A DNA stretch of 64,000 nt, taken from Allorhodopirellula heiligendammensis (GTDB lineage: Bacteria; Planctomycetota; Planctomycetia; Pirellulales; Pirellulaceae). Both the position numbers and the translations under genes were made by a program. Below, piece after piece: positions 1-64,000 of the stretch (position 1 is its first letter; each line of letters opens with the position of its first letter). The notes beneath the pieces were generated by a model. The model was given only the letters and a program-made list of their open reading frames with translations. It did no database searches and had not been told where the DNA came from. The DNA lies in assembly GCF_007860105.1 (NCBI RefSeq), contig NZ_SJPU01000002.1:1167739-1231738 (forward strand), given 5' to 3'.

Positions 1-196
1 TGCGGGTTTGCTTTTGATGGGCAGTGAGATCACGCTTTTCGGCTTGCGTGAGTTTCTCGCCATCGTGCAGACGCAGGGCGGCCGTTAACGCTCGGCGTGT
101 GCGATCGCGGCCGGTTGCCCGTGTAGTGGTGGCCTTCGCCTTGGTGGCTTTGACTGGCTTCGGCTTAGTCGCTGTCGCCGATTTTCGCTTCGCCAC
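1..196 (-). CDS. Lys/Arg-rich protein, N-terminal part only (runs off the left edge)
   Basis: This is an open frame of 65 codons from a GTG at 194-196 to the window edge with no stop. The start is supported by an AAGGGAG Shine-Dalgarno 8 nt upstream, one of the clearest in the window. The first 35 residues are a basic Lys/Thr/Ala-rich tail (MAKRKSATATKPKPVKATKA), followed by a more ordinary stretch (DGEKLTQAEKRDL) that looks helical. It overlaps the end of the preceding gene by 32 nt and continues the same minus-strand cluster. I do not recognise the family. A basic tail would suit nucleic-acid binding, but that is inference. Confidence 0.55.
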   Translation of the reverse strand, partial: MAKRKSATATKPKPVKATKAKATTTRATGRDRTRRALTAALRLHDGEKLTQAEKRDLTAHQKQTR

Positions 197-431
197 GGTT
201 CAATCTCCCTTGATGTCGCCACCATGGCACTGGGTCGGTGTTTTGGCCGGGTGGCCAGACGATGGGTTGAGGGGATTGGTTTTCGAGTCGCTCGATCCGT
301 TCGTCGAGCGATCGGCAATCAAACGATTGCCAGCTTGCAATCGCAATTGCGACGATCGCAATCACGGTACTGAGGGCGTTAGCACTGGCCTGCAGTGCAG
401 GCCAGGCGTGCGATCGAGCTTCACTACTCAT
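165..431 (-). CDS. small single-pass membrane protein (88 aa), unknown function
   Basis: The ATG at 429-431 overlaps the end of the upstream gene, whose stop is 424-426, so the pair is translationally coupled. Residues about 14-34 form one hydrophobic helix (STVIAIVAIAIASW). A short charged coiled-coil-like stretch (SLDERIERLENQ) and a Pro/Trp-rich tail follow. The longer in-frame extension to 590 has no membrane character and overlaps the whole upstream gene, so I rejected it. Size and position recall small accessory membrane proteins of phages and integrative elements, but no family is recognised. Confidence 0.5.
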   Translation of the reverse strand: MSSEARSHAWPALQASANALSTVIAIVAIAIASWQSFDCRSLDERIERLENQSPQPIVWPPGQNTDPVPWWRHQGRLNRGEAKIGDSD

Positions 432-654
432 CAGCGAGCAAACCGCGTAGATGATCGGTGGCCACGGCGACTTGCGTTTCCTCGTGCGAGTCGTTGAGAC
501 GCCGGCGGACGCGTTTCCAATCTTTGGCTTCCATGAATTGGATGCGGCCGGTGATAGCTTTGCGAGTGAAGTAGATGCCGATACACGCAAAGAACGCTGA
601 GAGAATCAAGCAGGCGATCACACAGAACGCTAACGCAGCAACGAAGATTATCAT
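424..654 (-). CDS. small membrane protein (76 aa), unknown function
   Basis: The ATG at 652-654 overlaps the stop of the upstream gene (ATGA, stop 651-653). The N-terminal 30 residues are one long hydrophobic segment (MIIFVAALAFCVIACLIL). A short basic amphipathic cytoplasmic tail follows (KDWKRVRRRL). The product has no signal-peptidase site that I can see. The position between a thioredoxin-like protein and another small membrane protein in an overlapping cluster argues that it is a real gene. Function is unknown. Confidence 0.55.
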   Translation of the reverse strand: MIIFVAALAFCVIACLILSAFFACIGIYFTRKAITGRIQFMEAKDWKRVRRRLNDSHEETQVAVATDHLRGLLADE

Positions 655-1316
655 GAGAAACTCTTGACGAGGATGGTGATGCCGACGCCGAGCCCAGCGA
701 TCGCAACCAACGCCATCCCGCCAATCAGGATGGTGCCGATCACGGCTGCTCCGAGATAGACAGACTGCGGGATTGCGACTTCGGTGTTGACGTTGACGGT
801 GTCGGGGATGAGGCTTGGCCGCTCGCCAGGTCGAAAGATCGGCGTGCGGGACGGCTGCGGCTGAGGTTGGTAGGGGCACGTCGGGCAGTCTGCCGTGGCG
901 TTGCGCCCGTCTGCCGGCCGGGGATTCTGGGCTCGGTCGGCTCTGGCGGCCGCCATCAGATCAGCCGCCAATTTATCCGGATCGTACGTGGCCGGGCCGC
1001 TGGCTTTGTAGAGCACGCCGCCATCGGATCGCACGAGAGCGACCTTGGGCAGGCTCGTGATGCCGAGAGCGGACGCGTATCGGGATTGATAGAGCGGGTC
1101 GTTCACTTTGAATAGGAAGGACTTGCAACGCGCACGGATCGCAGAGAGCTGCGGGTGAGTCTCCGTGTTGGCGACCAACGTTTCGTCAGCAGTCATCGGA
1201 AACTCGGATGTGACCACGATGAGGTGATACTTCCCGGAGTCATCTGGCAATTGCTGAGCCGATGCGATGGACACAGCGATCGCGAGGATCGCGAATGCTA
1301 GGATTGCTCGGATCAT
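651..1316 (-). CDS. exported thioredoxin-fold-like protein with C-terminal membrane anchor
   Basis: The product has 221 aa. The start ATG (1314-1316) overlaps the upstream stop by 4 nt. Residues 1-20 are a signal peptide ending ASAQQ. Residues about 28-125 resemble a thioredoxin fold: a beta strand (YHLIVVTS), helices, then SLPKVALV, which resembles the cis-Pro segment, and a Gly-rich turn. No CxxC sits at the usual active-site position, so a redox role is uncertain. A CPTCP motif followed by a Pro/Gln-rich linker occurs near residue 145, and the last 40 residues form a transmembrane helix. The adjacent lipoprotein carries the same CPTCP motif, which hints at a shared partner or metal. Confidence 0.6.
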   Translation of the reverse strand: MIRAILAFAILAIAVSIASAQQLPDDSGKYHLIVVTSEFPMTADETLVANTETHPQLSAIRARCKSFLFKVNDPLYQSRYASALGITSLPKVALVRSDGGVLYKASGPATYDPDKLAADLMAAARADRAQNPRPADGRNATADCPTCPYQPQPQPSRTPIFRPGERPSLIPDTVNVNTEVAIPQSVYLGAAVIGTILIGGMALVAIAGLGVGITILVKSFS

Positions 1317-1978
1317 TGGGCGCTCGCTTCGCGGATAACGGCTTGGACGGTGGCGGATCGCACGTTGATGCCCGCCTTCGATGCGTAGTTGCGGATGGTC
1401 GATTCGATCTGTTTCGGCGATGCGTTTCGCCAGCATTGTTCACACATGCACGTCAGCGAGATTCGATCATCCGTCCATAGTTCATGCCACTCCCGGCCGA
1501 CGGTTGCCCTCCCACACATCGAACAGCGAAAGATACCTTCCTTGACGTCGTCCGGCTCAAAAGGCTTCTGGATCGGCCGCTGCGGACAATTCCCGCTGGG
1601 GCACGGCGGCGTGGACGCAGTCGGCCGTGGCATTGTCGCCTGTGGCGTTGGTCGGCATTCCGACAACGGCTGCACCCACAACAGACTCTCCCCGGGATTC
1701 AGATTGAATCCTCCGGAGTACTGCGTGGACGCGTAGCTAGGCGTCGGCCGTGCCTGGGGACAGGTTGGGCAACCTCCGTTCTTGGTCTCATGCAGCGCGA
1801 CGAGATTGACGCTCGTATCATTTGCCTGAGTGGTGCTGTCGTTATGGGGCGACGAGTAGAACGTTTGACCGAGCGCGAACGGATCGCATGTAGGGCCGTC
1901 ACATTGAGGTTGCTTGCAGTCGCATCCCAAGGCTGCGACGAGCAACAGCGATGCGGTGAGTAACAGTTTCGGAATCAT
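1313..1978 (-). CDS. Cys-rich lipoprotein with a zinc-ribbon-like C-terminus
   Basis: The product has 221 aa. Residues 1-19 are a lipoprotein signal ending in the lipobox ALGC. The mature part is rich in paired cysteines: CDCKQPQC, CDGPTC, CPTCP, CPSGNC, then CSMCGR followed 27 residues later by CMCEQC. The last two pairs are spaced like a zinc ribbon or small treble clef. Pro-rich linkers separate the cysteine pairs. The start overlaps the upstream stop by 4 nt, as in the rest of the cluster. No family is recognised. Cell-surface metal or disulfide chemistry is a reasonable guess only. Confidence 0.6.
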   Translation of the reverse strand: MIPKLLLTASLLLVAALGCDCKQPQCDGPTCDPFALGQTFYSSPHNDSTTQANDTSVNLVALHETKNGGCPTCPQARPTPSYASTQYSGGFNLNPGESLLWVQPLSECRPTPQATMPRPTASTPPCPSGNCPQRPIQKPFEPDDVKEGIFRCSMCGRATVGREWHELWTDDRISLTCMCEQCWRNASPKQIESTIRNYASKAGINVRSATVQAVIREASAQ

Positions 1979-2667
1979 TTGGTGCTCCTAAGAGTTGCGT
2001 CGAAGAGTGGTGGGGGAACCGGCGGGGCTGCCAATGCCAATCCGAATCCGCCGTATCCATCCCAGTCCCTCGCGAACTTGTTACGCTCGACGGGGATGTA
2101 GTGAGTTGGGCGGTTGTTGTCACACAGCCAGGCGTATTCGGTCGGATCCGTTGGTCGATACGGATCGGTGCCGAACCCGACGAAGTTGACGCAGTGCCTT
2201 GGCCAATGCCAAATCAAGGCCGATCGCCGGGTAGCGGTGCACCAATCCAGAAAGCCCATGTCGGCTCGATTGGTTGAGTAGTAATCCAACCCGACCGCGT
2301 CCGTTTGGCGGCGGATGCTGGTGTCCGTCTCGCCGCCGGCGGTGTTGTCTCGCCACCATTGGGCGAGCTCTGGCATGCCAACCCACGTGAGGTTGTAGAC
2401 CTGACTCGCATTGACACAGCTCCCCGACCCGCCCGAGTCGGTCCAGTTGTACGGCCGCAGCTCGGTCGGCAGGTTCGCCACCGGCGATTCGGTGATCTCC
2501 AAAAGCGGCAGGTACTCCTGGATACTCTCCGAAGAATCGCAACCGCTCACCGCAACGCAAAAGCCGACGGCTAGCAAGCAAATCGCAACCGAACGCAGTC
2601 CAGTCAGCCTAGAATTCTGTTTTGTCACTTCGTGCACCCATCGAGAAACGCGGCGGTCACAGACCAA
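1975..2667 (-). CDS. lipoprotein with a papain/C39-like cysteine-peptidase pattern
   Basis: The product has 230 aa from TTG at 2667; a GTG at 2628 would give a cleaner lipoprotein signal. The lipobox is VAVSGC. The mature domain shows the order expected of papain-like peptidases: Cys in GSCVNASQ, at the start of a helix followed by a Trp-rich segment (ELAQWWRD), then His in PRHCVNFVGFG, then an acid/amide pair in WLCDNN. This is a motif-level assignment; I cannot align it. The gene heads a run of overlapping genes and lies just downstream of an HTH gene. A surface-anchored peptidase or peptidase-like protein on a mobile element is unusual. Confidence 0.55.
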   Translation of the reverse strand: MVCDRRVSRWVHEVTKQNSRLTGLRSVAICLLAVGFCVAVSGCDSSESIQEYLPLLEITESPVANLPTELRPYNWTDSGGSGSCVNASQVYNLTWVGMPELAQWWRDNTAGGETDTSIRRQTDAVGLDYYSTNRADMGFLDWCTATRRSALIWHWPRHCVNFVGFGTDPYRPTDPTEYAWLCDNNRPTHYIPVERNKFARDWDGYGGFGLALAAPPVPPPLFDATLRSTK

Positions 2668-2717
2668 TAGTTTCTAGATGGTGTAGCCCCATCCCGGCGT
2701 GTCCGGGTTGGTGATGA

Positions 2718-3101
2718 TCAGATCGGATCCGCCAGACAGGCCACGCATGGCCACAACCGCATGAGCCCATGCCGGGGGCATCGCTTGGGGGCCTTCAGCA
2801 ATTCGGGCCGAGCGACCGTGCCGCCCTGGTCCTGTACCTTCAAGAATTGTCGACGTGTGACATTGCCGACGGCGGATTTCGACTTGCCGATCCGAGTTGC
2901 GATTGTCCGAATCGGCAATCCTTCCAGCTCGCGGAGCCGCTTGATCTCCTTTTTCTCCTCGGGCGTCAGATGCTTGCCGTCATAGTTGAGGCCAGATTCC
3001 CGGGCAATCTTCCGCACGGCCCAATAAGAGACCGACAGTCGAGAAGCGATCTCGACCGGACGTTCGCCGTTCGCCAGCAAACGCAGAACCATTTCGCGCA
3101 T
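2718..3101 (-). CDS. small DNA-binding protein with two HTH motifs and a C-terminal Cys/His cluster
   Basis: The product has 127 aa. Residues about 1-35 form a helix-turn-helix (ERPVEIASRLSVSYWAVRKI). Residues about 45-80 form a second one resembling Hin/resolvase-type HTH (GLPIRTIATRIGKSKSAVGN). The C-terminus holds C-x2-H-x7-C-x2-C (CPRHGLMRLWPCVAC), which could bind zinc. It is the first gene of the minus-strand cluster, 50 nt ahead of the lipoprotein, so it may regulate the cluster or act in packaging or replication of the element. The family is unassigned. Confidence 0.65.
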   Translation of the reverse strand: MREMVLRLLANGERPVEIASRLSVSYWAVRKIARESGLNYDGKHLTPEEKKEIKRLRELEGLPIRTIATRIGKSKSAVGNVTRRQFLKVQDQGGTVARPELLKAPKRCPRHGLMRLWPCVACLADPI

Positions 3102-3617
3102 AAGTGTTTTGGCCGGACAAGCCGGCTAGTTCGGGGTGGTTACATCCGAACTCAAGCCTCACCCCGAGTCCACAAACAAACTTACTTACTCGGGATTTTA
3201 GCGGAGCGTGCGCAAAAAATCGACCCGATAGCCGGGCGAAGCCCCCCAGGGCACTCGGGCCGGGGGGCCCCGCTAGCCATCGGGCGGCCGGGCGGCGGTT
3301 GACGGGCCGTGTTCCGGTGCACTGTATGGTTCTATCGTGGGCGGCTGGCCTGGGACACGCCTCGGTTTCGAGGCCAGCCGCCCACCAAGAAAACAGGCGG
3401 AGCAGCGAGGAGTGCTAAGCCGGCTTTGGGGCTTAGCTCTCCTCACTGCGTAGACCCTCACCTGATTGGGGGTGTAGAATGCCCGAAGGATACGATTGAG
3501 CTGCGTTAGGCTCAGTACGAGAGCAAGGCTACTTCTCGCTGATAAACCTTGCAAAACACCTCAGAAACCTCAACACCTAAGCACGGCGGGAACTGGCATT
3601 CAAAGGAGAATTTGAAT
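3102..3617. other. structured non-coding stretch of about 515 bp before the Abi-alpha gene
   Basis: No credible coding frame exists here. From 3240 to 3300 the sequence is very G+C-rich. A perfect 15-bp inverted repeat (3337-3351 with 3371-3385, 19-nt loop) is followed by a second long hairpin (3407-3412 plus 3414-3421 pairing with 3430-3437 plus 3439-3444, one T:T mismatch). Smaller stems follow (GAGC/GCTC near 3500, CGAGA/TCTCG near 3520-3542). It lies between the divergently transcribed HTH gene and the Abi-alpha gene, so it must contain their promoters. The number of stems suggests a structured RNA or a palindromic repeat unit. Confidence 0.5.
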
Positions 3618-4421
3618 ATGGATCAAAGTGAACCCGACAAGGGGCCGTTGATTGGAGATCTGACGGGCGCAGGCAAGGTAATAAACTCGGAAGTCGCCAA
3701 ACGCATTTATGATGACGCATTATCGCCATCTATGCGTGAGTTAGGCAGTTTGTCGGAAGACTTCCTGAAGACGATTCATCTTATCGCAGCGCCGTTTCAA
3801 ATCGGAGCCGTACTTCAAGTTCGCTTAGTTTCATTCTGCGAGCGAATCAGCAACATGGTACCAAAGGAGCGGCAAAGGGATGCCCCCCCGGAAATCGCTA
3901 AACCAGTGATCGAGGCAATCGCATTCATAAGAGATGACAGTCCACTGATGACAATGTTCGAAGAATTGATGTCGCGTGCTATCGATGTCAACGAAGCTGA
4001 CGAGCTGAGCCCTGAATTCCCTGCTATTATCCAAAGTCTCAGTCCGCTTCAAGCAAAATTGATTACGTCGCTGGCAGCCGAAGACCACTTCACAGACATA
4101 ATTCAAGACAGGAACACTGGAATCGTTTATCGACAATTGGGTTCGAACTATCAACCTGAGGATTACCACGGATACCCGCACCACCTCACACTTGTGCAGA
4201 ACTTAGCAACGAAGAGCATTGTAACGATTCTTTTTCGAGACATCGCCGAAGAGTATCCAGACACCACGGTCCCAGAAGGCACGCACCTACGCCGCATGTC
4301 GGTTCGATTGTCTAGGTTTGGACTGTGGTTTGCCACATCGTGCACGGAGCGACAAGCACCGACCACCCAATCGCACGGTTTCGCGAGCGATGGAATTCCC
4401 CAGAGCGGCGAGTTCGGTTGA
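3618..4421 (+). CDS. Abi-alpha / DUF4393 family protein (abortive-infection-like)
   Basis: The product has 267 aa. The ATG at 3618 has an AAAGGAG ribosome site 8 nt upstream. The upstream in-frame extension is rejected. Residues about 15-150 match the Abi-alpha (DUF4393) pattern from memory: an N-terminal helix leading to LSPSMRELG, a hydrophobic helix (LIAAPFQIG), the Pro-rich spacer PPEIAKPVIEAI, then acidic SPLMTMFEELMSRAID and the conserved LSPLQAKLI. No catalytic residues are evident. The next gene encodes a DUF4062 protein 64 nt downstream in the same direction. G+C is visibly lower than in flanking chromosomal genes, in keeping with transfer. Family members are associated with phage exclusion, but the mechanism is not known to me. 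Confidence 0.75.
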   Translation: MDQSEPDKGPLIGDLTGAGKVINSEVAKRIYDDALSPSMRELGSLSEDFLKTIHLIAAPFQIGAVLQVRLVSFCERISNMVPKERQRDAPPEIAKPVIEAIAFIRDDSPLMTMFEELMSRAIDVNEADELSPEFPAIIQSLSPLQAKLITSLAAEDHFTDIIQDRNTGIVYRQLGSNYQPEDYHGYPHHLTLVQNLATKSIVTILFRDIAEEYPDTTVPEGTHLRRMSVRLSRFGLWFATSCTERQAPTTQSHGFASDGIPQSGEFG

Positions 4422-4485
4422 ATCCAATCAGAGGTCATTCGCACTCCCTGTTCGTTGTTTACTTTCCCAAACTAGTACACTTTGC

Positions 4486-5481
4486 ATGGCAAAGCCGAGA
4501 ATTTTTGTTAGCTCTACCTATTACGATCTCAAGCACATTCGTGCGAGCCTTGAAGCATTCATCCAGTCGATGGGATACGATTCGGTCTTGTTCGAAAGCG
4601 GAGATATTGCGTTTAATCCAATGCGACCATTGGACGAATCGTGCTACCAAGAAATCGGAACATGCCACATGCTTGTTCTGATTGTCGGCGGTCGATATGG
4701 TTCGGCAGCGACCGGCGAGGACGCAAACCAATCAACGGAATCGGAAGAGCACTACAAACGATTCATCTCAATCACTCGCAAGGAGTATGAAACCGCCTGT
4801 GGGAGAAACGTGCCTGTCTTCATTTTTGTCGACAAAAACGTCCTTGCCGAGTTCGAGACGTTCAAACGCAATCGGGAGAACACCGCAATAGCGTACGCAT
4901 ACGTGGATAGCATCAATGTGTTTCATCTGCTTGACAATCTTCACTCGCCGGGCCGCAACTATTTCATCCGTGGATTCGAAAATTTCGAGGACATCTCCAC
5001 ATGGCTTCGCGATCAGTGGGCAGGGCTGTTTGCAGAGCACCTAGCAAAGTCAAGCACTGACCAAGCTATTGAGGATTTGAGTGGACAAATTTCGGACCTA
5101 CGCAACGTCGTCTCAGTTCTTCGAAAGTACAGCGAGGCAATGATTAAAACGATCCAGCCGGAAACGTCTGATGCAATCATTTCTGAGCAACACGAGCGAC
5201 TTCGCAAATCGAGAATTCGAAATTTCTGGCAAGAGCACTTTATTCAGTTTCTTCTCCAGCTGAGCGAAATTTCTCTCCGCGAACACATCTTGCCCGAAGA
5301 GATGTTCCATAAATTTGAGATGTCAGTTTCGCTCGAATCATTCTTGGAAAAACTCGGTTTAGAACAAGCACTCGCGGATAGTTTGATGGATCCAAGTGCA
5401 ACTCGCGCGACGGAAGCTTTTTGGGAACTTCAGACTCGCTATTTACGCGATTACAACGATAGCGACGACGATACCGAGTAA
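4486..5481 (+). CDS. DUF4062 domain protein, putative effector/sensor partner of Abi-alpha
   Basis: The product has 331 aa. The ATG at 4486 is chosen because the DUF4062 domain begins there (AKPRIFVSSTYYDL); sequence further upstream is unrelated. Residues 1-90 carry the family hallmarks: VSSTYYDL, FESGDIAFNP, SCYQEI and VLIVGGRYGS. A helical domain (SITRKEYETAC...VPVFIFVD) follows, then a long helical/coiled-coil C-terminal half (about 185-331) ending in an acidic tail. DUF4062 resembles TIR/nucleoside-deoxyribosyltransferase folds and is often found N-terminal in defence and STAND-type proteins; here it is fused to no NTPase. Together with the preceding Abi-alpha gene it forms a plausible two-gene immunity module. 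Confidence 0.75.
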   Translation: MAKPRIFVSSTYYDLKHIRASLEAFIQSMGYDSVLFESGDIAFNPMRPLDESCYQEIGTCHMLVLIVGGRYGSAATGEDANQSTESEEHYKRFISITRKEYETACGRNVPVFIFVDKNVLAEFETFKRNRENTAIAYAYVDSINVFHLLDNLHSPGRNYFIRGFENFEDISTWLRDQWAGLFAEHLAKSSTDQAIEDLSGQISDLRNVVSVLRKYSEAMIKTIQPETSDAIISEQHERLRKSRIRNFWQEHFIQFLLQLSEISLREHILPEEMFHKFEMSVSLESFLEKLGLEQALADSLMDPSATRATEAFWELQTRYLRDYNDSDDDTE

Positions 5482-5563
5482 AGATAAAATGTAAACTTTC
5501 ACGATTCGAAGACCAATGCCGTTTCTCACGCCGAACGTTTTATGAGCAAACCAGCCTGTTCCA

Positions 5564-5731
5564 CTATCCCGACGTCAGCTCGTCTGTTGGAAGTTCATCG
5601 CCGAGGCGTGGCTTCGCAATCTCGTTGATAATGCGAGTAAGCACGGCTCGGACTGCTCTTTGCTCGTTGTCTTGGATTGCTTGGTTGACGATTTGCAAGC
5701 ATCGTTCACGCTCTCTTTGAACTTTGTCCAT
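5564..5731 (-). CDS. small helical protein (55 aa) overlapping the end of the integrase gene
   Basis: The frame begins at ATG 5729-5731 inside the 3' end of the integrase gene (overlap 26 nt) and encodes MDKVQRERERCLQIVNQAIQ followed by a second amphipathic helix and an acidic tail. Composition is that of a real small charged helical protein, and its coupling to the integrase suggests co-expression. It could be an excisionase-like or regulatory partner of the recombinase, but no HTH motif is visible, so this is speculation. Confidence 0.5.
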   Translation of the reverse strand: MDKVQRERERCLQIVNQAIQDNEQRAVRAVLTRIINEIAKPRLGDELPTDELTSG

Positions 5732-6596
5732 GGGTTCGCTGACGCTGTGGGGTGATGGGGGCAACAGCCTTGCGTTGGTCGACGTAGCTCTTGCGGTCCA
5801 ATCCTTGGCGTGAATGTCCAAGGAACCGCCATGCTAAGCCGCCCTCGCTCTCGACCTGAGTCGCGCCGGTTCTCCGGACGTGCTGCAGGGCACGGTTTCG
5901 CTTCTCGGGTTCCACGTCGGCTAATTCCCTGGCCCGCCTCATCCAGTAATAAAACGTGGTTTCGCTTTGCGGCCATCTTAGCGGAGTTTGGGCGTGTTTG
6001 TCGCCTGCACTTTGAAGCCTCGATGATAGACGCCTGAGATCCGTTTCCGTTTCGCTCGTGATTGTTACTACGTGAACACGTTTCGTTTTATGTTGCGTCA
6101 TGGCAGCCAGGCGATTGCCGTCGAACTCACTCAAGTTGAACCGCCACACGTCGCTTCGTCGGAGTCCGGTCTCATACGCGAACCAGAGGCACGTTGAAAA
6201 GTAGAGGCCGCGAGGTAAGCCGTTTGTGAGGTAGCCGTCAACCTTGCTCGCGGCCTCGGCTACACGCTCGAGTTCGTCGAACGCCCACGCTTCGGGATTC
6301 TTGGGAGTGACCGCAACCGATCTCACGTTCTCGCGATTCAAGCCTTGCCCGAACTTCTTCCAGAGCGTCAGCAGCGACGTTCGGACGTTGGCCCGACTGC
6401 GATCGCCGATTTCGCCAACGTCTCGTTCGTGCTTCAACCAACGGTTGACCGTACCTTCGGTGAGATCGGCCGTGGTCGCTGCCCGCCTCAGAAATCGCTC
6501 GAACCGCGTCAGGGCATAGCGGAGTTGATAGGCGTAAGAATTTGAGATCTCGGTTTGCAGTTCGTATCGCGAGACGACGTCCGCTAGCAGGTCCAA
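5706..6596 (-). CDS. tyrosine recombinase / phage-type integrase
   Basis: The product has 296 aa. The start is a TTG at 6594-6596 with GGAG 7 nt upstream; no ATG or GTG exists before the upstream in-frame stop. Residues 1-100 are a SAM-like core-binding domain. Residues about 105-280 are the catalytic domain with Arg in YETGLRRSDV (146/147), Lys near 170-172 (QHKTKR), His-x-x-Arg in LQHVRRTG (239 and 242), His in FLGHS (261) and the Tyr nucleophile in RKSYVD (271), so all catalytic positions are present. It lies next to a partial tRNA-Leu gene, the expected attachment site, and should integrate and excise the element to its left. Confidence 0.9.
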   Translation of the reverse strand: MDLLADVVSRYELQTEISNSYAYQLRYALTRFERFLRRAATTADLTEGTVNRWLKHERDVGEIGDRSRANVRTSLLTLWKKFGQGLNRENVRSVAVTPKNPEAWAFDELERVAEAASKVDGYLTNGLPRGLYFSTCLWFAYETGLRRSDVWRFNLSEFDGNRLAAMTQHKTKRVHVVTITSETETDLRRLSSRLQSAGDKHAQTPLRWPQSETTFYYWMRRARELADVEPEKRNRALQHVRRTGATQVESEGGLAWRFLGHSRQGLDRKSYVDQRKAVAPITPQRQRTHGQSSKRA

Positions 6597-6696
6597 TAGT
6601 TCGCTCCGGTTGAAACTGAAATCCTCCCTGCAGTACTGCGAAGTCCTGTTTCTGCCCCACTATTGTAATTGCCTGCATCGAGTTTGCTCGACGATC

Positions 6697-6758
6697 CGCG
6701 CTAGGTTGAGGGCCTAGTGGGAGTTAATCCCGTGGAGGTTCGAGTCCTCTCGGCCGCA
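6697..6758 (+). other. attachment-site half: displaced 3' fragment of a tRNA-Leu(GAG) gene
   Basis: The sequence contains an intact anticodon arm (CTAGG, loop TTGAGGG with anticodon GAG, CCTAG), a long variable region typical of Leu tRNAs, a T-arm (GGAGG-TTCGAGT-CCTCT) and the acceptor 3' strand CGGCCGC plus discriminator A, with no encoded CCA. No matching acceptor 5' strand or D-arm precedes it; the bases before about 6697 do not resemble a tRNA. This is the classic leftover of integration into a tRNA gene. The reconstituted complete tRNA should stand at the other end of the element, left of this window, in the same orientation. Confidence 0.85.
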
Positions 6759-6791
6759 TTTGAAAAAGACTGCAATTCATTGCCTTTTAAA

Positions 6792-6824
6792 GGGCTCACC
6801 GTCTATTTCGGTGAGCCCTTTTTT
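6792..6824 (+). terminator. Rho-independent terminator downstream of the tRNA fragment
   Basis: GGGCTCACC (6792-6800) pairs with GGTGAGCCC (6810-6818) across a short loop and is followed by six T residues. It probably once terminated the tRNA-Leu transcript. It also covers the last codons of the convergent membrane-protein gene. Confidence 0.85.
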
Positions 6825-7776
6825 CGTGGGCGAACCCAGTTGTTACCACGATCGCCAGCAATGGAGACATCTCACGGTCGAACTTTTGCTTTGCCGCGAT
6901 GAGTACGAACAGTAGCGGTATCGCGACCATCACCAATCGCAGGGATGCGACCAGCCACGGTTTTCGATTTCGCAGGAGGGGGAGCTCTGTTGTCCAGCAT
7001 AGTAATGGCGCGAGCAGCATCGTGATCGCTGGGCCGGTCGAAATCTCACCGAAGAAACGACCGATGAACAGCAGGCTGAACAAACTTACCACGCCGACTC
7101 CAACAATCCCCTCCGCGACGTGGTTATCTGCATGGTCAATCTTGACGCGATTGGGTGTGTATGTTGTGACCGCGCGCAGCGCGAGCGATGCACCCATTAG
7201 CGTCGCCACAAACGGAATCGCTGCGGCACCTCCTTTGATATAGCCGCCCAGCATGACCGCCACACCACTGCACTGAATGGCGAGGCAGAGTGCGAAAGCG
7301 ATGGACAGTCCGCCACTTCGCTTGGCCAGCCAGGACAGCAAGCCCCATACGAGGGTCAGCCCGAGGCCGCTGACTACCATTGTTATCCAAGCTCGGGAGG
7401 CTGTGTCATCCGCCGTAGTGCTCAAATAGACAGAACCGTGGAGCAGAATTCGCGGGGTCGCCAGCGATAGGCTGATTCGCAACAGCCAGGCGGCAACACG
7501 CGGGACGCGGCTGAATCCTGCCATGAATTCAATCCCGAGCACCGCAGGAATTACAATCATCAACAACCGATCGAGACCATTGCGAGGGGGCCACGACAGG
7601 TTGAGATCCAAAACGGCGTTTCCGATGGCGAGCCCGGATCCAATTCCAATTACGCACGCCGCGTTGCACCAGACTTCGCTCGCCGACCGTCTCAGCGACA
7701 ATATTGCCAGTACGACGACCGCGCTAGCGGCCGTCGCAATACCCATCGCTTTCCAATAGAGCAATGGATCGGGCAT
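6796..7776 (-). CDS. polytopic membrane protein, unknown family
   Basis: The product has 326 aa, about nine or ten hydrophobic helices, and a short basic C-terminus (HEKRAHRNRR). It starts 3 nt after the stop of the YceI-like gene, so the two are co-transcribed. No transporter or enzyme motif stands out, and charged residues are mostly in loops. The gene is chromosomal rather than part of the integrated element, since it lies beyond the attachment-site fragment. Its 3' end runs through the terminator hairpin, which may indicate that the stop codon lies at an old integration border. Function is unknown. Confidence 0.7.
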   Translation of the reverse strand: MPDPLLYWKAMGIATAASAVVVLAILSLRRSASEVWCNAACVIGIGSGLAIGNAVLDLNLSWPPRNGLDRLLMIVIPAVLGIEFMAGFSRVPRVAAWLLRISLSLATPRILLHGSVYLSTTADDTASRAWITMVVSGLGLTLVWGLLSWLAKRSGGLSIAFALCLAIQCSGVAVMLGGYIKGGAAAIPFVATLMGASLALRAVTTYTPNRVKIDHADNHVAEGIVGVGVVSLFSLLFIGRFFGEISTGPAITMLLAPLLCWTTELPLLRNRKPWLVASLRLVMVAIPLLFVLIAAKQKFDREMSPLLAIVVTTGFAHEKRAHRNRR

Positions 7777-7779
7777 CCG

Positions 7780-8364
7780 CTATTTCCGCACACCTTCACA
7801 GTCGATCATGATCAAGGCTTCGTCGCCGATCGGTCCGATCGCATTCTTGTCGAAGCCATAGTCGCTCCGCTTGAGTGCCAGTTCAGTCGAAAATGCGACG
7901 CGTTTGACATCTTTGAATGTATGCTCCTTGCCGCCCATCAGCACGATCGTGATGCTGTGCGTGGTGCCGTGCATCGTAAAGTCGCCGGTTACCTCGTATC
8001 CACCTTTGATCTTCTTCGTGCTCGTGCTTTTGAATTCGATCGTGGGATACTGTTTGGTATCGAAGTAATCGGGTTGTCGCAGGTGTTTGTCACGGGCTTC
8101 GTTGGCGGTGTCCACGCTGTCGGTTTTGATCGTCAGAGAGAACGTCGATTTGGAAGGATCCTCTCGGTCGATTGAGAATTTTCCAGCGACGTCGTTAAAC
8201 CGACCATGAATCCAGCTGATATCGAGATGTCGGGCTTTGAAACTGACCGACGAATGTACGAGGTCGTAGTCATACTCGTCTGCTGCGAAGGTGGGCGTGG
8301 CAAAGACGCATAGAGTGACGCCGCACACAAGCATTCGGGTCGAAGCGGAGAGAAATCGCATCAT
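7780..8364 (-). CDS. YceI-family periplasmic lipid-binding-like protein
   Basis: The product has 194 aa, the usual YceI length. Residues 1-27 are a signal peptide (ATPTFAADEY). The mature protein has the family pattern: YDYDLVHSSVSFKARHL at the start of the lipocalin-like barrel, VDTANEARDKHLRQPDYFD, YPTIEFKSTS, and GDFTMHGTTHSI in the middle. YceI proteins bind isoprenoid or fatty-acyl ligands in the periplasm, but the ligand here cannot be read from sequence. It is the first gene of a two-gene unit with the membrane protein downstream, which could be the partner in lipid handling. Confidence 0.9.
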   Translation of the reverse strand: MMRFLSASTRMLVCGVTLCVFATPTFAADEYDYDLVHSSVSFKARHLDISWIHGRFNDVAGKFSIDREDPSKSTFSLTIKTDSVDTANEARDKHLRQPDYFDTKQYPTIEFKSTSTKKIKGGYEVTGDFTMHGTTHSITIVLMGGKEHTFKDVKRVAFSTELALKRSDYGFDKNAIGPIGDEALIMIDCEGVRK

Positions 8365-8686
8365 CGAAGTTTTCCAGGGGCTGGAGGGAGAGAGTTATCG
8401 TGGCCAGCATTGTACTTCGGACATCTGTGGCGGTCGAACTCCCAACAAAACGATTGGTAACATTGAGATGCGGACCGCATCGACCCTCCCCAAGAGCAAT
8501 TGCCTTCCCTCACGGTGTATTTGCGAATCGGAAGTCCTGCGAAATTGGAAGCGATTATGAATCCGCTTACGGGATGCGATAGAACCTGTCGCTTCGATCG
8601 ATCAGTCTACGAAGCTTCGGTGCCTTCAAGTTCTGCATGCCAGCGAATTGAAACCGAACCTCTGATCTCTTACCAGAACGATGCCT
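8365..8686. other. intergenic, no feature recognised (322 bp)
   Basis: This stretch lies between the start of the YceI-like gene and the end of the 944-aa gene, both on the minus strand. No convincing frame, hairpin terminator or promoter consensus was found. It must hold the YceI promoter. Confidence 0.5.
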
Positions 8687-11521
8687 TTAATTCGAAGATG
8701 CAGATGTGATCCGTAACTTCGCACGTAGGCCGTCGTCTTGAAACGACAGGCTTGTCTCGATCACGTCGTCCGGCTTGATGTTCAGCCCCAGGACGGGGCC
8801 AGCTTTCGGTTCGAGGTGATAGCCCTGCAGTGTCGAGACGTACGAACTGATCTCATCGTCCCACGCGTATTCGCCGCCGCCCGGTTCGACCAACGTTTGT
8901 CCAAAGAGTTGTCGATACACCGTTTTCGGATCGCGGTCAGGATAGCGATGACGTAGGTAGTTTAGTATTGGTAGATTGCCCCACGACAAACGGTGCATGC
9001 GGTTTAAGCCCGCCTGATACCCAAATGCATTGACCAGCTGTGCACCGACGCCCGTGATGCGAGTCTCGAGTTGCGCCCCCGACTCGGCCATTGCGTCTTC
9101 ATCAACGAGCTGCTTCAACTCAGCTGTATCTTCTTTCCGAGCAAGATGTCGATCAATTGCGCGGCGGATAACGCGTTCATTCAGGCTGATTGTCAATCCA
9201 TCGGGCAACGTCACGTAATAGAGTTGGGGCATGTCCTGGGGATCGCCGATGGGAGTCGACTGAGCAGCCGTCGCTTGGACAAACTCAATGTCCTTGTGCT
9301 TGATCGATTCCCAGCGTATGAGATTCGGAGCAGAACGCGAAAGAAACGTTCGAACAGCTCCCACAAACAGAGCTTGCTTGAGGCTGTCTTTCGATGGCAC
9401 AAACAGCCCGATGGGTAAATCCTTGAGAATTTTCTCGCTGCTTGATTCCCACACAGGCTGGGCTGCCAATTGCCGCATCCACGTTTCGTCACTGTCGAGA
9501 TAGAGATGAATTGAATCATCAATCCAGCTAATCATATTGATGTTCGCTTCTCCGTTGCCCAGGAACATCGATGCGAAGCGTAGCTGGGGCGAGTTGACAT
9601 CGAGTGCCATCAACCACGTCAGCAGTTCTTCATCGTGTCGATCGCCAGCATTGGATTTCAAAGTGACGTCGCCGATCAACGTCTGCCAGCTACGGTACTC
9701 CGTGCCCAGAATCAGGGGGATTACTGATAAATCGCCGGAGAATGAGTTCCCGTCGATCGAAAGCTGTAGTGCGATCGGATCGAACACGTTTCTCCATCGT
9801 CTTTGGTAACGATCGCGCCAACCCACGTACAATTCCACTTCGCCAGTGGTAGCCGTGGTCACATTTAATTCGGCGATCGGTGTTTGAAAATCGAGCGTTC
9901 CGTAGCGATCGGAGCGAACACCGCCCGAGGTCAGCATCAACGTTCCCGCGTCGGGTAGGTTGCTGGCGATCTGCAGCTGCGTTTCATCTTTGACATCGCC
10001 AGCAATCAACGCGTCCGCATGTTGCATGGTTAGTTCTGCGATCGAAGCGCGAGCTCGCGTGCGGCGTGCAGCACTGATCCGCCATTGCGGTCCACACCAT
10101 CGTCGAATTGCTGCATCGGTGATGACGATTAATGCGGACTCGTTGGTACCTTCTCGGCGATAACGCTCGCGAAAGAACCGGTATTCGTCTAGCTCTGCCA
10201 TCGATTGAGTTTGTGAATCGACAGTTCCAAGAATCGCTTTCATCTGAGCGATTGAATTGGAAACGACGACAGCATCATCGACGACGGTGACTAAGCTGCT
10301 GAAATCGCGACGAGGATTCGACCACTCAACAATCTTGTGGTCATTGAACTGGTGTTCGATTTGGGCGACGTGTTCATGCAGCGAGGAATGCCCTGAGATC
10401 TGTGCCAGAATCGCTTGGTACAATATCGTGGGCTGATTTGTCTGCATCAGAACCGCGATGTCTGTGCCGGTACGGAAGTATGGATCCGACCCAGTGATGG
10501 TGACTTCATCGACGAGCGTGCCACCGATCTGACGAGTGACAATGTCCAGCGACAGTCCAAGTTGCGATTGATAGAAACCAAGTACGTCGGTCGTTCGACT
10601 TTGGGGCTCGAACCACTGGGCGATCGGGCGCGTGAATTCGCGGCTACGGTCGACGATCTCAACCAGCTTCGCGAACGACGGAACAAACACCGCATATTGA
10701 TCGTGCGGCACCAAGCGAGCCAGTGGATCAAGTTGCGGGGGTTCCTTCGACAGTCGCCCCGTCCAATCAATTTCGCGAACACGGATGCCCTCCACGTCCG
10801 AGAGCTTTTTCAGTTCGTGGTCATCACCCTCCGTGATGGCGAGTTCGCGGTCGAACTGCAGATTCTCGCTGACTGCCCTGCCGCCGCTGACCAGTCGAAT
10901 CGTCTCGTCGACACCACCGCTGCGGCGCAGCGGCCAGCTGGGGCCGATCGGGCTGGCTGACTCGCCAACCTCCCGTAAAGACTCGATCGCAAGGTGGCGA
11001 AACATTGCCGAACCCGCGTAGTCCGGGGACCAGAGTAGTTGAAAGTAACGGCCTTTCGCACGATGAAAATCACTCGCTTCACACGTCGTCGCTGGAGTCT
11101 CATCGACATGGAAATCGAATTTTGCCAGCGTCGATTTTTGTGCTTGCTCTGGGTGTCGACGCAAAACGTAGAACTGTCCATCGACGGCAACGCCCGGCGG
11201 TTTGCGTCCAATAATTTGATACCCGGCATACTCATTATTGCGATCCTGTGGCTCCAAGAGATAGGCTTCCACTCCAGGCGGCACCACCACGCGGGGAGTC
11301 GTCTCCATTTGATGGAACGACGCCTCGAGCATTTTAGGGTCTGAAACGATGTGAGACTTGTCAAAATTCTCGATGAGATGTCCGACGTCGATTGAGAAGT
11401 AGACAGAATCGGCCGCCATGGGTTCAGTCTCGGCGCCCTCCAAGAATGGCAATGCAGGGATGCTGATGAGCAGAAAGCCGACAAATGTGATTAAGCGTGA
11501 CACAGGTACCCTCGTTTCCAT
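8687..11521 (-). CDS. large secreted protein, last gene of the DUF1800/DUF1501/ABC operon
   Basis: The product has 944 aa. Residues 1-30 are a signal peptide (LISIPALPFLEGAETE). The mature part is a soluble alpha/beta protein without membrane segments. Around residues 265-285, LVPHDQYAVFVPSFAKLVEIVD resembles the opening of DUF3352-type secreted proteins, and the recurring pattern of a strand, a helix, and TVVDDAVVVSNSIAQMKAIL also fits that group. The first operon gene looks similar, so the operon may begin and end with distant relatives. It starts 139 nt after the ABC permease. Function is unknown; the ABC genes suggest membrane-coupled export or envelope work. Confidence 0.65.
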   Translation of the reverse strand: METRVPVSRLITFVGFLLISIPALPFLEGAETEPMAADSVYFSIDVGHLIENFDKSHIVSDPKMLEASFHQMETTPRVVVPPGVEAYLLEPQDRNNEYAGYQIIGRKPPGVAVDGQFYVLRRHPEQAQKSTLAKFDFHVDETPATTCEASDFHRAKGRYFQLLWSPDYAGSAMFRHLAIESLREVGESASPIGPSWPLRRSGGVDETIRLVSGGRAVSENLQFDRELAITEGDDHELKKLSDVEGIRVREIDWTGRLSKEPPQLDPLARLVPHDQYAVFVPSFAKLVEIVDRSREFTRPIAQWFEPQSRTTDVLGFYQSQLGLSLDIVTRQIGGTLVDEVTITGSDPYFRTGTDIAVLMQTNQPTILYQAILAQISGHSSLHEHVAQIEHQFNDHKIVEWSNPRRDFSSLVTVVDDAVVVSNSIAQMKAILGTVDSQTQSMAELDEYRFFRERYRREGTNESALIVITDAAIRRWCGPQWRISAARRTRARASIAELTMQHADALIAGDVKDETQLQIASNLPDAGTLMLTSGGVRSDRYGTLDFQTPIAELNVTTATTGEVELYVGWRDRYQRRWRNVFDPIALQLSIDGNSFSGDLSVIPLILGTEYRSWQTLIGDVTLKSNAGDRHDEELLTWLMALDVNSPQLRFASMFLGNGEANINMISWIDDSIHLYLDSDETWMRQLAAQPVWESSSEKILKDLPIGLFVPSKDSLKQALFVGAVRTFLSRSAPNLIRWESIKHKDIEFVQATAAQSTPIGDPQDMPQLYYVTLPDGLTISLNERVIRRAIDRHLARKEDTAELKQLVDEDAMAESGAQLETRITGVGAQLVNAFGYQAGLNRMHRLSWGNLPILNYLRHRYPDRDPKTVYRQLFGQTLVEPGGGEYAWDDEISSYVSTLQGYHLEPKAGPVLGLNIKPDDVIETSLSFQDDGLRAKLRITSASSN

Positions 11522-11660
11522 TGAATGAGTTGAGCCGGCGAGTGACAGCCCTCATCGTCACCAGTGCCCGTGAGCAAGCACATGCTGCGCGGAATGTTCG
11601 CAGAATCTAGCTGAAGTTAGCCAACGATGACACGACGAACTGATTCTGAAGATCACGGAC

Positions 11661-12530
11661 CTATAGATCACGACGGTAAAACAGGATCGTGGTACAAGCA
11701 AGCGCGGTCAGAGTTGGGAGACCATATCCCATTATCACTCGCCCTAGCGAAAAATCCTTATAGTCGCCACGCTTGTAAAATGCTGGATCTCGCTTCGTCA
11801 CGGCAGGACGACTGCCGATCAATACACTCAAGAAATCCGCTGCGGCTTGCATGTCTTCTCCACCTGTCAGTTTCACCTCTGCGTTCGCGTCATGGTCATG
11901 CCAAGGTGTTCTCAGTAGTGTCGGTAGCGATTGGTTCAAGCTGATTGGGGAAAACTCTTCCAGAGAGAAGGTGTGCAAGATAAGATTTACCGGCATCCAA
12001 ATGAAAATGAGTGCAGCCGCAGCAAACATGGAACTGCGAAATGCGGTGCCAGCAAAGTAGCCAATGGATACCAAGAATGTGATGACCATCGCGACCACGG
12101 CGAGCGACGCAACGACGCCGTACGATGTCACAGGATCGTCAGTGGAGGCAGGACGATCGGCCAATGAAACAATTAAAATCGCTGGCACGATCCCTACGAA
12201 TAAAACGGCCAGAGCCGCCGTGACTCGTGCTGACCATGATGCCAGTAGGTACTCCAGTCTCGTAACCGGTCTGCTGAGGATACCGTCCGACAATGCTTCC
12301 AAACGAGATCCGGTGACCGGGTTGAGGCCCAGTAACAACGCAACCAAGAACCAGGGAAAAACTAGGTATGGGAACAAGAGCATTGCGATCATGGGTGCCG
12401 TTGGAGTCACAGCCCAGTTAGTCGTGACAATTAAAAATGTCACCAGTACCGTGGCAATCAACCACGAACGAATTAGCCAGCTCTTCCATAGACCTTGAAG
12501 TTTATACGTGAAGATCGCTCTTAGCGGCAT
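11661..12530 (-). CDS. ABC-2 type permease
   Basis: The product has 289 aa from ATG 12528-12530 (MPLRAIFTYKLQG); a start at 12572 inside the ATPase gene is possible. It shows six hydrophobic helices in the ABC-2 layout: the first after SWLIRSWLIA, a large exported loop before the last helix (about 190-255), and a final segment (LPTLTALACTTILFY). The conserved EALSDGILSRPVTR segment before helix 3 is the usual cytoplasmic coupling region. It overlaps the end of the ATPase gene and is its obvious partner. The substrate cannot be predicted; the flanking secreted proteins are candidates for cargo or modulators. Confidence 0.85.
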   Translation of the reverse strand: MPLRAIFTYKLQGLWKSWLIRSWLIATVLVTFLIVTTNWAVTPTAPMIAMLLFPYLVFPWFLVALLLGLNPVTGSRLEALSDGILSRPVTRLEYLLASWSARVTAALAVLFVGIVPAILIVSLADRPASTDDPVTSYGVVASLAVVAMVITFLVSIGYFAGTAFRSSMFAAAALIFIWMPVNLILHTFSLEEFSPISLNQSLPTLLRTPWHDHDANAEVKLTGGEDMQAAADFLSVLIGSRPAVTKRDPAFYKRGDYKDFSLGRVIMGYGLPTLTALACTTILFYRRDL

Positions 12531-13521
12531 GCTCTTGGAGGGGAGATTGGAGATCAAACCGCCGAAACCCATTGTCACTGTCCTGTTGCAAAAGTTGGAG
12601 GTAAGCAAATTCGGTTTCGTTCTGCGTTGACCGAATTCCTTGGAGTGTGAGCTTGCTCTGATCGACGAGTCGGAGGATTTCTGCCATCACTCCGGCGCGA
12701 CTGCAGCCCTCAGTGATTTTTACCAGCACCGTATTTTGTTCATGTGGTTCGATCTCTATGCCATGCACCTGCGCAGCTTCCTCTGCCAGTTGCCGGATGT
12801 CTTCACTGTCGCCGTTCAGCTCTAAACAAAAGTCGTCTCGTCGCAAACGCTGTTTCATATCTTGCATCGAACCACTGAAGATCATTCGGCCTTCGTGCAT
12901 CACACCAACATGGTCACAGGTCTGGTCGATGTCGCTGAGAATATGGGTTGCGACCATGACTGTGCGAGATTTGGCCAAATCGCGGATTAAGTCCAGTGTG
13001 AATCGCCGGGCTGCGGGGTCGAGCCCGGCGGTGGGTTCGTCCCATATCAGTAAGGGTGGATCGGCCAATAGCGATGCAGCGATCCCCAGTCGAGTTCGCA
13101 TTCCAGTTGAAAACGTCTGAATGCGGCGATCCGTTGCACTGAGCAATCCGACGGCGCGTAAAAGTGACGTCAATCGCGGCTTGCGGATCTGTCGAGGAAG
13201 TCGACAGAGCTTGCCAAGCAGTTCCAGGTATTCGATCGGACACAGATGGCCGGGCAGTACCGGGTGCGTTGGAAGGTAGCCGATCATTGCGCGAATATTG
13301 GTCGCGTTGGGGCCACAAGGATGCCCAAACACTTTCGCAGTACCGGCGCTGGGGCGTTGCAAGCCGAGCAACACACGGAGCGTCGTCGTCTTTCCTGCAC
13401 CGTTCGGTCCAAGCAATCCATAGACGGCTCCGGTGGGTACGCTTAATGTCATGTCGTTCACCGCGATCACACGCCCACTATAAATCTTGGTGAGGTGCTC
13501 GGTTTGGATTGCTAATTCCAC
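12502..13521 (-). CDS. ABC transporter ATP-binding protein
   Basis: The product has 339 aa. Walker A is GPNGAGKTTT (about 36-45), the Q-loop region is IGYLPTHPVL, the signature is FSTGMRTRLG (a degenerate LSGGQ, common in ABC-2 exporters), Walker B is LLIWDEPTAGLDP, and the H-loop is VATHILSD. An extra C-terminal domain of about 110 residues ends HAAKSDLHV. The gene follows DUF1501 after a 127-nt gap that holds a hairpin, and overlaps the permease gene. It powers the permease encoded next. Confidence 0.92.
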   Translation of the reverse strand: MELAIQTEHLTKIYSGRVIAVNDMTLSVPTGAVYGLLGPNGAGKTTTLRVLLGLQRPSAGTAKVFGHPCGPNATNIRAMIGYLPTHPVLPGHLCPIEYLELLGKLCRLPRQIRKPRLTSLLRAVGLLSATDRRIQTFSTGMRTRLGIAASLLADPPLLIWDEPTAGLDPAARRFTLDLIRDLAKSRTVMVATHILSDIDQTCDHVGVMHEGRMIFSGSMQDMKQRLRRDDFCLELNGDSEDIRQLAEEAAQVHGIEIEPHEQNTVLVKITEGCSRAGVMAEILRLVDQSKLTLQGIRSTQNETEFAYLQLLQQDSDNGFRRFDLQSPLQEHAAKSDLHV

Positions 13522-13566
13522 GTTTAATTCTCGAAGATTGTGCAGCGGCGAAAAAGTCAGCTACCG

Positions 13567-13608
13567 AGGGACGCAGAGTTCAAGCCATGAAGAGCTCTCT
13601 GTGTCCCT
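13567..13608. repeat. intercistronic inverted repeat (12-bp arms)
   Basis: AGGGACGCAGAG (13567-13578) pairs with CTCTGTGTCCCT (13597-13608) over an 18-nt loop, with one wobble position, inside the gap between DUF1501 and the ABC ATPase. TGTCCCTTCATG is repeated directly just after it. It may stabilise or attenuate the operon message. The arms resemble the GGGACACAG core of the repeats near 37.7 kb. Confidence 0.6.
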
Positions 13609-13648
13609 TCATGTCGTGTCCCTTCATGCCTCTGTGGTTCAGAAACGT

Positions 13649-14884
13649 CTAAGCAAACAGCGGCAGCGAGTTGTATCGTCTGCCGAGAATGGGCGCCGGA
13701 TCGGTGCCGAGCCAATCTTTCAACACGGATGCATAGACTTGGCGGAAGTCATATTCGTGCTTCAGATCGCCGTCCTGGAGATCAGTCAAGTTCGGATGTT
13801 TGCCGATGATTCCCGCTTTGACCCCGCCACCGCACAGGAACATCGGGCCGGCGGCACCGTGATCGGTTCCTTCACTGGCGTTCTCTGCAACGCGACGGCC
13901 GAACTCACTGAACGTCATCACGCAAACTCGCTCTCCGTGATCGTGATTGTTTAGGTCGCGAATCAGAGCGCTGACCGCGTCACTCCATTGCCGCAACAAG
14001 ATGCTGTGCGATTGAGCTTGCTGAGCGTGCGTATCGAATCCGTCGTGTTGGACGTAGTAAATACGGGTGGTCAATCCCGCGTCAATCAATTGAGCGACGA
14101 CGCGGAGTTTGTTGCCGAGTTCGGTTTCAGGATACTTCACCTCGCTCTTGTAACTTGATGCCGCCTCGCTCACTCGCTGGCTCGCCGCAATCGCTGATGT
14201 CGTACTTGATTGCAGAAAATTCAACAGTTCGTTGTCACTTGGCGTGCTAGTCGGCGGACGACTGCCCAGCAACTCACGAAGCGATTGCTTGTTGTTGCCA
14301 CGTAGTTGAAACTCCGCCAATTCCTTCACCGTGGGTACGCGGGTACTAGTCGACGCAATCGCTGCTGGTTGCTGCTCACTGCCGAGATGCAGCGCAGGAA
14401 CATCACCGCCAGCCGTCAAGGGTTGCTGGTCCAAGAAACGACCGAGCCATCCGTCGGGACGTGGTTCGTTCTTGCGTCGGCAGGTGTGCCAGATGTCCAT
14501 CGATTCGAAATGGGAACGGTTTGGCTGCTCATAACCGACACTGCGAACGGCGGCGAACTGGCCGTCTTGAAATAGATCGTGCATGCCAACCAGAGACGGA
14601 TGCAAACCACTATCGTCATCGCATTTCAATACTTCGCTAGCGGGAATCGCGAGCTTGGGGCGAGCCGACCGATAGTCGTCATCAGTGTAGGGAACGATGG
14701 TGTTCAATCCATCATTTCCGCCGGACATCTGGACAACAACGAGTATTCTTTCACCCTTGCTATTACCACCGGCCGCGGCCTCAGCGAAGCACTTTGGCAA
14801 TGCCGCGCCGATCCCAATCGCGGCAGTGCCGCCGACGGACGATCGCAGGAATTCTCTTCGATTCTGGTTTGTAGAAATGAGCAT
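13649..14884 (-). CDS. DUF1501 protein, Tat-exported
   Basis: The product has 411 aa. The N-terminus is a twin-arginine signal (NRREFLRSSVGG, then a hydrophobic stretch ending CFAEA). The body shows DUF1501 landmarks related to the alkaline-phosphatase/sulfatase superfamily: VVVQMSGGNDGLNTIVPY, YVQHDGFDTHAQQ, VMTFSEFGRRVAEN, GTDHGAAGPMFL and DFRQVYASVL. His/Asp residues in HDGFDTH and GTDHG are probable metal ligands. It starts 18 nt after the DUF1800 gene. DUF1800-DUF1501 pairs are very common in planctomycetes and are presumed to act together on an exported substrate, but their activity is not established to my knowledge. Confidence 0.93.
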   Translation of the reverse strand: MLISTNQNRREFLRSSVGGTAAIGIGAALPKCFAEAAAGGNSKGERILVVVQMSGGNDGLNTIVPYTDDDYRSARPKLAIPASEVLKCDDDSGLHPSLVGMHDLFQDGQFAAVRSVGYEQPNRSHFESMDIWHTCRRKNEPRPDGWLGRFLDQQPLTAGGDVPALHLGSEQQPAAIASTSTRVPTVKELAEFQLRGNNKQSLRELLGSRPPTSTPSDNELLNFLQSSTTSAIAASQRVSEAASSYKSEVKYPETELGNKLRVVAQLIDAGLTTRIYYVQHDGFDTHAQQAQSHSILLRQWSDAVSALIRDLNNHDHGERVCVMTFSEFGRRVAENASEGTDHGAAGPMFLCGGGVKAGIIGKHPNLTDLQDGDLKHEYDFRQVYASVLKDWLGTDPAPILGRRYNSLPLFA

Positions 14885-14902
14885 ATCGGTACGCCTTTGA
14901 AA

Positions 14903-16270
14903 TCACGCGAGTTGGCAAATGGGTAGAGAAGTCACGGCATGCAATAGCGAACGCATTCGCCGCTCCTCATCACCCTGATGCGACGCCGCAGTTTTACGCA
15001 GCTGAGCTTTGGCTGCGTCGTCTAATCGCACAGCAAGCAAACATTGCTCGAAGTGATCGATGGCTTGGTCGGTCGTTCGCACATCCTGACCACGTAGGTA
15101 GTTGGAAAGACTCTTGCCTTCAAATCGAGTCGCATCGCTTTCTAAAATATCAGCGATCAAATTGGCTCGACCGAGCAACGTCGACGAATTGATCCACGCC
15201 CGGCCTCCGTCCCAGCCTTTCACATTGGGCGGGTAGAACAAGCCTTGGCCGATGTTCCGCAAGCCCTTCGCGACCAGCTGGGCATTGGTCGTTCCCTTAA
15301 AACTGCGAAGCATACCCATCACCAATTCGACAGGTGACTTAATTTTGTGACCGACCGAAACCGACGAATAGAACAAATTGCTGGCGAGGATCCGCTTAAC
15401 TACCGGCGCCACTTGCCAATCATGTTCACGCAGCAAATCCGCTAGCGGTTGCAGCATCGCATCCGACGGATTCAGTTCATCACTGACGAAGAACCGAACC
15501 AGTTTGCGAGCGATAAACTGGGGGGCAGCAGGCTGCTCCAAGACGATTCGCACACCATCTTCGCCGTCGAAATTGCCGTTCTGCCCCAGCACCGTCTTCT
15601 CGCCAGAATCATGTTGGTAACGATTCTTGCGAAACTTCTTGTTCTTGATCTCCCATCCAGTGAAGCAGCGTGCGAGTTCCTGGACGTCCATTTCGTTGTA
15701 GTTGCCTTCCCCCAAGCAGAACAGCTCCATCAATTCGCGGGCGAAGTTCTCGTTCGGATGAGCCTTGCGATTGATTGCCGAATCGAGATAGATCAGCATT
15801 GCGGGATCTTGCGAAATTTTCATTGTCATCGCGCCAAAATCACCCAATGCATGATCTCGCAAAAGCTGGTTTTGATTCCACATCATTCTGGCGTCATTAA
15901 CCTTCTCCGCCCCGGTCGCGAAATGTCCATGCCAAAGCAGCGTTGTCTTCTCAAGCAGTTGGTTGGGGGTGTATAGCAGGCGATATACCCACGCTGCCGA
16001 CAGATTTGCTGGATCACCGCCAGCCAGAGTCGCCTGTGCAAGGGCATCGGCAGTGGAACGAAAGTCGGTTGGATCGGGACTTCCCGAAATCAATTCGCTG
16101 ACCACTTCGGCTGGTTCTTGTTCGACCGCTGCATCGGTGCTCATCAAATCGGCACCGAACCCCGCCCGGCGATATAAGTGCGCAACTGATGAGCGATCCC
16201 AAGGTAGCTGGGGCGTTGGGATAAACGGTTGCCACGCCCAGGCTGGGTCAATCGATTGCATGCCAATCAT
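14903..16270 (-). CDS. DUF1800 protein
   Basis: The product has 455 aa. The family pattern is clear: VAHLYRRAGFGA near the N-terminus, LLEKTTLLWHGHFATG, the NENFARELMELFCLGEGNY block around residue 180, ARCFTGW, FIARKLVRFFVSDE, and FYPPNVKGWDGGRAWINSSTL in the C-terminal half. No signal peptide is evident, unlike the DUF1501 partner, so how it reaches the envelope (if it does) is unclear. Its ATG overlaps the stop of the upstream gene by 4 nt (ATGA), so the two are translated together. Confidence 0.93.
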   Translation of the reverse strand: MIGMQSIDPAWAWQPFIPTPQLPWDRSSVAHLYRRAGFGADLMSTDAAVEQEPAEVVSELISGSPDPTDFRSTADALAQATLAGGDPANLSAAWVYRLLYTPNQLLEKTTLLWHGHFATGAEKVNDARMMWNQNQLLRDHALGDFGAMTMKISQDPAMLIYLDSAINRKAHPNENFARELMELFCLGEGNYNEMDVQELARCFTGWEIKNKKFRKNRYQHDSGEKTVLGQNGNFDGEDGVRIVLEQPAAPQFIARKLVRFFVSDELNPSDAMLQPLADLLREHDWQVAPVVKRILASNLFYSSVSVGHKIKSPVELVMGMLRSFKGTTNAQLVAKGLRNIGQGLFYPPNVKGWDGGRAWINSSTLLGRANLIADILESDATRFEGKSLSNYLRGQDVRTTDQAIDHFEQCLLAVRLDDAAKAQLRKTAASHQGDEERRMRSLLHAVTSLPICQLA

Positions 16271-18066
16271 TGTTGGGTACCCGCCTCGGTCAGTAGATCA
16301 ACGGCCAGATTCAACGACATCTGAGACTCTGCGACGTCCAGATTGAGGCGAAGGCCGCGGAAGAACCCAAGCAGTTCGAGTAGCAAGCCGATTTCACCTT
16401 CGGCTGCCTCTTTGCTGTGCCCTTTTTCGATCATGTTGTTAGCAACCAATTGCGAACGATTGGTGTCCAGGATGCGGCGCAGCGTTGTTGCGTCCAGCTG
16501 GCCGTTCGTATTGGAATCGCCTGCGTCTGCCGCCGCTTCGATCGTGCTGTCTGTCTTCGTCATCTCGCGAGCGAGCGCCAGCGAGCTGGAAAGGATGATT
16601 CGTTCGTCAGCGAATGCCATGGTCGGCGAGAAGTTAAACTGAATCTTCGCGTCGAGGCTTTCTCGCTTGTCTCGATCGGGCACATAACTGGCCGTGATGA
16701 GTTGTGTGTCACCAATCGATTCCATACCAAGGTCCAGTTGTGGTTGTCCGTTTTGTGCGCCAACAACATTTAAGAAGCCGATGAAGCTCTGGAACACGCG
16801 ACGAAGTTCGGGTTGTGTCTCTTCCGGATTCTTCATCCGAAACTGCATCGCAAATGCCGGCAACTTGATGGCCGGTTGCGGAAGCACGTCCGAAAAGTCT
16901 TGTTCCATACCGACAATCTGCACGTCACTGGCGAACGATCCAAGAATGTCTTCCCCAAAATCGCGGCCTGAGAAGAATGTTGTCAGTGTCGTGTCGGCAA
17001 CCGCGAGTTGGTCGGTGGCTCGATCCGAGACCAAATCACCGGCACGAAGCCACATTTGAGACAGGTCGCGATGGGTCGACAGCGCGAACAATCGGTTGGG
17101 TACATTCAAAAGAGATGGAGCCGCAGCAAGCTCCGGCTCACCAAAAAAGTATTCGCGAGGAGGTTCCCAATCACGTTGGTGTGGCGAGGCGAGCCGCAAT
17201 GACAAGCCATCGTTGCTGAGATGCAATTGACCCGTCAGATACGGTGTATGACGAATGTTTGCCAACACGCCGCCCAAAGCAACTTCGCCCGCAAGATTGT
17301 CAGTTTTCTCTTTGTTGAATTTGTTGGCAACACCCGCGTCGCGTAGGGTCTTGACGTCAAGAAAAGCCACTGCAACACAGTGCTTTGCTTCGCCCGCATC
17401 AAAATCTCTCAATGCCGCCACATAGGCTGTGTTCGACACCAAGGTCTCGCCGTTTCGATCGAGATACTGGTCAATGATCGTCTTGCCAAGTTCCGCATTG
17501 TTGGTCAGCAACATCCAGTCGTGCATCCGCACCATCTTCAATTGATCGCTCACCATATCCGCCACGAAGCCTCGGTAGTCACCCTGTTTTGCAGTTGCAC
17601 CTTGCATCTGCCGCAAAGCCAGCACAAAACCGCGAAAGCGTTCCAAGAGTTCTGCGTCGGATGAATGAATAAGGATGGCAGCGCCACCGTCCGAAGCATC
17701 CAGTGCGAGCGTAACGCCACGATCAGTCAGCGTATCGAGTGCCTGTTGCCATGGTTTTCCCATGCTCGCTTCAAAGGCACGCAAGGCCATCTGCAACCGC
17801 CCAGCAGCTCCCGATTGCATGAACACGTCATAGGCAGGAATTGCGTCGAGTTGGGCTCGCAACGGATGATTCATAACCGTGTGCAAGACAGCACCCAAAT
17901 CGGACACCTCCGCACAGGCGACGATCGATCTGGGCAGCAACTCGGCAGCCTCACAATCAACGCCACGCGGTGGCCCGGCGAATGTTAAAACGGGCGATAA
18001 GATAAGGCTGGCCATGACCAGCAATCCAATCAGGGAGTGTCTTGAAAATCTCGATCGATGGTACAT
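16267..18066 (-). CDS. secreted protein of unknown function (DUF3352-like), first gene of the operon
   Basis: The product has 599 aa with a signal peptide (LLVMASLILSPVLTFAGPP). The mature protein begins with ELLPRSIVACAEVSDLGAVL, the type of opening seen in DUF3352-like proteins (a statement that a value is computed over a strand-helix unit), and contains GVTLALDASDGGAAILIHSSD, MHDWMLLTNNAELGKTII and a late IILSSSLALAREM, a pattern of repeated alpha/beta halves. It is the promoter-proximal gene of a six-gene unit with DUF1800, DUF1501, ABC ATPase, ABC permease and the 944-aa protein. The family call is tentative. Confidence 0.65.
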   Translation of the reverse strand: MYHRSRFSRHSLIGLLVMASLILSPVLTFAGPPRGVDCEAAELLPRSIVACAEVSDLGAVLHTVMNHPLRAQLDAIPAYDVFMQSGAAGRLQMALRAFEASMGKPWQQALDTLTDRGVTLALDASDGGAAILIHSSDAELLERFRGFVLALRQMQGATAKQGDYRGFVADMVSDQLKMVRMHDWMLLTNNAELGKTIIDQYLDRNGETLVSNTAYVAALRDFDAGEAKHCVAVAFLDVKTLRDAGVANKFNKEKTDNLAGEVALGGVLANIRHTPYLTGQLHLSNDGLSLRLASPHQRDWEPPREYFFGEPELAAAPSLLNVPNRLFALSTHRDLSQMWLRAGDLVSDRATDQLAVADTTLTTFFSGRDFGEDILGSFASDVQIVGMEQDFSDVLPQPAIKLPAFAMQFRMKNPEETQPELRRVFQSFIGFLNVVGAQNGQPQLDLGMESIGDTQLITASYVPDRDKRESLDAKIQFNFSPTMAFADERIILSSSLALAREMTKTDSTIEAAADAGDSNTNGQLDATTLRRILDTNRSQLVANNMIEKGHSKEAAEGEIGLLLELLGFFRGLRLNLDVAESQMSLNLAVDLLTEAGTQQ

Positions 18067-18646
18067 GTGGTTTCATTCTTTGAAAGCAGAAACGGTTTCG
18101 ATAGTCACAGCCTGGCCGCAGTACTACCGCGACATGGCCAATAACAGCAGCAGGGCTAAAAATTGCAAGAAGAGTGCCATTGGCGGTGACTCGGTGTGGG
18201 TGAAGTTTTGGCTTATGATACACAGTATTAGCATCATCAGACTGAAGCGTTTTGTATCAACATGCTATAATAAAGTCCGGCACCTTGGCGTAAGCATATG
18301 CAGCTTCGCGACATTCAATGCGGCGAAATCCTCGCCCGATTGGCGTTGACACTGAGCTAGGAAACGATTGAGAGCCTATCGTGAAATCAATGGATTATCC
18401 GACTGGAGCGTGCGCAGGACTGTTAGATGCTAAAAGTACCGTGTGTGAATAGAAAAGCGTTGACATGTCATTATATCAGGGATATCTCTCGAGCAATCTT
18501 TCGAAAGAACGCACATGTCCACCACCTTATTATACAAGCGGGCCGGACTCGCACTTTGCGCATTCTGGGGGAGCGCGAGCGGGTTGCTTTTGCGATCATG
18601 GTTTCGTTGATTCCCTAATCCAAAAACCATCGCAGGCAGTGCTCAA
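18067..18646. other. intergenic region upstream of the six-gene operon (about 580 bp)
   Basis: This A+T-richer stretch contains no convincing gene. TATAAT occurs at 18264-18270 but without a good -35 for the minus strand. TTGACA at about 18461 with a weak TATCTC 17 nt later faces the transposase remnant. The operon promoter must lie here, but I cannot assign it. Confidence 0.4.
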
Positions 18647-19090
18647 TTGGCCAAGGAAAATACGCATGAGTTTGAAGTTGATCCTGTCATTCAAGACGTT
18701 GCCGAGCTGCCTGATCCTCCGTCGCGTATCAATCAGCGGCACCTTCTCGGAGACATGATCGTCATCAACATGATGGCAGTCATCGCTGGTGCAGAAGGCC
18801 CCAAGGTAATCGGGGTTTGGGCTAGGGGGCAATGAGGACTGACTGACCGATCGCCTTCAACTCCCCAATGGAACTCCATCGCAGATTCCGTGGTCACGGT
18901 TGATGCCGCGGAATGCCAAGAAAATATCGCCGCGAAAATCGTCGACGCCACAGCCGATTACGTCCTCGCTCTCAAGGGAACCAAGGAGCGTTCACGATGC
19001 GGTGATCGAAGACATCGTCGGCCATATGGAGAACGATTTCAGTGATGTGACGGCTCGCAAATATGCCGCGCGTCTCAAGGGGCATTCTTG
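18647..19090 (+). pseudogene. decayed ISAs1-family transposase
   Basis: The first frame (18647-18835) encodes the typical ISAs1 N-terminus: VAELPDPPSRINQRHLLGDM followed by VINMMAVIAGAEGPKVIGVWA, then a premature stop. A short LQLPNGTPSQ segment follows in another frame, then after a large internal deletion comes VVTVDAAECQENIAAKIVDA and YVLALKGTKE (about 18890-18985). A further shift leads to VHDAVIEDI. Roughly half of the usual 370 residues are missing, including parts of the DDE region. No terminal inverted repeats were found. It is an old, inactive remnant. Confidence 0.8.
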
Positions 19091-19121
19091 GATTTCTAGG
19101 TGCGGCATGGAGGTCGTCCCG

Positions 19122-19298
19122 TTATTCACCTTTCGCTGAGTCGGTAGCCATTTGACTACCCTGGGATTCAATCGCCTCCCAGTCAATGCCATCGGGAGTC
19201 TCTAGCTTGGCCGATTCATTCGATGAGCTACATCCAAGCATGCAAACGATTAAAGAGAGTGTTAGTGCGAATGGGAAGTAAGATAAAACTAATTTCAT
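19122..19298 (-). CDS. small lipoprotein (58 aa) downstream of the DUF1559 gene
   Basis: This gene is below usual ORF size cut-offs. ATG at 19296-19298 opens MKLVLSYFPFALTLSLIVCM, a signal peptide ending in the lipobox MLGC at residue 23. The mature peptide has 36 residues, starts CSSSNESAKLETPDGIDWEA and ends TDSAKGE, is acidic, and has no further cysteines. It lies 85 nt after the DUF1559 stop on the same strand. Short lipoproteins after DUF1559 genes recur in planctomycetes as I recall, so co-function is plausible. Function is unknown. Confidence 0.7.
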   Translation of the reverse strand: MKLVLSYFPFALTLSLIVCMLGCSSSNESAKLETPDGIDWEAIESQGSQMATDSAKGE

Positions 19299-19382
19299 TG
19301 ATTCAACAATTTATAAATTTGGTATTGGGGAGATAAGCAAGATGATAGTGAAGCTAATGTTAAACGTTGATTGTTGCAAACA

Positions 19383-20546
19383 TTATGGTAGCGAGACGGT
19401 TTCTCGCGACGCAATGGTTCCCAAACCACCCCACAATCCATAGGGACTTGCTTGACCAATGTTGTTGTAATCTTTTGCGATACTGTCGGCCTCTTGATTG
19501 CCAGACTCAATCGATTCGGTGATGAACTTAACCGCGCCATCAGCCATTAGGACGTGACAACCGCCCTGGTGGTGACTTGCGGCGCTAAAGATGCCACTCC
19601 GCCAAGCTGTTCCCCAACCAAGCACACACGTTGGTGAATTTGGAGGCATCACGGTCGTGAAGCCCGTGAGCATGGTTTTGCAGTCGTACCAACGACTGCC
19701 ACGAGAGCCTCCACCGTTGCTCCACAGTGAAATACCAGCCTTGGCAAAATTTGGTCGCGCGGGATCACGAATGGCGTCGCACAAAGCGGTTGACGTACCC
19801 ATCCCTGTCACGCCACTAGAAGGGAAGTTTGTGCCATCAGCAACGCTTCCATTGACCTGCCGATCACCCAAATCGGTGCAGATCTCCGCCATTGAGATTG
19901 TGTTGCTCAGTCCATCGAGAATACTTCGGAAGCCTTTGGGCTCATTTCGCATGAATAGCCCTCGATAAACTCCGCGATCCGCGTATTGAGATGTGGGCGA
20001 ATAATCAACCCTCAAAATACCGTCGCCAAGACAGAATGCATAGTTAGTGGTTCCGAGTCCGAGCGCGGACATGCCTGGATCAGAAGGACATCGAAGGGTT
20101 CCTACCTGAGTTTGCCAAGGATCGTATTCGTTCAAATCCAGCCATGTTCGCGGGCCAAACGGAGGCCACGACCCGTTTGCGAGTGGATTGTCTGGTGACT
20201 CGCCAGGCTCGGCGGCAAGTGGGTTGGCAAACATTTCCCACAGAGCTTGTTGTTCCATGAAAGGCGTCAAGCCAGGTAACGCTGAGAGCGCTCGTTGGTT
20301 GCCTGTACCTCCGTCCTCAGGCCCTGTGCCTGTGCCGTTAGGAGGTAATTTGTTGTACGCAGCATGATAGTTGTGCTGAGCCAACCCGAGTTGCTTGAAA
20401 TTGTTACTGCAGCTCATCCTGCGTGCCGCTTCGCGTGCTGCTTGAACGGCAGGCAGTAGCAAGCCAACGAGGACTCCAATGATGGCGATCACCACCAGTA
20501 ATTCGACCAGTGTAAATCCCTGATAGGGACGTGGGTGCGTTTTCAT
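19383..20546 (-). CDS. DUF1559 protein with type IV pilin-like N-terminus
   Basis: The product has 387 aa. The N-terminus has a prepilin-type cleavage/methylation motif (GFTLVELLVVIAIIGVLVGL), the usual planctomycete LLPAVQAAREAARRMSCSNN follow-on, and the HNYHAAYNKLPPNG segment. The C-terminal half contains GLSNTISMAEIC and the terminal HHQGGCHVLMADGAVKFI block that defines DUF1559. Such proteins are secreted, pseudopilin-like structural proteins, strongly expanded in this phylum; their assembly is not well characterised. The gene is followed by a 58-aa lipoprotein and preceded by a leader containing a long-range inverted repeat. Confidence 0.95.
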   Translation of the reverse strand: MKTHPRPYQGFTLVELLVVIAIIGVLVGLLLPAVQAAREAARRMSCSNNFKQLGLAQHNYHAAYNKLPPNGTGTGPEDGGTGNQRALSALPGLTPFMEQQALWEMFANPLAAEPGESPDNPLANGSWPPFGPRTWLDLNEYDPWQTQVGTLRCPSDPGMSALGLGTTNYAFCLGDGILRVDYSPTSQYADRGVYRGLFMRNEPKGFRSILDGLSNTISMAEICTDLGDRQVNGSVADGTNFPSSGVTGMGTSTALCDAIRDPARPNFAKAGISLWSNGGGSRGSRWYDCKTMLTGFTTVMPPNSPTCVLGWGTAWRSGIFSAASHHQGGCHVLMADGAVKFITESIESGNQEADSIAKDYNNIGQASPYGLWGGLGTIASRETVSLP

Positions 20547-20850
20547 GACTTCACCTTTTTGGGGTTAAAAAAAGCTACCGTATGGAACTTCGTCAAATTA
20601 GGCACGAGTCATTCCTCGCGTCAATTAGGCGACATCAGCGATGACGCGGTATCGCGAAGTAGCTTTTTGCAAATTGTACATCCAGATGGTATCATCGTAC
20701 CGAATCGTTTTGTATCTCTGTGTACGGACTCCGGTCCGCTGAAACCGTCGTGGAGTTATATTGTGTAGCCTGTAATGCTGATTTCGAGCTTGGTTGCACG
20801 CAGCTCAACAGCAGTGTTCTCCCTTTTTACGCTGACGAGAAGAACTGACG
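20547..20850. other. divergent intergenic region with a long-range inverted repeat in the DUF1559 leader
   Basis: AAAAAGCTAC (20569-20578) and GTAGCTTTTT (20659-20668) are perfect 10-bp inverted copies 80 nt apart. On the minus (DUF1559) strand the promoter-distal arm is followed by a T-run, GTAGCTTTTTTT, just before the start codon, like an attenuator. Two near-identical CGTCAA(A)TTAGGC segments lie between the arms. The promoter of the plus-strand monooxygenase gene must be in 20670-20850; none is obvious. Confidence 0.45.
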
Positions 20851-22884
20851 ATGATGACACGCACGAACCTTTTGGTGGCGATGATTGCTCTCATTGCAAC
20901 TACAGATTGGACGACTGCGGCGGAGCCGGTTGCGTCTGGACAGCACGCGGCGTCTATTCGCCAGGGGCCACAACCTCTCAAGGGTGCAAGCCACGGGGTT
21001 GGCAAGCTGATTCCTGATGCGAGCTTAACGGATATTTCTGGAAACGTGCATCGGCTCGGTGAGATTGTTGCGAAGCACCGAGCTACTGTTATTGCGATGA
21101 CCAGTACGAGCTGCCCGCTCAGCAAGAAGTATCTGCCGACGTTGGAGGAACTCTCTAAGAACGCAGGCGACGATGTGGCATGGATGATCGTCAATCCGAT
21201 CGCGACGGACAAAGCGAACGACATGAACGCAGCCGCTGCACGCTTCGGTGAGCATGTCGTTTACGGCCACGATTCCGAAGGAGAATTCGCCGCTCGCATC
21301 GGCGCCTTGACCACAACGGATGTGATCGTCGTCGATAGTCATCGCACCGTCGTATACCACGGAGCTGTCGATGATCAGTACGGATTTGGTTACTCCCTCG
21401 AAGCTCCTCGGCGTCGTTATCTCGCGGACGCTTTAGCAGCGATTGAGACCAACGTCTCGCCTCTTATTTCGGCCACGGTGGCGCCCGGTTGTGCACTGGC
21501 CAGTAAGTCCAACCAGCACGCCAGCAGCGATTTGACGTACCACAACCGCATCTCCCGAATCGTTCAGCAGAACTGCGTCGAGTGTCATCGCGAAGGGGGT
21601 GTCGCTCCATTCTCGTTGACTACGTATGAGGATGTCGATGCCCATGCGGGCATGATCGAACAAGTCGTTCAGCGCGATATCATGCCCCCTTGGTTCGCCG
21701 CTAATTCGGAGTCCGCTGATCGCGATGCATTGTCTCCATGGGTGAACGATTGCTCGCTCGCCGAAGTCGACAAGCGTGATTTATTGGCATGGCTTGCTGG
21801 TCCGATGCCCGAGGGTGATCAGCGTGACGCGCCACAGGTTCGCGAGTTCCCCAGTGATTGGCAGATCGGGCAACCAGACGCCGTCTACCAGTTCGCCGAG
21901 CCGCAGTCCGTCAAGGCCACCGGTGTGATGCCGTACAAGTACGTTGATGTACAAACGGATCTGAGCGAGGATAAGTGGGTGCAGGCAATTGAAGTGCAAC
22001 CGGGCAATCGTAGTGTCGTGCACCACGTTCTCGTCTTTGTACAAGGCGTTGGGCAGGAGCACAGCGAACGCGACGGTTTTTGGGGGATCTATGTCCCGGG
22101 CAACAGCTCGCTTATCTATCCCGACGGATTTGCAAAACGCATTCCCAAAAATGCCAAGCTCTTGTTTCAGATGCACTACACGCCCAACGGCACGGCGACG
22201 ACGGACGAGACGAGAATCGGGCTGGTTTTTGCCAAGGAACCGCCCCAGCACGAGGTCAAAGTCACCGGGATTTTTAACGACAAGATCAAGATTCCAGCAG
22301 GCGCCGATAATCATCCCGAGGTCGCTAAGTTGCCGATCCCAGCGGACGCACGCGTGCTGGGTTTTCTGCCCCACATGCACCTGCGCGGAAAGGCCGCCCG
22401 CTACGAGCTTATTCGCGACAATGAAACGACTACGTTGTTGGACGTTCCGCGATATGATTTTAATTGGCAGTTGCTCTACCGCTATCGAGATCCATTGCAA
22501 TTGCATGCCGGTGATACGATTCAATTTACCTCGTGGTACGACAACAGTGAAAAGAACCCCGCGAATCCGGACCCCACAAGAGACGTTGGTTGGGGCCCTC
22601 AAACCTATGATGAGATGCAAGTTGGCTACGTCGAGTACTATTTGCCCGGCGTGACGCCAGGCGATGCGGCCGATCGGAAGGCTTTGAAAGGTGAGCGGGC
22701 CGATCGAGGAAATCGCAGTGCCGTAATGCTGCGTCGACTCGACGTGAATCGGGATGGAGTGATCACGAAATCCGAAGTCCGCCAACGGATGCCCCAAAAT
22801 GAAAACGCAGCGGGGTCAATTTTCGATCGACTTGATACCGACCAAAATGGTGAATTAACTCAAGCCGAACTCGAAAAACTCTAG
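20851..22884 (+). CDS. secreted redoxin / cytochrome c / copper type II monooxygenase / EF-hand fusion
   Basis: The product has 677 aa with a signal peptide (ATTDWTTAAE). Residues about 50-190 are a thioredoxin/peroxiredoxin-like domain (MTSTSCPLSKKYLPTLEE). A c-type heme site NCVECH is near 241-245, followed by MPPWFA. Residues about 340-610 resemble the copper type II ascorbate-dependent monooxygenase fold: VVHHVLVF, FQMHYTPNG and FLPHMHLRGK supply candidate His ligands of two copper sites, and TYDEMQVGY a possible Met ligand. The C-terminus carries two EF-hands (DVNRDGVITKSE, DTDQNGELTQAE). This layout suggests an envelope oxidase/monooxygenase with its own electron carrier. The substrate is unknown. 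Confidence 0.85.
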   Translation: MMTRTNLLVAMIALIATTDWTTAAEPVASGQHAASIRQGPQPLKGASHGVGKLIPDASLTDISGNVHRLGEIVAKHRATVIAMTSTSCPLSKKYLPTLEELSKNAGDDVAWMIVNPIATDKANDMNAAAARFGEHVVYGHDSEGEFAARIGALTTTDVIVVDSHRTVVYHGAVDDQYGFGYSLEAPRRRYLADALAAIETNVSPLISATVAPGCALASKSNQHASSDLTYHNRISRIVQQNCVECHREGGVAPFSLTTYEDVDAHAGMIEQVVQRDIMPPWFAANSESADRDALSPWVNDCSLAEVDKRDLLAWLAGPMPEGDQRDAPQVREFPSDWQIGQPDAVYQFAEPQSVKATGVMPYKYVDVQTDLSEDKWVQAIEVQPGNRSVVHHVLVFVQGVGQEHSERDGFWGIYVPGNSSLIYPDGFAKRIPKNAKLLFQMHYTPNGTATTDETRIGLVFAKEPPQHEVKVTGIFNDKIKIPAGADNHPEVAKLPIPADARVLGFLPHMHLRGKAARYELIRDNETTTLLDVPRYDFNWQLLYRYRDPLQLHAGDTIQFTSWYDNSEKNPANPDPTRDVGWGPQTYDEMQVGYVEYYLPGVTPGDAADRKALKGERADRGNRSAVMLRRLDVNRDGVITKSEVRQRMPQNENAAGSIFDRLDTDQNGELTQAELEKL

Positions 22885-23072
22885 ACGATTTCAAGCTCTA
22901 TTTCATTCGTGCCCTAAGCGATTGGCGTGAGTGAACTCTCAGTCTCGATTTGTGCGAGTTGGCTCGTAGCGATAGACTGGCGAAACCAAGCCTGTCGTGT
23001 CCCGTTTGACCTGCTGAAATTTGATGCGTGGTCTCAAAACGGATTGAGATGCTCTAAACAATTCCAACTCCA

Positions 23073-24551
23073 ATGCACGTTGCGCGAACGATGATTCGAT
23101 TTTGTCTAACGATCACGGCCTTTTTCGCAATGGCGTTGATGGCGTTTGCCAGGGCCGAGCCAGCGAAGCCGAACGTGCTATTCTTGATCGCCGATGACTT
23201 GAATACATCGCTGAGTGCGTTTGGGCACCCGCAGTGTAAAACGCCGAATCTGGATCGCCTGGCCGAGCGAGGCGTGAAGTTTGAGAACATGCATTGCCAG
23301 TATCCTGTTTGTGGTGCATCGCGTGCTTCGTTAATGTCAGGATTGTATCCGTACTCAAACTTAACCCTGGGCAATGACGGCACCTTGCGTGGAAATATGC
23401 CTGACGTGGTGACCCTCTCGCAGGCATTTCGCAACAGTGGCTACCATGCCGTACGAGTCAGCAAAATCTACCACATGGGCATTCCCACTGAGATCATTGC
23501 CGGCACCGCCGAGCGAGATGATCCGTTTTCATGGGACGAAGTATTTAATATCCAAGCGCTCGAGCAACACGCTCCGGGAGAATTGACGAACTGGTCTCCC
23601 AAAGATCAAGGATCACAGAGTTTTACTGGGGTCATCGCCTCGGGTGGCGACAGTGATCATGCCGACGGGATGGCTGCCGACCGTGCCATCGAGGTGCTGG
23701 AGAGAGTGAAGGACAAGCCGTTCTTTTTGGCCGTTGGTTTCGTCCGTCCGCACGTCCCATTGGTCGCGCCGAAATTGTATTTCGACCGGTACGACCGAGC
23801 GAGCATGGTGGCGCCGGTTGTGCCTGCGGATGATCTCGATGATGTTCCAGGCATCATTCGTAATTACAAACGAAATAGCTCCACCTACGGCGTTACGCCC
23901 GAACTGCACAAGGGGCTGTTGGAAGCATACTACGCCAGTATCTCTTACATGGACGCCCAGGTCGGTCGCGTTTTGGCTGCGCTGCAGGCGAACGGATTAG
24001 ACGATAACACCATTGTGGTGTTCAGCAGTGACCATGGCTATTTACTTGGACATCACCACAAATTCCAGAAGCAACATCTATTTGAAGAAGCCACCCGTGT
24101 TCCTTTCATTGTCAGTGTGCCCTGGCTGAAGGCTGAGCACGGCCAAGGAACTACCAAGATTACGGAACTCGTTGACTTGTATCCAACCCTCACCGAATTA
24201 GCGGGCATCACCGACCCAGAAGGCTTGCAAGGACAAAGTCTGAAGCCGCTCCTGCTCGATACGAACTCCCCTGCGTGGACGAAGGACAAGGCATTCACGA
24301 TTAGCCGCAGCGGGGGTGAGTCCATTCGTACGGCCGAATATCGATTGATTCAATGGGGCTTTGGCGATCAGGGGACCGAGCTCTACGATCTGAAAAATGA
24401 TCCTGGAGAATTTACGAACCAGGCTGAGAACCCGGCATACGCCGCCGTACTGGAGAAGCTCCACCGCCAACTGGTCGACAAACGCAACCAAGCTGGCTTT
24501 GCCAAGAATCAGTCCTCGATCGTGGGTAAACGCAAGACGAAGAAACGCTGA
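23073..24551 (+). CDS. sulfatase (iduronate-2-sulfatase-like, S1 family)
   Basis: The product has 492 aa; ATG at 23091 is an alternative start giving a tighter signal peptide. The signal peptide is followed by the metal-binding NVLFLIADDLNTS. The catalytic site is PVCGASRASLMSG with Cys near residue 80, the C-x-A/P-x-R type modified to formylglycine. FFLAVGFVRPHVP and IVVFSSDHGYLLGHHHKFQK are typical of the iduronate-2-sulfatase-like branch. It hydrolyses sulfate esters of exported polysaccharides, presumably algal. It sits with two further sulfatases of other subtypes. Confidence 0.93.
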   Translation: MHVARTMIRFCLTITAFFAMALMAFARAEPAKPNVLFLIADDLNTSLSAFGHPQCKTPNLDRLAERGVKFENMHCQYPVCGASRASLMSGLYPYSNLTLGNDGTLRGNMPDVVTLSQAFRNSGYHAVRVSKIYHMGIPTEIIAGTAERDDPFSWDEVFNIQALEQHAPGELTNWSPKDQGSQSFTGVIASGGDSDHADGMAADRAIEVLERVKDKPFFLAVGFVRPHVPLVAPKLYFDRYDRASMVAPVVPADDLDDVPGIIRNYKRNSSTYGVTPELHKGLLEAYYASISYMDAQVGRVLAALQANGLDDNTIVVFSSDHGYLLGHHHKFQKQHLFEEATRVPFIVSVPWLKAEHGQGTTKITELVDLYPTLTELAGITDPEGLQGQSLKPLLLDTNSPAWTKDKAFTISRSGGESIRTAEYRLIQWGFGDQGTELYDLKNDPGEFTNQAENPAYAAVLEKLHRQLVDKRNQAGFAKNQSSIVGKRKTKKR

Positions 24552-24640
24552 GCAGGTATGGCCAGCGGCACCATTGAATCGCTATCTGACTGGCCAGCCG
24601 ATCCCAGCATACTCGATCGCTGTGCGTTACGGTGACTCGT

Positions 24641-26548
24641 CTATCTCGCCTGGATATTCGACTTGATATGCTGCAGGCTGCTCTGGAATTCTTCACCGAG
24701 AAATGCCGCGAAGCTAACCCTGCCAGCAATATTGTCTGGAACTTCGAACTCGATTTTGGCTGTTCCCTCACCGCTGATTTTGATGGTTTTCCGATCGAGA
24801 CGCGCGTTATTGGGGCCACCTTTTAAGGTCACCGTCAAAACCTGTTCGCCGAGGTTGCTAGGCAGCCTATGTTCGATACGAACGGTGGCTTGCTTGGCAA
24901 GGAAGTCCGCTGCGGGTTCAGCAAATGAAATGTAGTTCACTCGCTTGTGTGGAGGTACCGCATTGATGTCATTGCGATTCGCAGCGGACGCTGACTTCGC
25001 ATTTTTCCGTTTCCCGGACCTGCGCGCGTCAGCCTCCTGTTCCTGTGCGACCACGTATGCTTCGCGCGTTTTCGCGTCGTCACGATGTTGGAAAACGGAA
25101 AGCATCCCATCTTCCGTACGGATCATCCACTGTTCGAGTGTGGTGGTGAGCTGAGCAAGTTCGGGTTGATACTCTGCCAACCCGATGAGGTTGTTCACGC
25201 AATTGGGGTCGCTCTGAATGTCATACAATTCTTCTGGGACGCGATGTCGATAGAGATCGTGACGGGCACTGATGTTCGTATCAGACTTTGCTAGTTCTGC
25301 CATGCGGCGGTAGGTCGGCGTGCCGGTCGTGGCAGTAGCCATCACACGCGTGCCGTTGGACCAGGGATTGAAGATGTAGAGGTACTGCTCCGTCTGTATC
25401 GATCGCATGGGGTCACGTGATCCACCTGCATTCTCGTTGTACTCTTTAACAACGTAGTCGCGACCGTCTTGGCTCTCGCCTCGCAGTAGCGGCGCAAACG
25501 AGCGACCATCCATTCGTCCTGGATGCTCAATGCCAGTGAGCTCAAGCAATGTCGGCAGCAGATCTACCGCCGAGATCATGTGCGTCCCGTCAATCGTGCC
25601 TGCCTTCGTCATACCCGGCACGATTAGGAACAGTGGCGTGCGCGAACTGTGGTGATATACCTGTGTCTTGGCAAAGGGTAATGGCATGCCGTGGTCGGAG
25701 AGAAACAGAATGATGGTCTGGTCTCGCTTCCTCGACTCGTTCAACGCCTCGAGTATTGCTCCAACACAGTCGTCGGCTCTGCGCACACTTGAGTAATAGT
25801 GGGATAACTCTTTGCGGACGACTGGGTCGTCAAATAGAAACCCTGGAACTGGCACTTCATCCGGTGTGAACACGCGCGAGGGTTTATTGTCGTCGGGGAC
25901 CGTGGCTCCACTTTTTCCCTCGGCATAAAATGGCTTATGAGGATCAGCCACATTCATGACCAGGCAGAAGGGTTTGCCTGCGTCGTGTGCTGCCTGGATT
26001 CCTTGCTTCGCTCCGTCATAGTAGGATCTTGCCGCCTTGACATCGCGTTTCTTGCCATCCTGATCAGTGTCGAGATTGACGTCCCATGACGGGTAGGGAA
26101 TATACGGTGTCGAGTGCGACACTTTGTGTTGAATACCAGTGTAATACCCTGCTTGCTTCATCAAATCGGCCAAATGAAGATGCTTCGCGTCGGGGACCTG
26201 ATAAAAACCCTCGACGCCGGTGTTGTGAGGGAAGAGTCCAGACCACATCACATTGCGAGACGGGAAGCAATTGCCGACGACGACATGCGCTCGACTGAAT
26301 CGCATTCCCTGCTTTGCCAACGTGTCGATGTTTGGTGAGGTGTCCGTTAGTTGGCAGCCGAAGACACCGAGCGAATCGGCGCTCATGTCATCCACTGTGA
26401 TGATCAGGACATTGGGTTTTGAATCCGCGTGCTGGGAATCCGCGTTTGCTGGGCGACCAGCCGTCAGCAAACTGGCAGCGATGAGGATGAGCAGTGGCTT
26501 TACCGACAAAGTTGAATGCACTCGGATGCGTTGCTTTAGCATGTTCAC
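24641..26548 (-). CDS. sulfatase (heparan N-sulfatase-like) with extra C-terminal domain
   Basis: The product has 635 aa with a signal peptide (LLTAGRPANADS). Metal-binding VLIITVDDMSADSLG is followed by the catalytic NCFPSRNVMWSG with Cys near 94. HNTGVEGFYQV and IILFLSDHGMPLPFAKTQVYH support a sulfohydrolase of the N-sulfoglucosamine type. The C-terminal 100 residues form an additional beta-rich domain (VRIEHRLPSNLGEQVLTVTL) not needed for catalysis, possibly carbohydrate-binding, preceded by a basic linker. It is convergent with the upstream sulfatase gene and divergent from the downstream one. Confidence 0.92.
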   Translation of the reverse strand: MNMLKQRIRVHSTLSVKPLLILIAASLLTAGRPANADSQHADSKPNVLIITVDDMSADSLGVFGCQLTDTSPNIDTLAKQGMRFSRAHVVVGNCFPSRNVMWSGLFPHNTGVEGFYQVPDAKHLHLADLMKQAGYYTGIQHKVSHSTPYIPYPSWDVNLDTDQDGKKRDVKAARSYYDGAKQGIQAAHDAGKPFCLVMNVADPHKPFYAEGKSGATVPDDNKPSRVFTPDEVPVPGFLFDDPVVRKELSHYYSSVRRADDCVGAILEALNESRKRDQTIILFLSDHGMPLPFAKTQVYHHSSRTPLFLIVPGMTKAGTIDGTHMISAVDLLPTLLELTGIEHPGRMDGRSFAPLLRGESQDGRDYVVKEYNENAGGSRDPMRSIQTEQYLYIFNPWSNGTRVMATATTGTPTYRRMAELAKSDTNISARHDLYRHRVPEELYDIQSDPNCVNNLIGLAEYQPELAQLTTTLEQWMIRTEDGMLSVFQHRDDAKTREAYVVAQEQEADARRSGKRKNAKSASAANRNDINAVPPHKRVNYISFAEPAADFLAKQATVRIEHRLPSNLGEQVLTVTLKGGPNNARLDRKTIKISGEGTAKIEFEVPDNIAGRVSFAAFLGEEFQSSLQHIKSNIQAR

Positions 26549-26885
26549 GCCACGTGATTGGCTGGTTTTGAGCGGATGGGAGGAGAGATGTCGATGACGT
26601 TTTTAAGTTGATGTGCCTGTAAGACGCGTCTTCAATTCTACCATATCGAAATCGCCCATAGGTTCGGTGATCAACGAGCGGTCGGCCCACCGGACTTTTA
26701 CGGTCCATCCGGGTTTACCATGGGGAAACGCTCTGCCACCGTATCTCTGTGTGCAGTGGGTTACCTGCCCTCCCAAACACGATCCCAACGGATGGACCGA
26801 ACAGATGCTTCACCGCGTCAACCACGTGGACGCTGCATCAGGTACGATAGAGAATCTCGAATCGAAACTGAACTGGTAAACGACA
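26549..26885. other. divergent intergenic region between two sulfatase genes (337 bp)
   Basis: It separates the start codons of two oppositely oriented sulfatase genes and must contain both promoters. Short open frames occur on both strands but none looks like a gene. No palindromic operator or clear -35/-10 pair was found. Confidence 0.45.
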
Positions 26886-28325
26886 ATGGTATTTCGAAGC
26901 ATGTTCGCGCGGTTTGCAGTGGTGTCGGCGGTGTTGTTGGCACTCCCCATTGACCTGTTCGCAGCGGAACGTCCCAACGTCATCGTGATCGTTGCCGACG
27001 ATCTGGGATTCAGTGATGTCGGATTCAACGGCTGTAAAGAAATTCCGACCCCGCACTTAGACGCCTTGGCAAGTTCAGGCGTCGTCTTCGACCAGGGCTA
27101 CGCGTCGCATCCTTATTGCAGTCCGAGTCGAGCGGGTTTGCTGACGGGCCGTTATCAGCAGCGATTTGGTCACGAATGCAACCCGAATTCGACGAGAAAT
27201 AGCGGTAGTGACGGTCTCCCACTTACTGAAACCCTGATTTCCGATTTGCTTGGAATGAGTGGGTATCGCACCGCTGCGATCGGGAAATGGCACCTCGGCG
27301 ATGAGGAGCAGTTTTGGCCGCTTGAGCGAGGATTCGATGAGTGGTTTGGCTTCTCAGGTGGAGGCATGAACTATTGGGGTGACGTCGGAAAGCGGTTTCC
27401 ACTCCGGGGGGTTTTGCGGAATGGAGCTCCCGTCCCAAAAACAGAATTGACGTATCTAACGGATGATTTTTCGAGGGCCGCAGTCGAATTTATTCGCCGC
27501 GAGCCAACGGATCCGTTTTTTCTATACCTCGCCTACAATGCTCCGCATGGTCCCGATCAGGTCACACGCGAACATCTCGAGAAGACACAGCACATTGAAT
27601 ATGGAGGTCGGGCAGTCTATGGCGCCATGGTAGCGGCGATGGATGAGGGGATCGGCCGGGTGATGACCACGTTGAAAGATTGCGGGATTGAGCAGGACAC
27701 TCTCGTTTTTTTCTATAGCGACAATGGCGGACGCGCCGAACATGCAGTCAACTTTCCCTACCGCGGACACAAAGGGATGCTGTTCGAAGGAGGTATTCGG
27801 GTGCCGTTTTGTGTGGCGTGGCCTGGGCAGATCGCGGCCGATCAACACTATGGCAAGCCGGTCACCGCTCTCGATATTTTTCCCACCATCCTGGCCGCCG
27901 CAGAGGTCAACCCGACGCCCGGCACGAAGCTCGACGGCGTCAATCTGCTTCCCTATTTGCGTGGCGAAGCACGGGGGGAACCTCACCGGCAACTGTTCTG
28001 GCGTTACGCGTGTGGAGACGATGAGTTTGGATACGCCGTTCGCGATGGCAACGACAAACTGGTCTATAGCGTTTTCAAGGGACGTCACCTGCTCTTCGAT
28101 CTCGCGTCGGATCCGTGGGAACGGCATGATCTCGCTGAGCAAGATCCAGAGAGCGTGCAACGCCTATCCTCGCTCTATGAAGAATGGCAGGGCGACATGC
28201 TTGCTCCGCTGTGGCTTGATCCGCACGGTGTCAATGTTCGCAAGGAAGAGCAGGCTCGCCAGGACACGATCGACGCTGCTTCACGAGGGGATGAAACTTT
28301 GCGGAGTGACGGCGAGGATTCTTAA
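26886..28325 (+). CDS. sulfatase (arylsulfatase A / GalNAc-6-sulfatase-like)
   Basis: The product has 479 aa with signal peptide AVLLALPIDLFAAERP. Metal site: VIVIVADDLGFSDVG. Catalytic site: HPYCSPSRAGLLTGRY with Cys78. IGKWHLGDEEQFWPLERGFD and LVFFYSDNGG are typical of this branch. The C-terminal part contains the normal small subdomain (DPWERHDLAEQDPE). It is transcribed away from the 635-aa sulfatase, and the HdeD gene follows 114 nt downstream. It probably acts on a sulfated galactan or related glycan, which is inference from the subtype. Confidence 0.93.
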   Translation: MVFRSMFARFAVVSAVLLALPIDLFAAERPNVIVIVADDLGFSDVGFNGCKEIPTPHLDALASSGVVFDQGYASHPYCSPSRAGLLTGRYQQRFGHECNPNSTRNSGSDGLPLTETLISDLLGMSGYRTAAIGKWHLGDEEQFWPLERGFDEWFGFSGGGMNYWGDVGKRFPLRGVLRNGAPVPKTELTYLTDDFSRAAVEFIRREPTDPFFLYLAYNAPHGPDQVTREHLEKTQHIEYGGRAVYGAMVAAMDEGIGRVMTTLKDCGIEQDTLVFFYSDNGGRAEHAVNFPYRGHKGMLFEGGIRVPFCVAWPGQIAADQHYGKPVTALDIFPTILAAAEVNPTPGTKLDGVNLLPYLRGEARGEPHRQLFWRYACGDDEFGYAVRDGNDKLVYSVFKGRHLLFDLASDPWERHDLAEQDPESVQRLSSLYEEWQGDMLAPLWLDPHGVNVRKEEQARQDTIDAASRGDETLRSDGEDS

Positions 28326-28439
28326 GCCAGCCAACCCAGTTCCCGACCTACCCTTTGCTCAAGTACACTGCATGTTCGACTCCAGTGTCTCAGGAGTGGA
28401 CCCTTTTCTAGCCGCCAGATCCCTACGAGAGCAACTCTC

Positions 28440-29093
28440 ATGACTGACTCATCGACACCACCGACAACTCCCCCATCGTCCCCGTCACCTGCGATGGGCG
28501 ACCATCCCTCTGCTCGCGAAATTGTCGGTGCTCTGAGTAAGATTTGGTGGTTACCCCTGCTGCGTGGTATCTTTTTAATCGTGCTCGGGATCTACGCACT
28601 CGTGCAACCTGAAATCACCATCGCAGCCCTCGCGCAAGTCATGGGATTCTTTCTGATCTTTGACGGGGTGATCGCAGTGGCCGCTGGGATTGTGGGCGAA
28701 GTGCCATCGCGTGGGTGGACGATTCTGCGAGGCGTCATCGCAGTCCTGGTGGGAATTCTGGTGTTTGCCCATCCCGTGCTCGTCGCCGGGATGACCACGG
28801 TCGTGATCATCTACATGATCGCGTTTTCGGCCATCTTCAGCGGTGTGCTCGAAATCGTGGCAGCGATTCGTGATCATCGCGAGATCAACGGTGTCGGTTG
28901 GTATATTTTCAGCGGTATCCTATCCATCATCTTCGGCGGACTGCTCTTGATGGCGCCTTTCATGTTCGGGTTGACGATGGTGCGTATTATCGGTGTCTTT
29001 GCCGCGATCGCTGGCGTCGTGATGATCACTCTGGCATTTCGACTCAAGGGCATTGGAAAGCACTTGCAGTCGCACGTCGAACACGCGAGCTAA
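28440..29093 (+). CDS. HdeD/DUF308 family membrane protein
   Basis: The product has 217 aa. After a Pro/Ser-rich N-terminal tail of about 30 residues come six hydrophobic helices in three pairs, with the DUF308 repeat pattern WWLPLLRGIFLIVLGIYALV, MGFFLIFDGVIAVAAGI and WTILRGVIAVLVGILVF. HdeD proteins are implicated in acid or stress resistance in enterobacteria; in planctomycetes the role is unknown. The gene lies 114 nt after the sulfatase gene and may share its transcript, but no functional link is evident. Confidence 0.88.
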   Translation: MTDSSTPPTTPPSSPSPAMGDHPSAREIVGALSKIWWLPLLRGIFLIVLGIYALVQPEITIAALAQVMGFFLIFDGVIAVAAGIVGEVPSRGWTILRGVIAVLVGILVFAHPVLVAGMTTVVIIYMIAFSAIFSGVLEIVAAIRDHREINGVGWYIFSGILSIIFGGLLLMAPFMFGLTMVRIIGVFAAIAGVVMITLAFRLKGIGKHLQSHVEHAS

Positions 29094-29123
29094 GATTGCC
29101 TGAATTAGAATCAGTCGCGTTTG

Positions 29124-29990
29124 TCACTGACAGTCTTGGGCCGAGGTGCGGTTGTCCTCAGTGGATTCGCTTTCCGGCTCTTCGTGGTTTGCATCCGACT
29201 CGCCTCTGATTGCCGCGTCGCCCGTCGCTGGGAGGCGATGAATTGACTGTTCGAGGATCATGATCTTCTGCCAGATTTTGCGTGACAGTCCGGTACTGAG
29301 CTGCTCGACATCACTCACCGAGGCAACCGAATCGGTATCGTCAAAATCACGCACATAAAGTGCCGCGATCTTGCCTGTCAGCGACAGCATCTCACTGCAG
29401 TAATCCAGATAACGGTTCAATTCCAAGGGCGTCATTTGCTGCTGGGGTGAATTGGTCGTGCCTTGAAACTTTTGCAGCACCCGCTCGGGATCTTTCGTCA
29501 ACTGGTGCATGTCAATGATGTGGCAGATCGAGCGCAGTTCGTGGATCGCCGACAGGGCTCGTCGTCGTTTGATCCGTTTTTCCAGAGAAATCAGGAAGTA
29601 GAGTGTCGCGCCGAACAGCAACAGCACATTCGCACCTGCTTCGACTGTCGCAACCAATTCGGAAGTTTCACGAATTTCGATCCGGTGACCGGATGCCCAG
29701 TACGCTGCAAACCAAATCAACAAAATGATTGACGAGACAGCGAGTGTGTAGCCGCTGACACGAATCCAGATAATGGGGCGTCCGATCTTGGTGGAACGCT
29801 CCGAAGCTCGCCGCGCCACATTGAGTAGGTCGCCACATAGACCGCATAGTCCGCTGTCGGGAAACCGTTCGCTGATCCGCACCTGCAGGCGGGCGATTGT
29901 CTCAATGACATGAGCCTCCTTCAGAATCAATTCATTTTTCAGGACCTCGCGATCGCGGGAAGGTCGAGCCCGACGAAATGATAGCGGCAT
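29124..29990 (-). CDS. two-helix membrane protein with helical cytoplasmic domains, unknown function
   Basis: The product has 288 aa. I start it at ATG 29988-29990 (MPLSFRRARPSRDREV) rather than a TTG 39 nt upstream. Two transmembrane helices (about 94-118 and 135-156) are close together; the N-terminal 90 residues and C-terminal 130 residues are helical and charged. The N-terminal part contains GLCGLCGDLL. The tail is very acidic (HEEPESESTEDN). The topology places both ends in the cytoplasm. No family is recognised. Confidence 0.65.
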   Translation of the reverse strand: MPLSFRRARPSRDREVLKNELILKEAHVIETIARLQVRISERFPDSGLCGLCGDLLNVARRASERSTKIGRPIIWIRVSGYTLAVSSIILLIWFAAYWASGHRIEIRETSELVATVEAGANVLLLFGATLYFLISLEKRIKRRRALSAIHELRSICHIIDMHQLTKDPERVLQKFQGTTNSPQQQMTPLELNRYLDYCSEMLSLTGKIAALYVRDFDDTDSVASVSDVEQLSTGLSRKIWQKIMILEQSIHRLPATGDAAIRGESDANHEEPESESTEDNRTSAQDCQ

Positions 29991-30070
29991 GATGTTAGCG
30001 TGCAGAGATGATGCTGATTGCGAAGCCAAAGCGTAGCAGCTTCAGAAATAGGACTCGATCGATTTGGCTT

Positions 30071-32200
30071 CTACGGCTGTACTCGCTGACCATAAATTTC
30101 GATATCAGCGATCCGGGCAATCGAATCGGCGCCCGGATTATCAATCAGGATGCGAATGTAACGTGCGTCTACTGGAGAGTATTCCAGGTCACTGACGTTG
30201 GCGGTGTTGCCACGGATGGTGTCAATCGTCTGCCACGCCCGGCCATCTTGACTCACCTGCAAGGTGAAGTCACGCGTGTTCCTGTCTCGGTTCAATCCGT
30301 GTTCTCCCGCGTGCCGGATAACCCAGCGATGAATGCTGTGCGCGGACCCGAGATCCAGCTGCAACCAGGGTGGAGCCGCAGCGGCGGCATCAGCCGATGC
30401 GGTCCAAATGGTTGTTGGTGTGCCATCGGTCACGGTGCCGCCAAGGTCGGTGGAACCATGATCGCTGGCCATCGTGGCCGCTGACATACAGAGGTTCCAC
30501 GGTAGCTGGTGGGCCTCGTTAAACAGATTGAAATAATGGTCAGCCCGAACGAACTGTACCGCGCTCGGAAAGCGTTCGTCGAGACGCGAGGCGATTTCGA
30601 CAATTCGATCGGGTTTCAGTTCATGCCACACATCGACTTGATAGGCGAGAAACAATGGGCCTGTGCCGTCCCAATCGCCTAGTTCATGCTGCAGCGAAGA
30701 CTCCAGATGCTCGATCGATCCGGCGTAAGGGATCACGAGTTTTTCGAATCGCACGCGATCTCCCTCCACGCTTCCCCGCACGCTCGGGACATCACGAAAG
30801 TTCTGGACGGTGGCGCCATACAGATTGCGACAGTTGCGCTCGTAGGCTGCGCGTTGCATTTCGTTGGCGTTGTCCCAGATCGTAATCACCCGCAATCCTG
30901 ATCGCTGCAAGTACGTTTCGCTCAGACGGGCGTACCCCTCCATTCGATCGGAATCCTTCAAATATATCCCAACAGGCGCACCCGGTTCGGTCAGCGTGTT
31001 CACGGGCATCGCATATCCCATGCCAGACGGGCCGGTCACAAAACAATCGTTGGGAGTGGCTGTGCTGTAATAGTAATTCAAGATCCCAGGTCCGATGTCG
31101 ACGAGTCCAGGAGCGATCGTCCAGTTCAATGGCAGCTGTGCGCGTGCGTCGGAACTCGCATCCCAGCGCCGCCGCATCGCATGCTGGGTGTACTGGATGT
31201 TGTCTCCGTCACTAATGAAGACTGCGATGTAGACTTTGTTTTCAAGCTGCGGCTTTGAGGGGACCGCGGGAATTTGAATTTGATGATTGGTGCCGGAGAA
31301 GATGCTGGAGTTGCTGTAATAGTCAGCAGGCAGGGTGCCAATACCAAACTCCGAGGCGGTCGTAATTCCAGAACGCTCGCTGGCATACCACCCCAATGCG
31401 ATGGCATCTCCAGCGGTCATGTCGCCGTAAAATTTTCGCATCACATCACGCTCGGCGGGGATCCGCCCGTCCAACCAAACAACGGCCGCACCGCACGCGG
31501 TGGCGATATCGCGGGTGTGATGGAAGTTTCCGCCCTCATCATCAGGGCGGGCGCTGACGATGAGTCGCCGAGTGCAGTCGCCCCAATAGCGATCGTAAAG
31601 ATAGTTGTAAATCTCAATCGGCGAGGTGAACTCCAGTTCGGTTAGGTCGACGGCGACGTTGGGGTTCATGCCTTGATCGCGAATCCGCTCGAGCACCTCC
31701 GTGGTCACGGGCAGTGCACCGGAGAGGCCTGCGACCGTCCCCGCCAGATTGCGGTAGTGTGGACTTCGTGTGGTGTCATACAACACCACGCCATTGAAAT
31801 CGCTTGCGTATTTCTTAATCAGGTCGTATCTCGAGCTCGCATCAAAAAAACTCATTTTCCCCAACGCCACGGTACTTGTCTGCGGCCAGGTTTTTGATCC
31901 CTCTTCGGCGCGTAAATCAGCGAGGTAGATCCGTGGCTGCTGCTTGTTGACGTAGCCTTGCAAGGCTGAGAACGTTAGCTGCTCGTCGGGAGATAGGGCA
32001 CCGATCGGGACAGCATCGAGTTGCGGCGCAGGCGTCGCGAAGATCGGCAATGCCTGACCGGTCGGCCAAGAAATGCCCGCGCGGATTTCGACGACCGCAG
32101 GATAGGATTGATATTGGTTTTGAGAGGTTGCCGCTACAACGGACGCCGTGGGGGCGAGCATGGTGCAGAGCAAGCCAGCCGAGAGGGCGAGATAACGCAT
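30071..32200 (-). CDS. secreted GxGYxYP-domain protein with C-terminal F5/8 type C domain
   Basis: The product has 709 aa from ATG 32198-32200, which gives a proper signal peptide (MRYLALSAGLL...SVVAA). Residues about 60-480 match the GxGYxYP putative glycoside-hydrolase group: LSALQGYVNKQQPRIYL, YIAVFISDGDNIQYTQ, LNWTIAPGLVDIGP and the family-naming segment here as GPSGMGYAMP. The last 140 residues are a discoidin/F5-8C carbohydrate-binding domain (WLQLDLGSAHSIHRWVI, ARYIRILIDNPG). It is likely to act on extracellular polysaccharide. A nested inverted repeat lies about 75 bp upstream of the start. Confidence 0.85.
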   Translation of the reverse strand: MRYLALSAGLLCTMLAPTASVVAATSQNQYQSYPAVVEIRAGISWPTGQALPIFATPAPQLDAVPIGALSPDEQLTFSALQGYVNKQQPRIYLADLRAEEGSKTWPQTSTVALGKMSFFDASSRYDLIKKYASDFNGVVLYDTTRSPHYRNLAGTVAGLSGALPVTTEVLERIRDQGMNPNVAVDLTELEFTSPIEIYNYLYDRYWGDCTRRLIVSARPDDEGGNFHHTRDIATACGAAVVWLDGRIPAERDVMRKFYGDMTAGDAIALGWYASERSGITTASEFGIGTLPADYYSNSSIFSGTNHQIQIPAVPSKPQLENKVYIAVFISDGDNIQYTQHAMRRRWDASSDARAQLPLNWTIAPGLVDIGPGILNYYYSTATPNDCFVTGPSGMGYAMPVNTLTEPGAPVGIYLKDSDRMEGYARLSETYLQRSGLRVITIWDNANEMQRAAYERNCRNLYGATVQNFRDVPSVRGSVEGDRVRFEKLVIPYAGSIEHLESSLQHELGDWDGTGPLFLAYQVDVWHELKPDRIVEIASRLDERFPSAVQFVRADHYFNLFNEAHQLPWNLCMSAATMASDHGSTDLGGTVTDGTPTTIWTASADAAAAAPPWLQLDLGSAHSIHRWVIRHAGEHGLNRDRNTRDFTLQVSQDGRAWQTIDTIRGNTANVSDLEYSPVDARYIRILIDNPGADSIARIADIEIYGQRVQP

Positions 32201-32622
32201 GAAAAGGAGCTTCGAATGGAGACAGAGACGGAGGGTGATGTCATTTGGCATCACTCGATCAGCCGGTGGACGCTAGCCCCGGTTTCTTCCCCCGAAACGC
32301 GATGCGTTAAGGGAACCGGGGCCGACACCCGTCAACTAATATACCGAACAATGAGTTCATGTCTGCTCAACAGTGATATTTGCAGACGTCAGTTTCTTTT
32401 ACGTGAGTGTGTGGAGCTCAGGGTTATGAGACGACGAGATGAAGTGAGAACACCGGTGATCTTAGCGGAATCCAGCTCATCCGAAGGCCCGTCTCCCGCC
32501 ACGCGTGGGGCTCAGCGAAAACCACGTGGAGGATCACTCGTTGATGATGTCTGTTCGGAAACTCCGCGACGCGAATGCGCAGGCCAAGGTGGAAATGTTG
32601 GTATGGATGGCGTGGATAGCCT
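32201..32622. other. intergenic region upstream of the GxGYxYP gene (422 bp), with a nested inverted repeat
   Basis: Apart from the palindrome at 32277-32321 I see no gene or promoter consensus. The long plus-strand frame across this region has no protein-like composition. Confidence 0.45.
32277..32321. repeat. nested palindrome, possible dispersed repeat
   Basis: CCCCGGTT (32277-32284) pairs with AACCGGGG (32314-32321). An inner hairpin AACGC-gat-GCGTT sits inside, and CCC/GGG between them can also pair. The compact nested fold and intergenic location resemble mobile palindromic repeats. As RNA it could act in the leader of the GxGYxYP gene. Confidence 0.55.
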
Positions 32623-32937
32623 CTATAAATCACGCAAAAACATAGCGACTGAATAAGCAGCAGGTGTGATCGCGACGAGGCCACCTCCGGTCATGCGGGC
32701 ACAGTTGCGAGCATTGCTTAGATGATGCAAGTCCTCAACCGAGGTCGCCCACATTGAAAACGCCAAGAACGCCGATTGCGTGAGAAGCAAGAGGCCAAAC
32801 AACGCCAGCGGGATGGACACGATCATGACGACAATCAACGCGTCGGGATGGACGTCCCGAGTACATCGTTGGGCAAATGCGAACAGCAGCGAGGCAACCA
32901 CAGTCAAACGAATGAGCGAGCGGAGCGTGAATTGCAT
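32623..32937 (-). CDS. small membrane protein (104 aa), unknown function
   Basis: The N-terminus MQFTLRSLIRLTVVASLLFA is a type common among small planctomycete membrane proteins. Three hydrophobic segments follow (about 9-22, 33-60, 84-98). No catalytic or transport motif is visible. Its start codon lies 10 bp from a fragment of a decayed transposase gene, so its promoter must be within the remnant or is lost. Confidence 0.6.
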   Translation of the reverse strand: MQFTLRSLIRLTVVASLLFAFAQRCTRDVHPDALIVVMIVSIPLALFGLLLLTQSAFLAFSMWATSVEDLHHLSNARNCARMTGGGLVAITPAAYSVAMFLRDL

Positions 32938-32946
32938 TTCAGAAAA

Positions 32947-33051
32947 GCGGATTACTTGGAGCGATTAACTGGACGGCCCAGCAAGCCGTCGCTGGCATGG
33001 CTCGCACTGCTGCGAGTGTGCAACTCATTGTGATCCAGCTTGGCCTTCGAC
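32947..33051 (+). pseudogene. C-terminal fragment of a TnpA_REP-like transposase gene
   Basis: Over about 105 bp the DNA is clearly similar to 39296-39400 inside the intact transposase gene of this window (shared blocks gcggattacttggagc, ctggacggc, ctggcat/ctggtaa, gcttggcct). Reading-frame shifts have destroyed it. Only this C-terminal piece remains, without the HUH or Tyr motif. Confidence 0.7.
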
Positions 33052-33320
33052 CCCACCCGAGGGTCCGCTTCCGATTTGGATTTCGGTTACCGAATGTTCG
33101 CTGCATTGCAGCGACCTCCGGCTCTCATCTGAAAACTGCTTCTCGGTGGGAGCGACTTAGGTGAGCGTCATACCACGCTACAGAGCATAGCCGATTTCTG
33201 CGTTGGTCCATTCAATCGGGATCGCCTCCGCCATCCCGATGGGATCTCAATGATAATAGCCGGTGGTAAACGCACCGCCTCCTCCGGACATTGAAAGAGA
33301 AAAATCCGGAGAGATTTTTG

Positions 33321-33350
33321 TTGACAACGCATCAGGGGGGGGGGTAGGTT
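33321..33350 (+). promoter_or_regulatory. candidate promoter with a 10-bp poly-G tract in the spacer
   Basis: TTGACA (33321-33326, perfect -35) and TAGGTT (33345-33350, weak -10) are 18 bp apart, and the spacer ends in ten consecutive G residues (33335-33344). The downstream gene starts at 33561. Slippage in the tract would alter the spacer length and so promoter strength. Whether this promoter is used is not known. Confidence 0.4.
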
Positions 33351-33560
33351 GCTTCGGTCGTTTGCGTATTCAAATCTCGTATTCGCATTTCCGAGGATGA
33401 CTGAAGATGATGAGAGCCGCTTTCTAGGTTGTGGCTCGGCTTGTCGCCAATGTCCAACTTGCGTGGAGGGTGGGATGGGCATCCGCAGCAGCTGGATCTC
33501 GGGATACGGCTGAGTGACCCGTTGCGGTTCTTAGGCAATGAATTATTTAAGGATGACATC

Positions 33561-34703
33561 ATGTCCAACACTACGCTACGGGATCTCTTGTGTTTGACGC
33601 GGCTCTGTGCCTTGTTTGCATTGGCAATCTTTGGATGCGTGTTTGCTTGCTCAACGGTTCACGCAACGGACTTCGAGAATGGTCGTCCGTTGACGACCGA
33701 GGAGAAAGCAGCCCGATACGACGCAATGACCCACCAGGACTGGTTTGCGGGCAAACGATACCTTTATCGAGTCCGTTGCGTCTTTGATTCGAAAACATCG
33801 CCGCCAATTCAGCTGCAAGGGAAACGAGTAGACTTGCTGGCGGAAACGGAACGCGAACTGATCATTGGCAAGCCCTATCGCGGCAGCGGCATCTTTCCCG
33901 TGTACATTGCCTACAAGATTGAGAATCCAGGCATCCCAATCTATGAGGACGATCAAGTTATTTGGAAGTGGTACGCCTTCAACGGAAAGGAAAGTCGGAG
34001 TTGGGAGAACAACTTATTCGACGAGCACAGCCAGGGCTCATACCATGATGGTGCTGTCAGTGCCCAAAATTCAGCCCGCTTGCTTACGTTCGATCCTTTT
34101 TTTGAATTATTGACCGGCTTGAGTCGTTATCGATGTTCAGGAGGTTCGGTTCCTAAACTTCCATACTCGTTTGATGAGATTGATTCGCGCGAAATCGACT
34201 ACCCTCCCTTTGGAACTTGCGTTGAGTCGCGGGCGAAGGCGTTGGACGAGAGCGATGGCACCCTGACCAATATTACATTGGATGCTCCTGAATACTTGAC
34301 GATCTTTGCTTCGAGCGACAGGCAAGAATATCGGCCGGTCACCGAGATTGCGACATACAACCAGCAGAGATTTCCGGCGAAGGGCAGTCAGAGGGACATC
34401 GGATGCACGTGGGAGTACGAATTGATTTCGGTCGAGGATTTCGAAACGCCGGCCCGCGCAGCAGATTGGTTCCCCAACTGGCCCCGAGGCACGTCGTTCA
34501 CAGACAGAACCCGGGACAAGATCCTTCGCATCCCATTTAGTTCGGATGAGAGAAAGGCGATTCAAGATTACATCCTGACCACCCAGAAATTAGGGTTGCC
34601 GGCGATTGGCTGGTCGCTCTGGACATGGGTAAATGCATTGATACTCATGATTTTGGTGAGTTTGATCGGTTTCAAGGTCTACAAGAGCATTCGGGCTGAA
34701 TGA
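33561..34703 (+). CDS. exported protein with a C-terminal membrane anchor, unknown function
   Basis: The product has 380 aa. ATG 33561 has AAGGA 8 nt upstream and is followed by a signal segment (LCALFALAIFGCVFACSTVHA). The central part (about 45-340) is soluble and alpha/beta with no recognised motif. A C-terminal helix (WVNALILMILVSLIGFKVY) and a short basic end follow. An N-terminally longer frame from 33429 is open but lacks support. The gene may be driven by the poly-G-spacer promoter about 200 bp upstream. Confidence 0.65.
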   Translation: MSNTTLRDLLCLTRLCALFALAIFGCVFACSTVHATDFENGRPLTTEEKAARYDAMTHQDWFAGKRYLYRVRCVFDSKTSPPIQLQGKRVDLLAETERELIIGKPYRGSGIFPVYIAYKIENPGIPIYEDDQVIWKWYAFNGKESRSWENNLFDEHSQGSYHDGAVSAQNSARLLTFDPFFELLTGLSRYRCSGGSVPKLPYSFDEIDSREIDYPPFGTCVESRAKALDESDGTLTNITLDAPEYLTIFASSDRQEYRPVTEIATYNQQRFPAKGSQRDIGCTWEYELISVEDFETPARAADWFPNWPRGTSFTDRTRDKILRIPFSSDERKAIQDYILTTQKLGLPAIGWSLWTWVNALILMILVSLIGFKVYKSIRAE

Positions 34704-34938
34704 TGATGCGTTTTAGGGCAAACTGGATTCAAACTGGAGAGTCAATCGGGCATTTTAAGACTCATGCGACCGAAGCATGCGCCGTAGGTTTTGGAGGCAT
34801 AATTCAAGTCACCACGAAGTACGCTCACGTCGGATGAGAAAAATTTCGTGGATTTTTAATTCGAATTGAATATTCATGTGAGCATCAGGGACAACAGCGG
34901 CAGAGTGTCGACCCAGAGGACTCCGATGCTGGCACAAT

Positions 34939-36738
34939 TTGGAGTTGAGATTGTCGACTAGCGGGATACTCAATCGGTGGGTCGCGCAAACTTGGCCAGT
35001 CGCTTTGATGGTGGTGCTGCTGTCGCTTCAATCTGCTTGTTTGGGATGGCACGCCTACCGGTCTTCACCCGTGCATGACGAATTCGGCCACTTCTTTGCT
35101 GGCCTCGCCTATTGGAAATACGGCGATGTTCAGCTATTCAATGTCAACCCACCGCTGATTCGCGGGCTGGGCACTTTTCCAGCGTCACGCTCGTCCTTGC
35201 TGAACGATTTGGATCGAACAGACTGGGAGCCTCCCGATCGTCCTGAATTTCTTGCTGGTCGCCGTTTGTTCTTGCAACATCCAAACGACTTTCAATCGAC
35301 TCTTTTTCAAGGCCGATTGCTGGTCAGTGTTTTCGCACTCGTCGGGACGGTAGTTTGTTATCTGTGGGGCCGGGACCTCAGCAACCGCATCGGAGGTCTA
35401 TGCGCCGCAATCTTGTGGGCCTTTCAGCCTCAGGTTCTGAGCCATGGATCTTTGATCACAAACGATGTTCCCGTCGCCGTGATGATGGTCGCATCAGCCT
35501 ATTTATTCACCAAATGGATTCAGAGCCGGACAATCATCCATGCTGCTGGCTTGGCAGTGGCCTTTGGAATCGCATTGATTTGCAAGTTCACTGCGTTATT
35601 GTTGGTACCGCTCTTCGCAATGTGGATTCTGATCACCACTCGTACCAATCAATGGAAAGCGACGCTCTACCAGTCCAGCGTGTGCCTCGCGATCTGCTGG
35701 CTGATTGTTTGTCTTCCCTATCGATTCGCTGGCGTCTTGCAACCGCTCGGAGAGCATGGGTTTTTTTCGGACACACTTAGCCCGGAAGGCGAACCGGTTC
35801 CGTCGTTGACGGGCAATCGGTTCCGCGGAACTCTCTTGGCGAATTTGCCGACACTGGTTCCTGCCCAGTACCTTCTGGGGCTTGACCGCCAACAATATGA
35901 CTTTGATCGCGGTCTTTCGTCCTATGCTTGGGGCAGCAATCATTCGCGAAGTTGGTGGTGGTTTTACCTCTATTCGATGATGGTCAAGCTCCCTGTGGGG
36001 ACATGGTTGGCGATTGGCGTGGGACTGGTTGCCACAGTTCGCCGATTTCAACATTTCGACCAATCGATCGCGCTCGCGACAACCTCAGCCATGTTGATCC
36101 TGTTCGTCATTTCGGTGAAATCCGGGATTGGACAACAGGTTCGCTATGTCATCCCGGCCTACCCGTTTCTGTTTGTCTCGGTCGCCAATGCGTTCTCAGA
36201 TCGCGAGACGATATCGCGGCGAACGCATGCGATTTCAAACCTGATGCGTGGTTTGGCAATCTTCGGCTGCTTGTTGTCTGTGTCAGCCTCAGTGCGCGTG
36301 GCACCGGACTGGATGCCATTTTTCAACCAAGCTGTGGGTGGATCGTCGCAAGGCTTCCGCTATCTCTACAACGATGCCACCGACTGGGAGCAGTCACGCT
36401 ACGATATGGAGGATTGGTTGCACCAGCATCCTGGTGACAGGCCGGCATTTTTGGTGACCGATACCCTGGCACGCGATGAATGGGCGCGCTCGGACACGAC
36501 AGCCTCCGTGCAGATGACTTCTGTTTTGCCAGCGATACCTGATGGCGACTGCTGGCTGATTGTCAGCCAAACATCGCTGAGCCTGAGGAGTGATGAGAAA
36601 TGGCTGTGGCATCAAACCCCCGTCGATTCGATTCACGGCGCCTATTTGGTTTACAAAGTCAGCGGGCAGCAGTGCCGAGAGAACCTAAATGCCATCCTGG
36701 AAATTCGGCGTGTTCCAGAAGAAGATTCACCACAGTGA
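34939..36738 (+). CDS. GT-C fold glycosyltransferase (PMT/ArnT-like)
   Basis: The product has 599 aa with a TTG start at 34939. About ten transmembrane helices occupy the first 430 residues, and the C-terminal 170 residues form a soluble exported domain. The first large loop contains SSPVHDEFGHFFAGLAYW, with the Asp-Glu pair expected for a polyprenyl-phosphate-sugar-using GT-C enzyme, and NVNPPLIRGL. It would transfer a sugar from a polyprenyl-phosphate donor to an exported protein or glycolipid. It is immediately followed by a DUF1559 pseudopilin gene, possibly co-transcribed, which makes that protein a candidate target. Confidence 0.78.
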   Translation: MELRLSTSGILNRWVAQTWPVALMVVLLSLQSACLGWHAYRSSPVHDEFGHFFAGLAYWKYGDVQLFNVNPPLIRGLGTFPASRSSLLNDLDRTDWEPPDRPEFLAGRRLFLQHPNDFQSTLFQGRLLVSVFALVGTVVCYLWGRDLSNRIGGLCAAILWAFQPQVLSHGSLITNDVPVAVMMVASAYLFTKWIQSRTIIHAAGLAVAFGIALICKFTALLLVPLFAMWILITTRTNQWKATLYQSSVCLAICWLIVCLPYRFAGVLQPLGEHGFFSDTLSPEGEPVPSLTGNRFRGTLLANLPTLVPAQYLLGLDRQQYDFDRGLSSYAWGSNHSRSWWWFYLYSMMVKLPVGTWLAIGVGLVATVRRFQHFDQSIALATTSAMLILFVISVKSGIGQQVRYVIPAYPFLFVSVANAFSDRETISRRTHAISNLMRGLAIFGCLLSVSASVRVAPDWMPFFNQAVGGSSQGFRYLYNDATDWEQSRYDMEDWLHQHPGDRPAFLVTDTLARDEWARSDTTASVQMTSVLPAIPDGDCWLIVSQTSLSLRSDEKWLWHQTPVDSIHGAYLVYKVSGQQCRENLNAILEIRRVPEEDSPQ

Positions 36739-36760
36739 CTCCAACGAAAGGTCTTTTGAG

Positions 36761-37657
36761 ATGTGTATGCGAAGAGATGCGTTTACGCTGATCGAACTTT
36801 TGATCGTGATCGCAATTGTCGGTTTGTTGGTGTCGTTAACATTGTCCGCCGTCCAGAGCAGTCGGGAAGCAGCTCGACGCTTGGACTGCTTGAATCGAAT
36901 GCGACAGCAGATTTTAGCCGTGCAGAATTTCCATGCGTCATTCAGTCTGATCCCTCCCAACGGCGGCCCAGCGTCCGGCAATGATTTGTCTCTGCTGGGT
37001 GGACCGGCGATTCAACCATCGACGTTCGAACGCAACGCAAGCGAGATGCTACTGTGGGGAGTCGGCGACCCGAAGCGAGTCGGCCAGATGCAAACTGGAC
37101 CATGGACCTACAGTATTCTCCCACAACTCGAATTGGGAAACCTGCACGATGGCACACGCCCCGTCGCGAACATTCCCATTTACGGGTGCCCGTCTCGTTC
37201 CGACCGGACCCCCACGGCTACGGTCAATGACCTGCATGGTGAATACGAATCAGGTGGTTTGATCCTCGCGAAAACGGATTACGCAGGCAATGAGTGGTTG
37301 ATGACAGATCGCCCCCACTGGAAGCGATTCCGCGACGTCCAAGACGGCTTGAGCAATACCATTGCAATCGGCGAGAAGGCCTACGATCCCACTGTGCAAA
37401 CGCCCTCTTCCTGGTACTGGGATGAGCCGATCTGGATCGGCGGGAGCAACGGAACGGTTCGTCGTGGAAAGCTCATCGTGCCGGACTTGGTAGGCATTCC
37501 CTACCGAGACAACTGGGGATCGGCGCACATCGCAGGAGCTAATTTTGCGATGGTTGATGGCAGCGCCCGATTCATTGCGTCTTCCATCGAAGTCGGCGTC
37601 CTCGGTGCTCTGTTAACTCCGGCAGACCAAGACGGCACCCAAGCAGAAAACAATTGA
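36761..37657 (+). CDS. DUF1559 protein with type IV pilin-like N-terminus (second copy)
   Basis: The product has 298 aa from ATG 36761, with AAAGG 11 nt upstream; upstream residues are not part of the pilin motif. The prepilin motif is AFTLIELLIVIAIVGLLVSL, followed by SSREAARRLDCLNRMRQQ. VQDGLSNTIAIGEK and the C-terminal GANFAMVDGSARFI segment agree with DUF1559. The last residues (AENN and the stop) lie inside the repeat sequence that follows, so the gene's end was shaped by the repeat array. It starts 22 nt after the glycosyltransferase stop. Confidence 0.9.
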   Translation: MCMRRDAFTLIELLIVIAIVGLLVSLTLSAVQSSREAARRLDCLNRMRQQILAVQNFHASFSLIPPNGGPASGNDLSLLGGPAIQPSTFERNASEMLLWGVGDPKRVGQMQTGPWTYSILPQLELGNLHDGTRPVANIPIYGCPSRSDRTPTATVNDLHGEYESGGLILAKTDYAGNEWLMTDRPHWKRFRDVQDGLSNTIAIGEKAYDPTVQTPSSWYWDEPIWIGGSNGTVRRGKLIVPDLVGIPYRDNWGSAHIAGANFAMVDGSARFIASSIEVGVLGALLTPADQDGTQAENN

Positions 37658-37970
37658 GGGACACCAGAAAACAATTGAGGGACACAGCACTCTCGGAACA
37701 AGTGAGGGACATAGCACTCTCGCGGATAAAAAAAGAAGTTAGCGACACAGCACTCTCGGGGATAGTTCATAACAAGTGAGGGACATAGCACTCTTGCGGA
37801 TAGTTTGACTTCATCCGAAAACAATTGAGGGACACAAACAAGTGAGGGAAACAAGTGAGGGAAACAAGTGAGGGAAACAAGTGAGGGAAACAAGTGAGGA
37901 AACAAGTGAGGAAACAAGTGAGGAAACAAGTGAGGGACACAGCACTCTCGGGGATAGTTTGACTCCATTC
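37647..37970. repeat. short-repeat array: copies of AACAAGTGAGGGACACAGCA plus a 12-13 bp tandem run
   Basis: Several complete or partial copies of a unit running AACAA(G/T)TGAGGGACA(C/T)AGCACTCTCG(C/G)GGATAGTTTGACTTCAT occur at 37647-37816 and 37924-37970. Between them, eight tandem copies of AAACAAGTGAGG(G) (37836-37936) alternate between 13-bp and 12-bp forms. In the following frame the 12-bp units are in phase and read ETSE. There are no spacers of constant length and unique sequence, so it is not a CRISPR. The array abuts the DUF1559 stop and runs into the transposase locus. Confidence 0.9.
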
Positions 37971-38378
37971 ATGCAGGGGGATAGGGTGACTTTAGAGGCT
38001 GTCGGCAAAGTTCCTGAAACTGCGAGGCGAATGATGTCCCGAATGGCACGCTGTGAAATCTTTGATCCCGATGAGGTGGCCATCGCCCATGTGTACACTC
38101 GCGTGTGCCGGAGGTGCTTTCTGTTGGGAGACGATCCGTTCTCCGGTAAGAACTTCGACCACAGAAAGGTCTGGATCGAGGAGCATTTGCAGCAATTCGC
38201 TGCCTTTTTCGGGATTGATTTGCTTGGCTTTTCGATTTTGTCAGACCATTTTCATCTCATCTTGCGCTCGCGCCCCGACATCGTCGCAACGTGGAGTGAT
38301 GAGGACGTGGCGCGGCGGTGGTTGATGCTGTGCCCCCACAAACAAGTGAGGGACATAGCACTCTCGCGGATAGTTTGA
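37881..38378 (+). pseudogene. truncated tandem copy of the transposase 5' end
   Basis: This duplicates the first part of the following transposase gene at a spacing of 416 bp (37971-38339 against 38387-38755) and ends after CPHKQ when it runs into a copy of the flanking repeat. The HUH motif DHFHLIL is present but the rest of the enzyme, including the Tyr segment, is missing. An upstream GTG would add an (ETSE)n N-terminus from the array. Confidence 0.85.
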
Positions 38379-38386
38379 CTTCATCC

Positions 38387-39556
38387 ATGCAGAGGCATAG
38401 GGTGACTGGAGAGGCTGGCGGCAAAGTTCTTGAGAATGCGAGGTGGGTGATGTCCCGAATGGCACGCTGTGAAATCTTTGATCCCGATGAGGTGGCCATC
38501 GCCCATGTGTACACTCGCGTGTGCCGGAGGTGCTTTCTGTTGGGAGACGATCCGTTCTCCGGTAAGAACTTCGACCACAGAAAGGTCTCGATCGAGGAGC
38601 ATTTGCAGCAATTCGCTGCCTTTTTCGGGATTGATTTGCTTGGCTTTTCGATTTTGTCAGACCATTTTCATCTTATCTTGCGCTCGCGCCCCGACGTCGT
38701 CGCAACGTGGAGTGATGAGGAAGTGGCACGGCGGTGGTTGATGCTGTGCCCCCACCGCCGCACAGCTGATGGTTCACCGATGACACCGACTAATCCCGAG
38801 ATCAAGTCCATCGCCGGGTGTCCTATCAAACGCGCGGAAATCCGCCAGCGTCTGAGTAGTTTCAGTTGGTGGATGCGGTTGCTGTGCCAACGGGTGGCGA
38901 CGCGGGCAAATCGCGAGGACGAGCAGACCGGCCGATTTTTCCAGGATCGATACCACGCTACACGATTGGCCGATGAAGCCTCGCTGCTGGCCTGTGCGGC
39001 GTACGTGGATCTCAATCCAATCCGAGCAGCGATTGCGGAAACGCTAGAGCAGAGCGATCACACCTCGGTACAACGCAGGATCGAAGCGTTGGTAGCGGAA
39101 GCCGCTGTTGCTAGGGAGCCTTGCAGTGGCGCAAACGGCGGAGAGGCTGATGACGCGCGGAGCCGCCGGTCGACAACTTGTGGCGACGGGTTTCTCTCGC
39201 CGGTATCGATTGACGAGCAGTCCGATCCGGTGGGCCCGTGTGAAAATGCATCGGGAAAACGCTGTAGCGACAAGGGTTTCTTGGCCATGCGGGCAGCGGA
39301 TTACTTGGAGCTACTAGACTGGACGGCTCGGCAAACCGTCCCTGGTAAGCATCGCACCGCTGCGGGTGTGCCGCCCATTCTGGTGCGGCTTGGCCTGGAC
39401 AGGGTGACTTGGTGTGAACTGGTCAAGGACTTTGGCCGCTTGTTCTGTAGCGTGGCGGGTCGTCCTGAGTGTGTGGACTCGATGCGCTGCCACCGAACCC
39501 ACCGCCGCTACCATCTCCGCCGCCGGGCTCGCGAGCTGCTGACGACAAGCGGGTAG
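38387..39556 (+). CDS. HUH (Y1) transposase of the TnpA_REP / IS200-like group
   Basis: The product has 389 aa from ATG 38387; ATG 38450 (MSRMARCEIFDP) is the alternative and may be the true start, since the duplicated copy is conserved from there on. The HUH pair is in LSDHFHLILRSRPD (about residue 93-95) and the presumed catalytic Tyr in AAYVDLNPIRAA (about 206). WWMRLLCQ and ANREDEQTGRFFQDRYHA lie between them. A C-terminal domain of about 150 residues with basic ends (RRYHLRRRARELL) follows. Such single-strand nucleases are linked to dispersal of REP-like palindromes. It is surrounded by repeat arrays on both sides and a partial tandem copy upstream. Confidence 0.85.
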   Translation: MQRHRVTGEAGGKVLENARWVMSRMARCEIFDPDEVAIAHVYTRVCRRCFLLGDDPFSGKNFDHRKVSIEEHLQQFAAFFGIDLLGFSILSDHFHLILRSRPDVVATWSDEEVARRWLMLCPHRRTADGSPMTPTNPEIKSIAGCPIKRAEIRQRLSSFSWWMRLLCQRVATRANREDEQTGRFFQDRYHATRLADEASLLACAAYVDLNPIRAAIAETLEQSDHTSVQRRIEALVAEAAVAREPCSGANGGEADDARSRRSTTCGDGFLSPVSIDEQSDPVGPCENASGKRCSDKGFLAMRAADYLELLDWTARQTVPGKHRTAAGVPPILVRLGLDRVTWCELVKDFGRLFCSVAGRPECVDSMRCHRTHRRYHLRRRARELLTTSG

Positions 39557-40374
39557 CGAATCTCGCTGATTTTCGTGTGCACCAAACCGGTTCTAGGAAC
39601 CGATGAAGATGGGGTACGCACCGACGTCATTTTGCCGCGTCAACGCTCAGGCTCAACCTGACACTGGCCGGCCCCAATACCAGAGAAGTCAGCTCAAATT
39701 GCGATCGGGCTCATGCGGGGGAACAGCGGCTAGCCTGACAAGATGCTGTGTCCCCAGGCTGCTCATCCCCAGGCTGCTCCAAACTGGTTCTAGGAACCGA
39801 TGAAGATGGAGTACGCACCGACATTGTTTTGCCGCGTCAACGCCCAGGCTTAGCCTGACACTGGCCGGCCCCAATACCAGGGAAGTCAGCTCAAATTGCG
39901 ATCGGGCTCATACGGGGGAACGGCGGCTAGCCTGACAAGATGCTGTGTCCCCAGGCTGCTCCATTGCCGCGTCAACGCTCAGGCTCAACCTGACACTGGC
40001 CGGCCCAAATACCAGAGAAGTCAGCTCGAATTGCGATCGGGCTCATGCGGGGGAACAGCGGCTAGCCTGACAAGATGCTGTGTCCCCAGGCTGCTATGTC
40101 CCAGGCTGCTAGTGTCCCCAGGCTGCTAGTGAAATCCAGGGCTGCTTTTGATTTTTACAATCGTACCTTCTGGGGCTCAAACCCTCCTCTGGATCTCTCA
40201 ATCCAGGACGGGGTTACTGCCCGGCGAGTGCGAATCGCTTATAATCTTCGTCGCTGGCGAGGCACGAGTTGGATGATGTTCGATGATCGGCTTGTGTCCG
40301 GCCAGCAAATTGGGTTGGATTGACCAATCAGTTTGATCGCGGAGCGGAATCGCAGTTAGCGAAACGGAACGACA
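39557..40374. other. repeat-filled intergenic region before the potassium-transport genes
   Basis: The repeats described separately occupy 39585-40140. From 40141 to 40374 I see only a possible -10 box TATAAT (40240-40245) without a convincing -35. It is the likely promoter region of the Trk/Ktr genes. Confidence 0.5.
39585..40140. repeat. three imperfect tandem repeats of about 135-197 bp plus CCCAGGCTGCT microrepeats
   Basis: Copy 1 starts at 39585 and copy 2 at 39782 (spacing 197 bp). Copy 3 lacks the first 50 bp and starts near 39964. Each ends with AGATGCTGTGTCCCCAGGCTGCT, and the array closes with further short copies of TCCCCAGGCTGCT to 40130. The TGCTGTGTCCC element is the reverse complement of the GGGACACAGCA core of the array on the left side of the transposase. 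Open frames across it have no protein character. Confidence 0.9.
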
Positions 40375-41859
40375 TTGACGAAGCCGAAGCCCTCCCGTGT
40401 ATCCTCAAAGCGATCCGCAACCCAAGTTGGAGGAGCACGGGCGCGTCGAGCGCAGAGACCCCGACGGGCGGAAGTTCGCTGGGATACGTCGCTGGAGGGA
40501 AACCAGGCGTTTTGGCGTAAGGTCTCTCCGCCGCAAATGTTCGTGGGCTCCTTTCTTCTCTTGATCACGCTCGGCACGTTGGGGCTCAAGTTTTTACCGG
40601 GGCTGCGTACCGCCGAGGCGCTCAGCTTCACCGATTCGCTGTTCATGACCACGAGTGCGGTGTGTGTCACGGGGTTGTCAGTTTCCGATCTGGCGACGGA
40701 GTTCAGTCTTGGCGGTCAAGTGTTCATGCTGGTGCTCGTTCAGCTGGGTGGGCTCGGGATGTTGGCGTTCACCAGTTTGCTGATTCAGGTACTCGGCTTT
40801 CGCTTGTCACTCGGGGCCGAATCGTTGACCTATGAAGCGCAACGGGGGGCACCCACCGTGAATGTACGACATCTGACGCGGGATGTTGTGTTGTACACGT
40901 TCATGATCGAGGTGATTGGGGCGATTGCGTTGATGATCGCTTGGGGACCGCGAGATGGGATCGATCAAGCGTGGTGGCCATCGGTGTTCCATGCGGTCAG
41001 TGCGTTCTGCAACGCTGGATTTTCAACGCACAGCGACTCACTGATGGGATTTCAATCTTCACCAATGACCATCATGATCGTCTCGGCGTTGATCATCGCG
41101 GGCGGAATTAGCTTCGTGACGATGGAGGAGTTGTGGTTGTCGCTGCGGACTCGTAAACGGACTCGGCCTCATCGATTGTCTTTGCATTCGCGATTGGTGC
41201 TGTGTGTGACAGCCATCCTCCTGATCGTGCCATGGCCAATGTTTGCTGCTTTTGAGTGGTATGGCACGCTCAATGAAATGTCGCTGGTCGATAAGTTTTT
41301 CAATTCGATGTTTTTGAGCGTGACGCCACGGACCGCTGGGTTCAACACGATCGATTATGCAGCTGCGTCGGATAGTACTAACTTTCTGACAATACTTCTA
41401 ATGACCGTAGGTGGATCTCCTGGATCGACTGCGGGTGGTATGAAGACAACCACGTTCGCACTGGTCGTATTGATGGCTTGGTCGCGAATTCGCGGCCATG
41501 AAACGACGCTTTTCGCGAACCGTTCGATTCCTAGCGACACGATCCAACGAGCAATCGGGTTGACGGTGGTAGCGGTGTCGTTGATGGCAATTGCAGTCTT
41601 TGCGTTGGCCATCACGGACGAGGTCGCTGGTCAACGAGGGCATTTTTTGACGCGGATGTTTGAAGCCGTTAGCGCTTTCAATACGGTTGGGTTGTCGATG
41701 AACTTAACACCGGAGTTGTCGTACTGCGGGCGTCTGGTCACGATCGTGTTGATGTTTGTCGGTCGAGTGGGGCCGTTGATGTTGGCTTCGGCACTGGTGA
41801 TCGGTCGGGGTCACCGAGGGCATTTTCGGTATGCTTATGAGGATGTCGCAATTGGCTAG
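40375..41859 (+). CDS. TrkH/KtrB-type potassium uptake membrane subunit
   Basis: The product has 494 aa; the start is TTG 40375 and the first 45 basic residues are not conserved-looking, so the true start may be internal. Four M1-P-M2 repeats are visible: the first filter is TSAVCVTGLSVSDL, the second SAFCNAGFSTHSDS, the third TPRTAGFNTIDY and the fourth SAFNTVGLSMNLT, each with the Gly expected of the K+ selectivity filter. GSPGSTAGGMKTTTFA is also diagnostic. The RCK partner gene follows 33 nt later, so they form one K+ uptake system. Confidence 0.93.
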   Translation: MTKPKPSRVSSKRSATQVGGARARRAQRPRRAEVRWDTSLEGNQAFWRKVSPPQMFVGSFLLLITLGTLGLKFLPGLRTAEALSFTDSLFMTTSAVCVTGLSVSDLATEFSLGGQVFMLVLVQLGGLGMLAFTSLLIQVLGFRLSLGAESLTYEAQRGAPTVNVRHLTRDVVLYTFMIEVIGAIALMIAWGPRDGIDQAWWPSVFHAVSAFCNAGFSTHSDSLMGFQSSPMTIMIVSALIIAGGISFVTMEELWLSLRTRKRTRPHRLSLHSRLVLCVTAILLIVPWPMFAAFEWYGTLNEMSLVDKFFNSMFLSVTPRTAGFNTIDYAAASDSTNFLTILLMTVGGSPGSTAGGMKTTTFALVVLMAWSRIRGHETTLFANRSIPSDTIQRAIGLTVVAVSLMAIAVFALAITDEVAGQRGHFLTRMFEAVSAFNTVGLSMNLTPELSYCGRLVTIVLMFVGRVGPLMLASALVIGRGHRGHFRYAYEDVAIG

Positions 41860-41892
41860 TCCCAGTAGAAATTCAACACAGGAGACGCTGCA

Positions 41893-42549
41893 TTGAAACG
41901 GTACGTTGTCATCGGGCTGGGAAATTTTGGAGCGAGTGTTGCCGAGGCGCTCTCGGCCAACGGGGCGGAGGTGATCGCAGTTGATATGGACGGCGATGCA
42001 GTCGACAGGAACGCGGTATTCGTTGCGAAAGCTGCCGTGGGAAATGGCACCGACCTCGCCACGCTCGAGCGTCTTGGCGTTCGCGGGGTCGATGGGGCCG
42101 TGATCTCTACCGGTGACGATATTACCGCGAGTATTTTGACGTCGATGGCATTGCGTGATCTGCGTGTCAGCCAGGTGTACGTCAAAGTCAATTCTCGCGA
42201 TCATGCGCGAGTCATGGAACGGATCGGTGTGACCGAGATTGTCTTTCCGGAACGTGAATCCGCAATTAGTTTGGGAAAGCGAATGTGCGGTAAAGCGGTG
42301 CTCAATCATGTTCGCTTGGCGACAGGATTTAGCATTCAAGAGATGGCGGTACCCGAAATATGGCAAGGATTTTCCTTGCGAGAATTGAAGTTGCGGCAGA
42401 AATACGAAATCACGGTGGTGGCGCTCCACGACATTCTGCGCGATACGATTGCAGCCACCCCAGACCCCGACACTCAGTTAAAAGACAGCGATACGCTGAT
42501 GGTAGCGGGTAGCGATGAAATGCTCGCCCGCGTGGCCGCATTGCGGTAG
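41893..42549 (+). CDS. KtrA/TrkA-type RCK regulatory subunit
   Basis: The product has 218 aa and a TTG start with CAGGAGA 9 nt upstream. The N-terminal RCK domain begins RYVVIGLGNFGASVAEAL with the GxGxxG nucleotide site and a conserved Asp at the end of the second strand (VIAVDMDGDAV). The TrkA_C domain covers about residues 135-218. It gates the membrane subunit encoded upstream in response to nucleotide binding. A 218-aa single-RCK size fits KtrA better than the duplicated TrkA. Confidence 0.92.
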   Translation: MKRYVVIGLGNFGASVAEALSANGAEVIAVDMDGDAVDRNAVFVAKAAVGNGTDLATLERLGVRGVDGAVISTGDDITASILTSMALRDLRVSQVYVKVNSRDHARVMERIGVTEIVFPERESAISLGKRMCGKAVLNHVRLATGFSIQEMAVPEIWQGFSLRELKLRQKYEITVVALHDILRDTIAATPDPDTQLKDSDTLMVAGSDEMLARVAALR

Positions 42550-42669
42550 CGAGATGTTGCCCCCGCCAAAGAGAGCGGTGAGAGTCCGCATGGTTCGATT
42601 ACCGCTGTGGTTTGCCCGAACGGGCGATACTCGGCGAGTGCGTTCGGACGAGGGGGCCAGGCGATGGGC

Positions 42670-43878
42670 CTATTCAGATAACAAATCGTCTTCGAGCAGG
42701 TGGCAATAGGCGTCGTAGCGGCGGGCATCAATGCGGCCGTCGGCGACGGCGTCTTTCACCATGCAGTCGTCTTCGTGTAGGTGTAGGCAATCAGGGTAAC
42801 GGCAGCCGCTGACGTAGGGCCGGAGGTCGGGCATCAATCCCGCCACCTCGGTCGCTTCGATATCCCATAATTGAAACTGGCGGATGCCTGGTGTGTCGAA
42901 GACGGCGCCGCCGCGGGCGAGCGGGATAAGTTTTGATGCGGTGGTGGTATGTCGCCCCTTTTGGTTTTCCACACTGACGGTCGAGACCGCGAGTGCCAAT
43001 CCAGGTTCGATTGAATTGAGCAAGCTGCTCTTGCCCACACCGCTCTGTCCGGCGAGTGCCGTCTGTCGGTTTTGCAAGAACGCGTGCAGGTATTCGAGGT
43101 TCTGGCCGGTGTTCGCGGACGTTGTCAAGACGCGATAGCCGAGCGAAGCGTACACGCCGACGAGTGCCTGCAACCGCAGCGGATCGATGAGATCGATTTT
43201 GTTGATCACGATGACTGGCTCAATATCGTGCTGCGAGGCGGTCAGCAACATGCGATCGATGAGCGTGGGTTTGATCCCGGGTTCGGCGGCGCTGGCAATG
43301 ATCAAGAGCGCGTCGACGTTAGCGGCGATCACGTGTTGTTTATTGCGACTGGTGCGGCAGATGATACCGTGTCGAGGTTCGACACGTTCGATCATCCCAT
43401 CGCCGGTGACGACTTCATCGGCGCGGCGTCCGGATTGGCCATCGTCCCCCTCGCGACCTTCGATGCGAAACCAAACTCGGTCACCAGCGACGACGACGCC
43501 TCGTTGATCGGTGGCGAGTGATTTGAGGACTTGGCGCACCGCACAGGCGTAGAGCCGGCCATCGTCGGCCTGCACCTTGCTCTGGCGACCATGAACACTG
43601 AGCACGCGGCCATGGGTTAGCTGGGCCTCGTTGACGCGGACTTCAACTTGGAGTCCGTCGCTGCCCCGCGGTGCATTGTCGGCACCCGCGATCGTTTTTC
43701 GGCGAGTGAGTTCGCCTTTGCCGCTGAGGCGTTCACCGTGGGCGGCATCATCGAGGCGTGATGACACGTCCTGTTGGAATTCACGCGTCAGGTCGCTTGT
43801 GCGGACGCGACCCTGATGCTTCTTGCGGAACTCAGCCCGCAATTTTCCCTTCGACTTGCCCTCTTTTTTCTTGGCCAA
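42670..43878 (-). CDS. rsgA: ribosome small-subunit-dependent GTPase A
   Basis: The product has 402 aa with a TTG start at 43876-43878, 4 nt after the ftsH stop ([13 protein letters not shown]); a longer frame overlapping ftsH is rejected. A basic N-terminal extension precedes an OB-fold domain. The GTPase domain is circularly permuted: NKIDLI (G4) comes first, then [12 protein letters not shown] (G1) and FDTPGIRQF (G3). A C-terminal zinc-binding segment ([15 protein letters not shown]) completes the layout. It matures the 30S subunit. Coupling to ftsH suggests joint expression. Confidence 0.95.
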
Positions 43879-43882
43879 CGTG

Positions 43883-45907
43883 TCATTCTTCGTGGGGAAC
43901 GGTGGCACCCGAGCTGCGTTCGGCGGCGCCTTCGGGCGCCATGATTTGCTCGACTTTGCCCTCGCGGTCACCTTTGCGTTTGTGAATCGATGGGCCGATC
44001 AGTTCGGTGAGCTCCGCTTCGTTGAGTTCCTCACGTTCGAGCAATCCGCGGGTGATTGTTTCCAGTTCACCGCGGTGTTCGCGAAGCAACTGTTCGGCCT
44101 TTTGATCTGCTTCGAGCAGCAATCGGGCGACTTCCTCATCGATCAGTTCTTGGGTGTGCTCGCTGAACTGGCGTTGCTGATGAATTTCACGGCCGAGGAA
44201 TGGATCCTCATCGCTGGTTTTGTAGCTGACCGGACCGATTTTGGGGCTCATACCCCAGTGGGTGACCATCCGCCGCGCGATACTGGTGGCCCGTTCCAAG
44301 TCATTTTCTGCGCCGACACAGGTTTCGCTGTAGATGATTTTTTCAGCGGCTCGCCCGCCCAGCAGGACGATCAGCTGATGCAGCAGCTCCTTCTTGCTCA
44401 TACTGAGCCGGTCTTCATTCGGCACATACTGGGTCACGCCGAGGGCGCGACCGCGGGGGATGATGGTGACCTTGTGGACGATGTGCGAACCCTCGAGGTG
44501 CCACGCGGTGAGCGTGTGTCCGGCTTCGTGGTAGGCGGTTTTTTCTTTCTCGTCTTCCTGAAGAACCTCCTCGCGTTTGGCACCCATCAGGATTTTGTCG
44601 CGGGCAAAATCGAAGTCTGTCATCTCGACGACCTTCTTGTCTTGCCGGGCCGCCCAGAGTGCGGCTTCGTTGACCATGTTACGGATATCGGCACCGGTCA
44701 AGCCAACGGTGCCGGCGGCGAGCCGGCGGAGGTCCACGTCTTCGGCGAGCGGTACATCTCGCACGTGGACCTTGAAGATTTCCTCACGGCCCTTCATCGT
44801 GGGCCGGCCGACGGTGACATGCCGGTCGAAGCGGCCTGGGCGCAGCAGGGCGGGGTCGAGCACGTCGGGCCGGTTCGTCGCTGCGATGACGATGACGGCG
44901 TGGGTGCCGCTGAAGCCATCCATCTCGCCGAGGATTTGATTGAGGGTTTGCTCGCGTTCGTCATGCCCGCCCCCCAGTCCGGCACCGCGTTGGCGACCGA
45001 CCGCATCGATTTCGTCAATGAAGATGATCGACGGCGAATGCTCTTTGGCCGTTTTAAACAGATCGCGTACCCGGCTGGCACCGACACCGACGAACATTTG
45101 AATGAATTCGCTGCCGTTGACGCTGTAGAAGGGCACTTCGGCCTCACCAGCGACCGCTCGGGCGAGCAGTGTTTTTCCCGTCCCGGGGGGGCCATTGAGG
45201 AGCACGCCCTTGGGAACTTGGCCGCCCAATCGGGAGAACTTGTCGGGGGTTTTGAGGTACTCGACGATTTCCTGCAAGTCGGCTTTGACGCCCTGCAGGC
45301 CAGCGACATCGTCAAAGGTGATGACTTTATCGGTGGCTTCGAATCGTTTCGCGGGGCTTTTGCTGAACCCTGAGAGAAACCCGCCACCGCCCATCATTTC
45401 GTTGCGACTGCGGCGGATCATCGTGAAGATTAGAAACAGGATGCCCAGCGGCAAGATCAGCATCAGCAGGACCTGCATGATCGCAGCAGTCGAATCCGGC
45501 TTCTTGAACTCATAGCTTTCGACGTCGGCCCCTTTGGCCTCTAGTTCTTTCGCCAGATTGATAGCGTATTCCGAACCCGCCGGACGGGTGAACACAAACT
45601 TTTTGTCGTACTTTTCCGGTTTGGTATCCTCGTCGATATTCTTGCCTTCGGGAAACGGCTTTTCCGGGGCCAATTTGAATTCGCCGGTGACTTCCAGGTC
45701 GCCAATTTGGACGGATTGCACGTTCTTTTTAGCGAGTTGGTCCTGGAAAAATTTCGCCGTGATACTGTCTCGTTCTTCCCCGCGGTTGAGGAACAGGAGT
45801 GCTGCCAGGGCAGCAATCACCAGCGCAATCATGACCGGATTGCCGCTCCGGCGACCACCGTCTTGCTCTGTCGGTTCTTTCGAGGGGGACGGGGAGTCCT
45901 TGGCCAT
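43883..45907 (-). CDS. ftsH: ATP-dependent zinc metalloprotease FtsH
   Basis: The product has 674 aa. A transmembrane helix follows a Pro/Ser-rich cytoplasmic N-terminus ([16 protein letters not shown]). A periplasmic domain and a second helix (about 155-178) precede the AAA+ module: Walker A GPPGTGKT near 240, pore motif MFVGVG, Walker B IIFIDEID, and the arginine-finger region RPGRFDR. The M41 protease domain has AYHEAGH near 460 and a downstream Asp ligand. It degrades misfolded and regulatory membrane proteins. rsgA follows 4 nt after the stop. Confidence 0.97.
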
Positions 45908-46032
45908 ATCGTTTTCCTATCGTGTCGCTGGGTAATGACCGGCTTGGCGGTCCAGCCACCCTGCGATTAAGTTTTTAAGAGAGGTATTGAGGGAGTGTAC
46001 CGCGAAATCGGACTCGCGACTAACCGAGTAAC

Positions 46033-47361
46033 TCAGTTACCGATCAGGTAGAAATAGTTCTTGGTCCTTAGGCCCAGTCGTCCGTTGATCGGCACGAGGC
46101 TGGCTACGGTGTATTCTTCGTCGTCGGCAACTTCGTTGGTCCGAATGACTTTGGCGTCGGCACCGAGGGGCTCGACGACCTGGGTGATTGCGTCTTCGCT
46201 CGTCACGTACATCCGATTACCGGCGACCAGCGGAGAGCTGCTGTAGCTTCGTCGTGTCCGCGGCAAATCAACGGTCCACTGGGTCTCACCGGTATCCGCG
46301 GACAAGGCGTAGGCAGTTCCCTTGTCATGCTTGACGTCGGAAACCATGTAGACCACCCCGTCACGCAAGGCCGGTGTCGGCACATCGCTACCGATATCGT
46401 CGCGGAACCAGAGAATCGCGTCTTGGCCTTCGCCAGCGACCACTTTCTGCATATCGACAGCCGTCAGCGTGGCTCCGCGAGAGTACGGGCAGATGATCAA
46501 ATTGCCCTCAGCGACGGGGGAGGCGATGGAGCGGAAGAACTCTTCGCCACCAGGGTTGAAGCCGCCGAGTCGGCCGAGCTCTTTGCCGTCGGCGGAGCGG
46601 TGGATCGTTAAATGGTCCGCCCCCAGCGTGGCGATTGCCGATTCTCCGTTGATCTCAACTTCCAGCGGCGTGGAATAGCTCTGGGCGGCTTCTTTGGGGG
46701 CATCGGTGAGCCGATCGGTTTTCCATTTCAGTTCACCGGTGGCAATGTCGAAGGCCGCCAAATAGCTCGGACCGGTTTGCATGACGGCGACCACGACCAT
46801 CGAGCCGACTTTGACCGGTGACGAGCCCAAGTCCCACCACAGGGAATCCTCGCCGAATTTTTCCTGAATGTTGACTTGCCAAACGAGCTTGCCGTCGGTG
46901 TTGACGCAGGCCAAGTCGCCACTGCGGAAATAGGCGACAACATGTTTGCCGTCGGTGATCGCCGACGGATTGCTGCCGCTGCCCTTGCGGTGCTTGTTCC
47001 CGCGGTCCTCGCCCAGTGGCACCTGCCAGCGAATGGTGGGCTCGGCAAGATCGGGATTAATATCGATCGCGATCAGGGTGTTTTTGCCATCGACGCCACT
47101 GGTCAGATACGCGGTCTGGCCAGCGATGACGGGCGTGCTGCCACCGTCTCCAGGAATCGCGACACGTTTGGCCGCAGCCTCATCCCAGGACGTCGGTAGG
47201 CTGGGCTGGTCGGTGACACCCTGTTGCGAAGGGCCTCGCCATTGTGGCCACGAGGCTGAGTTTCCAGCTTGGGAGGAATCGTCGGCAACACCGGACTGGG
47301 CGGCGATCCACGTGCTCAGAAATAAACCTGCCGCCACGGCTGGAACCGATACCTTGAACAT
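46033..47361 (-). CDS. secreted PQQ-type beta-propeller protein
   Basis: The product has 442 aa from ATG 47359-47361, giving signal peptide AGLFLSTWIAAQSGVAD; the 16-residue upstream extension is unlikely. The mature protein opens with WPQWRGPSQQGVT, the hallmark of planctomycete outer-membrane-type PQQ-like propellers. Strand repeats follow (GKLVWQVNI, GELKWKTDR, GETQWTVDL). No dehydrogenase catalytic site is evident, so it is more likely a scaffold or binding protein. It is not obviously linked to its neighbours. Confidence 0.88.
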   Translation of the reverse strand: MFKVSVPAVAAGLFLSTWIAAQSGVADDSSQAGNSASWPQWRGPSQQGVTDQPSLPTSWDEAAAKRVAIPGDGGSTPVIAGQTAYLTSGVDGKNTLIAIDINPDLAEPTIRWQVPLGEDRGNKHRKGSGSNPSAITDGKHVVAYFRSGDLACVNTDGKLVWQVNIQEKFGEDSLWWDLGSSPVKVGSMVVVAVMQTGPSYLAAFDIATGELKWKTDRLTDAPKEAAQSYSTPLEVEINGESAIATLGADHLTIHRSADGKELGRLGGFNPGGEEFFRSIASPVAEGNLIICPYSRGATLTAVDMQKVVAGEGQDAILWFRDDIGSDVPTPALRDGVVYMVSDVKHDKGTAYALSADTGETQWTVDLPRTRRSYSSSPLVAGNRMYVTSEDAITQVVEPLGADAKVIRTNEVADDEEYTVASLVPINGRLGLRTKNYFYLIGN

Positions 47362-47502
47362 TCTCGTGCCTTTGGATGGGAGACGTTTAGCAATCATCGA
47401 ACGACCCATTGTGAAGCAAACAGCGGGCCATCGCTAGTAGCAGCTGTGAGTGTGGATTGCGGCCACTCGGCAGGCTTGACTCGGTGCAGTAAACTAGCCC
47501 TT

Positions 47503-48723
47503 ATGATTCACCAAACAATGATTCACGCGGCGCGGGACATGTCACCGAGCGCTGCAACATCGGCGACGCTCCTTGCCGGCTTGGCCGACCGAAATCCCAC
47601 CCTATTCCGTCGCATTGGGTTGCCTCTGGGGGATCCCTCGGCGAGCATCGGGTTGCCCTCGGGCAACAAAATTCGCATTGTTCGCGACTTGGAAATGGAC
47701 CGCGTGCAGGCGGTGGGGGCCGATTCGGGCGACGATAGTGTCGCGATTGAACTCGGCACGGTGTTCTGCCCAGCGGATTTCGCTCCGGCCGAAGGCAAAC
47801 TCAGTGCTGATCGTGAGACTGCAACGGCCCAGGCGGTCACCGAGTGCTTGCTCCGAGAGGGCATCACCCGCGTACGCTGTGACCGCACCCTGCCAATGAT
47901 CTATGCCTACCATGTGGCCGCTGCTGGGATTGAATTGGACTACGACGACGAGCTCGGGGTGGTCGATCGACGGGTGAAAACGGAATCAGAAATCACCTCG
48001 CTGCGGCAGGCTCAGCATGTGACTGAACAGGTCATGTTGCAGATTTGTCGCCGAATTGCGACGGCGTCGGTCGATGACGACGGGCATTTGATCGATGAGG
48101 CGTACCTGTTAACGAGTGAGCGGATCCGCGCTTTCGCGTCGCGACTCTTCATGGATCGTGGATTCACGATGAGTCATGGTGCCATTGTCGCGTCGGCTCC
48201 CCATTCCGCTGATTGCCATCATGCGGGCACGGGACCGCTGTCGACGGGCGTACCGATCATCGTCGATTTGTTTCCACGCGATGAGTCGACGCGTTACAAC
48301 GGGGACTGTACCCGGACGGTCGTGCACGGCACCGTGAGCGATGAAATTGCCCGCATGCACGCTGCTGTGGTCGCATCCAAGGCTGCTGGGGAGGCCGAGT
48401 TAGTCCCTGGTGGAAGCGGGGACGCTGTGCACCGCGCAGTGATTCGCTCGCTCGAGGCGGCTGGATACGAATCGCATCGCGGCGAGTTGACCGACGAGCC
48501 ATCGATCCAGCATGGCACGGGGCACGGTATTGGATTGGATGTGCACGAGCCGATTCTACTCGATGAGGGCGGCGGCGAACTGCTCGCTGGAGAAGTTTTC
48601 ACGGTCGAGCCAGGGCTCTACGGCCGTCGCACGGGCGGAGTGCGGCTCGAGGACATGCTCGTCGTCACTGAGAATGGTCCCGAAAATCTCAATGAACTGC
48701 CGTTTGATCTGGATTGGACTTAA
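47503..48723 (+). CDS. M24-family metallopeptidase (Xaa-Pro aminopeptidase-like)
   Basis: The product has 406 aa if it starts at ATG 47503; GTG 47446 is open too, and ATG 47521 is possible. The C-terminal pita-bread domain supplies metal ligands: Asp in IVDLFPRDE, Asp in NGDCTRTVVHG, His in HGTGHGIGLDVHE, Glu in FTVEPGLY, and Glu in VRLEDMLVV. The N-terminal half is an alpha/beta creatinase-like domain. It probably trims proline-containing peptides in the cytoplasm. The gene is transcribed away from the beta-propeller gene. Confidence 0.88.
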   Translation: MIHQTMIHAARDMSPSAATSATLLAGLADRNPTLFRRIGLPLGDPSASIGLPSGNKIRIVRDLEMDRVQAVGADSGDDSVAIELGTVFCPADFAPAEGKLSADRETATAQAVTECLLREGITRVRCDRTLPMIYAYHVAAAGIELDYDDELGVVDRRVKTESEITSLRQAQHVTEQVMLQICRRIATASVDDDGHLIDEAYLLTSERIRAFASRLFMDRGFTMSHGAIVASAPHSADCHHAGTGPLSTGVPIIVDLFPRDESTRYNGDCTRTVVHGTVSDEIARMHAAVVASKAAGEAELVPGGSGDAVHRAVIRSLEAAGYESHRGELTDEPSIQHGTGHGIGLDVHEPILLDEGGGELLAGEVFTVEPGLYGRRTGGVRLEDMLVVTENGPENLNELPFDLDWT

Positions 48724-48815
48724 AAGGCCGTTGATTGGCGTGCCCAGGAGGCAGTGCCTATCAGAACCGCAGGGCGTGGCCCACGCGGTTCATCGCGAAA
48801 ATCTGCCGTCGGTGT

Positions 48816-50330
48816 TCAGTCCTCGACCGAGTTACCGATCCAGCGTACGAGCGTTCGGACCATCACGCCGGTAGCCCCCGCATCGCGGCTCGGTTTGGGG
48901 GTATCCGCAAATGCGGGCCCAGCGATATCGATGTGCAGCCATGGTGTGTCCTGGACGAAGGGTTCCAGGAATTTGGCGGCGGTGATCGCGCCTCCCCAGC
49001 GGCCCTCGCCCACGTTCTTGATATCGGCAATTTTGCTTTTGACTTTCTCATCGTAGAGAGAAAACATGGGCAGCTGCCAAACAGGCTCGTCTTCTTGGCC
49101 GGCGGCAGTGGTGACCTGCTCGCAGAGACCAGGATTGTTCGTCATCAGCCCCGCCACCTCGTTGCCCAAGGCAACCATGCACGCGCCAGTGAGGGTCGCC
49201 AGATCGACGATGGCCGAGGGCGCCTGCTCGACAGCCACGTCGAGGGTGTCGGCGAGAACGACGCGGCCCTCCGCGTCGGTGTTGCGAATCTCAATCGTTT
49301 TTCCGGAGCGTGTTTCGATCACGTCGCCGAGTTTGTAGGCGTCGCCGCTGATCATGTTTTCGGCCAGCCCACATAATCCAATGACATTCCGGCGAATGCC
49401 CAGACGTGCGATCGCCTGCATCACACCGACCACTGTCGCGGCGCCCGCCATGTCACATTTCATGTCCACCATCCCTTCGCTGGGCTTGATTGACAGCCCC
49501 CCGGAATCGAACGTGACGCCCTTGCCGACGATGGCCAGTGGCGGTTCGCTCCCGCCGCCATCGTGTCTCAAGATCACCAGTCGGGGTGGGCTCGTCGAAG
49601 CACGTCCCACGGCCAAAATCGCCCGACAGCCTTCGGCTTCCAGTCGCTGTTCATCCCAGATCTCGCACTGCAGCCCCTCGGTTGCGGCCATCGCAGCGGC
49701 TCGGTCGGCAAACTCGGCGGGGTTCATGATGGTCGGAGGTTCGTTGACCAACCGACGTGTCAGGTTGATCGACGCCCCCAGTTTTTCACCCGCCAGGGCG
49801 GCGGCCTGTGAGATGCCGACAAAGCTGATCGCCGACGGGACGTGCGTGGCCGGTTGGCTTTGGTAGAGATGTTGTCCCTCGCAGGCGTTTACCGCGCCCG
49901 CTACGACAGCGTCATGATTCTCGCTGGCGATGGTCTCGCCGATGAGAAATGTGATCTGCGACCGAGGTTTATCGGCGAGCCGCCGAATGACAGCGGCGGC
50001 GGCGTCGAAGGTGCTGCCGCGAGAGACGTCAGCGGGTTTGCCCAGACCTGCTACGAGGAGCAGTGGGGTGGATTCGGCCGAGGTGGCGATGCACAGAAGT
50101 TCCCCGCATTTTCCCTCGATTTCGCCTGTCTCGATCAATCGATCGATGGTTTCGCACAGGTGGTCGCCCAGCCCAGCACGAACGCGGGAGTCGACGGTGG
50201 CACTCCCAGGTGTACCGTTACTACCCGTTTCGCTTTGTGAGACAAAAATCGCCAGCACCCCGGGCGTGGCGGGCAGTTCGCTCAAGGCGGTGATCGTCGG
50301 GTTGGGCAGTGGGAGGGGGGCAGCCATCAA
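48816..50330 (-). CDS. pepA: leucyl aminopeptidase (M17)
   Basis: The product has 504 aa. The C-terminal catalytic domain contains GKGVTFDSGGLSIKPS and MKCDMAGAA (Lys and Asp metal ligands), and the family signature NTDAEGRVVLAD. The N-terminal domain is alpha/beta, as in other PepA proteins. It releases N-terminal residues from peptides using two metal ions. Its 3' end faces the M24 peptidase gene and its 5' side lies 78 nt from the ispH stop. Confidence 0.95.
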   Translation of the reverse strand: MMAAPLPLPNPTITALSELPATPGVLAIFVSQSETGSNGTPGSATVDSRVRAGLGDHLCETIDRLIETGEIEGKCGELLCIATSAESTPLLLVAGLGKPADVSRGSTFDAAAAVIRRLADKPRSQITFLIGETIASENHDAVVAGAVNACEGQHLYQSQPATHVPSAISFVGISQAAALAGEKLGASINLTRRLVNEPPTIMNPAEFADRAAAMAATEGLQCEIWDEQRLEAEGCRAILAVGRASTSPPRLVILRHDGGGSEPPLAIVGKGVTFDSGGLSIKPSEGMVDMKCDMAGAATVVGVMQAIARLGIRRNVIGLCGLAENMISGDAYKLGDVIETRSGKTIEIRNTDAEGRVVLADTLDVAVEQAPSAIVDLATLTGACMVALGNEVAGLMTNNPGLCEQVTTAAGQEDEPVWQLPMFSLYDEKVKSKIADIKNVGEGRWGGAITAAKFLEPFVQDTPWLHIDIAGPAFADTPKPSRDAGATGVMVRTLVRWIGNSVED

Positions 50331-50408
50331 TTAATTCTTTCAGGGGGGAAACGACGTAGGGCAGGCTTCCGGCCTGCGAGGTATGCGGCGACAGGCGAGA
50401 AACCAGTC

Positions 50409-51359
50409 CTAGGGATTTACCGTCAACTCTTTCGCGTAGGCACGCAGGGGCTTGGGAAGCGGGAATTTCACATCTTCCTTGCGAATCTCGCGCTGTTCGA
50501 GCGTCGCATCGTAAATTGACACCAGCCAGTCGATGGTGGCTTGGACCACTGTCTCGGGGGCGCTTGCCCCCGCCGTAATCAACACGGTGTCGGTGTGTTC
50601 GAACTGATCGGTGTCAAGATCCTGCGGTCCGTCGATGAGATAAGCTCGCTGGCCTTTCTCGGCAGCAAGTTCTCGCAGTCGTTGGCTGTTACTACTGTTC
50701 TGGCTGCCGAGGACGACGACCACGTCGGCCTCATCGCTGAGTCGCCGCACCGCTTCTTGACGATTCTGGGTGGCGTAGCAGATGTCGTCCTTGGGTGGGC
50801 TGTGAATCTCAGGAAATCGCTCGCGGAGCCTGCGGATGACACGATTGGCATCATCGACGCTCAAGGTTGTTTGAGTCAGGTAGGCAAGCTCGGTACCAGC
50901 GGGGAACTCGAGCGCGTCAACATCGGCCTCATCCTCCACCAAGACGATCGCTTCGGGGGCCTCACCCATCGTGCCCAGGACCTCATCGTGGCCCTCGTGA
51001 CCGATCAAAATAATCGTATAACCCGCTTTGGCATACTTAATCGCCTCCAGATGAACCTTCGTCACTAAGGGACACGTCGCATCGATGGCGAACAATTCGC
51101 GATTCCGGGCGGCCTCACGAATCGCTGGTGACACCCCGTGGGCAGAGAACAGTAGCACGCTGCCGCGAGGAACCTCGTCGATCGTCGTGACAAAGACAGC
51201 TCCTTTGCCCTCGAACGCCGTCACCACATGTTGATTGTGGACGATTTCATGATAGACGTAGACGGGAGGTCCGAACTTTTTCAGCGTCAGATCAAGAGAG
51301 TCAATCGCCATGTGTACGCCTGCACAGAATCCACGCGGGGCGGCTAAGAGAATCTTCAT
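50409..51359 (-). CDS. ispH: 4-hydroxy-3-methylbut-2-enyl diphosphate reductase
   Basis: The product has 316 aa, the normal length. The three iron-sulfur ligands are Cys12 (RGFCAGV), Cys96 (DATCPLV) and Cys194 (DICYATQN); the acid Glu126 in HEGHDEV is present. It catalyses the last step of the MEP pathway, producing IPP and DMAPP. It is divergent from hpnC, with 237 bp between start codons, so isoprenoid supply and squalene synthesis share a control region, which may not be coincidental. Confidence 0.96.
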   Translation of the reverse strand: MKILLAAPRGFCAGVHMAIDSLDLTLKKFGPPVYVYHEIVHNQHVVTAFEGKGAVFVTTIDEVPRGSVLLFSAHGVSPAIREAARNRELFAIDATCPLVTKVHLEAIKYAKAGYTIILIGHEGHDEVLGTMGEAPEAIVLVEDEADVDALEFPAGTELAYLTQTTLSVDDANRVIRRLRERFPEIHSPPKDDICYATQNRQEAVRRLSDEADVVVVLGSQNSSNSQRLRELAAEKGQRAYLIDGPQDLDTDQFEHTDTVLITAGASAPETVVQATIDWLVSIYDATLEQREIRKEDVKFPLPKPLRAYAKELTVNP

Positions 51360-51596
51360 GGTGGTCTAAACAACAGGGCAAATAGGAACACAAGCGACGG
51401 CGGAACGCATCGCATCCACGGTGGTTGGGGTCGCTCGAGCAGGGGAGCCACGATCGGGCGAGCTTGGTTACCTGCCCGCCGAGCGAAAAAACTCCTCGCC
51501 AAGGAATGTCAATCGTCGTCGAACCGGTAGAATAACCGCTGACCCGCCACCACGTCCAACGGACCCCCGCTACTTTCACCCCCATCTCTCCTCCCC

Positions 51597-52565
51597 GTGA
51601 GCTCGACCGTTTCTGTCTCCACCCCCGTTCCCGATCGCGAGCTAGCCGCTTCGCGCAAACAATGCCGCGACATCGCTCGCTCACACTACGAGAATTTTGT
51701 CGTCGCCAGCGTGCTGTTGCCGCGGCGGATGCGTCAGCCATTCTACGATGTGTATGCGTTTTGTCGGGCCGCCGACGATGCGGCCGATGAATCCGCGTCC
51801 ACCGCAGCGGCGAACGAGGCGCTGGCGAGTTTTCGCATTTCCATCGCGAATATCTACAGTGGCGGAGAGGTTACGGGGCCGTTCGTCGCTTTGGCCGAGA
51901 CGGTGCGGCGATTCCACCTGCCGCGAAAACCATTTGATGATTTGCTCGATGCCTTTGTCCAGGACCAGACCGTGCATCGGTATCGCGACGAATCGATGCT
52001 GCTGGACTACTGTTGCCGGTCGGCCAACCCAGTTGGGCGGATCGTCCTGGCGCTGGGAGGGTGCGATACCGAGTCGCACTTTCGGCTCAGCGATGACGTT
52101 TGCACCGGCCTGCAGCTCGCGAACTTTTGGCAAGACGTCACGCGTGACTTTGCAATTGGACGAGTTTACTTGCCGGAGTCGGTCATGCAGCGACACGGTT
52201 TTGATGCCGCTGTATTAGCAGAGACGATCACGCACTCTCGTCCAACTCCCGCGTGTGTTCGGGATGCCATTACCGAACAGTGTGACCGAGCCCGGGGGCG
52301 TTTGCGTCGAGGTCGCACACTGGTCGCGACTGTGCCCCGGTGGTTGGCGGCTGACGTTGAGTTGTTCGTGCGGGGAGGACTGGCGACGCTCGATGCGATC
52401 GCGAGGATCCAATATGACGTCCTGCGATATCGACCGAAAGTAAGTAAACGCAAGCAGGCTTGGTTGGTCGCAAGCACCTTCGTTCGCGGCGTCATGGGGC
52501 GCCCCCACGGCAACGGCACTGGTGACGAAGCGATCGCACCCGTCACCGGCGGGAGTCACCAGTGA
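51597..52565 (+). CDS. hpnC: squalene-synthase-like protein HpnC (hydroxysqualene synthase)
   Basis: The product has 322 aa and a GTG start. Two Asp-rich motifs are present: FCRAADDAADE (about 60) and LANFWQDVTRDFAIGRVYLP (about 180). In the three-enzyme route HpnC converts presqualene diphosphate to hydroxysqualene. It overlaps hpnD by 4 nt, and hpnE overlaps hpnD in turn. Confidence 0.92.
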   Translation: MSSTVSVSTPVPDRELAASRKQCRDIARSHYENFVVASVLLPRRMRQPFYDVYAFCRAADDAADESASTAAANEALASFRISIANIYSGGEVTGPFVALAETVRRFHLPRKPFDDLLDAFVQDQTVHRYRDESMLLDYCCRSANPVGRIVLALGGCDTESHFRLSDDVCTGLQLANFWQDVTRDFAIGRVYLPESVMQRHGFDAAVLAETITHSRPTPACVRDAITEQCDRARGRLRRGRTLVATVPRWLAADVELFVRGGLATLDAIARIQYDVLRYRPKVSKRKQAWLVASTFVRGVMGRPHGNGTGDEAIAPVTGGSHQ

Positions 52566-53572
52566 TGACGTCCAGCGACAATGCTCGAGTTGCCTCCAGC
52601 TACGCGGCAGTGCGTCGGATTTCCCGGCAGAGCGGCAGTAATTTCTACCGGTCATTTTGGCTGTTGCCGCGGCTGCAACGCGATGCGATGTCAGCGCTCT
52701 ACGCGTTTGCGAGGATCACCGACGACCTTGGGGATTCCAACGAGCCAGTCATGCTGCGACGCCATGCTCTGAATTGGTGGCGACAGACGACGGCCATGAA
52801 TTTAATTGGTGACGCGTCTGCCACGATTCGGTTGGCGGAGGAAGTCGACGAGTTCTCCCCGGCGGTGGCTGCCAGGTTGAGAGCCCGTGCCGGCGAAATC
52901 ATGCCCGCCCTGCGGCATGCGTCGGATCATTTTTCGATCCCATCGAGGTACCTGCTGGAGATCATTGATGGTGTTTTGGCTGACCAGCAAAAGAGTCGCT
53001 TCGATACCTTCGAGCAACTCGAACACTACTGCTATCTCGTCGCTTCGGCGGTCGGCATCGCCTGTTTACACATTTGGGGATTTCGGGAACCGCTGCCTAT
53101 GCAAGCGGCTATCGATTGTGGACTGGCATTTCAGCTGACGAACATTTTGCGAGACGTTTCCGAAGATGCGGCTCGAGGCCGAATTTATCTGCCGCGGCAA
53201 CACTTTGAGCAGCACGGTCTGGATGAAGACGATCTGCTACACCCGCGCCGCGATGCGCGGCTGCGGTGCCTGATTCTGGACGAAACGCGTCGAGCATCGG
53301 AGTTATTCGATTCGGGCTGGCGGGTGTGGGATTCGCTCGAAGAGCCTGGCCGCCCGATGTTCAGCATGATGTGGCGGACGTACCGGGCACTGCTGCAGCG
53401 GATTGCGGAAGATCCCGATGCAATTCTCAGCCGCCGGGTGTCGCTCGGAATGAAGACGCGATTGGGGATCGTTTCGAGTCATTTTGTCGGACCGCTCTAT
53501 CGCCGGTTGCCCGTGCCGCCAGCGGAGGTGGGACGCGATCCCCGCACGCCGCCCCTGCAGGCGCATTCGTGA
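52562..53572 (+). CDS. hpnD: presqualene diphosphate synthase HpnD
   Basis: The product has 336 aa and starts at GTG 52562, overlapping the hpnC stop; ATG 52565 is the alternative. The trans-isoprenyl motifs are LYAFARITDDLGD and LTNILRDVSEDAARGRIYLP. HpnD condenses two farnesyl diphosphates to presqualene diphosphate. The C-terminal tail is Pro/Arg-rich. Gene order C-D-E with overlaps supports one transcript. Confidence 0.93.
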   Translation: MMTSSDNARVASSYAAVRRISRQSGSNFYRSFWLLPRLQRDAMSALYAFARITDDLGDSNEPVMLRRHALNWWRQTTAMNLIGDASATIRLAEEVDEFSPAVAARLRARAGEIMPALRHASDHFSIPSRYLLEIIDGVLADQQKSRFDTFEQLEHYCYLVASAVGIACLHIWGFREPLPMQAAIDCGLAFQLTNILRDVSEDAARGRIYLPRQHFEQHGLDEDDLLHPRRDARLRCLILDETRRASELFDSGWRVWDSLEEPGRPMFSMMWRTYRALLQRIAEDPDAILSRRVSLGMKTRLGIVSSHFVGPLYRRLPVPPAEVGRDPRTPPLQAHS

Positions 53573-55080
53573 CTGAGTCGGCAGTGGCGGAGCCTGCGAC
53601 CCGGCCGCGCATCGTCATCATTGGTGGCGGGATCGCTGGTTTGTCCGCCGCGCTGGCGTTGTCGAGTCCGCCCCTGCGAGGCGAGCACTCAACCGATTGC
53701 CACGTCACGCTGATCGAATCACGCTCGCGGCCCGGGGGTCGGGCTGGTTCATTCGCCGAGCCCATCTCCGGTGAAACGGTGGACTACTGTCAGCATGTCG
53801 CCATGGGCTGTTGTACGAATCTGCTCGATGTGCTCCATGAAACCGAATTGATTGAGCATTTCACTCGATATGATGACCTTCATTTTTACCATCCCGGTAG
53901 TGGAATCTCGCCTTTTCGGGCAAGTCGCTGGTTACCCGCTCCCTTACATTTGCAGCCCGCATTGGCAGGCCTGAACTATCTCTCGGGTAAACAGCAGCGT
54001 CAAATTCGTCTCGGGATCTGGAGACTGATGCGGGCCACCCCGGCCGTGATCGCGAAGATCGATGCTGCGACCTGGTTGGCGGAGAACGGTCAAGATGACG
54101 AAGTGAGGACAAAATTTTGGGACGTGATTTTGGTGAGCGCGCTCGGCGATATCCCCGAGAGAGTTTCGATGGCGGCGGCCCGCAAAGTCATCATCGACGG
54201 ATTTGCCGCGGCGCGAGGTGCCAGTGATGTGTGGGTCCCCAACCGTGAGTTATCCGAGATCTTTGGTGTGGGGATGACTCAGCGTTTGCGCGACCGCGGT
54301 GTCCTCGTGCGCACCGGGGCCACCGTCCGCGATATTCGCAGACCCGATGCGGGCGGCTACGCCCAGGTCGCTGGTGTGGTGCTCGGCGACGGCGAGACGG
54401 TGCCTGCCGATCACATCGTCATAGCGACGAACTGGCGATCGGCGTCCAGGCTGCTGTCGTCGCTCGGTGGCCAAGGATCGTCACCCGTGTTGGAGTCGTG
54501 GTCTCGCGGGTTGGTTGCGACCTTGTCGTCGATCGAGCTGTCCCCAATCACTGGGCTGCACCTGTGGTTTGACCGTGAAATCACGTCGCACCCCCATGTC
54601 GTGATGGTCGGCACGACCGCTCAGTGGTTGTTCCGTGATCCCGTGAGAGAACGCGCCGATCAGGTCGCCGGTTGCTACTACCAAGTGGTGATCAGTGGCC
54701 AGCATGCATGGAGCCATGCACCCAGGAACGGGTTGGTTGAGCAGGTTGCCGGTGAACTGCGAGCGGCATTTCCGGCGGCGAGCGACGCCCGGTTGTTGCA
54801 TAGCCGGATCGTGACCGACCCGGCCGCGGTGTATCGCCTCAGCCCCGAATTGGATGCCCGCCGTCCGCCCGCGTCGACGCCCCTGAAGTGGTTGCACTTG
54901 GCGGGTGACTACGTCCAAACGGGCTGGCCGGCGACGATGGAGGGGGCGGTGATCAGCGGCCGGCTGGCTGCTGAATCGATTCTTTCGCGGCAGCGGGATA
55001 CTTCCCCTCTCGCGTCGCTGGTGTTACCGGGGCTCCGGCCGGGCTGGCTGGCCCGACGGTTGATCCGCCCGATTTGGTGA
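53569..55080 (+). CDS. hpnE: squalene-forming FAD-dependent desaturase/reductase HpnE
   Basis: The product has 503 aa. The GTG at 53569 overlaps the hpnD stop (GTGA); the much longer frame from 53266 lies inside hpnD and is rejected. The N-terminus has the FAD dinucleotide-binding motif IVIIGGGIAGLSAALAL followed by IESRSRPGGRAGSF. The C-terminal FAD segment is LAGDYVQTGWPATMEGAVISG. HpnE reduces hydroxysqualene to squalene. In planctomycetes squalene feeds hopanoids and C30 carotenoids, and pigmentation depends on it as I recall. Confidence 0.92.
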   Translation: MTESAVAEPATRPRIVIIGGGIAGLSAALALSSPPLRGEHSTDCHVTLIESRSRPGGRAGSFAEPISGETVDYCQHVAMGCCTNLLDVLHETELIEHFTRYDDLHFYHPGSGISPFRASRWLPAPLHLQPALAGLNYLSGKQQRQIRLGIWRLMRATPAVIAKIDAATWLAENGQDDEVRTKFWDVILVSALGDIPERVSMAAARKVIIDGFAAARGASDVWVPNRELSEIFGVGMTQRLRDRGVLVRTGATVRDIRRPDAGGYAQVAGVVLGDGETVPADHIVIATNWRSASRLLSSLGGQGSSPVLESWSRGLVATLSSIELSPITGLHLWFDREITSHPHVVMVGTTAQWLFRDPVRERADQVAGCYYQVVISGQHAWSHAPRNGLVEQVAGELRAAFPAASDARLLHSRIVTDPAAVYRLSPELDARRPPASTPLKWLHLAGDYVQTGWPATMEGAVISGRLAAESILSRQRDTSPLASLVLPGLRPGWLARRLIRPIW

Positions 55081-55092
55081 GGGACGACGGCC

Positions 55093-55938
55093 TCAATTGG
55101 CGCTGAAGGGAGGTGGGAAAGAATTGCGATCGGGGCGGTGGGAGGATTCTTCCTGAAGGTCGATCTTCTGTTCACTCACGCTGACCGACTGCAGGTCAAT
55201 GTCGCTGTGGTTGAGCAGTTCGATCAAATATTCGGCTCGACCATCGACGTCACTCATCTCCAGCAACTGGAGTTTGTCTGCGAGTGGAAACGGCATCATG
55301 TAGGCAATGATATCAGTGATCGGACCCACACCCATCTGTCCCGCCATCAGATCGTGCAACATCTGGTGTGAACCGACCTTGGGTGGAATGATCTTGCCAA
55401 ACGCGGTCAACAGTCGTCGTTTCAATTCACTGCGTTTGCTCGTCGCCGCAGGCATGTAAAAGTCATCGATCAGGTCCACCTGCGCCGTCCGAAACGACTG
55501 AGTCGTTTCCATTTCCCGACGAATCCTCGCCCGACGTACGCCGACCAGCAGGACATTGTGCCGATCATCGTCGAGTTCCGCATGCGACACGATTTTTCCA
55601 ACACAAACGATCGGTGAGACGCGCGGGGGAGATTCCGCCGGAGTCGTGTGCTGGTCAATCAGTGTCGCCATGGTGATCAGCTGGTCGGTCGCCAGTGACT
55701 CCCGCAGCATCTCAACATAGCGTGGCTCGAAGACGTGCAGTGGCTGCATCGCGTGGGGGAACATCACCAAGCCCGGTAGCGGAAATAGACGCACGTCGCC
55801 ATCAAAATCGTCCGGTAGCTCGGTCGCATCAGAAAACGGATTCACGGCGAATTCCCATTCGAGCCAGCCCTCACCCGAGCCGTATTTTGAAGAAAACCGA
55901 ACATGCAATCTCTTATTGAGGTGATCTGCATCCACCAA
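55093..55938 (-). CDS. Lon protease N-terminal (substrate-binding) domain protein
   Basis: The product has 281 aa. The start is uncertain because the first 30 residues look unlike the domain. The Lon N-domain begins around FDGDVRLFPLPGLVMFPHAMQPLHVFEPRY, with GKIVSHAELDDDRHNVLLVG and RRARI further on. There is no AAA+ or protease domain, so it is a stand-alone adaptor-type protein. The C-terminal half is helical and acidic. Its 3' end lies 12 nt from hpnE, convergent. Confidence 0.87.
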   Translation of the reverse strand: MVDADHLNKRLHVRFSSKYGSGEGWLEWEFAVNPFSDATELPDDFDGDVRLFPLPGLVMFPHAMQPLHVFEPRYVEMLRESLATDQLITMATLIDQHTTPAESPPRVSPIVCVGKIVSHAELDDDRHNVLLVGVRRARIRREMETTQSFRTAQVDLIDDFYMPAATSKRSELKRRLLTAFGKIIPPKVGSHQMLHDLMAGQMGVGPITDIIAYMMPFPLADKLQLLEMSDVDGRAEYLIELLNHSDIDLQSVSVSEQKIDLQEESSHRPDRNSFPPPFSAN

Positions 55939-56046
55939 ATATAACGAATTCTGCTCGGTGCGGCCCCGACGGCCACATGCAAACGGGTTAAATTACATGT
56001 TGTGCGCCGATTTCAGCCAATCACCTGCTGCCAGTAAACCCCACGC

Positions 56047-56631
56047 ATGATTTTATCCAGCCAAGAAATCGTTGCTCGGATGGGCAAGGATCTATCCATC
56101 GCCCCCTTCGACCCTGAGCGGCTCAACGCCAATAGTTACAACCTTTCGCTCTATCACGAATTACTCGTGTATGAAGAAGTGGTGCTCGATGCGGCCAGCC
56201 CGAACCGATTCCGCCGCATCGAGATTCCAGCGGAGGGATTGAATTTGCATCCCGGTGTCCTCTATCTCGGTCGTACCATTGAGCACACACAGACGTATAA
56301 CCTGGTACCCATGCTACACTCCCGCTCGTCGCTGGGCCGGTTGGGATTGATTCTCAATCCCGGCGGTTCATTGGGCCAGGCGGGCTACTGCGGAACCTGG
56401 ACCCTGGAGTTGCACTGCATTCAACCGGTGCGAATCTATCCAGGGATGCAGGTCTGTCAGATTTCATATCAAGAGCTCTCCGGTCAATTCGAAGCGTGCG
56501 AGCACGATAAGTATCAAAACAGCACCGATATCCAGCCCAGCCTGTTGCACCGCGAGTTGGGCTACGACGATCGGGACACCCAGCTCGAGCTCGAGCTCAA
56601 CTTTGACGAGGCGATCGAGGCGGCCCGGTGA
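56047..56631 (+). CDS. dcd: dCTP deaminase
   Basis: The product has 194 aa. The diagnostic block LHSRSSLGRLGLIL and the substrate-site segment GYCGTWTLELHC are present, with Gln/Tyr-rich C-terminus as in the trimeric dUTPase/dCTP deaminase group. It supplies dUMP precursors by deaminating dCTP. The second motif is GSLGQAGYCG rather than the common DPG, so a bifunctional or divergent active site is possible. Confidence 0.9.
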   Translation: MILSSQEIVARMGKDLSIAPFDPERLNANSYNLSLYHELLVYEEVVLDAASPNRFRRIEIPAEGLNLHPGVLYLGRTIEHTQTYNLVPMLHSRSSLGRLGLILNPGGSLGQAGYCGTWTLELHCIQPVRIYPGMQVCQISYQELSGQFEACEHDKYQNSTDIQPSLLHRELGYDDRDTQLELELNFDEAIEAAR

Positions 56632-56663
56632 GCGCATCCGCCCAGTTTTAACGGGCGACACGA

Positions 56664-58901
56664 TCAGAAACCGCGTCGTTTGAGTTCTTCCTCAATATCG
56701 GATTTGTATTTGGGGCCGTAGCCAACGTCGAAGTCGATGGGCGTGTTGGAGTGACTGTAGAGCCGCGGATCGGCGGACCAAGTGTGGGGATCAGAAACCT
56801 CTGGCATTGGCGTATCCAGCAAGGAGTGAACCGCCCAGTCGACGTTGCGATCGGCACGTATTTTTTCGAGGCGAGGGAACCAGTATCCGACATCGACCGA
56901 CTCGCCTGCCAACCATTTGGAACCCCGGCGGGATTGGTACAGACGCCACTCCATCGCTAGGGCAACACGCCAGGATTCCTCGCGGAGATCTTCCGACGCC
57001 ATCGCGTTGAGTGCGTCACGAATGGGTGCTGCTGCTTCTGAGGGGACCGGATGAACATCGCTCATTACAAGGTTATACAACTGGCTGATGGCGACCTGTT
57101 CGTCGCTTCCTGCATACTTCAGTAAATTCGCCGGATTCATTTCGCCCTTGAGCAACGCGAGCCGCGCTGCTTTCGCCCACTCCAGCATCCGCTGCGCCGA
57201 TCGAGCCGCATCAACCATGCCCTGCGTATCGTAGCGATGTGAAACTAACGCTCGTTCGGTTTGTTGCCGAAGCAGATTTGCTCGGTCAACCAACCCGCCC
57301 TCCACTTTGATCGGCAACGGGTGAGTTGCCAACCAAGGTTTTAGATACTGTGCGACGGTTGGTTCACGATTGGGACTAATCTCGCCAAATGCTTTCGGCA
57401 TGGGTTGAGCGAGCATCGTGGTACGCCACTGAGGCAAGGGCTCCGGCATCATGCTGTACCGAGCTGTGAAAAAGGTCACGGGGACCAGCAGGATTCCGAG
57501 CAACACAAAACCGGCAACCCGGAGCTGAGTCATCCAGCCTTGGGTGTGCTTTAACCAAACGTCCATCAGTCGCCACGATGCGATTAGCAGTGGTAAGGCA
57601 GCGACCGCGACATAGCCGAAGTATTGCCCGTACGGCTCGAAGAGAGCCGTGGTCGCTAAGAGAATTCCGACCAGCAACGCCGGGCTGATCAGAAACGCCA
57701 AGGCACTGCGAGTCATCCACATTGACGATAACACCCCACACGCAAATCCCAGGATGCAGAAGCCTGAAATCGATCGATCCTCATTCGTCACCATGAACAC
57801 GCCAAAGGTGGCTAACGTCACGGCCAGGATCGGTAACACCAATCGTGAGCACCACACTTCACGCGTCGGAAAGCCGCGGTCAGCAAAGAAAAAATGTCGT
57901 CGCGAGATGGAGTCGGAGTAGAAGCCCAGACATCCCATCCACGTGCATGTCAGCGTCAGCATCGCTGCGGTGGCGAAGTTCGCAAAACTATCCGATACCG
58001 ATGGCGAGTTCCAAGTCTGGGTCGAAATCCGAAGGATGCAGAAGCCAGCAATGATCGACAATCCCATCAGCGGTCGTGATTGTTGTCGCCATGCCTGCCA
58101 TAGCAATGCTCGCCACGTTCCCGGTCGCGAAGCTGCACTGAGCAGCACCGTGGACGTGTACGGTTGAGTTCGCCGCGAAGGGCGCCTCGATGGCGGATTC
58201 AAGTCCCTGGTTGATCGGTGAAAAGCCAGACGCCAGCACGCTGGTAGAAACTGGGCTGCCACGAGGGCGACCACGTACGCCACGATCGTCATGATACGCA
58301 TCGCTCCCCACAGACCACTGGGGTCGGGATAGACGCTCAGCAGCCTGCCCATGGCGTCGACTGCAGTCATCAAACCGATCATCGTCGGAAGCACGAGGAT
58401 CAGACTGAGGATCGGAGACTGGCACGAGTATGCCAGGAAAAAGCCTGCAAACAACAGCTGGAAGCTGAAGAAGGCGAGAGCGAGTATTCCATCACCCGTT
58501 AGCATCGGCTCGACAGTGATCGGCAGTTGCGCGTCCCACATCGAGACGGTCATCCATAGCAGCAACGAGCTCAATAGCCACGAGAGGATCACTGCTGCAA
58601 CCGCGACGAGGCTCTTCGAGACCACTATGAGCGGCCACGGTAACGGTAGCGTTCGGAGCCAGCCCAGCGTCCCAGATTCCTCTTCGCTACCGACGAGCAT
58701 CGGCGGGGCGCCAATGGCCATCAGATTCGGCATCAGGATCCAGAGTGGCACGGCTAGATTGACGTTGGACTGTTCGCCAAACATCAGGATCAAGGCCCAC
58801 AGAAGTAGTTGGAACGTTAGCGTTCCTGCCAAAATGACGGCTACCAACGACGCGATCGACCGCGCGTCTTTCCACACCAAGTGACGCAGTGCCACGTTCA
58901 T
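56664..58901 (-). CDS. large ABC-2 permease (two permease halves fused)
   Basis: The product has 745 aa. Two sets of about six transmembrane helices (roughly 15-225 and 270-490) each resemble an ABC-2 permease. The last 250 residues (about 495-745) are a soluble helical domain rich in Trp and Arg. GSEEESGTLGWLRTLPL in the first half is the usual coupling motif. Its ATG overlaps the ATPase stop (ATGA). It belongs to the YtrA-controlled ABC operon. The substrate is unknown. Confidence 0.82.
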   Translation of the reverse strand: MNVALRHLVWKDARSIASLVAVILAGTLTFQLLLWALILMFGEQSNVNLAVPLWILMPNLMAIGAPPMLVGSEEESGTLGWLRTLPLPWPLIVVSKSLVAVAAVILSWLLSSLLLWMTVSMWDAQLPITVEPMLTGDGILALAFFSFQLLFAGFFLAYSCQSPILSLILVLPTMIGLMTAVDAMGRLLSVYPDPSGLWGAMRIMTIVAYVVALVAAQFLPACWRLAFHRSTRDLNPPSRRPSRRTQPYTSTVLLSAASRPGTWRALLWQAWRQQSRPLMGLSIIAGFCILRISTQTWNSPSVSDSFANFATAAMLTLTCTWMGCLGFYSDSISRRHFFFADRGFPTREVWCSRLVLPILAVTLATFGVFMVTNEDRSISGFCILGFACGVLSSMWMTRSALAFLISPALLVGILLATTALFEPYGQYFGYVAVAALPLLIASWRLMDVWLKHTQGWMTQLRVAGFVLLGILLVPVTFFTARYSMMPEPLPQWRTTMLAQPMPKAFGEISPNREPTVAQYLKPWLATHPLPIKVEGGLVDRANLLRQQTERALVSHRYDTQGMVDAARSAQRMLEWAKAARLALLKGEMNPANLLKYAGSDEQVAISQLYNLVMSDVHPVPSEAAAPIRDALNAMASEDLREESWRVALAMEWRLYQSRRGSKWLAGESVDVGYWFPRLEKIRADRNVDWAVHSLLDTPMPEVSDPHTWSADPRLYSHSNTPIDFDVGYGPKYKSDIEEELKRRGF

Positions 58902-59857
58902 GATGCCGCCTCCATTGAGCCGGTCTCGGCGTGATCGTTTGCGATCACGGGTCGCGTCGCTCGATCGTCGCAGACCGCTATGAAAATCTCTTCCAACGTG
59001 GCACGCTCAGCGGACAACTTGGTCGCACCGCTGGACGGTGGGTAGTCGTCCTGCCAGTCATCAGGCAAGCCTCTGACGATCCAGCGAATCTGGCGACCCG
59101 TCTGCGTCTCCGTCAGCACGTCGCCACGCGGAACGGGCACGACACTACCGACCGAATCCACGGTCGCCGTAACGATCCGCACGTTGGTTTTCAGTTCCTC
59201 CAGCGGCGCGACGACTTTTAGCTGGCCGTGATGGAGAATCGCGACCCAGTCAGCGACCCGCTCGACTTCATTGATCTGATGACTCGACAGCAGGACGGTC
59301 CTGCCCACGGCGGCTCGATCGACCATTGATTCCAGAAACTGACGCCGCACCATCGGGTCCAGGCCACTGGTGGGTTCATCGAGGATCAGAAGCTCGGGAT
59401 CGTGTCCGATCGCCAACGCCAATGCCACCTTCGCCCGCTGGCCTTTACTCAGATCTTTGATCTTGGTAGCCGCAGGGACGTTCAACTCCGTTAGCAGCGT
59501 TTGGTAGCGAGTTAAAAATCCGTCGGCGTAGAAGGCGGAGGTGAACCAGCCAATCTCAGAGGGCGTCATCCAGTCGTAGAGTGCTGGCGTATCGGACACG
59601 TATCCGATCGAGCGGCGAATCTTCATCGATTCGATTTCACAGTCGTGACCGAGTACCGAGGCGTGACCATAGTCCGCTGATACGAAGCCCGTGAGGATTT
59701 TAATTAATGTTGATTTGCCCGCACCGTTCTCGCCCAGCAGCGCAAAGACGACACCCTTCGGGACATGGAGACTGACGTCGTGTAGAGCCACGGTCTGTTT
59801 GAAACGCTTGTGGACACTCTTCAACGAGAGAGCCGATTCCGGGGAGAACGTGTTCAT
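58898..59857 (-). CDS. ABC transporter ATP-binding protein (YtrB-like)
   Basis: The product has 319 aa. Walker A is GENGAGKSTL, signature LSKGQRAKVALA, Walker B LLILDEPTSGLDP, H-loop LLSSHQINE. A C-terminal domain of about 80 residues follows. It lies 60 nt downstream of the GntR regulator and overlaps the permease gene, as in ytrABC-type operons. Confidence 0.93.
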   Translation of the reverse strand: MNTFSPESALSLKSVHKRFKQTVALHDVSLHVPKGVVFALLGENGAGKSTLIKILTGFVSADYGHASVLGHDCEIESMKIRRSIGYVSDTPALYDWMTPSEIGWFTSAFYADGFLTRYQTLLTELNVPAATKIKDLSKGQRAKVALALAIGHDPELLILDEPTSGLDPMVRRQFLESMVDRAAVGRTVLLSSHQINEVERVADWVAILHHGQLKVVAPLEELKTNVRIVTATVDSVGSVVPVPRGDVLTETQTGRQIRWIVRGLPDDWQDDYPPSSGATKLSAERATLEEIFIAVCDDRATRPVIANDHAETGSMEAAS

Positions 59858-59917
59858 GATGGCGATCCCTGTGTTGGTGATGAGAAGGTGAACTGAGTAA
59901 GGCAGGATTCCAGCAAG

Positions 59918-60331
59918 TTAATTCGGGGGCGACAGGCTAGAGGCCTGTTCGGCTTGGGACTGCCGCTGCAGTTCCTGTTCAAAGAGTGTCCGCAACTCAT
60001 CGGGCGACATTCCGCCGGAGAGCGCGTCGGTGAGCAGTCGCTCCAACGCACCGGCCACCAACGTGTTGCGTGCTTTCGTGCAGCGATCGAGTGCATCTCG
60101 CCGCACCGCCAACCCTCGTCCACGGACGACCTCGAGCACCTGGTCGGCTTGCAATTGCTGATAGGCACGCTGGATCGTGTTGGGGTTGATCGCCAACTCA
60201 CTGGCCAAGTGCCGCACGCTCGGCACCATCTGGCCGCCGTTGAGCACGCCATCGGCAACCGCCAGTTTGACCTGGCGGATCAGCTGCTCGTAGATCGGGA
60301 CCCCGTTGGCACTGTCAATGGAAAAAAACAT
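59918..60331 (-). CDS. GntR-family transcription regulator of the YtrA subfamily
   Basis: The product has 137 aa from ATG 60329-60331 (MFFSIDSANGVPIYEQ). The start is fixed by an operator and promoter immediately upstream, which would otherwise fall inside the gene; the frame from 60400 is rejected. The winged-helix GntR domain (about 10-75) contains VPSVRHLASELAINPNTIQRAYQQL. The short C-terminal part is typical of YtrA-type dimers that repress their own ABC operon. Confidence 0.92.
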   Translation of the reverse strand: MFFSIDSANGVPIYEQLIRQVKLAVADGVLNGGQMVPSVRHLASELAINPNTIQRAYQQLQADQVLEVVRGRGLAVRRDALDRCTKARNTLVAGALERLLTDALSGGMSPDELRTLFEQELQRQSQAEQASSLSPPN

Positions 60332-60353
60332 CGCTTGCAAAACCCCCATAAGT

Positions 60354-60396
60354 GGTGTGTTGCTGGTATGGTACACCCGATCTGCGGCACGGTCAA
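60354..60396 (-). promoter_or_regulatory. gntR operon promoter with an overlapping YtrA-type operator
   Basis: On the minus strand TTGACC (60391-60396) and TACCAT (60368-60373) are 17 bp apart, a good sigma-70-type promoter. The -10 lies inside the palindrome GGTG-N16-CACC (60354-60377), the form I recall for YtrA-subfamily operators. Transcription would start near 60361, about 30 nt before the regulator start codon. Repressor binding would block the -10 box directly, giving negative autoregulation. Confidence 0.7.
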
Positions 60397-60580
60397 TCAC
60401 TTTTTTTGTGTCGCGTCCACTTATTGAGATTCACGATTTCCCTGCCACATCCCTGTCGTGCGGGAAACCTGTCCCACGTCCCTAGTGGCGTAAATTGGGC
60501 TGCTCTCGCACGCTATCGGCTGGCTGTGTTAAACTACGCGCCCCCACATGTTTTCCTCCCCTCAGCCTACCTGCCTGCCG

Positions 60581-62551
60581 ATGACTTCCCATTCTGCCGA
60601 CACTTCTCAAAGCGGCTCGATCGATCACGTTCTTCACGAACGCCGTCTATTTCCGCCATCTGCCGAGTTCACGAAAAACGCCCGAATCTCAAGTGTGCAG
60701 CAGTACGAAGACATGGTCGCCGCGGCGCGGGATACGCGGGATGATTTTTGGCGGAAAGAGGCGCTGGAGCACCTGCATTGGTTCGAGCCGTTTGGTGACG
60801 TTTGCCAATGGGAGGCGCCCCACGCGAAGTGGTTTGTCGGTGGTAAAACCAACGCGTGCTACAACTGTGTAGATGCCCACGTCGCGGCCGGTCGCGGTGA
60901 CAAGCTCGCGATCATCTGGGAGGGCGAACCCGGCGATCAGCGGAAGCTTACGTACCGCGATCTCCAGATCGAAGTGGCTAAGTGCGCCGAGGCGTTCGCG
61001 CAACTCGGCGTAGGCCAGGGTGACGTCGTCAGCATCTACATGCCGATGACTCCGGAGTTGGCCATCGCGATGCTCGCCTGTGCCCGGATCGGTGCGATTC
61101 ACTCGGTCATCTTCGCTGGCTTCAGTGCCGAGTCGATCGCCGATCGAAACAATGACGCGTCCGCGAAATTGATGATCACTTCTGATGGGCTGTATCGACG
61201 CGGCAAGGTTCTGCCACTGAAAGAGACCGTAGACGAAGCCCTCGCCAAGTCGACGAGCGTGGAGAAGTGCTTGGTGCTCCGCCGTACCGGCGGTGAGGTG
61301 CCGATGACCGAGGGGCGTGACGTGTGGTGGCATGATGTTGTCGACACGCAGCCCGGCGAACTCGCCGCCGTGCCGCTCGATAGCGAAACACCGCTGTTCA
61401 TTCTGTACACCTCCGGCAGTACAGGCAAACCCAAGGGGATTCTGCATACCACGGCGGGCTACAATCTGTGGGCCCGGCGGACGTTCGAGTGGGTGTTTGA
61501 CTACCGCGACGACGACATCTATTGGTGCACGGCGGATTGTGGCTGGATCACGGGGCACTCTTACATTGTGTACGGGCCGATGACCGCGGGCGCGACCTGC
61601 ATGATGTATGAAGGCGCCCCCAACCATCCGGCCGAAGATCGGTTTTGGGATCTTGTCGAGCGGCACAAGGTCACCGTTCTGTACACAGCTCCCACCGCGG
61701 TCCGCGCCTTCATCAAATGGGGCGACGAGCATGTCGATAAACACGATTTGTCGAGCCTGCGGCTGTTGGGGAGCGTCGGCGAGGGCATCAATCCCGAAGC
61801 TTGGATGTGGTACCACAGCAAGATCGGTGGAGGGCGGTGTCCCATTGTCGACACATGGTGGCAGACCGAAACGGGCGGCATCATGATGAGCCCACTGCCG
61901 GGCATCACCCCGACCAAACCCGGGTCATGCACGAAGCCACTGCCGGGCGTGATTCCGAATATCGTGGACGAGCTCGGGAACGAAGTCGATAGTGAGCATG
62001 GCGGGAAGCTCTGTATTTCCGAGCCCTGGCCCGGCATGCTCCGTGGTATCTGGGGAGATCCTGAACGATTTGTCGAGCAGTACTTCAGTGACGTGCCCGG
62101 TCAGTATCTGACGGGCGATAATGCACGCTGCGACCGCGACGGTTATTACTGGATCATGGGCCGGATCGATGATGTGATCAACGTTTCCGGCCATCGCCTG
62201 AGCACGATCGAAGTCGAGAGTGCATTGGTGTCGCACCCCCATGTGTGCGAGGCCGCTGTGGTAGGCCGGCCTGATGACCTCAAGGGCCAAGCGATCGCTG
62301 CCTTTATCACCACGACGGGACGCGATACCGACGACGAGTTCTTGAAGGAACTCAAAATGCACGTGCGTAAACAGATCGGTGCTTTGGCGCAGCCAGATGA
62401 TATCCGTGTGACCGCCGCGCTGCCAAAAACTCGTAGCGGCAAGATCATGCGTCGTCTGCTCCGTGATGTCGCTGCGGGCCGTGAATTGGTCGGCGATACG
62501 TCGACACTGGAAGATTTAGCCTCGATCTCGCAATTGCAGGAATCGGAGTGA
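60581..62551 (+). CDS. acs: acetyl-CoA synthetase
   Basis: The product has 656 aa from ATG 60581; ATG 60548 gives 667 aa. The adenylation motif LFILYTSGSTGKPKG, the YFSDVPGQYLTGDNARCDRDG segment and the C-terminal LPKTRSGKIMRR, whose Lys is the usual acetylation target, are present. It activates acetate to acetyl-CoA through acetyl-AMP. Its start faces the GntR promoter, so 60400-60547 is a divergent control region. Confidence 0.95.
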   Translation: MTSHSADTSQSGSIDHVLHERRLFPPSAEFTKNARISSVQQYEDMVAAARDTRDDFWRKEALEHLHWFEPFGDVCQWEAPHAKWFVGGKTNACYNCVDAHVAAGRGDKLAIIWEGEPGDQRKLTYRDLQIEVAKCAEAFAQLGVGQGDVVSIYMPMTPELAIAMLACARIGAIHSVIFAGFSAESIADRNNDASAKLMITSDGLYRRGKVLPLKETVDEALAKSTSVEKCLVLRRTGGEVPMTEGRDVWWHDVVDTQPGELAAVPLDSETPLFILYTSGSTGKPKGILHTTAGYNLWARRTFEWVFDYRDDDIYWCTADCGWITGHSYIVYGPMTAGATCMMYEGAPNHPAEDRFWDLVERHKVTVLYTAPTAVRAFIKWGDEHVDKHDLSSLRLLGSVGEGINPEAWMWYHSKIGGGRCPIVDTWWQTETGGIMMSPLPGITPTKPGSCTKPLPGVIPNIVDELGNEVDSEHGGKLCISEPWPGMLRGIWGDPERFVEQYFSDVPGQYLTGDNARCDRDGYYWIMGRIDDVINVSGHRLSTIEVESALVSHPHVCEAAVVGRPDDLKGQAIAAFITTTGRDTDDEFLKELKMHVRKQIGALAQPDDIRVTAALPKTRSGKIMRRLLRDVAAGRELVGDTSTLEDLASISQLQESE

Positions 62552-62679
62552 TTGCGATTTAGTTGCCGCGGCGTAGGATTGGGGCAGCTGCCCCGTCCGA
62601 GATCCGCTTGCTCGGCTGGGCCACTCCTCCCAACTACGCACACCCGCCGAGCGTTGTCAGAATTGAATAGTCCGCAGCC

Positions 62680-63597
62680 ATGACATGGATGGGGTTGACG
62701 CTGATTTCTGCGTCGCTGCTGGGGTTCTACGACGTCGCCAAGAAGGTTGCCGTCCGCGGCAACGCGGTGCCGATCGTATTACTGTTGAGTGTATGCGTCG
62801 GTGCAGCGATCTGGTCGGCCCTGCTGAGCCTGCAATGGATGGTGCCCCAGGCGGACTGGCCGAGTTGGCTGCGTGTCGACACGATTGACGGTTGGGGACA
62901 CGTGGCTCTCGCGGCGAAATCGGTACTCGTCGGTGCCTCGTGGACGCTCGCGTTTCACGCCTTGAAAGAACTCCCGCTCTCGATTGCCGCGCCGATTCGA
63001 TCGACGAGCCCGCTATGGACATTGTTCATCGCGATCACCTTTCTCGGCGAACGACCGGCGCCGATGCAGTGGCTGGGCATCGCGATGGTGCTCGGATCAT
63101 TTTGGGCTCTGTCCGTCGTGGGCGCGCAGGAGGGGATTCGCTTTCGCAGTGATCGCGCCGTGTGGTGGATGATCGCAGCCACGATTTTGGGCGCGTTCAG
63201 TTCGGTGTACGACAAAATCCTGTTACAGGAGTTTGCGTATTCTCCGGCAACGGTACAGGCGTGGTTCACCATCTATCTCGTACCCGTGATGCTGCCCATG
63301 GCAATCCGTTGGTATCGCGAACGAGACAGTGGCGGCCCGAAGGCGAAGGTCAGGTTTCAGTTTCGGCCATCAATTTTATTGATCAGCCCTCTGCTGTTAG
63401 CGGCCGACTTGGCTTACTTCACGGCCTTGTCCGACCCCCACGCACTCCTGTCGGTAATCTCGCCGCTACGGCGTGGCAGTGTGATCGTGACACTGATCGC
63501 GGGCAGTCGCATGCGTGGGGAGCTGAACCTGCGGCGTAAAATCGTATGCGTGCTCGGGATCTTAGCCGGCGTGGTTCTGCTGATGCTTGGTGAGTAG
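62680..63597 (+). CDS. EamA/DMT-superfamily transporter
   Basis: The product has 305 aa with ten hydrophobic helices arranged as two five-helix EamA repeats (about 1-140 and 155-300). The first repeat ends LPLSIAAPIRSTSPLWTL and the second DPHALLSVISPLRRGSVIVT, each with the Pro-containing conserved helix. It probably exports a small metabolite or amino acid. It starts 128 nt after acs; the palindrome GGGGCAGCTGCCCC at 62580-62593 lies between them and may contribute to termination. Confidence 0.88.
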   Translation: MTWMGLTLISASLLGFYDVAKKVAVRGNAVPIVLLLSVCVGAAIWSALLSLQWMVPQADWPSWLRVDTIDGWGHVALAAKSVLVGASWTLAFHALKELPLSIAAPIRSTSPLWTLFIAITFLGERPAPMQWLGIAMVLGSFWALSVVGAQEGIRFRSDRAVWWMIAATILGAFSSVYDKILLQEFAYSPATVQAWFTIYLVPVMLPMAIRWYRERDSGGPKAKVRFQFRPSILLISPLLLAADLAYFTALSDPHALLSVISPLRRGSVIVTLIAGSRMRGELNLRRKIVCVLGILAGVVLLMLGE

Positions 63598-63698
63598 GCG
63601 TGTCTCTCCGAGGCACGCACCGGAGTCTCGCACGCCGTCGGGTCAGACAATCAAACAAATAACGGGTGAACCGAGTCTCGGAGAGACTCGGCTACTGA

Positions 63699-64000
63699 TT
63701 AGGGGAGAAGTAGTTGACTGGACCAGGGGTGGTTGTCGCGATACCAAGCGACGGAGGCATCGATACCTTCGGCGAGTTCAACCTTAGGTGTCCAGCCGAG
63801 TAGATCGCGGGCCTTGCTGATATCGGCGGACGTGATTTTGATGTCGGCCTTGTGGAAGGTCTTATTCTCAATCTTCGCTTTTTTGCCCAATCGTGCTTCG
63901 AGCATCTCGATGATGGTGTTGAGCGAAACGGGGGTTCCTCCTCCACCGAGATTAACGACTTCATAACCGACAGGTTGGAGGGCGGCGATCGTCCCAGACG
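63699..64000 (-). CDS. NAD-dependent epimerase/dehydratase, C-terminal part (runs off the right edge)
   Basis: The visible 99 residues end the protein. VNLGGGGTPVSLNTIIEMLE is the typical end of the SDR-type sugar-nucleotide epimerase fold, and DISKARDLLGWTPKVELAEGI followed by VAWYRD is the conserved C-terminal tail. It resembles UDP-glucuronate 4-epimerase-type enzymes. The NAD-binding and catalytic YxxxK portions lie outside the window. Confidence 0.87.
   Translation of the reverse strand, partial: SGTIAALQPVGYEVVNLGGGGTPVSLNTIIEMLEARLGKKAKIENKTFHKADIKITSADISKARDLLGWTPKVELAEGIDASVAWYRDNHPWSSQLLLP

Follow-up and report, generated by a model that had tools for sequence, protein, structure and literature searches.

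In the 64,000-nucleotide stretch of the Allorhodopirellula heiligendammensis genome analyzed here (the window), a gene for an Abi-alpha (DUF4393) protein, P0001, stands directly before a gene for a stand-alone DUF4062 protein, P0002. We consider it likely that the two are independent pieces of prophage cargo that share a slot on the integrase side of the element, each by itself an anti-phage gene of a type already described. This reading follows from the failure of the pair to recur in the other genomes sampled, from a near-chance co-occurrence of the two families, and from their separate use of the integrase-side slot. The pair probably does not form a new two-part system. That both genes come from defence families, as an earlier note on this DNA held, is supported; both families already have published defence roles, and most likely nothing in the pair goes beyond the known kinds of prophage-borne anti-phage genes.

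The ORF coordinates and Pfam assignments agree with the arrangement previously described. P0001 (267 aa) is encoded at 3618..4421 and P0002 (331 aa) at 4486..5481, both on the plus strand and separated by a gap of 64 nt (4422..4485, same strand). An AGGAG lies upstream of P0001 at 3604-3608; the gap holds no obvious ribosome-binding site ahead of P0002, and a promoter and terminator scan gave matches at the level of shuffled sequence, none of them within the 64 nt. The low G+C ascribed to the pair is real, at 48.7% for 3618-5481 vs 56.1% for the window, and a value as low or lower is seen in 0.6% of the window's 1.8 kb slices (step 100, with pair-overlapping slices counted in). A distance of 224 nt separates P0002 from the tyrosine integrase of the prophage (5706..6596, minus strand; phrog_1, E 1.7e-10), which scores 23.6 bits (E 5e-5) against PF00589, below the cut-off of 27.1. 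The description of the pair as mobile cargo adjoining an integrase holds.

The surrounding element is a prophage, a better name for it than island, because PHROG matches reveal terminase, portal, head-protease and capsid genes in the 20 kb adjoining the window on its left. These include a terminase gene (phrog_15, E 6.4e-25), a portal gene (phrog_21, E 1.8e-44) and a major head/protease gene (phrog_4523, E 3.7e-60), all immediately outside the window. The right end of the prophage is probably marked by an att site at 6697..6758 (plus strand), an exact copy of the 3’ end (the final 62 nt) of an intact tRNA-Leu(GAG) located elsewhere in the genome. Of the proposed integration into a tRNA-Leu gene, one part stands, as the tRNA-Leu trace at the integrase end is real, and the other end was not found: a search for a second att copy through 100 kb leftward returned just chance words of 11 and 12 nt. 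The intact tRNA-Leu(GAG) lies on the same contig and the other strand, 1.16 Mb distant (G000:C2:14593-14677, L197), beside another integrase and phage replication genes. The prophage looks split, by rearrangement or through an effect of the assembly, and either would explain both the distant tRNA-Leu and the missing second att copy. An Rfam scan of window positions 1-8000 gave no match. At 32949-33037 of the window ARAGORN calls a tRNA-Ala with anticodon AGC (89 nt), which is unusual for a bacterium and possibly a false call.

P0001 passes the gathering score of Pfam PF14337 Abi_alpha (E 4.9e-18, 66.3 bits, cut-off 29), and it also matches phrog_2232 (E 2.6e-12) and three PADLOC models of PDC-S47 (E 1.3e-18), which is a candidate family only. 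We take the letter S in that name to denote a single-gene system. Hydrophobicity peaks from residue 55, with a mean of 1.56 over 19 residues that is at or below the usual level of a membrane helix, and the C-terminal half of the protein is divergent. The AlphaFold2 model, built from 11 sequences, is mediocre (pLDDT 67.3), being better over residues 62-246 and unreliable at residues 1-61 and 247-267. Its best PDB fold match is 3h35 (E 0.02), and because the Abi-alpha paper names the same entry as an Abi-alpha-like structure (PMC6356687), the match of the predicted model supports the family assignment, not any mechanism. No known nucleotide-binding fold appears among the structure matches of this weak model, and a sequence search of the PDB gave four weak matches, to armadillo-repeat proteins and YaxB. 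No match to P0001 was found among phage records. A lone match of 15 residues in viral contigs (L069) was taken for chance because its frame opposes a large terminase-like ORF.

The closest known counterpart of P0001 is EF2833 from prophage 6 of Enterococcus faecalis V583, likewise a prophage-borne DUF4393 protein, of 272 aa against the 267 aa of P0001; Abi-alpha is described there as a one-gene abortive-infection protein that causes premature lysis (PMC6356687). EF2833 works alone in a Gram-positive host, whereas P0001 has a DUF4062 neighbour, a planctomycete host and a putative function. The prophage location typical of Abi-alpha is found at the window too, with its terminase, portal and head genes, integrase and att site.

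P0002 matches PF13271 DUF4062 (E 6.9e-19, 68.3 bits, cut-off 24.7) and nothing in PADLOC, and Pfam finds no NTPase in it, in agreement with the earlier description. The AlphaFold2 model (51 sequences, mean pLDDT 84.9, pTM 0.59) predicts three parts, all encoded on the plus strand. Residues 1-178 (4486..5019) form an alternating beta-alpha domain, the TIR-like (DUF4062) domain, which lies in the N-terminal half of the protein that is conserved in 93 aligned sequences; residues 182-223 (5029..5154) form a long stalk helix, with pLDDT of 68-80 in its first part; and residues 228-320 (5167..5445) form a C-terminal helical domain that is a putative sensor. Foldseek places TIR-STING at the top (E 8.5e-4), with SARM1 and plant TIR domains, N-glycosidases and deoxyribosyltransferases at lower ranks, and aligns a CMP N-glycosidase with a TM-score of 0.71 on the target. 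Every E-value but the top one exceeds 0.001, and proteins with unrelated alpha/beta folds (NagZ-type hexosaminidase, caspases) are interspersed among the matches, so the assignment of the predicted TIR-like fold rests on the family of the matches together with Pfam and a preprint of May 2026 in which DUF4062 is a TIR-like NADase in Swarozyc (PMC13174449). The TIR-like or deoxyribosyltransferase-like fold suggested before for this protein is upheld as a predicted fold. By sequence, P0002 had no match in the PDB at E values up to 1.

The putative catalytic residue of P0002, Glu100 (codon at 4783..4785, plus strand; motif SITRKEYE), sits in the model on a helix at residues 96-106, after the third strand. 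It is Glu in 92 of 93 aligned sequences, as counted after three duplicates and six remote sequences were dropped from a set of 102 that included P0002. The predicted structure and this near-invariant glutamate fit the role of a TIR-like NADase. The sole exception, a DUF4062 relative in a genome of the same class (L090:4204-5184), is without the conserved Glu and may be inactive. The Klebsiella pneumoniae DUF4062 protein KpSwz, a Swarozyc protein, is described as a portal-activated abortive-infection system made of a single protein (PMC13174449), and it resembles P0002, as modelled here, in being a stand-alone DUF4062 protein with a TIR-like domain, a helical stalk and a C-terminal domain, and perhaps also in its conserved Glu. 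The catalytic Glu is E97 in KpSwz and may correspond to Glu100 in P0002, a comparison made from the published description. The two differ in that the C-terminal domain of P0002 is predicted to be all helical, whereas the AUX part of KpSwz has been reported as HTH/winged and carrying a hairpin anchor.

Relatives of P0002 were collected with a profile made from three of them, which led to 73 genome loci and 17 viral loci; single-sequence searches of viral and genome contigs with P0002 gave nothing useful, the A4 search of viral contigs gave no match, and A1 offered no sufficiently conserved stretch. Judged by their record titles, the relatives span Pseudomonadota, Bacteroidota, Planctomycetota, Bacillota, archaea and others, and when their tails were clustered, 57 of 89 grouped with P0002 and 23 made up a second type. 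These data outline a broad group of stand-alone DUF4062 proteins in bacteria, archaea and viral contigs, with a near-invariant Glu and at least two tail types. The closest relative, from a Methylovulum assembly, has 67% identity over residues 1-250, a match that points to horizontal transfer. One genome of the same phylum as the window (G107) has 11 DUF4062 matches, which are probably large multidomain proteins since every one falls in an open frame longer than 1000 aa.

The proposal that the two genes make up one defence system is not borne out by their neighbourhoods. An Abi-alpha ORF was found in the fetched flanks of none of the 90 loci with DUF4062 relatives (L176 and L177, which have no detected DUF4062 ORF, included), as searched locally with a home-made HMM that refound 45 of our 51 Abi-alpha loci, 13 seeds among them, and missed 6. 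From the other side, an adjacent DUF4062 gene was found at one of those 51 loci, which is the window's own. The 51 comprise 18 from the phylum (window included), 18 that three additional genome searches gave, 12 viral and 3 plasmid loci, and five of them score below the Pfam cut-off (L016, L204, L212, L213, L217); the DUF4062 HMM recovered 29 of 30 Pfam-positive loci, with two of these loci also part of its training set. With none of the 50 other loci positive, the rule of three makes a true rate of adjacency beyond about 6% unlikely, a ceiling that is generous, as some loci are related or cut short. At L065 (G108) DUF4393 and DUF4062 are 11.4 kb apart. The earlier note had named a lack of such neighbours elsewhere as one ground for refuting its proposal, and their absence from the other loci sampled speaks against the pair; we therefore reject a conserved two-gene DUF4393-DUF4062 system.

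Co-occurrence at the genome level agrees. Among 392 genomes of the phylum, DUF4393 is present in 16 (at 18 places) and DUF4062 in 69, and both are present in 5 vs 2.8 expected (P = 0.13), which is near chance; the window's genome is the only one in which they stand side by side. DUF4393 was found in 9 of 349 genomes in the phylum of a Pseudomonas (G651) and in 2 of 348 in that of a Paenibacillus (G691), with no DUF4062 near it in fetched flanks of about 1.5 kb. PF14337 occurs anywhere in only 3 of 50 genomes holding a DUF4062 relative (50 genome loci searched, from 72 listed), and the PF14337 places have no DNA in common with the DUF4062 loci. No sequence cluster of more than three members emerged among the genes up to two positions from DUF4062 (85 of 86 loci examined). 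Contig ends cut many flanks, with at least 1.2 kb on both sides in 65 of the 88 relatives that have a detected DUF4062 ORF, and neighbour counts are rough and probably low because the crude gene caller (longest ORFs) picks wrong-strand ORFs in GC-rich loci. The 87 near neighbours matched 153 PADLOC families and the 61 far ones matched 9, these being counts of families, not of proteins, inflated by redundant models. A literature search, run mostly without subscription papers and supplements, found no paper on the DUF4393-DUF4062 pair, and DUF4393 is absent from the main text of PMC13174449.

Each family is also found next to integrases on its own. In seven loci Abi-alpha has a Pfam-confirmed integrase no more than two genes away (L061, L221, L222, L223, L224, L225 and L228; the Abi-alpha proteins of L224 and L225 are near-copies that differ at 4 residues, and the L222 protein closely resembles both), and in three loci a DUF4062 relative has one immediately upstream (L161, L180 and L188). 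Since each family uses the integrase-side slot without the other, sharing of that slot accounts for the neighbourhood, and no joint function need be assumed. More generally, adjacency that does not recur is weak evidence for a defence system of several genes.

The reading of the pair as one system is modelled on Thoeris, where ThsA works with ThsB: the DUF4062 enzyme would make an NAD+-derived signal or deplete NAD+, and Abi-alpha would be the effector, sensor or regulator. Like Thoeris, P0002 would be a TIR-superfamily NAD+ enzyme, and in at least 3 of the 90 loci (L126, L157 and L183) relatives of it lie within Thoeris-type clusters that carry ThsA_Macro, which favours joint action, as do the tight spacing and common direction of the two genes (a single transcript is possible) and a TIR gene paired with Abi-alpha in L052. 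Unlike Thoeris, the window locus has neither ThsA nor ThsB among the seven genes scanned around it (Abi-alpha, DUF4062, integrase, HTH and genes of no known family). As the pair does not recur, as its families do not co-occur above chance, as published members of both act as single genes (PMC6356687; PMC13174449), and as P0001 shows no known nucleotide-binding fold, though in a weak model, we judge one system to be quite improbable. In L052 (G020, same phylum; 9818-11663) a TIR-TM-like gene, which matches PADLOC TIR-TM at E 2.4e-26 and is not called by Pfam at E 0.001, lies 94 nt upstream of Abi-alpha and runs in the same direction. Some affinity is hinted at by the two TIR-superfamily neighbours seen among 51 Abi-alpha loci. 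The chance is slimmer still that Abi-alpha can couple, as partner or effector, to more than one NAD+-cleaving TIR-superfamily enzyme (the DUF4062 protein of the window, the TIR-TM-like protein of L052), and that the window holds a rare two-gene system of recent assembly, with Abi-alpha either receiving a signal from the DUF4062 enzyme or exerting control over it. We keep such coupling in view because of the L052 pair and the DUF4062 genes in Thoeris-type clusters; if it were true, the trigger and action of Abi-alpha would become testable.

Two further explanations concern the prophage itself. Only one gene may be active today, the other being a decaying passenger, as the rearranged look of the prophage, with no left att and a distant tRNA-Leu on the other strand, and the divergent C-terminal half of P0001 might suggest; both reading frames are full length, however, and P0002 keeps its key residues, and we hold this to be unlikely. 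It is least probable of all that Abi-alpha, DUF4062 or both serve the prophage (lysis timing, lysogeny regulation) instead of excluding other phages. Their integrase-side position and the altered lysis timing reported for Abi-alpha in Enterococcus (PMC6356687) would suit such a role, but both families are found on plasmids too, and DUF4062 relatives are found among defence genes.

If the two genes are independent cargo, relatives suggest how each might act. The TIR-like domain of P0002 would be an NADase kept inactive in a stalk-held oligomer, and the C-terminal helical domain would sense a component of the incoming phage, which the KpSwz analogy suggests could be the portal or some other structural protein. 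The TIR-like domain would then split NAD+ through Glu100, so that the infected cell dies or stalls ahead of phage release. P0001 may act late and bring about too-early lysis of the infected cell, as reported for the Enterococcus protein. Lysogen and resident prophage would both benefit from the exclusion of rival phages.

Our analysis locates members of two single-gene abortive-infection families within a planctomycete prophage; it also turned up relatives in other settings. Window-type DUF4062 genes lie within Thoeris-like clusters at L183:5962-11943, L126:6139-8934 and L157:5526-7978; ThsA_Macro is present in all three, ThsB_TIR in L183 and L157, and TIR-TM in L126 and L183. The gene order in L126 is TIR-TM, DUF4062, ThsA-macro, and for that reason its DUF4062 might feed the Thoeris effector. 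On a Caballeronia plasmid (L101:6013-9073), Abi-alpha is located two genes upstream of the gene for a GajB-like helicase (PADLOC, E 1.3e-167), a Gabija component.
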